Virus record (IMG/VR): IMGVR_UViG_3300045973_000957
Location: 1-39,155 of that record
From: a virus
Direction: 5' to 3' (one strand)
Length of the DNA stretch: 39,155 nt
Shown piece after piece: positions 1 through 39,155 of the stretch. Below the pieces are notes generated by a model. That model made no database searches. It saw nothing but the letters and a program-made list of their open reading frames with translations, and was not told where the DNA came from. Positions within the stretch are counted from its first letter, which is position 1, and each line of letters starts with the position of its first letter. The position numbers and the translations under genes were made by a program.

Positions 1-32
1 GGTCGCAAGTTCAAATCTTGTCGCACCGACCA
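1..32 (+). tRNA. tRNA-Pro, 3' end only
   Basis: The first 32 bases hold the T arm (GCAAG, loop TTCAAAT, CTTGT), the 3' acceptor strand CGCACCG, discriminator A29 and an encoded CCA (30-32). The implied 5' acceptor strand CGGTGCG, starting with C1 and paired to G72, is the usual bacterial proline acceptor. The anticodon lies outside the window, so the isotype is inferred. This is host DNA flanking the prophage. Confidence 0.8.
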
Positions 33-35
33 TAC

Positions 36-77
36 AAAAACAGGGACTTAGCCGATTCGGTTGAGTCCCTGTTTTTT
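36..77 (+). terminator. Rho-independent terminator of the tRNA gene
   Basis: Stem CAGGGACT (41-48) pairs with AGTCCCTG (64-71). It is extended by the A run 36-40 against the T run 72-77, which forms the U tract. It ends 3 bp before the proposed phage end. Confidence 0.85.
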
Positions 78-80
78 GTT

Positions 81-185
81 TGTGGGTAACACGCGGGTAA
101 TACCTTGGAGCCGGTCGCATCCGGACTGTAGCGGCGCGAACGGTTTGATACCAATATGCGAGCGATTTGATACCATTTGTCAGTG
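81..185 (+). repeat. Phage right terminus with transposase-binding-like repeats
   Basis: The proposed end begins TGTGGGTAAC at 81. Three related motifs follow: GCGGGTAATACC (93-104), CGGTTTGATACCA (141-153) and CGATTTGATACCA (163-175). The last two match at 12 of 13 bases and are exactly 22 bp apart, the spacing of adjacent MuA sites at Mu's right end. The left terminus carries a similar GGTAAGTCACCAATATG. Bases 81-300 contain no convincing gene. Confidence 0.65.
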
Positions 186-300
186 AAGAAATTCAATAAA
201 ACGTGCCCTAAAACTGACCTTAAAGATCTGTTTAAAAGCACTCAAAATTAACCTTCAAAACCACCCCGGAATTCACACCAATTTACCCCTCAATTTTGTA

Positions 301-843
301 TCACCCGATATCCCTTCTGGACACTCCTCCCGACATTGTTTGCCAGCCATCTATACTGAAAAATTCAAGCTCATCTGTGCCTGAGGGAGTAAGCGCCGGA
401 ATGTAGTGCCCAGGGAATTTACAGGCGACTGCGTTGGCGCTAAAAAAGGTCTGGCCGACCAATCCGCCATTGGTTAATCGCAGTGTGATGCCGGTAAGAG
501 CTGCTTTTGGATTTATTACCGTCCATGCGCAATTGCCAGTAGCATGGGCAATGAATATTGTTCCCCAATCCATATTTAGAACCTGAGTTCCGGAAACGAC
601 ACCAAGATTTACGATTCCTTCGACTGCATACAATTGGGCATCCTGGGCAGATTGCATCGCTTCGGCTGCTTTTGTTTGAGATAAGTTCGCCTCTGCAACA
701 GCAAGGGCCAATGTATCGACAACTGCTTTCAGTGCAGGGATAAATTTAGTTCGATGTCCACCGCCACCCAAACCGGTGACAGGATTGGTGTCATCAGTAT
801 ATGTTGCCCCTCCGGCCCCACCAGGAAACGTAACGCTACTCAT
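301..843 (-). CDS. Tail fiber-like protein; C-terminal domain shared with the 23.1-kb gene
   Basis: This 180-residue protein is the last gene of the late operon. Its start overlaps the stop of the upstream tail gene (ATGA). The N-terminus is glycine-rich, residues about 30-75 look helical and alanine-rich, and residues about 78-180 form a compact domain ending GGVSRRDIG. About two thirds of that last domain is identical to the C-terminus of the protein at 23138-23572, including the blocks TNGGLVGQTFF and PALTPSG. Its position after the tail-tip genes suggests a fiber or receptor-binding component, but no family was recognised. Confidence 0.8.
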   Translation of the reverse strand: MSSVTFPGGAGGATYTDDTNPVTGLGGGGHRTKFIPALKAVVDTLALAVAEANLSQTKAAEAMQSAQDAQLYAVEGIVNLGVVSGTQVLNMDWGTIFIAHATGNCAWTVINPKAALTGITLRLTNGGLVGQTFFSANAVACKFPGHYIPALTPSGTDELEFFSIDGWQTMSGGVSRRDIG

Positions 844-1730
844 CAGCGTACCTCCACTAATTGGAATGATCCGCTTGACCTATTGAAAAACGGATGTAAT
901 AGCGGGTTCTCGTCTGCATGGCGGCAGAGCATGGCCCGCTGCTTGAATAAAAGTACCGTGTCATCAGGATCCATAACAAAAAACAGTTCGCCCTCCAGTC
1001 CTAAACGACGTTGACGGTCAAATACCATTACCATGCCTTCATCATAAGAGAGATTTGCCAGTGTACCGCTAATTTCCCGACCAGCTGAAAGCACGGTGAA
1101 CCAATCGACACCGCCCAAGGACTTTGCTTTTAATACATCCTGCTTCCAGACCATCCCATATCCATAATCAAGGTTAACTTCAGGCTGTAAGCCAGGACCA
1201 ACCCACAATCGCCCCAGTTGGAAATAGCCAGCCGGGTTGGCGCTGTCGAATATCTCCACCTTGATGTAACGGGCATTGACCGATTGGGAGAGCACATGCC
1301 AGAAATCGGGGGAAGGGTTATAATCTGCCGCATCGGCATCGTTGAGCATGCCGCCCCAATATTCGGATTCTTCCCATTCGAGAGGCGTTGACGGCGGGTA
1401 ATACCCAGGCCAGAACTGCAGGCCGGTGTATTGCCCAAGTTCTGACCCGGCAGCGGATAAAGCAGACAAAGACACCCTCACGGTTGCATTCATGCTGGCG
1501 TTATGGTTGAGAATTGCTATTAAGCGCACCGGTTTTGCTGCCCCCAAATCGATATTGATAACCGTGCTGGCATTGGCAGCATTGGTGGACCGCGCGACTT
1601 TACTACGCAAGCGGTTCTGCAGGTTGCTTAACGAGAGTGCTGACAGCCACGATCCGCCTGATATAGACCCCCCATGTGCCGGGGTGGCGGACAGTGTTCT
1701 GTCAGGATATGAAAACAGGCAATTGGCCAT
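843..1730 (-). CDS. Phage tail-tip protein with a discoidin-like region
   Basis: A 295-residue late protein starting just after the stop of the kelch tail protein and overlapping the next gene by ATGA. The N-terminal half (for example VINIDLGAAKPVRLIAIL, then NARYIKVEIFD and GYFQLGRLWVG) resembles the beta-sandwich of discoidin or galactose-binding domains. The remainder looks like a phage tail assembly domain. The position suggests a distal tail component of a siphovirus. The exact role is inferred from position only. Confidence 0.75.
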   Translation of the reverse strand: MANCLFSYPDRTLSATPAHGGSISGGSWLSALSLSNLQNRLRSKVARSTNAANASTVINIDLGAAKPVRLIAILNHNASMNATVRVSLSALSAAGSELGQYTGLQFWPGYYPPSTPLEWEESEYWGGMLNDADAADYNPSPDFWHVLSQSVNARYIKVEIFDSANPAGYFQLGRLWVGPGLQPEVNLDYGYGMVWKQDVLKAKSLGGVDWFTVLSAGREISGTLANLSYDEGMVMVFDRQRRLGLEGELFFVMDPDDTVLLFKQRAMLCRHADENPLLHPFFNRSSGSFQLVEVR

Positions 1731-1731
1731 A

Positions 1732-4314
1732 TTATCCCCATAACTCCAGAGTTATCTGATCATTTGAAAAGTCGGCCTGTATGCCGATGATAACCATGGC
1801 ACGCCCCGTCTCATAGCCGTAGCGAGGCAGTTTGATAGTTAACGCCCTGCCGATTTCCCGTAATATGGCAAGATCAGCCGGGTTGGTATTGGTGCGCAGT
1901 CCGTACGAATTGACCTGGGGAGTGGTGGTATAGCCGCCGAATAAAAAGAGCCGGTCGGTGACGTAACAGGCCAGGGGATATTGTCTGGTTTCAGGAATGT
2001 TTGTTACCCCATGGCCATCCCATGCGCCGGTTGGGTTATTGAGGTCGAGGCGGCGGCAGTCGGCAGCGGATCCGGTGGACAGAATTCCGCCCAAAACATA
2101 CAGAAAGTCACCGGCAACCAGCACGGCATGATAGGCCTGACCAATCGGCAGATCGGTAACTCCGGCATCGTCCCAGGCACCGGTGGGGTTGTTGAGGTCC
2201 AGGCGGATTACTGATGTTAAATATGTTGAATTGGAAATTCCGCCGACAACATACAGATGGTTGTTGTGGACAGCTGCAACCACGTCTTTGCGTGTGGTTG
2301 GCAAATTTGTTACCCCGGCATCATCCCAAGCTCCAGTAGGGCTGTTGAGGTTAAGGCGGATAACCTGGGCGCTTTCGCTGCTACCGACAATACCGCCAAT
2401 GACATACAGATAGTTGTTGTGGACAATAGCCGTCCGGATACCGCCCCGTGGGGCAGGCAGATCGGTAACCCCGGCATCATCCCATGCGCCGGTTGGGTTG
2501 TTCAGATCCAAACGAATGACGGAGGCTATTCGTACCCCATTGATATACCCGCCGATGACGTAGAGATAATTATTGTGGACAGCGGAGATATGCCCAAAAC
2601 GGGTTGTCGGCAGATCAGTCACCCCGGCGCTGTCCCACCCCTGTGTCGGGTAGTACAGATTGAGGCGTGTAACCTGGGCGGATTCAGTGGTCAGATCCCA
2701 GCCCCCGGTAAGATATAGATAGTTGTTATGGACTGCTGACGACAGCTGATAGAGGTAAAAGGGGACTTCGGTGATGGTTTCGTTATCCCAGAATCCCCCC
2801 CACGGGTATCTGAGAGCCTGAGACGGAAGGGTAATTTTCAGGCGGTCACGGCGCACACCGTAGAGAGGTAACAGTCGCTGTGCCTCGGCAGTCGCGTCTT
2901 CTGCAGAGATGAGCAGAGTTTGAACACTCTTCTCAGGGGCCAGCAGGTGGACATCTTTTACCGTGGTGTCTTCGGCACTGACCCGGAAATATTCCTGTGC
3001 CAGGATATTTTTCTGATTGACCGTCAGAGTGCCTGCCAGGTCAGAGGTTTGCACCGTCCAGTTTTTGTTGTAATCAACTGAGGTTTTCCAGACAGGAATG
3101 CCTTTGTCGTTGTCTGCTGTTGAGAGGCGTTCTACAGTCAAGATCTCTGCAGTGGTAAGAGTAGTCAGCGACTGACTTGCTTCAGGGATTTTCAGCTGTT
3201 TGCACCAGAAGAGCCCCGAGTTGTCGAATCCGTACCAGGCGCCTACAGATTCGCAGATGATATCAAGGGCGGTGCCGATCTGTACATCACTGGTCCCGGT
3301 GTAGTAGCCGATAACATAGGGGGCTGAGAAGAGCAGTTCGTTGAGCGACTGTGTGGTGATATACTGCGAACCGAGTGTTTCGGTGATAATCTGAGTAATA
3401 ACCTCACTAACGAAGCTAACACCACTCCCACCCGTAACGTCACAGGTGATCTGTTTAACCGGTGGCGACCCCAGCCTGAACAAGCCCTCCGCATAGCAGG
3501 TGTCATATACATTTGGCGGGACAGTTGCGGCCAGCAGTTGCGCACTCGTGGCATAATCTGCGCCTAAGGTGATCTGGTTTATATTGCCGCCGTCATGTAC
3601 TCCGGTAATTTCCGCAATCGGGCCGTCATTTATCTGATAAACCCATTTGATATTGTTAACCGGAACAGGGGTGATGTTGCGGCATTGGCCGTACATTTTC
3701 GGCTTCCGCTTGCCCGTAAGTTCCGCCCCGCCCTCAATACCATTTGGGAGTGCGTTGTTTCCGGCGTAGGTGCGTGTTGACAGCGGTTTTTTCAGCTCCA
3801 AGGAACGATCTTTTATGCGCAGGGTAATCTTGCCCCACGACACGGTGCATTGCTCGATGGTACCGTTGAAGACCGTGCTGAATGACGACAACGGTTGCGA
3901 GGCATAGCCCTGCTTGATGACACACATCCGGCCGTCAAAGCCCTCATCAATCAGGGTGTCCAATGCACCATCCGGGTTGACCAGGACAATTTCCCCATAG
4001 CCTCCGGTTGATGACCCGCTGGTAGTGCCCGGGGAAAACATGTCCTGACGGAAAAGCCCGGGATGTACGATGCGGGGCTCGTAATATCTGCCGGTGGCTG
4101 GGTCGGCATAGCCGGCTCCTGTAGCAAAGAAAAATTGTTTGCCTGTTCGCATAGCCATCAAGGCATCTTGGACAGTTAATTTCCCATCACCATTATAGTC
4201 ATAGTTCATATTGATCGGCGTGAGCAAACCCAAAGCCATTCTCAAAATGTCAGTGTAATACTGGGTTGTTCCAGAGGCGTATGCTTCTACGAGATAAATC
4301 AGTTGTTCACTCAT
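1732..4314 (-). CDS. Large tail protein with an inserted six-blade kelch propeller
   Basis: An 860-residue tail-tip protein. Residues about 36-52 hold a dockerin or EF-hand-like loop (DYNGDGKLTVQD), probably calcium binding. Residues 100-500 and 807-860 resemble siphovirus tail-tip proteins, the latter ending GIQADFSNDQITLELWG. Between them (about 506-806) lie six kelch repeats with anchors LYLTGG, LYVIGG, LYVIGG, LYVVGG, LYVLGG and LFLFGG, spaced 51-52 residues apart. The propeller interrupts the tail domain just after ITLPSQALRYPWG, so it looks like an added binding module, perhaps for the host surface. The start overlaps the tape-measure stop (ATGA). Confidence 0.85.
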   Translation of the reverse strand: MSEQLIYLVEAYASGTTQYYTDILRMALGLLTPINMNYDYNGDGKLTVQDALMAMRTGKQFFFATGAGYADPATGRYYEPRIVHPGLFRQDMFSPGTTSGSSTGGYGEIVLVNPDGALDTLIDEGFDGRMCVIKQGYASQPLSSFSTVFNGTIEQCTVSWGKITLRIKDRSLELKKPLSTRTYAGNNALPNGIEGGAELTGKRKPKMYGQCRNITPVPVNNIKWVYQINDGPIAEITGVHDGGNINQITLGADYATSAQLLAATVPPNVYDTCYAEGLFRLGSPPVKQITCDVTGGSGVSFVSEVITQIITETLGSQYITTQSLNELLFSAPYVIGYYTGTSDVQIGTALDIICESVGAWYGFDNSGLFWCKQLKIPEASQSLTTLTTAEILTVERLSTADNDKGIPVWKTSVDYNKNWTVQTSDLAGTLTVNQKNILAQEYFRVSAEDTTVKDVHLLAPEKSVQTLLISAEDATAEAQRLLPLYGVRRDRLKITLPSQALRYPWGGFWDNETITEVPFYLYQLSSAVHNNYLYLTGGWDLTTESAQVTRLNLYYPTQGWDSAGVTDLPTTRFGHISAVHNNYLYVIGGYINGVRIASVIRLDLNNPTGAWDDAGVTDLPAPRGGIRTAIVHNNYLYVIGGIVGSSESAQVIRLNLNSPTGAWDDAGVTNLPTTRKDVVAAVHNNHLYVVGGISNSTYLTSVIRLDLNNPTGAWDDAGVTDLPIGQAYHAVLVAGDFLYVLGGILSTGSAADCRRLDLNNPTGAWDGHGVTNIPETRQYPLACYVTDRLFLFGGYTTTPQVNSYGLRTNTNPADLAILREIGRALTIKLPRYGYETGRAMVIIGIQADFSNDQITLELWG
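1897..2790 (-). repeat. Tandem coding repeats of the kelch propeller (about 153-bp period)
   Basis: Six in-frame units of about 153 bp encode the kelch blades of the surrounding tail gene. The most similar units share long near-identical stretches around the HNNYLYVIGG and NNPTGAWDDAGVTDLP segments. Such units can gain or lose blades by slippage or recombination. Confidence 0.8.
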
Positions 4315-7300
4315 TGGTTTGCCACCAGTCGGTCGGTATTTGCGCTACGTTCACTATTCTCAGCAGTTTTTTCGGTTGCTTCGGCAACGCGGATGAACCC
4401 TGCTTGGGATACTCTTACTCCTGCCAGTGACGCCGCAAGCAGCTCTCGCAGTAACCGGTTCTGTTCTTTCAGTTCTGCAACGGTTTCCTTGTTATCGGCA
4501 CTGCCGGTTATCTGCACGGGGATACGGCGGCCATCGGGGAGCGGCACGGCGGCTTCCGGCCCCGCTTCTCCGAAAATTGATGGACCGGTGGCAATACCTC
4601 CGGAGGCAAAGGCGGGAAGGCCCGGGAATAAAGTTGTCCATTTCTCCCCCTGTGCGATGCGCAGCCACATTTTCCGGTCATCAGCATTAACGACTCCTTT
4701 CGGGTTTACGATGTCATACTCAGGGTTCTGACTGTAGCTCGAATATCCGCCGAAAGAGACCTGTATCATGTTATTGATGGCCTTTTGCGCCATCACCCTC
4801 ATGCGGGCATTGGTCATGTTGTCCGTGATTCCGGGTGCGTCCAGCGGATTGGTCACCGTGCCACCCAGAGCGGTCAGGTTATCCTGGGCGCTTTTGACCG
4901 GCGTGTATGCCGAGGTGGCCAGGGTAGTGAACTGCTCCGGAGTAATGGTGCGAGAGTTATACTGTCCGATCAGGCTGTGGAGCGCCGGCGTATAATCGGC
5001 ATATTTTTTGGTCAAGTCTGCGGTGGCCGTGTTGACCAGCTCCGCCTTCATGGAGGCATTGAACGCGCCGAGCAGGTTGGCCAGGACCGAACCGGCGCCC
5101 AGATTGGAGTTGAGCGCCTTCAGGAGCGGGTTGTTTTCCAACGTCAGGGCTTCTTTGATCCCTTCCAGAAGGGTTATTTGCTGGTCTACCTGACTGGTAG
5201 GTGAAGACATCCCGGCTATTCTGGCAAGCTCGTCAGTGACAAGCTTGTAATCAGCGGTATATCCGGTACCGCTGGCATTGTACTGCTGTGATGCAGTTAA
5301 CGCCGCCTTGCCTAGTTCTCCTGACTTGCTGTAGTCAGTGTTTGAGGTGAAGGCCGCCATTGCCTGCCGGTATTTCTCTTCTGGGGAGAGAGTAGATAAC
5401 GCGCTGCCTTGGATCTCTTTCAGGGCTTTTGCGGCCGAGATGGCAATGTCTATTGTTTTTGTAATAGCATCAGTGGTGGTTTTTACCGCTACGGCCTGAT
5501 CCTGCATGGCTTGGTTGTATAAGGTCAAAGATTTAACCGTGTATTCAACTCCAGCAACTAGGAACTTGGTCGTATTATCCAAACCATACGCTTCAGCCTC
5601 ACGAACCTTTGTGAGCGTGGTTGTATATTCAGCAGTATCTTTCAAACCTTTCAATTCAAGAGTTTGAAGAATCAATTTGTTTTGGGTTAAGTTGATTTTG
5701 TCCTTGATCTGTTGGAGTTCAATTTTGCCCTGTTCTAATACATCTTTGTATCCGGTGTATCCTATATCCAACAGTCTCAATGCTTCAGGTAGCGATTTCA
5801 TGAACTGCATATACAGGATATTATTTGATTGGCTGTTCGGCTGGACTGGTGAAGTTATTGTAGAATCAGCTTCAGTTCTAGTTCCTCCGGCGTCTCTGAT
5901 GGCCATGTAATTAGAGATTTGTGCATCAGTCAATTTAAACAATTCAGCCCTGAGATAGCCATTGACCATACCTTTCAAATCATTCCAAGCAAGCAGGTTA
6001 TTATCATCAATTTTCTTTTGAACATTGAGCATTGCCGCTTCGTCTGCTTTTCCTTGGTCAGTGAGAACAATCCCTTTTGCAGCAAACGCCATGTTCTGAA
6101 ACTCTTTAGTAACACGTTCAAATTCAGCTTGCGCGGCTTTTGCAGCAGCTCTATTTCTATCCATTGCTGCGCTAAATGTTGAAAACACTGCAACCGCTGC
6201 TCCGACAAAGGGCAAACTATTTGATACGGCACTACTGAGCGTGGTTGTAGTTGACGCCGCCATCATCCCACCCGATGTAGTCTGATTACTGTTCAAGCCA
6301 CTGTAGTTCGAACCGGAAAGAGCCGAACCCATAGCGTTCGTTAACGGCCCTGTTATCGCCTGCTTGACTGCTATTCTTGCCAAATCGGCAATGATGCTGT
6401 TTGCCAATGATTTAAAGTCGAACTTGCCAGTGGTTACAAATTTCACCAGCGCGTCTTCAAGACTCTTGAAAGCATTGGTGAATGCAGACTCAATCTGCTT
6501 GCCGATATTTGCGGCCTCATCACCGTACTTTTGGAGAGCATTCGTCATGCCGCCGATGGCGGTGCGGTCGTAAAGGAGTTTTTGCTGTACGAGGATCTTT
6601 TCATTTTCGGCCCTGACTTTTGAAAGAATCTGCAGACGCTTCAGATCACCTTCCGGACCCTGTTGACCTTCCAGGTTGTATTGCTCTTTAAGGAGATTGA
6701 CGGATTGGCTGAGAATTCCGATACGTTTAAGGGCGGCTTCACCGGTGCTGATCTGGTAAAATTTTTCCTGGGCATTGACCGCAGCAAGGTTAAGTTCATT
6801 CTGCAGCACAATGCCGTCAGTTTTTGCCTTGTTGTCTTTCAGAATCTGCTGAATATAGTCTGACTCCTGTTTCAGCATGGCATTTTCGGCTTGTTCCAGC
6901 TGCATCCGGATTGCATGCTGTTCTTTGTTGCTGTCAGTCAAACGTATATTGGCGGCCGCTTCATTTTCCAAGGCCCGGATTTTTTCAACATCGACACCGG
7001 TGGAAGCTTTCATGCGGGCTTGTTCAGCTTTTGGCAGACGTTCGATTTCGTTAACCAGAGTCTGGAACTTGAAAGCGTTGTCCTCGAGATTGCGAGTGAG
7101 TTGGTCTACTGATGAGTCTGATTTGAGAACTTCTCGCTGAAGAGTATTGAAAGACGTCACAACACTGTTGATCTCGCCGGTGTAGTCTTTGTGGTCGGCA
7201 CTGGCAGCAGCACTGGCAGCAGCCTCTTTTTTCAGACGCTCGACCTCACGGGCAATACCGGCCGCTCTCGCTTTTGGGTCATCTTGAAACGGCTTGCTTG

Positions 7301-8909
7301 TGGGGGTAGCGGAAGGACCATTGACGGCATCCGCCAGAGTCCCGGCCAACGCTTCGTCACGGATTTTTTTGAGAGCGGCATATTTGGCGGTTATTTTCTG
7401 GAGCTGGGCTTGTTGTTTCTCCTCGCTGCCAAAGGGGTTCACCGTAGCAGCAAACCTCTCAAACGCCTCGGCAGCCAGATCCCACCCGGTCATCAAACCG
7501 TGAACCATATACACGGCGGCTTTACGGATTATTTCGAATTTATTGGCTACTTGGCCGACTTCCCAGCCAAGCATGACAGCGCCAAAGACACTAAATGCAG
7601 CTTTCAGAGACAAGACACCAGTAGTAGCCACTGTAGTTGATGCAACGATTGATTCACCCATCAAGCCGGCTTTGGTTGAGGTGATAGTCATCTCTGCGCC
7701 TGTCAGACTCAGACTCGTGCGCATGGTGGCCAGCAGTCCGGTGAATATCCCGGCTCCGGCGGCAAAGCCACCAGTGGCGGCTGTTGCAATGAGCATGGTG
7801 GCGGTATATGCCCCCAGGGTCCCCACGGCATAGAGCAGACCTTCAGCAAAATCCTTTATAACCATCTTGAACGCAGTCAATTCTTCAGTGTGTGTTTTTA
7901 CCCAGATCATACCTCCGGAGACAATACCGTAAAATGCAGTGGCGGCTATGGTGAGTTCCGGGAGGAACAAGTTGCCCAGGGCAAGTTTCAGTTCCTCGAG
8001 CGGTCGCTTTGATGATGAAATCTGTTTGGCTGCCAAGTCGATTGACTTTACATAGAGCTCCATCAATGGTTCAGTTTTTTCCAGGACCTCATTAAACATC
8101 AGCAGGTGTCTTTTATGAGTATCTACTGCAGTGGAAGCCTCACCAGTCGCTAACTTGTTTTCACGGAGGGTATCGCGCATCAATACGTTGATACCGAGGG
8201 TGTGCAACTCAGTAACGTTGCCGGTCACCAGAGCGCGGATCATCTTATCAAGAGCTGCTGACGAGGAAATCATTTCCCCCGTCATCATCTGATAACTGAT
8301 TGCCGCCCCCTGGGCAGCGCGGCCAAGTTTATTCAAACCATCGAGAGGTAAACCGGCCTTCATGAATTGTGCGACCGCATTAGTTGACGAATTGGTAGTT
8401 ATTCCAAGATCACGCAGAGAATCTCGATACTTGAACGCCTCTGCCGAAGTTTTCCCCATAGTATTGGCAATAACTGCCAGCGCCCTGTTTGCCTGCTCAA
8501 CATTGGCGGCAAACATAGTGGCATCACGACCGGTCTTGATGATTTCCCACGACCCCCAGGCTGCAATAACTCCTTTAATGGCCGTCTCAATGCCTCCCAA
8601 GGAACCGACCATCAGCCCACTTGATGTTCCGACGCCGCTTGCCATACGCCCGGCGCTGTTTTCAACCGAATGCATTCCACCAGCCATACGGCCACTGGCG
8701 GCAGTCACCTTTTTTTCTGTTTCATCTGCAACCACCGCAAATCTACCGAGATGCGTTTCGACATAACTGATGTCTTTGGCCATGCGTCCGGCAGAGTCGC
8801 TGGTTTTCGAGGACATGTTGTTCATAGCCCCTTCAACCTGAGAGAGTCCCCCGGTGATCTGGGGGACGCCATCCAATCCGATACTTATTTTGAGTGCATA
8901 ATCAGCCAT
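4311..8909 (-). CDS. Tail tape measure protein
   Basis: At 1532 residues this is the largest gene of the phage, placed directly after the tail-assembly chaperone pair as in lambda-type siphoviruses. The N-terminus is rich in heptad-like repeats (SKTSDSAGRMAKD and similar), hydrophobic segments lie near residues 360-460, and the middle is coiled-coil rich. The C-terminal part carries the tape-measure signature ASGGIATGPSIFGEAGPEA followed by a coiled coil. At about 0.15 nm per residue it predicts a tail of roughly 230 nm. The ATG at 8909 has only a weak ribosome-binding site (GGATAA). Confidence 0.92.
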   Translation of the reverse strand: MADYALKISIGLDGVPQITGGLSQVEGAMNNMSSKTSDSAGRMAKDISYVETHLGRFAVVADETEKKVTAASGRMAGGMHSVENSAGRMASGVGTSSGLMVGSLGGIETAIKGVIAAWGSWEIIKTGRDATMFAANVEQANRALAVIANTMGKTSAEAFKYRDSLRDLGITTNSSTNAVAQFMKAGLPLDGLNKLGRAAQGAAISYQMMTGEMISSSAALDKMIRALVTGNVTELHTLGINVLMRDTLRENKLATGEASTAVDTHKRHLLMFNEVLEKTEPLMELYVKSIDLAAKQISSSKRPLEELKLALGNLFLPELTIAATAFYGIVSGGMIWVKTHTEELTAFKMVIKDFAEGLLYAVGTLGAYTATMLIATAATGGFAAGAGIFTGLLATMRTSLSLTGAEMTITSTKAGLMGESIVASTTVATTGVLSLKAAFSVFGAVMLGWEVGQVANKFEIIRKAAVYMVHGLMTGWDLAAEAFERFAATVNPFGSEEKQQAQLQKITAKYAALKKIRDEALAGTLADAVNGPSATPTSKPFQDDPKARAAGIAREVERLKKEAAASAAASADHKDYTGEINSVVTSFNTLQREVLKSDSSVDQLTRNLEDNAFKFQTLVNEIERLPKAEQARMKASTGVDVEKIRALENEAAANIRLTDSNKEQHAIRMQLEQAENAMLKQESDYIQQILKDNKAKTDGIVLQNELNLAAVNAQEKFYQISTGEAALKRIGILSQSVNLLKEQYNLEGQQGPEGDLKRLQILSKVRAENEKILVQQKLLYDRTAIGGMTNALQKYGDEAANIGKQIESAFTNAFKSLEDALVKFVTTGKFDFKSLANSIIADLARIAVKQAITGPLTNAMGSALSGSNYSGLNSNQTTSGGMMAASTTTTLSSAVSNSLPFVGAAVAVFSTFSAAMDRNRAAAKAAQAEFERVTKEFQNMAFAAKGIVLTDQGKADEAAMLNVQKKIDDNNLLAWNDLKGMVNGYLRAELFKLTDAQISNYMAIRDAGGTRTEADSTITSPVQPNSQSNNILYMQFMKSLPEALRLLDIGYTGYKDVLEQGKIELQQIKDKINLTQNKLILQTLELKGLKDTAEYTTTLTKVREAEAYGLDNTTKFLVAGVEYTVKSLTLYNQAMQDQAVAVKTTTDAITKTIDIAISAAKALKEIQGSALSTLSPEEKYRQAMAAFTSNTDYSKSGELGKAALTASQQYNASGTGYTADYKLVTDELARIAGMSSPTSQVDQQITLLEGIKEALTLENNPLLKALNSNLGAGSVLANLLGAFNASMKAELVNTATADLTKKYADYTPALHSLIGQYNSRTITPEQFTTLATSAYTPVKSAQDNLTALGGTVTNPLDAPGITDNMTNARMRVMAQKAINNMIQVSFGGYSSYSQNPEYDIVNPKGVVNADDRKMWLRIAQGEKWTTLFPGLPAFASGGIATGPSIFGEAGPEAAVPLPDGRRIPVQITGSADNKETVAELKEQNRLLRELLAASLAGVRVSQAGFIRVAEATEKTAENSERSANTDRLVANQ

Positions 8910-8921
8910 GGCTTTTATCCG

Positions 8922-9353
8922 TTATGATGGGCAGGTACTGCAGGCTTGTTCAAGGTTATCTCCGAACTGTTTTCGGCAATCATCGACATACTTATTCTGG
9001 CAATATTCTCCCAGGCCCTGGCCGGTTTTACCTTTCTGCTTACCGCCGTTAACGCCGGCAACATAGATGTTGTCCATAGTCGTCAGTATCCTTGCCTCAA
9101 AGGAGTTCAGCATTCGCCCGGTAACCGACTGCCAGGCTGCTATTTCCGAATATGTGATCATGGCTGATTCATGAATAACCTGGCTGCCAGCCATGCCGGA
9201 AATAACTATGGTGTGCTTGCCCCGGGTACGAGTTAACTCCAAAAACCAGCCCCAGATATGCAAACCGGCGGGATGACAAAGCACCCCGCCGCGATCTTCC
9301 CGGTGCAAGGCCAGGTATTGAGCGCATTCAATAAGAGATGCGCTTATTTGGGC
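8922..9353 (-). CDS. Tail assembly chaperone, -1 frameshift extension
   Basis: This frame has no good start of its own (only a TTG at 9308 without a ribosome-binding site). It is open without a break back to the slippery run at 9353-9359. Entry by a -1 slip from the 9344-9760 gene adds about 144 residues, starting AQISASLIECAQYLALHRED, to the upstream chaperone. This is the G/GT arrangement known from lambda and many long-tailed phages, where the long form recruits the tape measure. The C-terminus is cysteine-rich (CQNKYVDDC, ACSTCPS). Confidence 0.75.
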   Translation of the reverse strand, partial: AQISASLIECAQYLALHREDRGGVLCHPAGLHIWGWFLELTRTRGKHTIVISGMAGSQVIHESAMITYSEIAAWQSVTGRMLNSFEARILTTMDNIYVAGVNGGKQKGKTGQGLGEYCQNKYVDDCRKQFGDNLEQACSTCPS

Positions 9354-9760
9354 AAAAAATTGGCACGATCCAGAATCTGGGTATTCACCTGGTCAAGCAT
9401 CCAGGCATAACCGCGATCACCAAAAATTTCCTTCTTGTTGGCGTCAGTGCACTCCAGGGGGTTACCGTTGGTTGTGAAGCCATCCCATTCGGTGATCATG
9501 TCACATACCGACGAAACCCGTTCTTCTCTGGTGTCGAGGGCAGTACGATTGACCTTGCCTGTTTTGGCGATCTGTTTGAACACCTCGTTCAGCGAAGCGT
9601 CGGCAACCCGCTGATAGGCCTCAGAGTCGGCGCCCTTGATCTTGACTGACAAAGGCAGCTTTTCGTTAGTTTCAGGATGACGAATGGTGTACTGAATACC
9701 CTCATCAGCACGCTTTGCGGTGTTCAGGCTGGCCAGGTTAAATGATGTGGTTGGTGACAT
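9344..9760 (-). CDS. Tail assembly chaperone (short, G-like form)
   Basis: A 138-residue protein between the tail tube and the tape measure, the expected place of gpG of lambda. Translation starts at ATG 9760 behind AGAGGAG. It contains a typical tail-chaperone core (ETNEKLPLSVKIKGADSEAY), and its 3' end carries the slippery heptamer that produces the longer fusion. No catalytic motif is expected. The family call rests on position, length and the frameshift. Confidence 0.8.
   Translation of the reverse strand: MSPTTSFNLASLNTAKRADEGIQYTIRHPETNEKLPLSVKIKGADSEAYQRVADASLNEVFKQIAKTGKVNRTALDTREERVSSVCDMITEWDGFTTNGNPLECTDANKKEIFGDRGYAWMLDQVNTQILDRANFLPK
9353..9359 (-). other. Programmed -1 ribosomal frameshift site T TTT TTG
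   Basis: On the coding strand the upstream gene reads AAT TTT TTG CCC AAA TAA. The heptamer T_TTT_TTG lies in the correct phase for a -1 slip, three codons before the zero-frame stop at 9344. The -1 frame then continues for about 144 codons. Confidence 0.78.
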
Positions 9761-9790
9761 GGGTTAAACTCCTCTTTAATGTGATATTAA

Positions 9791-9813
9791 GCCCCCTCCG
9801 GAAGGAGGGGGGC
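9791..9813. other. GC-rich hairpin between tail tube and tail chaperone genes
   Basis: GCCCCCTCC (9791-9799) pairs with GGAGGGGGGC around a GGAA loop. On the minus strand it follows the tail-tube stop and lacks a strong U run. It could be a transcript-stabilising or attenuating hairpin. Confidence 0.6.
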
Positions 9814-9821
9814 ATTACTGA

Positions 9822-10763
9822 CTATTTTGAAAACACAATGCTGATTTCATCATCCCCGGTGTTCATGCACATGGCGAAATCGGTATTGGCAATCTCGTTA
9901 CCGTTACGGTCGGCTTCGCCAACTTTTGTGGCGATCAACTTGGGCATGACAATGGTGAATTTGTTATAGTTGCCGTTGGCCAGAGGCCCGATACTTACGG
10001 CTACCGGTGTCCCGGCCAACCAGTTGGTATACGACGGGAATAATGGCGACATTTCCGGATCAAGTTTGGCGGTCGGCTTACGGTCATTGATCGTAGCAGA
10101 TACGTATCCGGTCACAGCATTAACGCTGGTTCGCATAGAGACCTGATTACCCATATCAGCGCTAAAGCTTTCGCAGATAGCGGCGGCGGCGTTGATGGTC
10201 AGGTTGGCATTAAGCAGTATCGGCGGAATGCTGGCTTCAAGAGTCGGACTGATCATGGCCCCGGCCGCGACGGATGAATAAATACCCTGGAACTCAAAGG
10301 AAGCGATAACCGCTTCACCCAACTTGCCATCAAACTTGACCGTGCCTCTGGCTCCGGCAATGGTTTTAATCATGCCGTCGTCATACATGGAAATTGACAG
10401 GGAAGGGACTCCGGTTGATGCGGGCAGATAGGTCGCTGTTTCCGAACCGACAGTCGTGACGATGGTCTCGGCAAAACCGCAGGCACGCAGGTAAATACCA
10501 ATAGCAGGTTTAACCAGAGCACTATAGGCAACTCCGGAACCTTTCAGTTCGGCGCTGAACGTAATCTTGCCCATCCTGGCCCCGGGTACCGACGGCAACT
10601 TTGACAAGCTGTTCAACATCACGTTTGCCCGGTCATACATCTTTACATCGAGGTCGAACTTGGGATCGATGGCAACGATCCCGGCTTCTGCCACGGTAAC
10701 AACCTCGGCGGTACCTTCCACCGCCTCGATCTTACCGGCAATTACTCTACGGCGTGTCAACAT
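9822..10763 (-). CDS. Tail tube (major tail) protein
   Basis: A 313-residue protein starting MLTRRRVIAGKIE at ATG 10763 behind AAAGGAGG. The pattern (K/R-rich N-terminus, beta-rich body, a mid-region AELKGSGVAY) is that of the tube protein of long-tailed siphophages. It occupies the slot where Mu has sheath and tube genes. No sheath gene is present nearby, which argues for a non-contractile tail. The spacing to the next gene contains a strong hairpin. Confidence 0.78.
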   Translation of the reverse strand: MLTRRRVIAGKIEAVEGTAEVVTVAEAGIVAIDPKFDLDVKMYDRANVMLNSLSKLPSVPGARMGKITFSAELKGSGVAYSALVKPAIGIYLRACGFAETIVTTVGSETATYLPASTGVPSLSISMYDDGMIKTIAGARGTVKFDGKLGEAVIASFEFQGIYSSVAAGAMISPTLEASIPPILLNANLTINAAAAICESFSADMGNQVSMRTSVNAVTGYVSATINDRKPTAKLDPEMSPLFPSYTNWLAGTPVAVSIGPLANGNYNKFTIVMPKLIATKVGEADRNGNEIANTDFAMCMNTGDDEISIVFSK

Positions 10764-10914
10764 TGGCGGTGCCTCCTTTGGGCGCTTTCGGCGGTATGGC
10801 CGGTGTGGCCGGTGGCGCCGGATCGTTATTGATGATGATGGTTTCTGATGCGTCGTTCACGGTGACACATAACCCCGGTTTTTCTTTATGCCCGTCGCTC
10901 GGGTATTCTGACAT
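10747..10914 (-). CDS. Small gp38-like protein (hypothetical)
   Basis: A 55-residue open frame from ATG 10914, with the ribosome-binding site AAGGAG seven bases upstream. It overlaps the tail-tube start by 17 bp. It begins MSEYPSDGHKEKPG and is proline-rich at the C-terminus (PAPPATPAIPPKAP). It occupies the position of Mu gp38, between the gp37-like gene and the main tail proteins. No domain is recognised. Confidence 0.6.
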   Translation of the reverse strand: MSEYPSDGHKEKPGLCVTVNDASETIIINNDPAPPATPAIPPKAPKGGTANVDTP

Positions 10915-10925
10915 GGAAAAGCTCC

Positions 10926-11342
10926 TTACATGACCACCGGCTGATACAGCCGGGTTTGATATGAGTGGGTGTATTCGATGACTCCTTCAGAATCATCGTA
11001 GCCGGTGCAGGCACGGGAAACACAGGCGAATGGCGCGATATCGGCAAGATCTAGCGTCTTGAATCTGATAACGCCACGCACCTGGTCATTGATCGTATAG
11101 GCATCCCTGGCAGCAGCCAGTTCTTGTGACATGTTTTGAATCTGAATGGTAACCGTGAATAAAACGTCATCAATCGGGCGGGAGACGTTGCCGGTGTCCT
11201 TATCACCATCAAAGAACACGAACGCCGCCGGGTACGCATACACTTCCGGGATATCTTGACGCCCGGCGCTTTGCAAAGTGGCAAATATTCCCAGCCTCGT
11301 AATGGCGGCGATTATGGCGTCTTCAATTTCCGCAATGGTCAT
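10926..11342 (-). CDS. Mu gp37-like protein (DUF1834)
   Basis: A 138-residue protein from ATG 11342, one base after the gp36-like stop, beginning MTIAEIEDAIIAAITRLG. It has the features of Mu gp37: an N-terminal helix, then AYPAAFVFFDG and a beta-rich C-terminus. These proteins are presumed tail-terminator or connector components. An in-frame upstream start at 11444 would overlap the neighbour by 100 bp and is not favoured. Confidence 0.8.
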   Translation of the reverse strand: MTIAEIEDAIIAAITRLGIFATLQSAGRQDIPEVYAYPAAFVFFDGDKDTGNVSRPIDDVLFTVTIQIQNMSQELAAARDAYTINDQVRGVIRFKTLDLADIAPFACVSRACTGYDDSEGVIEYTHSYQTRLYQPVVM

Positions 11343-11343
11343 G

Positions 11344-11784
11344 TCAGTAATCTCCCAGGGAATTACGGTTGAAGGTAGTACCACCGGAAACAAATTCGAC
11401 TCCGTTTGATGGAGTGACCGCTGCTGCTGTCCCGGCCTGATCAACGCCGAGTGCCAGGCGGCCTGACTGCACGTCCCTGAGCTGCTTCATCGCATCCTCA
11501 TACGCCGTCTTAATACCGTCGGGCAGAGTTTTTTTCTTCCGGCGCAGATAAATCTTGTAGACGGAAATATCGACCGCAAACGTATGGACCAGCTCTGGCG
11601 TCGTCACCAATGGGAGCTGATAGCGGCCGCCGATGTAACCATTAATCAGGCTGGTCGCCTGGGAGATCGCCTGGTCAACCACCGCTTCATTCACCTGTAC
11701 CGGTGGCACCAGATCATCGGTCATCTGCATCAGTTCCAGTTCCGGAATTACTCCGAGTATGTCCGCAAGAAGGCAATACGGCAT
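11344..11784 (-). CDS. Mu gp36-like protein (DUF1320)
   Basis: A 146-residue protein with the DUF1320 pattern: VVDQAISQATSLINGYIGGRY followed by VDISVYKIYLRRKK. The family is regarded as a head-tail connector (head completion). The gene lies directly between the gp35-like and gp37-like genes, the same order as in Mu. Confidence 0.85.
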   Translation of the reverse strand: MPYCLLADILGVIPELELMQMTDDLVPPVQVNEAVVDQAISQATSLINGYIGGRYQLPLVTTPELVHTFAVDISVYKIYLRRKKKTLPDGIKTAYEDAMKQLRDVQSGRLALGVDQAGTAAAVTPSNGVEFVSGGTTFNRNSLGDY

Positions 11785-11787
11785 GAC

Positions 11788-12099
11788 TTAAGCTTTCGGA
11801 CCTTCAGCTGCCTGGGTCAGTTCAGCTGTGCGGGCATTGGCAGCGGCAACAACGGTTACCCGTTGATCATCGCCAAGAATTGTCTGAACCTCTTCGGCGG
11901 TAGTTGCCGTTTTGATCAGGGCAATGGCATCGTTCGCGGTAAGTTTGGTCTGGACAGTTGCGGCGCTGATCGCCTCTCCGATTGCCCCATACTGCTGGAG
12001 CTCCTTGACCTGGTGATCTTCAAGGTCAATGGTTTCGCCCTCTTCGTATTTCCGGTCGGACAGGATGGGTGACAAGACCGGGTAAGTTTTAAATGACAT
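11788..12099 (-). CDS. Mu gp35-like small head protein
   Basis: A 103-residue protein between the major capsid and the gp36-like gene, starting at ATG 12099 behind AAAGGAG. The sequence is short and acidic (DRKYEEGETIDLEDHQVKEL), like the FluMu and gp35 N-terminal domains, followed by an alanine-rich helical tail. The role is probably in head completion, inferred from order. Confidence 0.65.
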   Translation of the reverse strand: MSFKTYPVLSPILSDRKYEEGETIDLEDHQVKELQQYGAIGEAISAATVQTKLTANDAIALIKTATTAEEVQTILGDDQRVTVVAAANARTAELTQAAEGPKA

Positions 12100-12168
12100 G
12101 AAATACTCCTTTAAAGAAATAAGCTTTCAGACTGGTCAGGCTGGCCCGACCGGTCGGAAGTCCTTTGA

Positions 12169-13095
12169 TTACTTGACCGCCTGGAACAGATAGCCGGAGG
12201 TGATGCCTGACAGAACCGGCGCCCGCTCGAAGCTGACACCATAGATCCAGGACTTGGCATTGTTGTCGTAATACGGCTCTTCAACCAGGGGGTGGCCGTT
12301 CATGGTATAGGTGTATCCATAGGATGGTTCTTCCAGACCCGATGCCGCTTCCGGAACATACGCAAGAATGGCATTATTGCCCCAAACATCAGAAATCACT
12401 CCGGCATCATCAGAAACAACCGCATCTCCAACAACCAGCCTTTTGACATTAAAAACCCGCTGAAGCATGTCGTTCGTAATGCTGTCGGCAGAGGTGTACT
12501 GAAACTGCGCCCGGATTTTCACGTTGGCACGGGCGGCGGAAGCGGCCTGGGCAGAAAGCAGCAACACATTCGGGCGAATCCCGGTGGATGTACGAATTGC
12601 TTCAGAGGCAGTTTCAACCTGGGCAATCGGATCAGATGCCGGATCAGACCATTTAGTGACGCCGGCTAAAGTGATCTTATGGTTTGCATCATAGTTTGCG
12701 GCCGTAGTTGCCAGAACGCCCTGATCGTATTCCAGCTCCAAAAGCAGAGCGTTCATAACCAGCCGGTTGGCCCGCTGGGCCAGATCAATACCGGGTACAA
12801 TGCTGGCGTCACGCAAATGCTCACGCGGCACCACCGCTTCAAGGCTTTTACCCTTCAGGGCAAACGGCTTACCAAGGTAGCCGAAGGAAATACGCTTGGT
12901 ACCGGCGCCCGGTGTACGATTGGTGCTGTACAACTTGAATGCCTCTTTGCCGAACTCCAGAATCTGACCTCCGGAAATTTCAACAGGGACACGGGGAAAG
13001 AGAGCATCACCACACAAAGTCCCGTTACGGTATCCCTGGACATAGGTGGTGAGAATCGGGTTGATAACCCTGACTGCGGCGTTATTCATTGACAT
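12169..13095 (-). CDS. Major capsid protein
   Basis: A 308-residue protein starting MSMNNAAVRVINPILTTYV behind AAAGGAG. It lies between the decoration protein and the gp35-like gene. Features typical of Mu-like and B3-like capsid proteins include NRTPGAGTKRISFGY, the helix VPREHLRDAS, SWIYGVSFE near the end, and the length. It lacks a cleavage-type propeptide, in keeping with a separate scaffold. It is flanked on its upstream side by a perfect palindrome (13127-13144), suggesting special control of this highly expressed gene. Confidence 0.88.
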   Translation of the reverse strand: MSMNNAAVRVINPILTTYVQGYRNGTLCGDALFPRVPVEISGGQILEFGKEAFKLYSTNRTPGAGTKRISFGYLGKPFALKGKSLEAVVPREHLRDASIVPGIDLAQRANRLVMNALLLELEYDQGVLATTAANYDANHKITLAGVTKWSDPASDPIAQVETASEAIRTSTGIRPNVLLLSAQAASAARANVKIRAQFQYTSADSITNDMLQRVFNVKRLVVGDAVVSDDAGVISDVWGNNAILAYVPEAASGLEEPSYGYTYTMNGHPLVEEPYYDNNAKSWIYGVSFERAPVLSGITSGYLFQAVK

Positions 13096-13126
13096 GGGAA
13101 AACTCCTTTAACTTTAAAAATAGTTA

Positions 13127-13144
13127 CCCCCTTCATGAAGGGGG
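13127..13144. other. Perfect 18-bp palindrome between decoration and capsid genes
   Basis: CCCCCTTCA followed by TGAAGGGGG forms an uninterrupted palindrome in the 61-bp gap upstream of the major capsid ribosome-binding site. On the minus strand the hairpin is followed by TAACTATTTTT, so it could act as a partial terminator or as an mRNA end-protecting structure. Confidence 0.6.
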
Positions 13145-13156
13145 GCAGGGGGGTGA

Positions 13157-13504
13157 TTAATTCGGGATCAGAATAACTTCGACAAACTGACCGGCTGCGT
13201 TTGCCGTTTGACCTGGCAAGAGTCTGGCAACCGTAACACCGGCAGCTTTATCAATAACCCGGCCGGACGCATCGATCTGCAAAGGGCCGTTGGCGGTAAG
13301 CGCCGCGCCGGTTTCAACAACAGCGGTGCCTAAAACATCAACGGTTAATTGTTCGGTATCAGCAGCAGCGAAACGGGCGACGCCCAGGGTGTTGGCACCG
13401 GCAACGGTCGCCTGTGCTGAAGCAGGGGTAACGAAACGGGACTCGGCGATTGCGCCGCTGGCGATGATGCTCAAAGCCAAAAGGGAGGTAAACTGTCTGC
13501 TCAT
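13157..13504 (-). CDS. Capsid decoration protein (DUF2190-like)
   Basis: A 115-residue protein with a hydrophobic N-terminus (LLALSIIASGAIA) that might be mistaken for a signal peptide, then SRFVTPASAQATVAGANTLGV. Short proteins of this pattern, placed between scaffold and major capsid in Mu-like phages, are capsid decoration (cement) proteins of the DUF2190 group. It starts at ATG 13504 behind AAAGGAG. Confidence 0.7.
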   Translation of the reverse strand: MSRQFTSLLALSIIASGAIAESRFVTPASAQATVAGANTLGVARFAAADTEQLTVDVLGTAVVETGAALTANGPLQIDASGRVIDKAAGVTVARLLPGQTANAAGQFVEVILIPN

Positions 13505-13528
13505 GATGAATCTCCTTTGAAAATTTAT

Positions 13529-13557
13529 GTAGGGGCTGACTTGAAAGCCGTCCCTAC
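13529..13557. other. Hairpin between scaffold and decoration genes
   Basis: GTAGGG and CCCTAC form the outer arms of an imperfect hairpin in the 57-bp gap between the protease/scaffold stop and the decoration-protein gene. It is one of three hairpins that flank the abundant virion genes. Confidence 0.45.
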
Positions 13558-13561
13558 TGAT

Positions 13562-14026
13562 TTACGAACAGGCTTTCACTGATGTCATATAATCAACACC
13601 AGGGTTTTTCTGCTGATAGGCCAGGGCCTTGTGATGCAGTTCCAGACCCGCGGCATCCACGGTAAATCCCGGGGGGGCAGCAAAACTTACTGTGCCGGCG
13701 TTTTCCTCTTCAGCCCCGGCATGTTCGCCAAAACTGACAATTTTGGGCTGATTGGCAAGGAACTCCTTGAAAATTTCCGCCTGGGATTTCCCCTCGGCAA
13801 AATCAGCCGTCACCGGGATACCGTCCGACAGGGACAACAGGGCAACAACACTTTCCTTCTGTGCCGGAAGCAGAATCCCTTTACTGATCAGCCCTTCGGC
13901 AAAGCTTACGTTGCTGGCGGCATTCTGGGCATGCTCCTGCACCTTCAGGGCCGTTTCCCGTGCGGCAAGATCGGCCGCCTGCAGGTCAAGAGTCTTTTTC
14001 TGTTCTGCGATTTCCTTTTGATCCAT
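13562..14026 (-). CDS. Internal-start scaffold protein (Z-like)
   Basis: Inside the protease gene, ATG 14026 (MDQKEIAEQKKTLDLQAADL) is preceded by CGGAGGATTCG, a strong ribosome-binding site at good spacing that serves no other frame. Translation there would yield a 154-residue mostly helical protein in the same frame. Nested scaffold genes are the rule in Mu and lambda-like heads. It is inferred from the sequence and not shown. Confidence 0.6.
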   Translation of the reverse strand: MDQKEIAEQKKTLDLQAADLAARETALKVQEHAQNAASNVSFAEGLISKGILLPAQKESVVALLSLSDGIPVTADFAEGKSQAEIFKEFLANQPKIVSFGEHAGAEEENAGTVSFAAPPGFTVDAAGLELHHKALAYQQKNPGVDYMTSVKACS

Positions 14027-14638
14027 CGAATCCTCCGAAAAATTTTGTAAGCTTCCAGACTGCTCTGAAGGCTGAAAAGCCTCACGGGCTAAAATGCCCA
14101 TCTCATATTCCGGCAGCATCGCTTCCGCCGTGTCAGCGCCCTCTTTACCGATCAACCAGTTTTTCAGACGCCGCCAGAATCCGAGCTCCACCTGGTCCTC
14201 ATAGTCGCCGAAGGAAAGCACTCCCTCTTCAGCTTCTGCGAACGAAGCGCTTTTTAGTCCCTTGACAGCAGGAGACCGGCCGCCCAGGAAGCCGACATGG
14301 CGGAGGTAATAAACACCGGGAACGGGATTATTTGGGGCAGTGGGGCTATAAAACGAAGCGGAGATTTTTTTAAACGTGCCGGCATTCACCAACTCGGCAA
14401 AACTGGCGTCCACCTGGTCAGGGTCAGCCAGCATAATGCCATCGGCGAAACTGAGCGACTTGACCCAGCCGTACGCAGGAGCATCCACAGAGGGATGACC
14501 CACCACCAGCGGGGCTTCATGCTTGGCAGGATCATAAGCGGCGGCAGTGGCGGCCAGATCCGCCTCGCTGAACACCAACGGACGGCCGGACTCGGGGGTG
14601 TGAGTACCTGGTTTGAAAATTTGGAGTTGTTTAGGCAT
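13562..14638 (-). CDS. Mu gpI-like prohead protease/scaffold fusion
   Basis: A 358-residue protein from ATG 14638 (AGGAGG five bases upstream; a GTG at 14644 is less well placed). The N-terminal half begins MPKQLQIFKPGTHTPESG and contains APLVVGHPSVDAPAYGW, the conserved part of the phage Mu I-type prohead protease. After about residue 205 it becomes a helical, glutamine- and alanine-rich scaffold. An internal start at 14026 should produce the scaffold alone, as with Mu I and Z. It is the first gene behind the hairpin at 14.7 kb. Confidence 0.85.
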   Translation of the reverse strand: MPKQLQIFKPGTHTPESGRPLVFSEADLAATAAAYDPAKHEAPLVVGHPSVDAPAYGWVKSLSFADGIMLADPDQVDASFAELVNAGTFKKISASFYSPTAPNNPVPGVYYLRHVGFLGGRSPAVKGLKSASFAEAEEGVLSFGDYEDQVELGFWRRLKNWLIGKEGADTAEAMLPEYEMGILAREAFQPSEQSGSLQNFSEDSMDQKEIAEQKKTLDLQAADLAARETALKVQEHAQNAASNVSFAEGLISKGILLPAQKESVVALLSLSDGIPVTADFAEGKSQAEIFKEFLANQPKIVSFGEHAGAEEENAGTVSFAAPPGFTVDAAGLELHHKALAYQQKNPGVDYMTSVKACS

Positions 14639-14644
14639 GTGCAC

Positions 14645-14961
14645 CTCCTGAATTTTGCTTCAGGGGCACACTACCGGATGACGGTGGTGGGCGCTATTGG
14701 AAGGACTTCAAATAAATAAAGCCTTCAGTAGAGTCGGAGGGGCAGACCGATCTGAAGGCTTTATCGTTTTTGCTTTATTGCACGGCGGTCTAAAAACTGT
14801 CAAGCGCTGATTTTATGCAGCTGGTCATTTTCGTGTCGCGGCCTGTTTTCACAACCGTGTTAAAGTCATGTTTAAGTCTCCGCGTATCGCGTTCAAAAAT
14901 AATATTGATACCCTTCTAAGGGTAAATGGGTGAACAGGGCTCAGAAACGAAATTTGAGAGA
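14645..14961 (-). promoter_or_regulatory. Intergenic break in the late operon, probable P_I-type promoter region
   Basis: This 317-bp gap separates gpG from the protease gene. It holds a strong bidirectional hairpin (14717-14763) and an 8-bp inverted repeat, TACCCTT..AAGGGTA (14909-14924). In Mu the activator-dependent promoter P_I lies just upstream of gene I. The same placement here suggests a second late promoter between the hairpin and the start at 14638, but no promoter boxes could be assigned. There is no convincing gene. Confidence 0.5.
14717..14763. terminator. Bidirectional terminator hairpin
   Basis: TAAAGCCTTCAG (14717-14728) and CTGAAGGCTTTA (14752-14763) are perfect 12-bp inverted arms. 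On the minus strand the stem is followed by TTTATTTATTT, on the plus strand by TCGTTTTTGC. It would end transcription from the upstream head genes before the protease gene. Confidence 0.7.
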
Positions 14962-15513
14962 TTAACTATTCCCCGCAAGATGACGCCCGATAACTTCCAG
15001 AACCATGGCTTTGTCTTTTGCCGCCAGTTCCAGCGAATCGCCTTTGTTGGTCGCCAGCCAGGGACGGGCAGGGATTTTCACTTTCTTGCCACGTCCGGCC
15101 ATGCCGCCGAACTGGTGAATGGCCCCGTATGGGATACCGGCACTGCCGATGGTAACACTCGATTTATCCGCCTGATAATGAATACGGCTCCGCAGGGATC
15201 CGGACAGCACCAGTATTTTTTTGCCGGCCAGAAAACGCGAAAAGTCCGCCCGAAAACCGCCCTTTTTGGTGTAGGCCTCTTTGCGCTTGGCGCCCTTTTC
15301 TGTCCCCCGGTACATCAGGTAATTTGACAGCACCTTGGTTGGTTGCCACGGCGTGCCGTCCGGACTGGACTCTTTGGCGAAGTTGTCCAGCACGCTCCGC
15401 TCGTAGAGCTGGCCGATTTCATCCATGGCCGGTTTCAGGTTGCCAACAGTTGCCTTCAGCTGCAGCAAAGCGGCCCGTACTTCAGCGTCCTGTATGGTGA
15501 TTTTGGTTTGCAT
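14962..15513 (-). CDS. Mu gpG-like virion morphogenesis protein
   Basis: A 183-residue protein of the phage virion morphogenesis (Mu gpG, gp31) family. Typical elements are the helical N-terminus (VRAALLQLKATVGNLKPAMDEIGQ), then SPDGTPWQP, LSGSLRSRIHY and GAIHQFGG, with a C-terminal PARPWL. In Mu the protein takes part in late head/tail assembly. It follows the MuF gene after a 124-bp structured gap. Confidence 0.88.
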   Translation of the reverse strand: MQTKITIQDAEVRAALLQLKATVGNLKPAMDEIGQLYERSVLDNFAKESSPDGTPWQPTKVLSNYLMYRGTEKGAKRKEAYTKKGGFRADFSRFLAGKKILVLSGSLRSRIHYQADKSSVTIGSAGIPYGAIHQFGGMAGRGKKVKIPARPWLATNKGDSLELAAKDKAMVLEVIGRHLAGNS

Positions 15514-15544
15514 TTTTCATCCCTGGTGGTAAAGTTACAAACAC

Positions 15545-15638
15545 AAAGGCGGTTGAAACACGGTGAATCTCCCAGCCGTAGGACGCTTGCAAAAGCGGAT
15601 CGTGTGGGGGCCAGTAGGGAGTACCCCCAACCGCCTTT
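15545..15638. other. Nested inverted-repeat element, possible structured RNA
   Basis: An 11-bp closing stem AAAGGCGGTTG (15545-15555) / CAACCGCCTTT (15628-15638) encloses ACACG/CGTGT (15558-15562 / 15601-15605), GGGG/CCCC (15606-15609 / 15624-15627) and CGCTT-GCAA-AAGCG (15584-15597). The loop GCAA is a GNRA tetraloop only if the plus strand is transcribed. The plus-strand 3' arm is followed by TTTATTTTTTC. It fills the gap between MuF and gpG and touches the MuF stop codon. No known RNA family was recognised. Confidence 0.5.
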
Positions 15639-16774
15639 TATTTTTTCATCTTGTCGAAGATCACATTTCCTGTTTTTCTTTCCCGCTGCAGATCCGAAAT
15701 AGATGCCCTCCGGTACGACTGTACGAATAACTCGTCCTTGCCCTTGGTTGTTTTAACGACCGCAAGGTAGAATCCGCGACCTTCACCGGCGAAAACTTCC
15801 TTGTAACCTTCTTTTTCAACGACCAGCAATGGATCTCCGATTACCTTTGGCAGAAGTCGATACTCCTCAACGGTCAATTCAGGATGTCCATTGCTTCGTT
15901 CTGGCTGTAGGCCTTTGTTTTTGGAAAGGCTGTCATCTGATAGCCACGCAGTCTGGCTTTCAGCTCCGATTGCCTTCCGGGCGGCTTCATCAAGCACCGC
16001 CACCGGGAAGTTGCCTTTGATCTCCCCAGAGATAAATCGAGCAAAAGCCGGTTCCTTGACAAACTGCGCCATCCATTGCTTGGCAATCTCCGGCGGCAAC
16101 GTCTCAAACTTTTTCGTCAAAACGCTGTAGCCCGGCTCGGCTCCCGCCGCCCCCACATTGTAATCCCATCCCTTGTCAATCCCCACCATCGCCCCGGTTT
16201 TCGGATCGATGTTCCGGTACCCGGCCGGGGGTGCCGTTACTTCGGCAGCTCCAGCCCGGACCGCCCGGCAATGACAGCGCCAGCCGTTGGGCGGATAATG
16301 AGTGGACCAGAACTCATGGCTGATCGGCAGGGTCACACCGTGCCAGGCGACATGCTGCGGCCGAGGGTGACGCACTCCATCAGCGTGGATGTACATCAGA
16401 AATTGCGCGCCGCCTTCCTGGAACTGTTTCCAGCGTCCGGCCTGATAGGCGGTCGTGACATTGGTGTCGTAAATCAGGTTCGACCGCCACCTGCGCCCGC
16501 CGTTGTAACTCCAGCCATGCTTGGCAACAATCGAATCAAACTGCTCCAGGAACTCTTTTTTCGTTAGCCCACCGGCAATGGCCTTATCAACCTCGGCGCT
16601 CAGATCGGTAAGCAGCTCCGCCTTCATGGCTCCGGCGCTCATGAATCCCTTGGCATGTTCCCCTTTCCACAAATCATCCCATTGTTTGGTAGGGATGTTG
16701 AGCTTATTCCGGAAGAATGCCGAAGCCTCATTGAACGGCAGGTTAAACACCGTATTAAAGTCATCGGGGGTCAT
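15638..16774 (-). CDS. MuF-like head morphogenesis protein with C-terminal toxin-like domain
   Basis: A 378-residue protein of the Mu gp30 (phage Mu F) family. The MuF core spans about residues 45-190 and contains NLIYDTNVTTAYQAGRW, GVRHPRPQH, WSTHYPPNGWRCHCR. The last 75 or so residues (YKEVFAGEGRGFYLAVV, then DELFVQSYRRAS) resemble the PBECR-type nuclease-toxin domains that are often appended to MuF proteins. It overlaps the portal gene by ATGA. The structural role of MuF is minor head protein. The toxin assignment is an inference from a short tail. Confidence 0.85.
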   Translation of the reverse strand: MTPDDFNTVFNLPFNEASAFFRNKLNIPTKQWDDLWKGEHAKGFMSAGAMKAELLTDLSAEVDKAIAGGLTKKEFLEQFDSIVAKHGWSYNGGRRWRSNLIYDTNVTTAYQAGRWKQFQEGGAQFLMYIHADGVRHPRPQHVAWHGVTLPISHEFWSTHYPPNGWRCHCRAVRAGAAEVTAPPAGYRNIDPKTGAMVGIDKGWDYNVGAAGAEPGYSVLTKKFETLPPEIAKQWMAQFVKEPAFARFISGEIKGNFPVAVLDEAARKAIGAESQTAWLSDDSLSKNKGLQPERSNGHPELTVEEYRLLPKVIGDPLLVVEKEGYKEVFAGEGRGFYLAVVKTTKGKDELFVQSYRRASISDLQRERKTGNVIFDKMKK

Positions 16775-18327
16775 TTACCGTCCGCCACATCAAGCCGTCC
16801 GGCCATCTGCGCCCGGATAGCCTCTTCGGCAATAATCCGCGCCAGCTCCTCCACCGGCAGGCCGGGAAACGCTTCCAGGATGCGTGCCCGCATATCGGTT
16901 AGATCATCGGATCCGGCCAGCGTCTCGCGCAGTTTCCCCACCAGAGCCGTCATGGCGGCATCGGCAGCACTGCCGTGATGGTCCAACAACTGGCTCAGGA
17001 TATCGGCTCCTTCAAGTCCTTCAGCAAACGATGCCGCCGGTACTATCTGACCCGGCAATTGTTTTGTACCAGGAGCGGGCTGATTCGCCGGTGAAGTGCT
17101 TTGCTTGCTGATGGATTCTATGTCACCATCCTCAAAACCATACTCCCGGTTGAAATATCCGACTGTGAACGTGATACCGACATCCTTGGACAAGATGCCG
17201 TCCCGCTCTGCTTTTGTCTTCAAATCCTCCGGCTCGTCGCAATCACGCCAGACCTTAGGCGGGGTTGCACCGGGGCAATTAAGCATGGTGATCCACTTGA
17301 CCAGCGTACTGTTCAGAGTGGCGCAGAGAATATCCGAATCAGCCTTGACCAGCTCCAGGCGAACGCTGTTGCCGACTTCATCCCGTGCCCGGCTGCCGCC
17401 GCCGCCTGATTGGTTGGTACTGCCGGTTTCGCCCAGGACGCATTCTGAAATCTGCTCATCCATATAGCGGGCCAGCTTTTCGTAACAGTCGATAGAACCG
17501 GAGCGGCTTGCTTCCAGATAAGTGATCAGTGTCCCTTCAGGAACGATAATGCCGCTATCCTGGGCAATAGCGGACAGAGCGCCTAAAAGTTTTGCCTTGT
17601 CTTCAGGGGCAGCCCCGGCCGGATATGTGCCCATGGCAGTTGGTGCGGCAAATTTATCCACAAAGGTCAACCAGAAGGTTATGTCTTGGCGCTTGAAATA
17701 CACCGGCCAGAACAGGCGTGTCCCGAGACCGAGACCATACGGGTTGCCATCTTTGGCACCCAGTGAATGCACAATGAATTTGCGCGGCGGTACCGGCTCT
17801 CCCGGGAGCAGGTTTGACCAGGTTTTCAAATTCAGTTTGAAGCCCCGGATGCCGGGGGTGAAAGCAAAGCGCCGTTGCTCGCGGGGCTTGACTTCGCTGG
17901 CAAAGATCTCACTGCCGTTCTGATCCCAGATCACTTCGCCGACGGCATAGCCCTTCAGGATGGCGTCAAGCAGGTTGAGGCACATCTGGTCAAAACCGGA
18001 GCACTGTGCCAGGACTTCATCATCAGGGACGTTCAAGGCCAGATTTTCCAGCTGGTATTTGACCACGTCTGCAGCCTTCTTATCAACCCGGCTGCTAGAG
18101 GCCGGCTCTACATCCCATTCCCGGCCGATGATTGACATCTTACGCTTCTGTAATACCGCAAAGGCGTGCGTATCGCGCTCTATCTGGTCGTAAATCTTCA
18201 GTCCCTGGCTGCCGCCACGAGTCAAAAGCGTATCATCGTTCGGCAGCAGAATTCCGCCGAATACCGGTTGGGTTATATCTTTGGCAACGGTTGCAACTTC
18301 ATTTCGTAACTCGGATGTAAATGCCAT
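16771..18327 (-). CDS. Portal protein (Mu gp29, DUF935)
   Basis: A 518-residue portal protein of the Mu gp29 family. Characteristic stretches are AFAVLQKRKMSIIGREWDVEP, GYAVGEVIW, PREQRRFAFTPG, and CVLGETGSTNQSGGGGSRA, followed by a proline-rich linker (SPANQPAPGTKQLPG) and a helical C-terminus. It starts at ATG 18327, two bases upstream of the terminase stop, and overlaps the MuF gene. The protein forms the head vertex through which DNA is packaged. Confidence 0.92.
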   Translation of the reverse strand: MAFTSELRNEVATVAKDITQPVFGGILLPNDDTLLTRGGSQGLKIYDQIERDTHAFAVLQKRKMSIIGREWDVEPASSSRVDKKAADVVKYQLENLALNVPDDEVLAQCSGFDQMCLNLLDAILKGYAVGEVIWDQNGSEIFASEVKPREQRRFAFTPGIRGFKLNLKTWSNLLPGEPVPPRKFIVHSLGAKDGNPYGLGLGTRLFWPVYFKRQDITFWLTFVDKFAAPTAMGTYPAGAAPEDKAKLLGALSAIAQDSGIIVPEGTLITYLEASRSGSIDCYEKLARYMDEQISECVLGETGSTNQSGGGGSRARDEVGNSVRLELVKADSDILCATLNSTLVKWITMLNCPGATPPKVWRDCDEPEDLKTKAERDGILSKDVGITFTVGYFNREYGFEDGDIESISKQSTSPANQPAPGTKQLPGQIVPAASFAEGLEGADILSQLLDHHGSAADAAMTALVGKLRETLAGSDDLTDMRARILEAFPGLPVEELARIIAEEAIRAQMAGRLDVADGK

Positions 18328-18328
18328 A

Positions 18329-19975
18329 TTAATACCCCATTGAATCGCGGCGAGAAGAGTTTCCGCCCAGGTAATCGGAAAATCCACCAACGGTCTGTCG
18401 GACATCACTGGTTGATTGGAACTCTATCGGTACGACATCCTGTCGAGTGGCAAATTGCCCTAGAACCGTGGCGATAGCTGCGTCGCCATGACGCTTGAAT
18501 GCGGCATCCTTGGTATCCTGGATGCGAAGGCTCGGTAGCTTTATGATGCCGTCGATCAGTTCCAGGGCGCGTATATCGTTGAGCACGTCGGCATCTCTGG
18601 GGAGGTCAAACATGCCATCCTCAAACGCTTGCTGGAACGGTGTCATATTCTCCCGGTACCAGGCGTCGTTCAGCATAACTTCCAGAATGCGTGGCCTGCC
18701 ATATTTGTCGGCGGTTTCCTCGGCAAGGCCGTAGCCGTTGCCGGTGGCGTCCATGGCGCCGTTCCGGAATTTGGGCAGGTGGTCAATGATGTGCCAGATA
18801 ATCTGCTTTTGGTGGCGGGTCGGCACATCCTTCATTTCCAGATAGAACGGTACCCGGCGCGTCAGATTCTGCTCGACGGTCATCGGCCCGAAAACGGCAA
18901 AATCGCCGTGGCGGGCATAGTCGGAACCGAAACTGTGGGCACGGCCCTTGTCCAGGGTCTCCAGGACCGGGTTGACTTTACTCCTGATCCAGTCGGCAAT
19001 CCATGAATCGCGGTACGGTATCGGCTTGGGCACAAAGCTGGTTTCCAGTGCCAGGCGCATGATCGGCCTGACTTCCTTCATGGACTGTTCGATGAGCACG
19101 CCGGGGATCGCCACGCCGGAACCTTCGCGGGGGATGGCGTCCAGTTCCTCCTTTTTGGCGGCTATGTTGCTGCCATACCCCTTGATAATGCCGTCATACC
19201 AGCGCTGCCTGCCCTCCAATGTCGGTTCCCATCCTTTGATGAGACAAACGCGTTCGTACAAGCCGTTATTAACTGCATCATCGAAAGTGCAATGAAAAAC
19301 CTTATAGCCGTTGATTCCGGCCAGAGCGTCATGGATCAACTGATTGAAGGCATTCTTCATGCCGTTGTGGGTGGAGATGATTCGGATCTTGCCCGCCCAG
19401 ATGAGGAGAGCGGTACAGGCGTCAATTACCGCCTGGACGTTCTTGTGGAAGGCAGCCTCATCAATGTTGACGATTCCCTGGAGGCCGCGAATGTTGGCCG
19501 GGTTGCTGGACAGGGCGACAATCTGGAAGCCGCTGGCAAAACGAATGCGGTAGCTGGTGATGTCGCGGGAGCTGCCATCATCTTGCTGATCCTCGAACAG
19601 GAATACCTCGATACCGTTCCACCCTTCGGCCATGGCACAGGCCATGATCTTGGCCATCTTGGCGCAGTAGCCGATAAACTCCAAACCCTTGTCCTTGGTG
19701 TCCCCCACGTAATAGATATTGTCCCCGCCTGCCTTGCGATTACTGGCGGCCGTGATGGTGTCATCCAGGGCGGTTGCGTAGGTGATGCCGGTACGGCGAC
19801 CTTTCTCGGCAATGTTCAGGTCATGCTCGTGGAGCTGTTTGATCCATTGCCGCTGATGCAGCATAAGCACACCATCGGCAAGCGGATCGAATGTCCCGTC
19901 GGTAGGGATTTCACGCGCACGGGGTGGAAGTTCGGCCTCATCCAGTATGCGTATGACATCACCGGGGGTGCTCAC
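18329..19975 (-). CDS. Terminase large subunit (Mu gp28)
   Basis: A 548-residue packaging ATPase/nuclease of the Mu gp28 type. The deviant Walker A is EKGRRTGITY (57-66) and the Walker B is GIVNIDEAAF (D172, E173); the coupling segment LSSNPANIRGLQG lies between. The C-terminal nuclease half has FGSDYARHGD and DATGNGYGLAEE. The GTG start overlaps the stop of the small subunit (GTGA). Confidence 0.92.
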   Translation of the reverse strand: MSTPGDVIRILDEAELPPRAREIPTDGTFDPLADGVLMLHQRQWIKQLHEHDLNIAEKGRRTGITYATALDDTITAASNRKAGGDNIYYVGDTKDKGLEFIGYCAKMAKIMACAMAEGWNGIEVFLFEDQQDDGSSRDITSYRIRFASGFQIVALSSNPANIRGLQGIVNIDEAAFHKNVQAVIDACTALLIWAGKIRIISTHNGMKNAFNQLIHDALAGINGYKVFHCTFDDAVNNGLYERVCLIKGWEPTLEGRQRWYDGIIKGYGSNIAAKKEELDAIPREGSGVAIPGVLIEQSMKEVRPIMRLALETSFVPKPIPYRDSWIADWIRSKVNPVLETLDKGRAHSFGSDYARHGDFAVFGPMTVEQNLTRRVPFYLEMKDVPTRHQKQIIWHIIDHLPKFRNGAMDATGNGYGLAEETADKYGRPRILEVMLNDAWYRENMTPFQQAFEDGMFDLPRDADVLNDIRALELIDGIIKLPSLRIQDTKDAAFKRHGDAAIATVLGQFATRQDVVPIEFQSTSDVRQTVGGFSDYLGGNSSRRDSMGY

Positions 19976-20523
19976 TGGACCCCCAAAACCTGCTGACGCC
20001 AGAAGGCCGCCTGCTCGGTGTTCAAGCCCTGCTGTACCGCCGCTTTTTCAACAGCATCGGCGGCATCGGTCAATGCCTGTTTCCGGATTTCCTTTTCCTT
20101 CTTCAGGTTAAGCACGGCGGATTGCTCCGTGCGGGCAAGGGCCAGGGTCATCCGGTTCACCATGTCAACGGTGCCGGGCATATCCTCGATCTGCAGGGTT
20201 TGCATTTGACCGAGCATATCGTACATCATGGTTTGGAGCGTCTCGTTAAGCACCATTCCCATTGCTCCCTGGCGCTTAGCGTCACCTGTTAGCTGGGAGG
20301 TTATCTCACGGGAACGGCGCAGCCGTGATGCCACATCCTCAATAGCAACGATCTGGTCCTTGCGGGCAGCTTTCCGGGCTTCATCCCATTCATTGCCGGC
20401 GCGCTTCTTCCAGTCGCGTAGGCTGTTTATGCTGACGCCCAGCTCCTGGGCGATGGCGGGAATTTCCATACCATCGGCGTACAGCCTGATCGCCTCAATT
20501 TCCAGTTCGGCACGCTTGCCCAT
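19972..20523 (-). CDS. Terminase small subunit (Mu gp27, DUF3486)
   Basis: A 183-residue protein from ATG 20523. Residues 10-40 form a helix-turn-helix (LYADGMEIPAIAQELGVS, then SLRDWKKRAGNEW) of the Mu gp27 family, followed by long helices and a lysine-rich coiled coil. It is presumed to recognise phage ends for headful packaging. The longer in-frame start at 20610 would overlap the upstream gene and has no ribosome-binding site. Confidence 0.85.
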   Translation of the reverse strand: MGKRAELEIEAIRLYADGMEIPAIAQELGVSINSLRDWKKRAGNEWDEARKAARKDQIVAIEDVASRLRRSREITSQLTGDAKRQGAMGMVLNETLQTMMYDMLGQMQTLQIEDMPGTVDMVNRMTLALARTEQSAVLNLKKEKEIRKQALTDAADAVEKAAVQQGLNTEQAAFWRQQVLGVQ

Positions 20524-20524
20524 A

Positions 20525-20830
20525 TCAGTTCCCCGGCCCGGGGCGCTTGATGCCCGGCACAGTAATGTCGCCACGGGCAACGTCAGTGCCTCGCTGGGTA
20601 ATGGTGGCAATATAGGTGCCGGTGCTCAGAACCTCGTAGGTCAGATACCCCTGCTCTTTCAGCCAGGAAAGTTCTGTGCGCACCTGATCGCGGCTGCACC
20701 GGTGACCGAAGGTCTTGAGGATATCCTGCAGGATGGAATCGTTGCAGGAATAACCGCCGGTTTGTTCCAGGGAACGCAGGATTACGAGGCGCATGTCTTC
20801 AATCCAGATCTGGTTGAATGGGGCGGTCAT
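20525..20830 (-). CDS. Mu gp26-like winged-helix protein
   Basis: A 101-residue protein with a winged-helix fold: RLVILRSLEQTGG, then the recognition segment SRDQVRTELSWLKEQGYL and a C-terminal wing ending VARGDITVPGI. It lies between the DUF2730 and small terminase genes, as in Mu. Its ribosome-binding site is AAAGGAG. The function is unknown; it may help in DNA packaging. Confidence 0.75.
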   Translation of the reverse strand: MTAPFNQIWIEDMRLVILRSLEQTGGYSCNDSILQDILKTFGHRCSRDQVRTELSWLKEQGYLTYEVLSTGTYIATITQRGTDVARGDITVPGIKRPGPGN

Positions 20831-20833
20831 GGT

Positions 20834-21253
20834 TTAACGCTCCTTTATGTGGTGTTCAAGGATGAGTTCCAGATTACGGGAAAGCACCTTGAACTCACCT
20901 TCAATGTTTTTGGTCGCCCCGAGCAGGCTGTCGATACGAACATGGATTTTGCCCAGGTCCTCGGCTTTCGGCAGATGCTTAACCTCGGCAATCAGTGTAT
21001 CGATCAGCTCCTTGTGTTGCCGCAAACGATCACTGTGTCCGTCCAGGCGCATCGTGGTGTGCGAGTGGCTGTTGCATCCAGTTGTTGGAATGGCCGCCAG
21101 TTTGGTTTTGATATCGGCAAGCTCCTTGTTTTGAGCTTCAAAACGGGCCTTGGTCACCTTGTCACGGTTTGACCAGTAGTTGGATACACCAACGATCACG
21201 TTGATCACTGTCATGGTCACCGTTAAATAAAACATTGCTGCCGGGTAATTCAC
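20834..21253 (-). CDS. DUF2730 membrane/coiled-coil protein (Mu gp25)
   Basis: A 139-residue protein with one N-terminal membrane segment (AMFYLTVTMTVINVIVGVSN) followed by a long coiled coil. This is the DUF2730 (Mu gp25) pattern. Its GTG start overlaps the stop of the TraR-like gene (GTGA). The function is not known; the membrane segment and the location near lysis genes could point to a spanin-like or scaffold role. Confidence 0.8.
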   Translation of the reverse strand: MNYPAAMFYLTVTMTVINVIVGVSNYWSNRDKVTKARFEAQNKELADIKTKLAAIPTTGCNSHSHTTMRLDGHSDRLRQHKELIDTLIAEVKHLPKAEDLGKIHVRIDSLLGATKNIEGEFKVLSRNLELILEHHIKER

Positions 21254-21459
21254 GCTTCCTCCCTATTTTCAAATTCAATTTGACAATCAATGCAGCGCAG
21301 GCAACCGGGTTTCGCGTTGCGCCGTTTTACCGGAATCTCATTTTTGCACTCTTGGCAATAGATGCTGTCGTTGTTATCGTGCTCACGGTTTTTTAACTGC
21401 GCCAGGGCAAATGCCTGGAACTCTTCATTCTGCCGCTGGACGAAGTCCATATCATCCAT
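21250..21459 (-). CDS. TraR/DksA-type zinc finger protein
   Basis: A 69-residue protein from ATG 21459 (MDDMDFVQRQNEEFQ), a start typical of TraR proteins. The C-terminus has the four-cysteine zinc finger CQEC...CLRCIDC. TraR/DksA proteins bind the RNA polymerase secondary channel and alter promoter kinetics; small versions are common in Mu-like phages. It overlaps the upstream gene by 8 bp. Confidence 0.85.
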   Translation of the reverse strand: MDDMDFVQRQNEEFQAFALAQLKNREHDNNDSIYCQECKNEIPVKRRNAKPGCLRCIDCQIEFENREEA

Positions 21460-21880
21460 TGCTTGTGCCCGCATTTTGGGTGCGTATACCCAGGACGGCG
21501 TCATACAGCTGCTGCGGGCTGATTGGCCTGCCCGCTATTCCCGCCAATTCCGCGCATAACTCTGAGCAGTACCAGCGCCGTTTATCCTGCACTCCGAAAA
21601 ACGTAAATCCGAAGATGCCCAGCCAGTCGTATTTTTTGCCCAGCTGCTCATTGATCCAGGCGGTATCTTTGACCAGCACAACCGGGACAATTTCCCAATG
21701 CAGCCGGTTAAAACCAGAGGTACTCCGTATCCGGACATTGCCTTCCCAGGCATCGGCGCTGCAGGCAATGGCATCGTCTACAACCAGCTCCACATGGCTA
21801 AAGCGGCTGCGGGTCCAACGTCTGATCAGCCGGTCAAACAGGCGGGGCGGGCCGCAATAGAACCAGAGCTCCGCTTTCAT
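21452..21880 (-). CDS. Permuted papain-like (YiiX/NlpC-P60 type) hydrolase
   Basis: A 142-residue protein with the permuted papain-fold pattern: His29 in FSHVELVV early and Cys105 in RWYCSELC late, the order seen in YiiX and permuted NlpC/P60 enzymes. Such proteins cleave amide or ester bonds in lipids or peptidoglycan peptides. It is encoded near the lysis genes and begins directly after the upstream stop (TAA ATG). A role in cell-wall passage or lysis is plausible but not shown. Confidence 0.72.
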   Translation of the reverse strand: MKAELWFYCGPPRLFDRLIRRWTRSRFSHVELVVDDAIACSADAWEGNVRIRSTSGFNRLHWEIVPVVLVKDTAWINEQLGKKYDWLGIFGFTFFGVQDKRRWYCSELCAELAGIAGRPISPQQLYDAVLGIRTQNAGTSNG

Positions 21881-22276
21881 TTATGCCCCCTGAGGGAATT
21901 CCGACGGCACCGGGTTAAGCGGACTCATCGGGATTATACGAGGGTACGTGACCTCGGTAACGGCAGGATCACCGGCGTCGCGAAGCGCTGCCGTCGCCAG
22001 GTAGTGTGATGCGCCGAGAGTGTAGTACTCGGCCTCGGTGGCATCACGGAGGTACTCCCCCGTAGTCGGGTCGTACACCGGAAAGGTGAAACTCGGATCA
22101 AAGCCCTTCTGGAGGGCATTCAGCCGTTTGATTGTCGGTTCTCCGCCGTCGAAGGAGCTGATCTCCTGTTCTGCATAGGTAATCTCCGGAGCTTTGCCGA
22201 AGGAATTCTTGATCATGACGAACCCGGCACGGGTCCAGCGGGCAAATGCGCCTGATTGTTCTTTGTAGTTGGTCAT
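21881..22276 (-). CDS. Hypothetical late protein
   Basis: A 131-residue protein from ATG 22276 (ribosome-binding site AAAAGGAG). It begins MTNYKEQSGAFARWTRAGF and later has YPRIIPMSPLNPVP. No family was recognised. It is the first gene after a 14-bp inverted repeat that separates it from the upstream genes. Confidence 0.7.
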   Translation of the reverse strand: MTNYKEQSGAFARWTRAGFVMIKNSFGKAPEITYAEQEISSFDGGEPTIKRLNALQKGFDPSFTFPVYDPTTGEYLRDATEAEYYTLGASHYLATAALRDAGDPAVTEVTYPRIIPMSPLNPVPSEFPQGA

Positions 22277-22292
22277 GGTTTCTCCTTTTGTG

Positions 22293-22338
22293 TTCGACTC
22301 CGCTCACCCACCGGTAGCGGCCCCTGAGCGGAGTCGAA
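22293..22338. repeat. 14-bp perfect inverted repeat (REP-like)
   Basis: TTCGACTCCGCTCA (22293-22306) and TGAGCGGAGTCGAA (22325-22338) are perfect inverted arms around an 18-bp loop. The motif TTCGACTCCGCTCA resembles dispersed palindromic repeats common in many bacterial genomes. It lies in the 71-bp gap between two late genes and may also act as a transcriptional hairpin. Confidence 0.7.
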
Positions 22339-22347
22339 GGGTTAGGG

Positions 22348-22509
22348 TTATACTTCGACGCCGTACATGCCGTCGAAAAGTTTGTGGGCATAGGCCAGCA
22401 GCTGTTCTGCCGTAGGACAGGTTGAATCACTGCGCCCGTTCCATTGCAGATGCTGCGAAGCGATCTGCATACACTGCTGCATTTTGCTGTTGTACTCTTC
22501 GCGTGTCAT
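22348..22509 (-). CDS. Small hypothetical protein (53 aa)
   Basis: A 53-residue frame coupled to the upstream gene by ATGA (stop at 22506, start at 22509). It begins MTREEYNSKMQQCMQIASQH and contains TCPTAEQLLAYAHKLFDGMYG. No family was recognised. The coupling and good length make it a likely gene. Confidence 0.65.
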   Translation of the reverse strand: MTREEYNSKMQQCMQIASQHLQWNGRSDSTCPTAEQLLAYAHKLFDGMYGVEV

Positions 22510-22799
22510 GTCGGTATCTCCTTTATGCCAGCTTCATCGGTATTTATGCCGGGGTTCCCGGTGTCAATGTGTGATATTTCAAAAACCAGCGTCAGCTTGC
22601 GGCGATCTGTCTGAAATGATCGCTTGTTGTTGCCTGAAACAATCCGCCCCTGGTATTCGCTGCCGTCCGGAAGAATCAGTTTAGCCGATTGCGGCGCCGG
22701 CTCTCCCTGCGCATGGAAGATTTTACCTTGTTCCGCAGTGGTTTCCCTGTTTTTACCGGCGTGGCGGCCATCCATCCTGAAGTAGTGTTTCCCGTGCAT
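22506..22799 (-). CDS. Hypothetical late protein ending in two hairpin-repeat copies
   Basis: A 97-residue protein from ATG 22799 (GGAG eight bases upstream). The body includes SAKLILPDGSEYQGRIVSGN. The last 19 residues, DTGNPGINTDEAGIKEIPT, are encoded by two tandem copies of the dispersed hairpin repeat. A competing 67-residue frame (22676-22879) overlaps its 5' part in another phase. This frame is preferred because of its richer, more protein-like sequence. Confidence 0.65.
   Translation of the reverse strand: MHGKHYFRMDGRHAGKNRETTAEQGKIFHAQGEPAPQSAKLILPDGSEYQGRIVSGNNKRSFQTDRRKLTLVFEISHIDTGNPGINTDEAGIKEIPT
22522..22562 (-). repeat. Dispersed hairpin repeat, two tandem copies
   Basis: Plus-strand copies TTTATGCCAGCTTCATCGGT (22522-22541) and TTTATGCCGGGGTTCCCGGT (22543-22562), one base apart. 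On the coding strand they read ACCGAT...GGCATAAA and ACCGGG...GGCATAAA. They encode TDEAGIK and TGNPGIN in the same frame. The downstream one supplies AAAGGAG as the ribosome-binding site for the next gene. Confidence 0.8.
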
Positions 22800-22865
22800 C
22801 CGATAACTCCGTTGAGTATGTGCATAGTCACCTTTTCAAAAAAAGTGCGCCGGGGCGTAAACAGT

Positions 22866-23141
22866 TTATGCAGTTTCATGGCTTACTCCTATGGCAATAT
22901 TATATGTACCTATTGCGGTCGGAATACCGCTAATCATGCCGTCAGATGACAGTGTCAGGCTGGGGGGCAGGCTGGTCCCATACTTGGTTTCCCATGTGGC
23001 GATCTCGTTCGGCAGCACACCTGCGGCTGTCAGTTGGAACGCGTATGGCACCCCTACCATGGCCCCCGGTAACACTGGGGGGTTGGTCTGCACCACTGGG
23101 TCCGTTAACGCCCTCATTCTGCGATGTTGCCTGCCGATCAT
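22866..23141 (-). CDS. Putative Ig-like (He_PIG) virion accessory protein
   Basis: A 91-residue protein whose start at 23141 overlaps the upstream stop (ATGA). Residues about 20-90 match a putative Ig (He_PIG) domain: GVPYAFQLTAAG, then LPPSLTLSSDGMISGIPTA and GTYNIAIGVSHE. Small Ig-like proteins often decorate phage capsids or fibers. It lies in a cluster of accessory virion genes next to the holin. Confidence 0.7.
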   Translation of the reverse strand: MIGRQHRRMRALTDPVVQTNPPVLPGAMVGVPYAFQLTAAGVLPNEIATWETKYGTSLPPSLTLSSDGMISGIPTAIGTYNIAIGVSHETA

Positions 23142-23572
23142 CCTACGTCCCTCCGTGAAACGCCGCCGGACATGGTCGCCCAATTATTTCTGCTGAAGAA
23201 CTCCAGCTCATCTATTCCCGACGGCGTCAATGCGGGCATATATCTGCCCGGCCAGGCGCATGGGGCGGAAGCAGCACTGAAGAACGTTTGCCCGACCAAT
23301 CCACCGTTAGTCAGTTCCAGGGTAATCCCGCGTATGCCGGGTTGAGGGTTGGTCACGGTCCAGACACAGTTCCCGGTTGCCTCTGCGATAAAGATGGAAC
23401 CCTGTGACAGATCCAGCTCCTGAGTCCCTGAAACAGTTCCCAGATCAACAACCGTTTCCGGCATCCCTGCGCCTGGGGGGCCTTGCAACCCAACGGTCGC
23501 AGTGACAACAACCTTCGGAGTGGTAACAACACTGACGGCCACCGGAGGGGTAACGACAGTAACGAGGCTCAT
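23138..23572 (-). CDS. Fiber-like protein, paralogue of the 0.3-kb gene
   Basis: A 144-residue protein. The N-terminal 30 residues are valine-rich, then a short collagen-like GLQGPPGAG leads to a C-terminal domain (about 42-144) ending GGVSRRDVG. That domain is about two thirds identical to the C-terminus of the protein at 301-843. Both probably share a fold used at the virion surface. It is coupled to its neighbours by ATGA overlaps on both sides. Confidence 0.78.
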   Translation of the reverse strand: MSLVTVVTPPVAVSVVTTPKVVVTATVGLQGPPGAGMPETVVDLGTVSGTQELDLSQGSIFIAEATGNCVWTVTNPQPGIRGITLELTNGGLVGQTFFSAASAPCAWPGRYMPALTPSGIDELEFFSRNNWATMSGGVSRRDVG

Positions 23573-23919
23573 TTCACCACTTCCGCTGTAACGCTGGCAC
23601 CGCCCTGGAGCTCCGGCAGTACCGTGCCGTCAGCTGCCGTCAGTTCAATGCCCCAGACATAGGTAATGTTTGGCGTGGCCTGTAATGATGCAGTTTGGAG
23701 CGACGTCAGGGAACGATAGATCAGCCCGGACGCCGGTAACGGAACCGAACAGAAAAACGTTGCCGCCAGCTCACCGTTGATGCGGCGCAGTTGCGAACGC
23801 ACGGTGAACCCGGTCAGATCCATGGGTATATTGCCCTCTTGGTTGACCTGTGCCGTATCGCTGTAATCGCTCCCCTGGATGATGGGGATGACGCCCTGTG
23901 CCTGACATGAGTACGGCAT
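23569..23919 (-). CDS. Hypothetical virion protein (BppU-like N-domain?)
   Basis: A 116-residue beta-rich protein. The pattern QGSDYSDTAQVNQEGNIPMD, then LTGFTVRSQLR, resembles the N-terminal domain of BppU-type baseplate/fiber proteins, which connect fibers to virions. It precedes the fiber-like gene and starts within TAATG of the holin stop. The family call is tentative. Confidence 0.7.
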   Translation of the reverse strand: MPYSCQAQGVIPIIQGSDYSDTAQVNQEGNIPMDLTGFTVRSQLRRINGELAATFFCSVPLPASGLIYRSLTSLQTASLQATPNITYVWGIELTAADGTVLPELQGGASVTAEVVK

Positions 23920-24407
23920 TACCGGGTAGCCCCTTTTATTTTCTCCATCGTGCGCATGCCGCCGAGGCCGAGCATGCCGGTCAGCAGAAAGGCCAGGTCA
24001 CTCATGGGTATATCTGCCATAGGGGGCAGTACTGAGACGTAACCAAAGGGAATTCCAGCCACCTGGACACACCAGGGCAGGAGCGGTTTGACAATAAAAG
24101 TGTATCCGAGCCCGGCGACACAGACCCAACCGACCGCCGGCCGCCAGCCGGATTTGTAGAGGCTGTCGCTGGCAGCTTCGATCTTGTTCAGTTCCAGCTG
24201 CCCGGTCATTTGGGCGGTGTCGTAATCAGCAGCGGCTTTTTGCAACACGGCTTCCGTGGCATTCAACTGCTCCTGGAGCGCGACTTTCTGCTCTGCCGTC
24301 AACGGCTCCTCGCCGGTAATGGCGGTGCGGATATCCTTCGCCATGATGCCGAACCCTTCAGCCGCTCCCTTAACACCGCCTGCCAGTAAACTGTCCCAGA
24401 ATGCCAT
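23919..24407 (-). CDS. Holin (3TM family)
   Basis: A 162-residue protein from ATG 24407 (AAGGGG upstream). After a helical N-terminal region, two hydrophobic stretches (PAVGWVCVAGLGYTFIVKPL and SDLAFLLTGMLGLGG) and an amphipathic helix match the 3TM holin family. It follows the endolysin in a lysis cassette and should permeabilise the inner membrane. The longer in-frame start at 24437 overlaps the endolysin gene and is less likely. Confidence 0.8.
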   Translation of the reverse strand: MAFWDSLLAGGVKGAAEGFGIMAKDIRTAITGEEPLTAEQKVALQEQLNATEAVLQKAAADYDTAQMTGQLELNKIEAASDSLYKSGWRPAVGWVCVAGLGYTFIVKPLLPWCVQVAGIPFGYVSVLPPMADIPMSDLAFLLTGMLGLGGMRTMEKIKGATR

Positions 24408-24429
24408 GTGTGACCCCTTGTTTCCCCTG

Positions 24430-25065
24430 TTAAGCAAATACTTCCATTGCCTTTACGTAGCGCATATTGCGGTCGGCAAGGCCGTTATAACCGCCGTTGA
24501 CAACTCTGGTTATGTGTGCCGTTTTTTCGGCATCAGCCAGGAGGTTCAACTCGTTGCGGCTCCAAAACCAACACGCCGACTCGATAGCGCCTTCCGGCGT
24601 CTCCAGGTAGGCGGTGATCTCGTTGTAAGGTTTCCCGGCGGAGCGGGCAAAATTGATGTAGTTAGCGCGACCCGTGCACTGGATAGCGCCGCGTCCCCGA
24701 TGGGCCCAACCGTCGCCGGACGCTTCGTTTCCGTTGCCCAGGCGATTGGCATAGACGCTGTTGGCGATGGCCTCCGGATTACGGTGAAGCTTCAGGGCGA
24801 GGGCGTTGGGGGCTTTGATCTTTGCCTTGGGATCCACTGCGTAGCGGTTTGGCCATTGCGTTGCCAGGGCTTCGGCGCTGTAGTTGAGGTTCTCGACCAA
24901 CACGGTAAAACCGGCGCTTTCATGGCCACACTGGGCAAGGAACGCGGCGATTCGTAGTGGCGTGGTGATTCCGTACTTCGGCAATATAGCGTTGAGCGCC
25001 GCAGACCAGATGCCGGGCTGTTTATTACCGGGGAATAATTTTATGAACTGTTCGGGGGTTATCAT
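24430..25065 (-). CDS. Endolysin (GH19 family)
   Basis: A 211-residue endolysin from ATG 25065 behind GGGAGGG. The glycoside hydrolase 19 fold is visible: AAFLAQCGHESAGF with Glu49 as the likely catalytic acid, NRLGNGNEASGDGWAHRGRG, IQCTGRANY, and VNGGYNGLADR. The enzyme would cleave peptidoglycan at lysis. It is the first gene of the late operon behind the intergenic region. An upstream in-frame start at 25101 has no good ribosome-binding site. Confidence 0.9.
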   Translation of the reverse strand: MITPEQFIKLFPGNKQPGIWSAALNAILPKYGITTPLRIAAFLAQCGHESAGFTVLVENLNYSAEALATQWPNRYAVDPKAKIKAPNALALKLHRNPEAIANSVYANRLGNGNEASGDGWAHRGRGAIQCTGRANYINFARSAGKPYNEITAYLETPEGAIESACWFWSRNELNLLADAEKTAHITRVVNGGYNGLADRNMRYVKAMEVFA

Positions 25066-25295
25066 TGGCCCTCCCTGGGCGCCCGGCGACGCTCTGACCA
25101 TGCCGGGCTGATGTCATGTTACTGGTGGTATATGTGGTGGCCGCTTGTGCACCAGAGGGTAAATGGCCTTAAAATCAGTTTGGACCGGGGAGAGCTGGAG
25201 GGGCTCTCCTGGTGTCAGCGTTAGAAGCACTGCCGGTCCATATAGCCGGGGAAGTTGGCTTCGGCATCACGTTTGGCCTCAAGGGCTCGGGTGTT

Positions 25296-25321
25296 AAAAA
25301 GCGGGGCCTGGCATAGGCCCC
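25296..25321 (-). terminator. Rho-independent terminator (distal of a tandem pair)
   Basis: On the minus strand GGGGCC-TATGCCA-GGCCCC forms a 6-bp GC stem followed by GCTTTTT. It lies between the middle operon and the endolysin gene. Confidence 0.7.
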
Positions 25322-25396
25322 ATAGCAATAAGGAGGAACTGACAGGGAATTTACATCGGAGATGCGATGATTGTGAACGGGAAGGGCTTCAGAAAT

Positions 25397-25429
25397 AAAA
25401 AGCCCCAATCCGGGGGAGCGGAAAGGGGC
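25397..25429 (-). terminator. Rho-independent terminator (proximal of a tandem pair)
   Basis: On the minus strand GCCCC (25425-25429) pairs with GGGGC (25402-25406), followed by TTTTT (25397-25401). It would end the early/middle transcript just after the cassette genes. Confidence 0.65.
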
Positions 25430-25502
25430 GGTTACTTGTCAGAGTCTTGGGAGGCCTCTATGTCATTTCGCCTTTTATCTCAAGGGCGGCAGAATGTCAA
25501 CA

Positions 25503-25560
25503 GCATAACTTCCGATGCAGCGGGTTCCGCTCCGCTACACCGCTGATCTTGACGTTATGC
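25503..25560 (-). other. attC recombination site 1 (58 bp)
   Basis: Coding-strand order: R'' GCATAAC, spacer GTCAA, L'' GATCAGCGG, terminal structure containing GCGGAGCGG, L' CCGCTG-C-ATC, spacer GGAA, R' GTTATGC. R'' and R' are perfect inverted 7-mers. L'' and L' pair over nine bases with one extra base in L', the extrahelical-base signature of attC sites. R'' begins two bases after the stop codon of the 86-residue gene, the normal place in a gene cassette. Confidence 0.85.
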
Positions 25561-25856
25561 CCCTACTCGTATTTGACTCCGCAGAACGGGCAGTAGCTGT
25601 GCAGAATGTCAATCTTGAGGGGCTTCTTTTTCTCGTTAAGCTCGACCTCAAGAATGGACAAGGTGGCGCAACCGAGTTTAGCGCTGCCATCCTCCTTCCG
25701 AATCCAAGGGAAGCCAAGTCCGTTGAAACTGATTTTTTTGACTGTTGCCTTTTTTCGAGCGACAAATTCAGCGATTTTACCGGATTCATCAGCTTTTAGC
25801 GTTTCGATGCAGTTGCAGTTCATAATTTATCCTTTCATGGCACCAGCGGGGCATAA
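25509..25856 (-). mobile_element. Integron-type gene cassette inside the prophage (348 bp)
   Basis: Cleavage between G and TT of the two R' sites (25856 and 25509) would release a circular 348-bp cassette that holds the 86-residue gene and its attC. The upstream gene 25897-26145 is probably a second cassette: its stop codon lies inside R'' of its attC, and a consensus core site GTTAAAC (26165-26171) precedes it. No integrase gene is in the window. Confidence 0.7.
25563..25823 (-). CDS. Gene-cassette protein with zinc-ribbon-like C-terminus
   Basis: An 86-residue protein from ATG 25823 (AAAGGA upstream). It starts MNCNCIETLKADESGKIAEF and ends SYCPFCGVKYE, so cysteines occur as CNC and CPFC and could bind one zinc. 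The frame sits exactly between two attC sites (25851-25902 upstream, 25503-25560 downstream), the layout of a mobile integron cassette. No known family was recognised. It is probably read from the phage middle promoter upstream. Confidence 0.85.
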   Translation of the reverse strand: MNCNCIETLKADESGKIAEFVARKKATVKKISFNGLGFPWIRKEDGSAKLGCATLSILEVELNEKKKPLKIDILHSYCPFCGVKYE

Positions 25857-25902
25857 CCCGCGTCTGGTGCCGTTTATGCGGCACAGCCGCAACCCGTTAT
25901 CG
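25851..25902 (-). other. attC recombination site 2 (52 bp)
   Basis: Coding-strand order: R'' CGATAAC (includes the TAA stop of the 82-residue gene), L'' CTGTGCCG, loop CATAAA, L' CGGCAC-C-AG, R' GTTATGC. The ATAAC/GTTAT core pairs and the L arms pair over eight bases with one extra C in L' at the same place as in site 1. It is shorter than site 1 but has the same polarity. Confidence 0.75.
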
Positions 25903-26145
25903 GGCCATATCTTCAGCCAACTCTGTCAACTCGCTTTTTTGCCACATCGCCCTAATTTTAGTCCGGAGAATGCAACGGTCAATGCCACGGAACCGAACTA
26001 CAACCATCGGATCACCATCGTTGTATGATACAACCTTGCCTTCTCGGCGGACGAATTCAAAACTATTGCCTCTTCGTCTGCCAGTGTCAGTCCAATGCAC
26101 CCGTTGCCCGATAACCAGACAATCGTTCAGATTCGCTTCGCTCAC
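25897..26145 (-). CDS. Probable gene-cassette protein, hypothetical
   Basis: An 82-residue basic protein from GTG 26145 (AAAGGAG upstream). It includes GQRVHWTDTGRRRGNSFEFV and GDPMVVVRFRGIDRCIL, and looks like a small beta-barrel domain. Its TAA stop is part of the R'' box of attC site 2, as in true cassettes. A GTTAAAC core-like site lies 20 bp before its start. No family was recognised. Confidence 0.8.
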   Translation of the reverse strand: MSEANLNDCLVIGQRVHWTDTGRRRGNSFEFVRREGKVVSYNDGDPMVVVRFRGIDRCILRTKIRAMWQKSELTELAEDMAR

Positions 26146-26161
26146 AGCACATCTCCTTTCG

Positions 26162-27067
26162 TTATGGTTTAACTTCTTTCGGAAACAATAAGTCCCGGAG
26201 CAACGCCGCTCGTTCGAAATCCATTATCGCTACAGCTTTTTCCATTAGTCCCTTCAATCGCTTTTCCCGAAGTTTATCATTTCTCTTCCGGCGGAAATCA
26301 TCCGGCAGGATGGTGAAAAGCTCGAACGCTGCTAAATTGGTGTGCCCATACCTGCCTGATATTACCCACCACATATTGTTGATGTTGTAGTAAGCGATGC
26401 CGGTGCATATGCGCCCTTTTCTGTCTGCAAACCAGACGCGTTGGCCATGATCCAACATCACCCCATCAGCAGATTTTCGGTTGTAATCACTGATATTGTA
26501 TGTAGTCAGATCACCCTTGAAGTGGCAACTGGTCGCGTAACAACCTGCAAGCCACTCCATGGCGGTCAGGTGGCCAGGTCCGCATATATTTGCCCGCCCA
26601 TCGATTCTGTCAGCTTTGAACTCGTATCCGGAGAACACGTTGCACAGATAGGTTCTGATACGGCGCCGGGTCCTTTCCATCTCCAAGCGCATCACATACG
26701 GCATGTGCTTCTCTTTGTCATACTGATAGCGGCCTTCATGATCCGGTCTATCTGGCGCATTCACGTTCTGAAACATATCGAATTGAATACAGCGACCAGA
26801 AATAGAAAGATCCGCCTTGAGATCACCCTTGACGCAATAACGCTGCCCCTCGGCAAACCGGCGACCATACTGTTTGATCTTGTCTTCAGGAACTACACAC
26901 CTCCAGCCAATACGACCCAGCGTCTGGATGATCCGCGTGAAGACCTGCCGCTTAAAAGCCTTTTCCCATGCGTCACGCTCCTGAAACGATCCGCCAAGGC
27001 CGTCTTCCCATACAGATAAAAAAGCATCACCAAAAAAAAGTTTTCCGATTCGATTTATTTGCACCAT
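26162..27067 (-). CDS. Hypothetical protein with C-terminal UVR motif
   Basis: A 301-residue protein whose start at 27067 overlaps the sulfotransferase-like stop as TAATG, behind GGAGGG. Residues about 90-200 contain conserved-looking aromatic segments. The last 35 residues, KGLMEKAVAIMDFERAALLR and DLLFP, match the UVR motif of UvrB/UvrC and related proteins, a helical hairpin used in protein-protein contact. The function is not known. The end of the gene, GTT AAA CCA TAA, coincides with an integron core-like site, so its present C-terminus may have been created by cassette insertion. Confidence 0.78.
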   Translation of the reverse strand: MVQINRIGKLFFGDAFLSVWEDGLGGSFQERDAWEKAFKRQVFTRIIQTLGRIGWRCVVPEDKIKQYGRRFAEGQRYCVKGDLKADLSISGRCIQFDMFQNVNAPDRPDHEGRYQYDKEKHMPYVMRLEMERTRRRIRTYLCNVFSGYEFKADRIDGRANICGPGHLTAMEWLAGCYATSCHFKGDLTTYNISDYNRKSADGVMLDHGQRVWFADRKGRICTGIAYYNINNMWWVISGRYGHTNLAAFELFTILPDDFRRKRNDKLREKRLKGLMEKAVAIMDFERAALLRDLLFPKEVKP

Positions 27068-27654
27068 TATTGCCCTCCTTCCCTGAGTAGTTCCAATTCC
27101 AGCAACCCCGGATAGCATTCCGGCTTACGATCTCGAATGACAGAGGCCATTACACCCGCATCACCACCGACAAACTCTGCCAGCCGTTGAGCCGATTGAG
27201 CGGGATCAGTAATCAGATTTTCAAAGTTGAGTTCCATGAAAGGGCCTTTTGCATGTTTGCGGAGCAACTGTTTGCATTTATGCCCGTCCGTGATCAACGA
27301 CCGTTCCAGCCTACGTAACTGCGTTCGCCCATACTCAGGTAACCCGGCCATTAAATGCCCAAATTTGGAGATTGACCGGGCCTGCTGCCTCTCATTGCGT
27401 CGCAGCCAGATAATGCGGCATCCATCCAGGTGCAGGTCACAACGGTGGGGATCAAGGACCTTGACCGCCTTGCCCTTCCACTCCCCAGCGAAAAGGCTTG
27501 CCGTCGACGGCAGATTTATTCGCTCATCTTCAAAAGCCGGGTACTCACCAGTGGTGGCAATTCCGGAAGCTGCGAGCATCTGCATGACAAGCGAAGAACC
27601 ACACCTGCCAAGTCCTGCGACAATGATAGTTTCAACGGTTTTCACCTTTTTCAT
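27067..27654 (-). CDS. Sulfotransferase-like P-loop protein
   Basis: A 195-residue protein beginning with a beta strand and the nucleotide-binding loop AGLGRCGSSLVMQML (residues 13-27), which resembles the 5'-phosphosulfate loop of PAPS sulfotransferases (GxxRSGTS). A second strand-helix, CRIIWLRRNERQQARSISKF, fits the 3'-phosphate loop. It is shorter than typical members, so the substrate is unknown. It sits in the middle operon with an ATGA overlap to a membrane protein gene. It looks like an accessory (moron) gene; virion or cell-surface modification is possible. Confidence 0.75.
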   Translation of the reverse strand: MKKVKTVETIIVAGLGRCGSSLVMQMLAASGIATTGEYPAFEDERINLPSTASLFAGEWKGKAVKVLDPHRCDLHLDGCRIIWLRRNERQQARSISKFGHLMAGLPEYGRTQLRRLERSLITDGHKCKQLLRKHAKGPFMELNFENLITDPAQSAQRLAEFVGGDAGVMASVIRDRKPECYPGLLELELLREGGQ

Positions 27655-27824
27655 ACCTCACTCCCATCTTCCTCATTCTCGTCCCGGTCAAACGCTTCAA
27701 CCACCAGACCCCGCTTGTCAAAGAACCCGGTAAACCAGAGCACCCCGCCGATCACGATCAGGAACTGAATCAGTTCGGAACCAGCGGTGACAATAGTAGA
27801 AACTATGGCAAGTGTCTCAGTCAT
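27651..27824 (-). CDS. Small membrane protein (57 aa)
   Basis: A 57-residue frame from ATG 27824 to TGA at 27651, coupled to the next gene by ATGA. It has one membrane segment (LIQFLIVIGGVLWFTGFF) and an acidic C-terminus (FDRDENEEDGSEV). Such proteins occur beside Mor-type activators in transposable phages. No family was recognised. Confidence 0.7.
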   Translation of the reverse strand: MTETLAIVSTIVTAGSELIQFLIVIGGVLWFTGFFDKRGLVVEAFDRDENEEDGSEV

Positions 27825-27833
27825 CGCCCCTCC

Positions 27834-28172
27834 CTATTCAAACAATTTGCCCTGCTTGGCCTTGAAATTGGCATCTCTGATGTCCTCAACGATCTGCCGG
27901 ATACGCCGGGTGGTCAGTTTATATTCATCCGCCAGATTTTCGTAAGACACACCGGCTTGCCAGCGCTTGAAAATCCGCTTGGCCCGCTCGCAGGCGTAGT
28001 AAAAATGACCGGTATTGATGTACACATTGTCTCCGCCGAACTCTTCCTGCATGGTGTGAGCTGCGAGCGCCGCAATATCTTCAGGCGTGGCTGGACGTTC
28101 CGTGTACAGGTTCGCGGTAAACTTCATTACAAACTGCATCAGGACGTCATTCTGTTTCTGTACTTCTGCCAT
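27834..28172 (-). CDS. Mor/C-family transcription activator
   Basis: A 112-residue protein of the Mor family. The N-terminal dimerisation helices include TPEDIAALAAHTMQEEFGG and GHFYYACERAKRIFKRW. The C-terminal helix-turn-helix is VSYENLADEYKLTTRRIRQIV. In Mu, Mor turns on the middle promoter and the related C protein the late promoters. Only one such gene is seen here, so it may activate the late operons directly. It overlaps the upstream gene by 26 bp. Confidence 0.88.
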   Translation of the reverse strand: MAEVQKQNDVLMQFVMKFTANLYTERPATPEDIAALAAHTMQEEFGGDNVYINTGHFYYACERAKRIFKRWQAGVSYENLADEYKLTTRRIRQIVEDIRDANFKAKQGKLFE

Positions 28173-28650
28173 CTCTCCCCCCGTTCTCCAGCATGTCTAG
28201 GATATCCTGTAACTTTTCGCCACTTGCCGTGGTGTCGATATCGGCCTCTTCTGCAGTCTGTGCCCGTGGTGACGGTGGCGAAGGTCGGCGATCTGGAAGC
28301 GCTTTCAGAACATCTGCCGGTTGCGGCCATTTATTAAGCGTCCTGAAAAGCTGTTTAAAGCCTTGTTGAACCCGGGTTGAATCAAGCTCTTCCGTCATGC
28401 CCTCACCAACGATTTCCACCATCAATTCTGCCGCTCCGGCAACAAATTCTGCAGCGGGACGGCCGGGGGTGTTGTTGATCAGCAGCTTCCTGAAGACGTC
28501 AGCAACAATCACCCGCAACCAGTGATCGGGCAGATCAGCGCCGGCGTTCCTCCAAGTGCAGAGGTTTTGCCCACCCTCCATGGTCTTGTTGACTCCGAAG
28601 ATGGGGCGGAGCGGGAAACCCTGTACTGATAGTTGATTATGCTGGGCCAT
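28147..28650 (-). CDS. Hypothetical protein of Mu-like phages
   Basis: A 167-residue protein from ATG 28650, overlapping the GemA stop by 14 bp with GGGAGG upstream. Predominantly helical (LPDHWLRVIVADVFRKLLIN, then AAELMVEIVGEGMTEEL) with a proline-rich, low-complexity linker. It sits between GemA and Mor. No family was recognised. Confidence 0.75.
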   Translation of the reverse strand: MAQHNQLSVQGFPLRPIFGVNKTMEGGQNLCTWRNAGADLPDHWLRVIVADVFRKLLINNTPGRPAAEFVAGAAELMVEIVGEGMTEELDSTRVQQGFKQLFRTLNKWPQPADVLKALPDRRPSPPSPRAQTAEEADIDTTASGEKLQDILDMLENGGRDGRSTETE

Positions 28651-29350
28651 ACTGCGCCGCCTCCCACAGTTTGTAACCGGTCAGTAGCTGCATGGCAGCA
28701 ACCCCCAGGCTGTTCATGGCCCGGTCGCCCGGTGCTTCGCCGATCCGCAGGTGCCGGAGAGTCCGCATCAGCTCCGGGACCAAATCTGCCGGTATGGAAG
28801 TCCCGTGCTGATCTTTCATCCAAGTGTTCATCAGCGCTAGCGTCCGCCGTGCCCGCATGTCTTTTAGAGCCTCAATGACGGTGGATCGCTGGTAATCCGT
28901 AACCCACTGCAGGGCGGCCACTCGGGTCATGCGCAGAACGAAGTTGTTCAGGGCCTTTTCCGATGAATCGCGGACTTCCCCCAAGGTATGCAGGTCGATC
29001 CAGAGGCCACGAATCATCCGGCTCTGATCATCGTCAGCCTGGCGACGGCTGGGGACATTCGGGGCAGGCCGGGCACCCTTGGCGGGCAACGGTTTCCAGC
29101 CCAGCTCCTCAAAGCGTTTCAACACGGCCATGCGTGCCGGCCAGGCCAGTTCGGTGCAGCTGCGCTTGCCGCCAGCCTCCTGAAGGAGATCACGGTACAT
29201 GTCGTCATCGAACCCGGGGAGATTATCGAGAGCCCAGCGCTTGGCGATCTGGATCTTTTTGATCTCACTGTCGCGGTACCGGTTGGCGCCGCGCGCAGCG
29301 GGTTTTTTAGCGCCGGTTCGGGCATTTGGGGGCGATTTAGTGGAGGCCAT
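28637..29350 (-). CDS. GemA-like regulatory protein (Mu gp16, DUF1018)
   Basis: A 237-residue protein from ATG 29350. The central part, KIQIAKRWALDNLPGFDDDM, then YRDLLQEAGGKRSCTELA and AVLKRFEELGWKP, is the conserved DUF1018/GemA region, with a basic N-terminus. GemA of Mu modulates host gene expression and DNA topology. The ribosome-binding site is GAGGTGGAG. It begins one base after the zinc-ribbon gene stop. Confidence 0.85.
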   Translation of the reverse strand: MASTKSPPNARTGAKKPAARGANRYRDSEIKKIQIAKRWALDNLPGFDDDMYRDLLQEAGGKRSCTELAWPARMAVLKRFEELGWKPLPAKGARPAPNVPSRRQADDDQSRMIRGLWIDLHTLGEVRDSSEKALNNFVLRMTRVAALQWVTDYQRSTVIEALKDMRARRTLALMNTWMKDQHGTSIPADLVPELMRTLRHLRIGEAPGDRAMNSLGVAAMQLLTGYKLWEAAQYGPA

Positions 29351-29351
29351 G

Positions 29352-30314
29352 TCACTCCACCTCAAAATCGTTCAACTCCTGCATGATGAAGGAATCAGTC
29401 TGCAATCGCTCCAGGTTGCTATTGCACTGGTCAAGCATACCCAGCAACTGGGTGCGTTTTTGCTGCCACACCTCATCAAGCAATGCCTCAAGGCTAATAA
29501 TGGAGTGGCCGATGTTTTCTGTACTGAGAAACTGAGCCTCATTTATGCCAGTTTCACCTAGATCAACTGCCTGAATGGCAGGAGGCGGGACAGATGGAAT
29601 TGCCAAGGGTTCTCCAGTAATGACATCCAACCCGCGCCGAATACGGCTGTAACACCTGGAACATTTCCCGGGACTTGGTAAGTTGACGTCATCTCTTTTG
29701 CAGTGGTTGCAGAATCCATGGGTTGTTTTGCTCATGTCTGACTCCTTTATGCCGGGGGTCCCGGTATTTGTTGGAATAATTTCAACGGCACTTGTGCCGG
29801 GGGTGTCCCCGGTAGCGGCCGCTGTCTGGTCGTTTTTCGTAATATCAGCTTCATTTATGCCAGTTTCATCGGTTTCGTCTGAAGTATGGCAAGACCCAGT
29901 TTTAAATACCGGTCCGGTATTAACCATTGTTCCGGTTATGGGGTCCAAGCCCCTTTTCTTCCATGTATGACAGCGAGAACACTGCTTACCGGTATAGATA
30001 AGCCCGTCCCTGCCACATGACGGACATGGGCGCGGCAGCTCATAGTATCGTTTTACACTTGTGCCAGTTTCACCGGTATTTATCCCAGCCTCTCCGGTGG
30101 CCGGAGTAGCCGGCGGCCGAACGGGGTTCGGTCTGATAGCGGGCGTCTTCTCCTGGTCTGCATTTGTGTCAGTTTCAACGGTAGGCTTCGGGTTAAACCG
30201 CCGGATATCCCATCCGCAGTTGCAGCAATATACCCGGTCGTATCCGGTGGCGTCAGGCGGGCTGTAAAGCAACATGCCCTGGCATTTCGGGCAGGTAGGG
30301 CGTAGTGTGCTCAT
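29352..30314 (-). CDS. Multi-zinc-ribbon protein with hairpin-repeat linkers
   Basis: A 320-residue protein built from three cysteine modules: CPKC/CCNC (about residues 8-34), CPSC/CSRC (about 95-125) and CNHC/CSRC (about 202-226). Modules 2 and 3 are alike: both contain GKxCSRC and then RGLDxITG. Between the modules lie in-frame peptides such as TGEAGIN, TGETGTS, TDETGIN and TGTPGIK, encoded by seven copies of the dispersed hairpin repeat. The last helical part is about residues 250-320. An ATG at 29733 in the same frame follows AAAGGAG from a repeat and could start a shorter form. The function is unknown. Confidence 0.8.
   Translation of the reverse strand: MSTLRPTCPKCQGMLLYSPPDATGYDRVYCCNCGWDIRRFNPKPTVETDTNADQEKTPAIRPNPVRPPATPATGEAGINTGETGTSVKRYYELPRPCPSCGRDGLIYTGKQCSRCHTWKKRGLDPITGTMVNTGPVFKTGSCHTSDETDETGINEADITKNDQTAAATGDTPGTSAVEIIPTNTGTPGIKESDMSKTTHGFCNHCKRDDVNLPSPGKCSRCYSRIRRGLDVITGEPLAIPSVPPPAIQAVDLGETGINEAQFLSTENIGHSIISLEALLDEVWQQKRTQLLGMLDQCNSNLERLQTDSFIMQELNDFEVE
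29542..29561 (-). repeat. Dispersed hairpin repeat copy (diverged)
   Basis: Coding strand CTAGGTGAAACTGGCATAAA, encoding LGETGIN at residues about 252-258 of the zinc-ribbon protein. Confidence 0.65.
29746..29765 (-). repeat. Dispersed hairpin repeat copy with internal ribosome-binding site
   Basis: Coding strand ACCGGGACCCCCGGCATAAA, followed by GGAG and then ATG at 29733 in frame. The stem is CCGGG/CCCGG. It encodes TGTPGIK just before module 3. Confidence 0.8.
29791..29813 (-). repeat. Dispersed hairpin repeat copy (one codon longer)
   Basis: Coding strand ACCGGGGACACCC then CCGGCACAAG. The stem is extended to CCGGGG/CCCCGG, and the extra codon keeps the frame (TGDTPGTS). Confidence 0.75.
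29854..29873 (-). repeat. Dispersed hairpin repeat copy
   Basis: Coding strand ACCGATGAAACTGGCATAAA, encoding TDETGIN in the zinc-ribbon protein. Confidence 0.75.
30058..30098 (-). repeat. Dispersed hairpin repeat, two tandem copies
   Basis: Copies at 30058-30077 (TGETGTS) and 30079-30098 (TGEAGIN), one base apart, the same tandem spacing as at 22.5 kb. They join zinc modules 1 and 2. Confidence 0.75.
30163..30182 (-). repeat. Dispersed hairpin repeat copy (diverged)
   Basis: Coding strand ACCGTTGAAACTGACACAAA, encoding TVETDTN after zinc module 1. It is the most diverged copy with a recognisable pattern. Confidence 0.55.
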
Positions 30315-30592
30315 AACGGTATCAGCTTGCGCGCAGAAATACGCTTGGGTGTAATTATGCTAGCGGCTTTTTCTTCCAGTTCTTTGGCCACCGTAAATTT
30401 TGTTGTTGGGGAAAGGAGTTCAAAACCGATTTCAATTTCGCGCTCAACAATAATTGACTCATTACGATACGTGCTGTTCTCATAATCCTTGCGGCACTCC
30501 ATGCCCTTTGAGAGCATATCGACAATCTTTTCTATGCCTTTGTGGTCTGCCAGAAGAATGTTGGTGTAGCCAATTTTAAGGATACATTTCAT
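30311..30592 (-). CDS. Hypothetical early protein
   Basis: A 93-residue protein from ATG 30592. Its ribosome-binding site AAAGGAGGG directly follows a hairpin-repeat copy. It begins MKCILKIGYTNILLADHKG and contains REIEIGFELLSPTTKFTV. It overlaps the zinc-ribbon gene by ATGA. No family was recognised. Confidence 0.72.
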   Translation of the reverse strand: MKCILKIGYTNILLADHKGIEKIVDMLSKGMECRKDYENSTYRNESIIVEREIEIGFELLSPTTKFTVAKELEEKAASIITPKRISARKLIPL

Positions 30593-30840
30593 CGTTTTCC
30601 CTCCTTTATGCCAGTTTTACCGGTGCTTTCTGCCGCCTCAACGCGGTCGCCTATACCGTTCATCCATTCTCGATCCTGCCGGTGCTTCTCCCGGATCTGC
30701 GCGGCGAGCTTCGCCGGGATGCCTCTTTCCCCATTCTCATAATTCTGATAGGTGCGCCGCGGCAAATTGAAGGTGGCACACATGTCGCGGGGGTCGAAAC
30801 GCATCTCCCTGCGTAAGGATTTCAATTCTGACCCGGTCAT
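30589..30840 (-). CDS. HTH (XRE-like) regulator ending in a hairpin repeat
   Basis: An 83-residue protein. ATG 30840 (MTGSELKSLRREMRFDPRDM) is chosen because it overlaps the stop of a 36-residue leader frame as ATGA and matches the normal start of such proteins. An in-frame GTG at 30888 with GAGG upstream would add 16 lysine-rich residues and cannot be excluded. The helix-turn-helix includes DMCATFNLPRRTYQNYENG, the same RTYQNYENG helix as in the phage repressor. The last residues, TGKTGIKEGKR, come from a hairpin-repeat copy. It may regulate phage or host promoters. Confidence 0.75.
   Translation of the reverse strand: MTGSELKSLRREMRFDPRDMCATFNLPRRTYQNYENGERGIPAKLAAQIREKHRQDREWMNGIGDRVEAAESTGKTGIKEGKR
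30605..30624 (-). repeat. Dispersed hairpin repeat copy over a ribosome-binding site
   Basis: Coding strand ACCGGTAAAACTGGCATAAA followed by GGAGGG, the ribosome-binding site of the gene starting at 30592. The stem pair G-C of other copies is replaced by T-A (CCGGT/ACTGG). Confidence 0.8.
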
Positions 30841-30947
30841 GTGGGTGCGTTTTTTCTGTTTATTTTGTTTTTTTGTGTCGTTTTGCACTCGGTTTGCCTC
30901 TTGGCTGCATCATCAGGCCCCAGGAGCCACCCTGGGACGACGACCAT
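30837..30947 (-). CDS. Possible leader peptide (36 aa) coupled to the HTH gene
   Basis: A small frame from ATG 30947 to TGA at 30837, starting MVVVPGWLLGPDDAAKRQTE and ending in lysine- and asparagine-rich residues. Its stop overlaps the HTH start as ATGA. Its ribosome-binding site and ATG (AAAGGAAAATG) form the 3' arm of a 13-bp stem (see 30941-31008). There is no other evidence that it is translated. Confidence 0.45.
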   Translation of the reverse strand: MVVVPGWLLGPDDAAKRQTECKTTQKNKINRKNAPT

Positions 30948-31008
30948 TTTCCTTTAGGCCCTTTATGCCCTTCAGGGTGCAAAGGGTCCGGCGTCAGGAA
31001 AATGATCG
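30941..31008 (-). promoter_or_regulatory. Nested RNA stem burying a translation start
   Basis: CGACCATTTTCCT (30941-30953) pairs with AGGAAAATGATCG (30996-31008) at 12 of 13 positions. Inside it GGCCCTTT (30957-30964) pairs with AAAGGGTCC (30981-30989, one bulge), and CCC/GGG closes a TTCA loop. A separate stem CCCAGG/CCTGGG lies at 30919-30936. On the minus strand the outer stem holds the ribosome-binding site and ATG of the 36-residue leader frame. Confidence 0.6.
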
Positions 31009-31016
31009 TTTCGCAA

Positions 31017-31259
31017 TTACTTGCTTGTGCCGGGGTTCCCGGTAAACGCCTTGAACGTCAACACCGTCTTTTCCGGGATGGTGAGCTCTTCACCGGTTTT
31101 CGGGTTGCGCCCCTTACGGGCGGCACGGGTCTTGGTTTCAAAACTGCCGAAACCCTTGATGGTGATGCGTTCCTTGCTGGCTTTGATCGCCGCGAATACC
31201 GCTTTTACCTGCCGTTCCTCCGTATTTGCTGCTTTTGCTACCTCTGCGATTCCTGCCAT
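31017..31259 (-). CDS. HU-family DNA-binding protein
   Basis: An 80-residue histone-like protein from ATG 31259 (GGAGG upstream). It shows the HU/IHF signature: [29 protein letters not shown] and [12 protein letters not shown]. Mu transposition needs HU to bend the ends, so a phage-encoded version next to the transposition genes is reasonable. The last residues TGNPGTSK derive from a hairpin-repeat copy. Confidence 0.93.
31024..31043 (-). repeat. Dispersed hairpin repeat copy at the HU 3' end
   Basis: Coding strand ACCGGGAACCCCGGCACAAG, encoding the HU C-terminus TGNPGTS. It is identical to the copy at 32485-32504. Confidence 0.8.
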
Positions 31260-31301
31260 GGTGATTACCTCCGATTTAGTTTCCGGCCGGGGCCGGTTCT
31301 G

Positions 31302-31463
31302 CTATCCAACAACGATGGCGGGTTCGCCATGCATAGTTTCCAGCTTCAGCATAATGGTTTCTCCGAATACATCGAATATATCCAAATCATCCGGGCAATC
31401 GGCGAGCGCCGCTTTCAGATCACTGACCGTTTCCGGGTAGAGGACTTTTTCACGCATCAACAT
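31302..31463 (-). CDS. Small hypothetical protein (53 aa), paralogue of the next gene
   Basis: A 53-residue frame from ATG 31463 to TAG at 31302. It begins MLMREKVLYPETVSDLKAAL and has DIFDVFGETIMLKLETMHGE. Its start shares a base with the stop of the 54-residue frame (TGATG). The pattern of helix, DxxG and beta hairpin matches that neighbour. Confidence 0.6.
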   Translation of the reverse strand: MLMREKVLYPETVSDLKAALADCPDDLDIFDVFGETIMLKLETMHGEPAIVVG

Positions 31464-31627
31464 CACGCCACCTCCATAAAACGTTCATCGTCACGCTCGT
31501 AAATCCTGATCCTCAGCAACGTGCCGGAGGCATCAGAGACCCTCATTTCCGGCGATACAACAGACAACAAGGCCTGCAGTTCACCGACATCCTTGACGCT
31601 CATATCGAGTAAGAGTTTTGCGCTCAT
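31463..31627 (-). CDS. Small hypothetical protein (54 aa)
   Basis: A 54-residue frame from ATG 31627 to TGA at 31463. It begins MSAKLLLDMSVKDVGELQAL and ends IRIYERDDERFMEVA. It resembles the following 53-residue protein in layout and length, so the two may be a duplicated pair. No family was recognised. Confidence 0.6.
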   Translation of the reverse strand: MSAKLLLDMSVKDVGELQALLSVVSPEMRVSDASGTLLRIRIYERDDERFMEVA

Positions 31628-31637
31628 TACACACCCC

Positions 31638-32474
31638 CTATAGCGCCGCGATGTTCAGCGGCACCGCGTCATATTGATCCTGCTCGCCACGCACATACAG
31701 CCTGATCTGCTTCTTCTTGCTGATCACCTGGATCGCGTCATTCACCGTCTGCATGGCCTCATTCCATAGCGGATTCTCGATCTTGTAACTCCGCAGACGC
31801 AAAATCTCCGCAACGCGCAGCTTGCCGTCAATCTGGGTAAACGCCGCCGTAATGATGGTTTTCAGGTCTCCGGAATCGCCACCTCCCATCTGTTCCACCG
31901 CCGCCAGCATCTGCTCACGCGCTACCTGAATCTCCGGACCGAAGTCGATCCCCTTCTGGATCGACAGCGCCAGCTTGAACTTACGATCAAAGGTAGTGAA
32001 TGTTATGTTGCCCTCGGCACCGCCGCGCTTCACATGGTACTTTTCAAAAAGAAGGTCCACAAAAGCGGTGATATCTTCAAAATTATGCTGCTTGAAACGC
32101 TCCAGGATGCCGTTCAGCCGTGTCCAGATGCAGGCAACTGTCAGCACCAGGTCATGCTCAAGAAGGTCGCTTTCGAAGATGTTTTTCAGCAACACCAGAT
32201 CGCCATTGGCGTTCTCCATCCTGCCGTTGATTACCTGCGGGTGCTCCACTTCATACGAAAGCCGCTCCTGGCGTTTCAGCGTAAAACCGACTTCTCCGGT
32301 GGCGGCGGCCCTCTCGGCCACTTCGCCCCAGGTGGTTTGAGTCATGAGCGCTTCGGGATAGTTGTTGCTGGCAACGGACATTTCGCGGATCGCCGCGTCA
32401 GCGGCCTCCTTGGCCTCTTTACCGGTGAGGTGGAATTTCATGCCGTTGTGGACTGAGTAACTGAAATAATTCAT
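31638..32474 (-). CDS. DUF3164 family phage protein
   Basis: A 278-residue early protein typical of Mu-like phages. Conserved-looking segments are MNYFSYSVHNGMKFHLTGKE, HQ-poor central helices, YHVKRGGAEGNITFTTFDRK and LSIQKGIDFGPEIQVAREQM. The start overlaps the upstream stop (ATGA), and the ribosome-binding site (AAGGGAG) is part of a hairpin-repeat copy. The function is unknown; it lies with the transposition genes. Confidence 0.85.
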   Translation of the reverse strand: MNYFSYSVHNGMKFHLTGKEAKEAADAAIREMSVASNNYPEALMTQTTWGEVAERAAATGEVGFTLKRQERLSYEVEHPQVINGRMENANGDLVLLKNIFESDLLEHDLVLTVACIWTRLNGILERFKQHNFEDITAFVDLLFEKYHVKRGGAEGNITFTTFDRKFKLALSIQKGIDFGPEIQVAREQMLAAVEQMGGGDSGDLKTIITAAFTQIDGKLRVAEILRLRSYKIENPLWNEAMQTVNDAIQVISKKKQIRLYVRGEQDQYDAVPLNIAAL

Positions 32475-32701
32475 TTCTGGCTCCCTTGTGCCGGGGTTCC
32501 CGGTATTGATGTGGCGATGTCGCCATGGTTTTGTTGGATTTGCGTGTCAAAATAGAGCTGGACCAGTACCCGTCCCGCCCAGCCATAAACAATGCCAAGG
32601 AAGGTGCAGAGCACGCATAGGGCAATCCAGGCACGAAACGACAGGGGGCTGAGGTAACGCCGGGTGATGACCGGCGCATGCCAAGGTTTGCGCCCGCTCA
32701 T
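32471..32701 (-). CDS. Small membrane protein
   Basis: A 76-residue protein. ATG 32701 is chosen because it overlaps the stop of the preceding 35-residue frame (ATGA) and has GAGG upstream; a GTG at 32752 would lengthen it. It has one membrane segment (WIALCVLCTFLGIVYGWAGR). The last residues, IPGTPAQGSQK, come from a hairpin-repeat copy read in a different frame from the others. Confidence 0.65.
   Translation of the reverse strand: MSGRKPWHAPVITRRYLSPLSFRAWIALCVLCTFLGIVYGWAGRVLVQLYFDTQIQQNHGDIATSIPGTPAQGSQK
32485..32504 (-). repeat. Dispersed hairpin repeat copy over the DUF3164 ribosome-binding site
   Basis: Coding strand ACCGGGAACCCCGGCACAAG followed by GGAG, which is the ribosome-binding site for the start at 32474. 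Here the repeat is read in a shifted frame (IPGTPAQ). Confidence 0.8.
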
Positions 32702-32805
32702 ACGGTGTACCTCGTAGCCCGGCTCCGCAGCCACAGGCGGGTTCTGCTCCACTGGAACTCTTCTTTAATTGCAGTTAAAACGCGCTTTACGATGCGTCTG
32801 ATCAT
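32698..32805 (-). CDS. Very small basic protein (35 aa)
   Basis: A 35-residue frame from ATG 32805, with AAGGAGGGCGGC directly upstream, to TGA at 32698. It starts MIRRIVKRVLTAIKEEFQWS and is strongly basic and helical. Both its start and stop overlap neighbours as ATGA, which argues for translation. No family was recognised. Confidence 0.55.
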   Translation of the reverse strand: MIRRIVKRVLTAIKEEFQWSRTRLWLRSRATRYTV

Positions 32806-32912
32806 GCCGCCCTCCTTGTTATGTAGTTATCAGCCTCAATATACGGGCAAGGGCTTGGCAAATTACTGCCCTCTGGTATTTCGTGTTCTACTCGTCGGAT
32901 CTCGAAATTCAT
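32802..32912 (-). CDS. Very small protein (36 aa)
   Basis: A short frame from ATG 32912 to TGA at 32802, beginning MNFEIRRVEHEIPEGSNLPS and ending ADNYITRRAA. It is linked to both neighbours by ATGA overlaps. No family was recognised. Confidence 0.5.
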   Translation of the reverse strand: MNFEIRRVEHEIPEGSNLPSPCPYIEADNYITRRAA

Positions 32913-33247
32913 GGTTTGCCTCCACTGTGTGGGCATTTTTTGCAGGCCCGGAACATCCGGGCGTAATAGCTGTCTGTCGTTGGTGCCCGGCGTTTGAGGG
33001 CGGAGCAGTCAGCCAGGCTTATTTCGCCCAGTTCGGGGCACTCAACTGTTTCACCCCCCAGCACTTCCCTGATCTTCTCCCGGATCGGCCCGGGAGAAGT
33101 ATAGGTGCCCTTGCGGTATTGGGATAAGTGGCTGTCAGAGATGCCGAGCATTCGGGCTACCTGGGCGGCGCCCCCTTTCCCCGTGACCGGGTCGTTGCGT
33201 TCGGATATGGCCTGTTCAAGCCGATTATCCAGATCAAGCGGCGTCAT
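32909..33247 (-). CDS. HTH protein with C-terminal cysteines
   Basis: A 112-residue protein. ATG 33247 overlaps the upstream stop (ATGA); the longer in-frame start at 33286 is less likely. The helix-turn-helix is AAQVARMLGISDSHLSQYRK. After residue 70 four cysteines (CPELG, CSAL, CKKC) may bind a metal. Its place in the early operon suggests a regulator. Confidence 0.78.
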   Translation of the reverse strand: MTPLDLDNRLEQAISERNDPVTGKGGAAQVARMLGISDSHLSQYRKGTYTSPGPIREKIREVLGGETVECPELGEISLADCSALKRRAPTTDSYYARMFRACKKCPHSGGKP

Positions 33248-33828
33248 TCCGCACCCCCCGTAATAGTTGACCAGACTACCTTGCACAGGTTGGGGTCATA
33301 TACGTGCTTGGTCCGCTGAATTTGCGGGGGAAATGGCCCGGTCCACTTGCCCGCAATCAGCATATATTGCTGGTTGGCACGGCCTACAAGATACCCGGCC
33401 TTGCACAGCGCCGCGCAATACCCTGCCGCCTCTGATTCGGCTACACTGTGGACTTCGGTCGAAGCGCAAAATGCCAGGTCACGCGGTGAAAACGTTTTCA
33501 AGACCTGCATGGCGTTCCAGATGTTTCTCCGGCCTTGCCCCTGGGTCACTGAGGTGCCGTCTTTCCTCACCCGTGGGGCTTCAAACCCCGTATCCTTGAT
33601 CAGGGTGTACAGGGTGAGAACCATACGGTCCTTGCTTTTGTTGGCGGACAGATAACCGGCGTTGCAGAGTCCTGACAGGTAATCGTTCACTGATGAGGCC
33701 GTAAGCCGCACTTCGCGCAGAATTTCATTTACGGTGAAGGTCTCTCCGACGCCGACCTTTCTGATAAACTCCCACACCGCCTGACGGCATTCGTGCGGTT
33801 GCTGCTGATCAATGGGTTTCCTGCTCAT
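33244..33828 (-). CDS. Double winged-helix protein
   Basis: A 194-residue early protein with two winged-helix units, about residues 12-75 (AVWEFIRKVGVGETFTVNEI, then DYLSGLCNAGYLSAN) and about 100-165 (IWNAMQVLKTFSPRDLAFCA, then YCAALCKAGYLVGR). It lies directly behind the MuB-type ATPase gene, joined by ATGA. Such proteins recur in transposable phages; the function is not known. Confidence 0.78.
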   Translation of the reverse strand: MSRKPIDQQQPHECRQAVWEFIRKVGVGETFTVNEILREVRLTASSVNDYLSGLCNAGYLSANKSKDRMVLTLYTLIKDTGFEAPRVRKDGTSVTQGQGRRNIWNAMQVLKTFSPRDLAFCASTEVHSVAESEAAGYCAALCKAGYLVGRANQQYMLIAGKWTGPFPPQIQRTKHVYDPNLCKVVWSTITGGAE

Positions 33829-34571
33829 TTGCTCCCCCCCGGATTTGGTGATTTACCGGTGTAGAGCGGCTGCCCGCCGTTCATCCAGACATCAAGGCTG
33901 ATTGACACCAGCCCCATGCGCAGGCCGACCTCCTCAACCAATGCCAGGTTGGTGACAAGGCGGCGCGCGGAACCTTCGGCCTGCCTGTGCAGAAAGGCAA
34001 TCAGGTCTTCTTCGATAATGATCGATGTGCTGTAGAATTTGATTAAAGTGGTGGCGTCATCAATATCAAGTGGTTGGGCTGTTTTCCAAGAAAGGACCCG
34101 GCTGTGTACCTGGCCCCACCGCTCCAGCTTTTTGGGCAGGCATTCCTCGCCGATCATCAATATCGCTGCCTGTCCGCCATCGTGGATATCGCGGACGACC
34201 TCGACAGCTTTCTTTGCGACCAGGTGATCCATCTCATCTATGATCAGAGGGCGGCCCGATGTCTGCAACTGGGCACACACCAGGTCGAGCATGTCGGTGG
34301 CGGTGCCATCCGGCTTGATCCCCATGGCCTCCAGTATCTTTTTAAGGACGGTTTGGCGGTTCCAGACAGATTTGCATTCGATCCGGTAGGCGTTGTAGCG
34401 GTTCATCAAGTATGCGGCGGCAAAGCTTTTTCCGAGTCCGATCCGACCGGAGAAAACTCCCAGCCGGTGCAGATGGCTTGCTGCATTGATCAGCGTTTCC
34501 ATGGCGACGGCGCTTAAGGCAACGTTGCTCAGGTGCGCTACATTCTTGACTGCGTTGGTATTCTGTGGCAT
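33825..34571 (-). CDS. MuB-like AAA ATPase (target selection)
   Basis: A 248-residue ATPase. The Walker A is GRIGLGKS (residues 42-49) and the Walker B is LIIDEMD (109-115). It belongs to the AAA family that includes MuB, which binds target DNA, activates the transposase and provides target immunity. It starts at ATG 34571 behind AAAAGGAG and follows the transposase gene. An N-terminal DNA-binding domain like that of Mu's own B protein is not obvious, so the N-terminus is short. Confidence 0.9.
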   Translation of the reverse strand: MPQNTNAVKNVAHLSNVALSAVAMETLINAASHLHRLGVFSGRIGLGKSFAAAYLMNRYNAYRIECKSVWNRQTVLKKILEAMGIKPDGTATDMLDLVCAQLQTSGRPLIIDEMDHLVAKKAVEVVRDIHDGGQAAILMIGEECLPKKLERWGQVHSRVLSWKTAQPLDIDDATTLIKFYSTSIIIEEDLIAFLHRQAEGSARRLVTNLALVEEVGLRMGLVSISLDVWMNGGQPLYTGKSPNPGGSK

Positions 34572-34637
34572 TTTGACATCTCCTTTTAATTGCAGTTTTT
34601 GACAGGGCCGGGATCGCGAGTTCCGGCTTTTGTCGTT

Positions 34638-34657
34638 TTTATGCCGGGGTTTCCGGT
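34638..34657 (-). repeat. Dispersed hairpin repeat copy after the transposase gene
   Basis: Coding strand ACCGGAAACCCCGGCATAAA, 8 bases after the transposase stop and the only noncoding copy. The innermost stem pair is lost (A/C). Confidence 0.7.
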
Positions 34658-34665
34658 ACCAAGCC

Positions 34666-36969
34666 TTATTTGATGGCCTTCAGAGCTTCTTCCTCCATGC
34701 CCTTGTAAGCCTTATATTCATTTGTCATTTTGTAGCGGCGCAGGATGTCGTATTCCTCGGTGCTGATGTCCACCCCGCAATCCAGCTTATCCTGCAGCGC
34801 CATCATCCTCGCGTAATGCACTTTTCCCGAAGCAACCTGAATTGACCTCACGTTGTGGGCTTTGTCCTTCTCCTCCTCGGCCCGCATCTTCGCTTTCATC
34901 GCTTCCACTTCCGGAGAAACCCGGGGAGCGGGGAGGGGACGCCCGTTTTTCCGCACATCCGCCGCAATGGCCGCCTGCTCCAGGGCCGGGGTGGTATGCT
35001 CCACGGAGCGCTTGGGCATCTCCACCACGTTTGCCGTCCGTTCTGCCAACTCCCGCTCCCGGTGGACAAGGATTTCCTCGCTGATGCCCCGTGTTCTCTG
35101 CTCTTTGGCCAGCTTTTTCAGCTCTTTAACCCCTTCGGTCATGATTTTGCGCTGTTTGTTGCGCAGATGGTTCCCGGCCTCGGCACGACTGATGCCGTAC
35201 CAGCTCGGATCCGTAGCCCAGCAGAGGAATTCACCGCTTTCCAGGTAGATCAACGCATGCCCCAGGTCGGCAAGGTCAGGACACACCCTGACCCGCTCGC
35301 CGGAGCGTCCGGCGAACTCCTCGGCCCAATATTCCAGTTCCGCGGCGCCATATACCAGCTTGATCCCTTCCTTACCGATAATCCGGAACCCTCCTCTGCC
35401 AACTGCCGGGATCAGCAAGGCATCGAGTGCGTGCGGGTCGCTGATTTTTCTGGTCGGCTGGTTCCAGGCCTGGACAACCTGTGCCGGGGTTTTGCCATCC
35501 AGGCCGCTGTGCGGATCCTGCATGTACATGGCGTCGGTCCAGCGGTCGAGCATCTTCTGCAGCTCGACCGAACTCAGGGAGACCTCAACTGTTTCACCTT
35601 TGCTCATCAGCTTGCTGGCAAAGGATTTCCGCGCCTCAATGGCCTTGCGCTCCGGTACGTTGTGTCCTATGTACCCCGGCAGCAGCTCCACAATGCCGTG
35701 GCTCATGGTCTGCAGAACGCGCTCCACATGCGGTTTTTCCTCAGGAGAAAACGGACGGCAGCGCTGATGATCTATTTCCAGGGCCGCGTAGATGGCCACC
35801 AGATACAAGGCGACATAATCCTGGCCATTGTCGCTTTTCAGCACATCCGGCACGCCCCATTCCAGCAGGCAACGCCGGAGCAGCGCGGCGATCGCCCCGG
35901 ACTTGGAGGTCTTGGACACCAGAAAGCGCGCCCGGCGGGGGAATACGTCGATGACGCAGATAATGGTGTGGCGGCCGTCAGTTAGCATGATATCGCCGGG
36001 GGTGGAATCCGCCTCCCAGCGCTGATTGAGTGCCACGATCGCCTCACTGGCATCGCCGACCGCAAACATAAACTTATTCTTCCACTCGTCAGGGTTGGTC
36101 AGAAACAGGTACTTCTCGGCATTTTTTTCTTTCCACTTGCGGACAAAACCGTTGATCGCATAGATCGACGGCAGTTCCTCGCCGCAAAAGCGCGCCTCCA
36201 CACCTGACAGGAGCTTTTTCGATGAGGCATGCGGGTGATCGCAGATAAAGGCGATCAGGAATTTCTGCATCGGCTCCGGTACGCTGGTGGCCATCTTGCT
36301 GACATAGTGGTTGGCCAGTCCGTACATGCCGTCCACGGCGTAGCGATCGCGCCAGCTGAGCAACGTCTTGTACCCCAGCGACACCTGGCCACAGCGGGTT
36401 AATTCCGCGTAAACCTTCTCTTCAAGCAGGGTTGAATCGCTCTTTACCTTTGCAATGAATAGTTTCAACCCCTTCTTGTTCCACGTCTTGGTCCCTTCCT
36501 TGATCCTCCCGACAAATCCGCCCCCCTTGAGGAATGAGGCGCAGGCGTTCAGTACCGCCAGCTTGGCATAGGCTTCCTGCTGACGATCCACCGGCAGGCT
36601 GGCAAACTGTGTCAGGCAGCGCTCCTTGTGGGCCGCCTCTTCATCTGCCGTGCGTTGTACCTGCTCTTTGTGCTCCTTGGCCGCGTGGGCGCCCGCTTTG
36701 GCTGCCCGGCTGGCTTCCGTGCCGAAAGCCTCCCGCACCGGGGCAGGCAGCCGGGGAATTGCGGAGAGCTGGTACTCATACGACACCCCGTTTTTCCCGC
36801 CTTTAGCGGGTACTTCATGAGGCTGGACGTTGTCTTTTTTTAACCGCCGAAGAATGGAGCTTTTAGTGCTTGGGTAACCACCTTGAGCTTTTGGGTTTCC
36901 AGGTAACGTCCCATCACTAATTAGTCGTTTTACTGCTTTCTCCAGTTCTTGTGCCGACACGTATTTCAT
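34666..36969 (-). CDS. MuA-like DDE transposase
   Basis: A 767-residue transposase. The N-terminal part (about 1-80) is a MuA-type DNA-binding helix-turn-helix region. The catalytic domain has D321 (WEADSTPGD), D380 (LKSDNGQDY) and E416 (KPHVERVL), followed by the Mu-type beta-barrel (about 500-590, for example GGFRIIGKEGIKLVYGAAEL). The C-terminus is helical and lysine-rich. It catalyses insertion and replicative transposition together with the MuB-type ATPase. It starts at ATG 36969 behind CGGGGATCTC. Confidence 0.95.
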   Translation of the reverse strand: MKYVSAQELEKAVKRLISDGTLPGNPKAQGGYPSTKSSILRRLKKDNVQPHEVPAKGGKNGVSYEYQLSAIPRLPAPVREAFGTEASRAAKAGAHAAKEHKEQVQRTADEEAAHKERCLTQFASLPVDRQQEAYAKLAVLNACASFLKGGGFVGRIKEGTKTWNKKGLKLFIAKVKSDSTLLEEKVYAELTRCGQVSLGYKTLLSWRDRYAVDGMYGLANHYVSKMATSVPEPMQKFLIAFICDHPHASSKKLLSGVEARFCGEELPSIYAINGFVRKWKEKNAEKYLFLTNPDEWKNKFMFAVGDASEAIVALNQRWEADSTPGDIMLTDGRHTIICVIDVFPRRARFLVSKTSKSGAIAALLRRCLLEWGVPDVLKSDNGQDYVALYLVAIYAALEIDHQRCRPFSPEEKPHVERVLQTMSHGIVELLPGYIGHNVPERKAIEARKSFASKLMSKGETVEVSLSSVELQKMLDRWTDAMYMQDPHSGLDGKTPAQVVQAWNQPTRKISDPHALDALLIPAVGRGGFRIIGKEGIKLVYGAAELEYWAEEFAGRSGERVRVCPDLADLGHALIYLESGEFLCWATDPSWYGISRAEAGNHLRNKQRKIMTEGVKELKKLAKEQRTRGISEEILVHRERELAERTANVVEMPKRSVEHTTPALEQAAIAADVRKNGRPLPAPRVSPEVEAMKAKMRAEEEKDKAHNVRSIQVASGKVHYARMMALQDKLDCGVDISTEEYDILRRYKMTNEYKAYKGMEEEALKAIK

Positions 36970-36984
36970 GAGATCCCCGGCTGG

Positions 36985-37479
36985 TTATTTGTCTGTCCTG
37001 AGTGAAGTTGCAGGTGCTTCCAGCGACTGCAGCAGCAGCTTGTGCTTGCGTTTCTCGGCGGCAACCCGCTTTTCTTCCTCATCCAGCTTCTGAATCTCGG
37101 CTCGCAGGGCATCCGGACCCGGCAGGGTATACAGCCCCAGTTTGTCGTTTTTCAGCCGTATGGGCGCATCGCAGCCACACACCAGGCAGAGGTAATATTC
37201 CATTTCCGCCGATAGTTCATGCGGGTGACTGTCGGCAGCCCAGTTATTGATCATGCTGACCGTGACGGTGCGCCCACTGATAAAAGACATCTCGTCGGCT
37301 ATGGTTTCACGGCTCTTGTGGGCCTGTTTCAGGGCCTGTTTGACCGCCGCCAGATACTGGGCCGATATGCACCTGCTGCCCGGCAGCTGCTGAACCCGCT
37401 CGTCGCGCGCCTGGGAAAGCTGTTCAAACAGATTCATCTGCGCTGGGTCAGTGACTAACTTATGTTTGTTAATGGTCAT
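36985..37479 (-). CDS. Phage early regulator-like protein
   Basis: A 164-residue protein from ATG 37479 (AGGGG upstream; an earlier in-frame ATG at 37512 lacks a ribosome-binding site). Residues about 50-90 look like a helix-turn-helix (SRETIADEMSFISGRTVTVS). The C-terminus is a lysine-rich coiled coil (EEEKRVAAEKRKHKLL). It sits between the small HTH regulator and the transposase, as do early regulators in other transposable phages. Confidence 0.75.
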   Translation of the reverse strand: MTINKHKLVTDPAQMNLFEQLSQARDERVQQLPGSRCISAQYLAAVKQALKQAHKSRETIADEMSFISGRTVTVSMINNWAADSHPHELSAEMEYYLCLVCGCDAPIRLKNDKLGLYTLPGPDALRAEIQKLDEEEKRVAAEKRKHKLLLQSLEAPATSLRTDK

Positions 37480-37520
37480 TGCAAGCCCCTGTATCTGCAT
37501 GTATAGTGGCAATCATCAGA

Positions 37521-37736
37521 TTAAGCTGCTTTGCGCGAAGAACGGGCGATCTGCTCGCCCCACAGCTTCTCGTAGCGGCGGCCGCCCAGGGTGGCGATAT
37601 AGCGCTCGATCTTCTCAGAACGGCTGTGCCCGGCGATCACGCCGGAAACAGTGGCGCGGGCCAGCCCCAGTTCAGTGGCAATGTCTTTGTGTTTTTTGCC
37701 GATTTTGGCCAGCAATGCTTTAACGTCGCGGTTCAT
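37521..37736 (-). CDS. Small HTH regulator (Ner-like role)
   Basis: A 71-residue protein with a helix-turn-helix, KHKDIATELGLARATVSGVI. It is the first regulator encoded by the leftward early transcript, the place occupied by Ner in Mu, which turns down the early promoter. The ribosome-binding site CAGGAG lies seven bases before ATG 37736. Confidence 0.8.
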   Translation of the reverse strand: MNRDVKALLAKIGKKHKDIATELGLARATVSGVIAGHSRSEKIERYIATLGGRRYEKLWGEQIARSSRKAA

Positions 37737-37760
37737 AAAAAAACTCCTGGAGGTGTAAAG

Positions 37761-38090
37761 ATGAAGTTATCGTCGTTGTTGATGTTGGGCTATGAAGTAA
37801 ACGCGGTAATCGATGCCGCGCCGGATATCGATTTGTCGTTTACTGAGGTCCATGCTGCTGCCCAGGGAGACTCACTCATCCCATTGCTCGAACAGCGCTT
37901 TGGCAGTTTGATTGATCTATCTCTTCTTGGTCCTGACAATGAGGATCTGCCGCAGTTGAATGCTGTGCTGCGTGATGCCTCGGAAGTCCTGAAAGGGGTG
38001 GAGCGCAAAAAGGTCGGGGTTGAGAACAAAGCACTGTGCCTTGTAATTGCAATCATCTTACAGGCCATTGCCATACACTCTAAAAAGTGA
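37761..38090 (+). CDS. Plus-strand hypothetical gene inside the early region
   Basis: A 109-residue protein from ATG 37761, with GGAGGTGTAAAG directly upstream. It begins MKLSSLLMLGYEVNAVIDAA, is acidic and helical, and has a hydrophobic C-terminus (ALCLVIAIILQAIAI). It reads against all neighbours, starting 25 bp from the divergent HTH gene and overlapping the 82-residue gene tail to tail by 33 bp. The early transcript is antisense to it. It may be expressed in the lysogen. No family was recognised. Confidence 0.72.
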   Translation: MKLSSLLMLGYEVNAVIDAAPDIDLSFTEVHAAAQGDSLIPLLEQRFGSLIDLSLLGPDNEDLPQLNAVLRDASEVLKGVERKKVGVENKALCLVIAIILQAIAIHSKK

Positions 38091-38306
38091 GCGGTCAGAG
38101 CCTGGTTCTGGCATGACACGCTCAATTTTAATGCCGAGCGCTTCGAGGTAATCGGCGAAGCCTAAGCCTTTACCGGTGACATCAACCATCAAGTGCTCTT
38201 TATTTTTGAGTATTATTTCCATAGCTTCTATGAGCACCGTTAAGCCTCGATTAATTGCCTGAAGCTCTTTGACGGTCTCAGGTTTTTCAGAATTTTTTTT
38301 GGGCAT
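38058..38306 (-). CDS. Hypothetical early protein
   Basis: An 82-residue protein, the first gene of the leftward early transcript, from ATG 38306 behind AAAGGGGGCGTC. It begins MPKKNSEKPETVKELQAINR and has GKGLGFADYLEALGIKIERV. No family was recognised. Confidence 0.72.
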   Translation of the reverse strand: MPKKNSEKPETVKELQAINRGLTVLIEAMEIILKNKEHLMVDVTGKGLGFADYLEALGIKIERVMPEPGSDRSLFRVYGNGL

Positions 38307-38360
38307 GACGCCCCCTTTTTTTGTTCGTTAATGTCAACTATTGTTTATATGATGGAATTG

Positions 38361-38389
38361 AAAATAACTCGCATTTTGCGCGCAGTCAA
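38361..38389 (-). promoter_or_regulatory. Probable early promoter (Pe)
   Basis: On the minus strand -35 TTGACT (38389-38384) and -10 TATTTT (38366-38361) are 17 bp apart. It would drive the leftward early operon from about 38354. A CGTCACAACT operator copy lies 14 bp upstream of the -35 box. Confidence 0.55.
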
Positions 38390-38402
38390 TACTTTATTTT
38401 TG

Positions 38403-38534
38403 CGTCACAACTCTTTTTATGCGTAATTTAGTATTTTGCTGTTTAACTATATATAATTATTTGTTTTTATTTTCGTCACAACTTTAAAATTTATTCGTCA
38501 CAACTGCGTCACAACTCATAATTGCGTTGTGACC
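38403..38534. promoter_or_regulatory. Repressor operator array and repressor promoter
   Basis: CGTCACAACT occurs at 38403-38412, 38474-38483, 38496-38505 and 38507-38516, with an inverted GTTGTGACC at 38526-38534. Neighbouring copies start 22 and then 11 bp apart, two and one helical turns. An AT-rich stretch with TATAAT at 38452-38457 is a candidate -10 box for the repressor gene; no good -35 is seen. The arrangement fits cooperative binding by the phage repressor. Confidence 0.7.
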
Positions 38535-38548
38535 GTGGGAGAACATCC

Positions 38549-38965
38549 ATGCAGGCCGCATCGAGAATGAAAATATTGCGAGATATGGAGGGCAAGACCC
38601 AAAAGGAAATGGCCTTAATCCTCAACGTCAATTATCGGACTTACCAAAACTATGAAAACGGTGTGAACAAGCCTGGGTGGGAGGTTTTTGAAGCTATTAC
38701 TCGCATAGGTTATGACCCTGTCTGGTTGCTTATCGGCGAAGGAGAGATGCGGCGGCGTCCGGCTAGTGGCGGTAATCAGTTTGCCATTGGGGACGGCCTG
38801 GTGCAGGTGGGCGGTAAGGTATCCGGGCAGATTACCACTGGTGGTAAGTCCCGATCAGCGGATATAGAAGAGCTGTGCGACCTGCTGGATCGCTATGGCA
38901 GCAAGGCGTTAATCGAAAACATAAAGACACGTTTAATGCGGCAAAAAGAGGAGTTGGAGGGGTAA
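38549..38965 (+). CDS. Phage repressor (cI/c-type, HTH)
   Basis: A 138-residue repressor from ATG 38549 (GGGAG seven bases upstream; the frame is open 27 bp further but without a good start). The N-terminal helix-turn-helix is KTQKEMALILNVNYRTYQNY followed by ENG. A linker and a C-terminal helical segment (about residues 108-138) could serve oligomerisation. It is divergent from the early operon and preceded by the operator array, as expected of the lysogeny master regulator. Confidence 0.85.
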   Translation: MQAASRMKILRDMEGKTQKEMALILNVNYRTYQNYENGVNKPGWEVFEAITRIGYDPVWLLIGEGEMRRRPASGGNQFAIGDGLVQVGGKVSGQITTGGKSRSADIEELCDLLDRYGSKALIENIKTRLMRQKEELEG

Positions 38966-39121
38966 ATGATGCAATACCAGGAGGGAAGTAACATGACGAT
39001 AAACATCCCGCTTAACCACTCCGAACGTCGATTTTGGTGCAAAACCTCTCCTCTGATCGGTTACCACACTTTCCCACAAGATAACAACAACTTATCACCA
39101 ACCTCCTCAAGACCATCCTGA
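38966..39121 (+). CDS. Possible small gene at the phage left end
   Basis: A 51-residue frame begins directly after the repressor stop (TAA ATG). An internal ATG at 38993 has a strong AGGAGGGAAGTAAC ribosome-binding site and would give 42 residues starting MTINIPLNHSERRFWCKTSP. It overlaps the terminal transposase-binding region, so it may be fortuitous. Confidence 0.35.
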   Translation: MMQYQEGSNMTINIPLNHSERRFWCKTSPLIGYHTFPQDNNNLSPTSSRPS

Positions 39122-39155
39122 ATCATATTGGTGACTTACCCAGTTCTCTTTTACA
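39038..39155 (-). repeat. Phage left terminus with transposase-binding-like repeats
   Basis: Read inward from 39155 the sequence starts TGTAAAAGAGAACTGGGTAA and continues GTCACCAATATG, matching the right-end GATACCAATATG. Further related motifs follow (GAGGTTGGTGATAAG, GTGTGGTAACCGATCAG). The position and inverted orientation fit MuA-type end sites. The exact end equals the window end and rests on the shared GGGTAA offset. Confidence 0.6.

Follow-up and report, generated by a model that had tools for sequence, protein, structure and literature searches.

Probable integron-type gene cassettes in a Mu-like phage, with attC hairpins that appear to precede and oppose their genes

Results

The window analysed here is the whole 39,155-nucleotide stretch of IMG/VR virus record IMGVR_UViG_3300045973_000957, a Mu-like phage with a MuA-type transposase and AAA partner, a Mor activator, a terminase and a portal. 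The terminase is 72-87% identical to those of phages with Desulfobulbaceae or Deltaproteobacteria as their named hosts, and the hosts of the window phage are likely to be Desulfobulbales. Two small genes, A and B, belong to the minus-strand gene track and lie between Mor (27834-28172) and the endolysin (24430-25101). In relatives this interval is a variable cargo region, with different content in each of L084, L078 and L085; L078 has one cassette gene together with others, and L085 other small genes. When the empty site of the window phage was sought in relatives, other cargo was found there and none was empty with matching flanks. At the same spot L084 (3935-6785), and also L079, carries a set resembling a diversity-generating retroelement: a reverse transcriptase with a small accessory gene, two variable proteins of lectin-like type and a template-like repeat rich in adenine.

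Gene B (25563..25823, minus strand) encodes 86 amino acids with a C-terminal YCPFCG, may be a zinc-binding protein and belongs to a phage family found at 15 loci with identities of up to 76%, matching phrog_7033 over its last 26 residues. The closest homologue (76%, L002) is in an early region without hairpins, while the one in L003 lies between two model-supported attC-like sites. Besides these sites, L003 has a 24-bp inverted repeat (AACGGGGCGGCGGATGAGCAGCTG) around its homologue, at 4820-5330. Gene A (25897..26145, minus strand) encodes 82 amino acids if it starts at the GTG at 26145, or 67 if it starts at the GTG at 26100, downstream of a repeat described below. Gene A had no relatives in the viral, genomic and Desulfobulbales collections. 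Searching 258 Desulfobulbales genomes found neither gene A nor gene B, nor the cassette gene of L078, and a DNA search of plasmids gave no match.

Next to gene A is a 318-amino-acid phage gene (26162..27118, minus strand; phrog_7674), which probably starts at 27067 and ends in CCATAAC. It is widespread in phages. Its two nearest homologues (L017 and L018) are cassettes ending in ATAAC within cassette arrays, and more distant homologues mostly end in a TGA that overlaps the next gene. The arrays also hold a GIY-YIG nuclease gene (L017) and, judged by its R-box ending, a ThyX gene (L273). The presence of phage-family genes inside arrays indicates that phage genes have been recruited into cassettes. 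The initial annotation had described the genes as being of unknown family, as in bacterial cassettes, but gene B and the adjoining 318-amino-acid gene belong to phage gene families. A sulfotransferase-family gene (27067-27654, minus strand) is further phage cargo adjoining the 318-amino-acid gene.

Two hairpins, at 25503-25560 and 25851-25902, were present as first annotated, the L arms of each pairing 8/8 with one extra base. Site 1 (25503..25560) was recognised by two covariance models (R1 and R2) and by box pairing. Its canonical top strand is the plus strand, opposite to the genes, on which it reads R'' GCATAAC, L'' GAT-G-CAGCGG, L' CCGCTGATC and R' GTTATGC. The R boxes GCATAAC and GTTATGC pair 7/7 and the L boxes 8/8 around the extra base, and crossover is predicted at G^TT, 25554/25555. 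Site 2 (25851..25902, plus strand) is shorter, with R'' GCATAAC, L'' CTG-G-TGCCG, L' CGGCACAG and R' GTTATCG, and is the predicted attC of the gene B cassette. Its L boxes also pair 8/8, with the bulge in the plus-strand L''; its R boxes pair 5/7 when integrated and 10/10 in the circular form, and its spacing resembles that of L018 4929-4976. Both hairpins sit against genes as had been described: site 1 starts two bases past the gene B stop codon, and an R box of site 2 contains the gene A stop.

A third R-box pair, CGATAAC/GTTATGG (site 3, 26109..26167, plus strand), lies between gene A and the 318-amino-acid gene. Its L pairing of 5/8 is no better than chance, recognisable L boxes are absent and the good ribosome-binding site of gene A falls within it. 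Site 3 is probably decayed, or no attC at all. When the insides of the hairpins were shuffled with the R boxes fixed, 8/8 L pairing with a bulge was reached in 0.1% of trials for site 1 and 0.35% for site 2. Among 60 windows simulated with a Markov model, none contained a site of the site 1 class, and site 1, folded as DNA, comes out well below its shuffles. A finder with a strict GTTRRRY motif overlooked site 1, whose R' is GTTATGC, and the motif was relaxed to GTT. One other R-box-like stretch (25175-25226; GTTAGAA with an L-box-like stem) was rejected: it has no R'' and folds barely better than shuffles.

Beyond site 1 the phage backbone resumes. A promoter (TTGACA-N17-TAAAAG; 25472..25500, minus strand) begins 2 bases past the site and is followed by a terminator (about 25394-25428, minus strand), and this pair is conserved before the endolysin in five loci (the window, L079, L084, L085 and L089). 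With a promoter (TTGACA, 17 bp, TATAAG-like) so closely followed by a terminator, 25394-25500 on the minus strand resembles a small RNA gene or leader.

Model R1 was built from 19 attC sites of class 1 integron plasmids and integrase-bearing Desulfobulbales contigs, and R2 from 44, the R1 set enlarged with further sites from host contigs; both were trained on bacterial attCs only, with zero phage sequence. With R2, site 1 scored 27.3 bits on the plus strand with an E-value of 1.8e-4, E-values here coming from a short calibration and from a purpose-built attC set rather than IntegronFinder's, and the next best score in the window was 9.9 bits. With R1 it scored 18.4 bits on the plus strand and 8.4 on the minus (gene) strand. 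Site 2 matched neither R1 nor R2 and rests on its L-box pairing and the repeats described below, so the covariance search proposed with the initial annotation bore out one site of the two. Across 1 Mb of phage loci R2 matched three places only: site 1, which was best, then L017, after the homologue of the 318-amino-acid gene, and L003, after the gene B homologue. As a yardstick, the attCs of phage TJE1, published as active with IntI1, scored 27.5, 30.2 and 33.2 bits on the gene strand, and site 1 is level with these. As a cluster, the window has one model-supported site and one recognised by pairing, and L273 has four model matches. In an attC search of 58 whole host genomes only 105 candidates were scored per genome, and the few matches have little bearing on abundance.

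We compared the strand of each attC with that of its genes. The reference attCs checked came from resistance plasmids and Desulfobulbales arrays; in them the extra base is in L'', the 5' arm of the gene strand, and the spacers are 5 and 5-6. At sites 1 and 2 the extra base is in L' of the gene strand, and the canonical attC top strand is therefore the plus strand, opposite to the genes. The boxes of the attC layout were thus as first annotated, but not their polarity: the layout had been placed on the coding strand, and site 1 scores best on the other. The seven best R2 matches in L003, L017, L018 and L078 are also all opposite to the strand of the gene array; six are clear of noise and the last barely so (11.4 against 10.7 bits). 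The four best R2 matches in L273, a contig fetched only after the polarity pattern had been seen, are reversed as well, making 11 sites in five phage contigs besides the window.

A mechanical stop-codon rule classified plasmid sites as 12 sense and none antisense, host sites as 21 and 3, and phage sites as 3 and 9. Antisense attCs thus make up 9/12 of the phage sites against 3/36 of the classified plasmid and host sites (Fisher p 2e-5). We judge the three 'sense' phage exceptions to be shadow ORFs opposite or beside the real gene. Most cassettes, though not all, have their gene running with the attC top strand; in the window and in the five other phage contigs the two are opposed. The integrase and the attC array share a strand in one Desulfobulbales integron (L212), a reverse-integrase layout, and one repeat-flanked ORF there lies on the opposite strand.

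In a circular cassette the first bases are joined to the last R box, so the two ends should be complementary. Both genes are flanked by perfect 10-bp inverted repeats of this kind, all on the minus strand. Gene A lies between GTTATCGGGC (26106..26115) and GCCCGATAAC (25896..25905), which contains its stop codon, and gene B between GTTATGCCCC (25848..25857) and, on the gene strand, GGGGCATAAC (25554..25563). This is the pattern expected from the R boxes of a circular cassette, and known plasmid integron cassettes have the same kind of repeats, of 9-12 bp. Across the phage loci GTTA-type repeats of at least 8 bp gave 10 ORF matches, where control cores gave 1-3. Repeat-flanked genes number eight in four contigs, two in the window, two in L017, three in L018 and one in L078, this last being counted on its other strand too, with one more in L164.

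The extent of a mobile unit can be seen in two of the relatives. The cassette gene of L078 has an 81% DNA-identical copy in L273, in another neighbourhood. Identity runs from the CATAAC before the upstream hairpin, across hairpin and gene, to near the CTTAAC of the gene, and the outer flanks differ on both sides, so that in these relatives, as distinct from the window, the breakpoints are at R boxes. As the identity covers the upstream hairpin and the gene, the mobile unit is the hairpin plus the downstream gene, which is what reversed polarity predicts. When the locus was first annotated, site 1 was assigned to gene B and site 2 to gene A; this comparison does not support that pairing and points to the upstream hairpin as the one that moves with a gene.

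Following the R-box crossover rule and the L078/L273 comparison, the reversed model predicts a cassette B at 25555..25896 (plus strand), consisting of gene B antisense with site 2 as its attC, and a cassette A at 25897..26161 (plus strand), consisting of gene A antisense with site 3. The prediction for cassette A is weaker because site 3 has no L boxes; as site 3 also carries the ribosome-binding site of gene A, this cassette may be decayed. Site 1, against the phage backbone, may be a resident landing attC or a remnant.

As had been noted, the window encodes no integrase: we found no tyrosine recombinase in the record. There was none in L273, and no integron integrase above the cut-off in eight related records. 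Neither attI nor a Pc promoter was recognised in the window, which does not qualify as a complete integron. An integron integrase is present in 80 of 146 Desulfobulbales genomes. As the window lacks one, recombination would be in trans, and a host integrase would be its simplest source.

Discussion

Genes A and B are quite probably integron-type cassettes, each made up of an attC hairpin and then a gene, and swapped by a host IntI acting in trans. The flanking repeats, the attC models and the related phages all back the original reading of integron-type cassettes in a Mu-like phage without an integrase of its own. In each unit the attC hairpin would come first and the gene, read away from it, second, whereas the usual order is gene then attC. 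With the hairpin ahead of the gene, the attC bottom strand, which integron integrases recombine, is the coding strand. A host integron integrase would fold the phage coding strand and cleave the R box at G^TT, and cassettes could then pass from one phage to another, or be exchanged with other sites, with site 1 as a putative resident landing attC. This recombination by IntI may still continue today. In the window itself, site 1 alone is model-supported and cassette A is weak.

An ordinary orientation, with each gene followed by an attC on its own strand, would pair site 2 with gene A and site 1 with gene B. Each good hairpin would then be attached to a gene, the phage backbone would begin right past site 1 and the stop codons in or beside the R boxes would be placed as in standard cassettes. 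We consider this unlikely, as it puts the extra base in the wrong arm and site 1 on the strand where R1 gives it 8.4 bits rather than 18.4. Five other phage contigs show this reversal at their model-supported sites, and it is the upstream and not the downstream hairpin that travels with the gene in L078 and L273.

Some hairpins resemble one another in sequence between phages, L078 and L273 sharing one at 84% in different places, and this could also point to intergenic stem-loops that spread genes without being site-specific cassettes. T4-type phages have mobile regulatory (promoter) stem-loop cassettes, intergenic and thought to act through homologous recombination, and the window phages and these have in common intergenic hairpins tied to the shuffling of phage genes. 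We know of no claim of attC architecture for the T4-type cassettes. Such spread would fit a phage with no integrase, but it leaves unexplained the perfect, gene-specific R-box repeats, the match to a bacterial attC model down to spacers and bulge, and the one-sided polarity, and it too seems improbable. Under chance, gene B would be followed by a hairpin of terminator type (site 1) and site 2 would be a second palindrome, neither having anything to do with integrons. Hairpins are abundant in phage intergenic regions and site 2 has no covariance match; even so, we give this very little credence, given the repeats, the model score and the recurrence beside homologous genes in unrelated phages. 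Shuffled insides seldom pair equally well, and phage loci without these arrays do not match the rate of equally good matches and repeats.

The integron-type cassettes proposed here share much with those of chromosomal and class 1 integrons: R and L boxes, the extra base, the spacers, a stop codon in or near the R box and the R-box repeats of a circular form, which are 9-12 bp there. They differ in their reversed gene order and polarity, in the absence of an integrase, a recognised attI or a Pc promoter from the window, and in having some genes of phage families. Insertions at attG, a non-classical genomic site, are alike in placing cassettes outside the integron platform, a comparison made by literature description only.

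Clusters of attC sites on phages are not in themselves new, contrary to what the initial annotation implied. Qi et al. (2023; PMC9892861) described phage attC clusters without an integrase (CALINs), and 5/6 of the sites tested recombined with IntI1. Those arrays resemble the ones here in being on phages without an integrase. The attCs of their Tetrasphaera phage TJE1 are on the gene strand, whereas those here are on the opposite strand, and the arrays here are in a transposable Mu-like phage as well as in other phages. Our searches, which covered open-licence papers, turned up neither a description of gene-attC polarity reversed in this way nor one of such arrays in a Mu-like phage, and the reversed hairpin-gene architecture appears to be new.

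Whether phages, especially the Mu-like phages of Desulfobulbales, maintain a separate cassette pool is an evenly balanced question; in such a pool the attC would stand ahead of the gene in the opposite orientation, and the strand recombined by the integrase would be the phage coding strand. If the pool exists, its cassettes would be expressed in phage operons and silent when placed behind the promoter of a bacterial integron, and polarity would be a barrier between two cassette economies that draw on the same host integrases. Small accessory genes are known to be swapped among phages, by a mechanism that is often unclear. Reversed, site-specific cassettes driven by host integrases would account for the sharply bounded genes that unrelated phages have in common, and would connect gene flow among phages with the integron system of bacteria. 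Such arrays could then be overlooked, or given the wrong orientation, in integron searches that take attCs to be gene-sense.

Two other features of the window lie away from the cassettes. An AT-rich stretch (38401-38517) contains TKCGTCACAACTN four times, perhaps as binding sites for the transposase or repressor near a phage end. In the early region, 30899-31016 on the minus strand matches the type II hammerhead ribozyme (Rfam RF02276, 52 bits).
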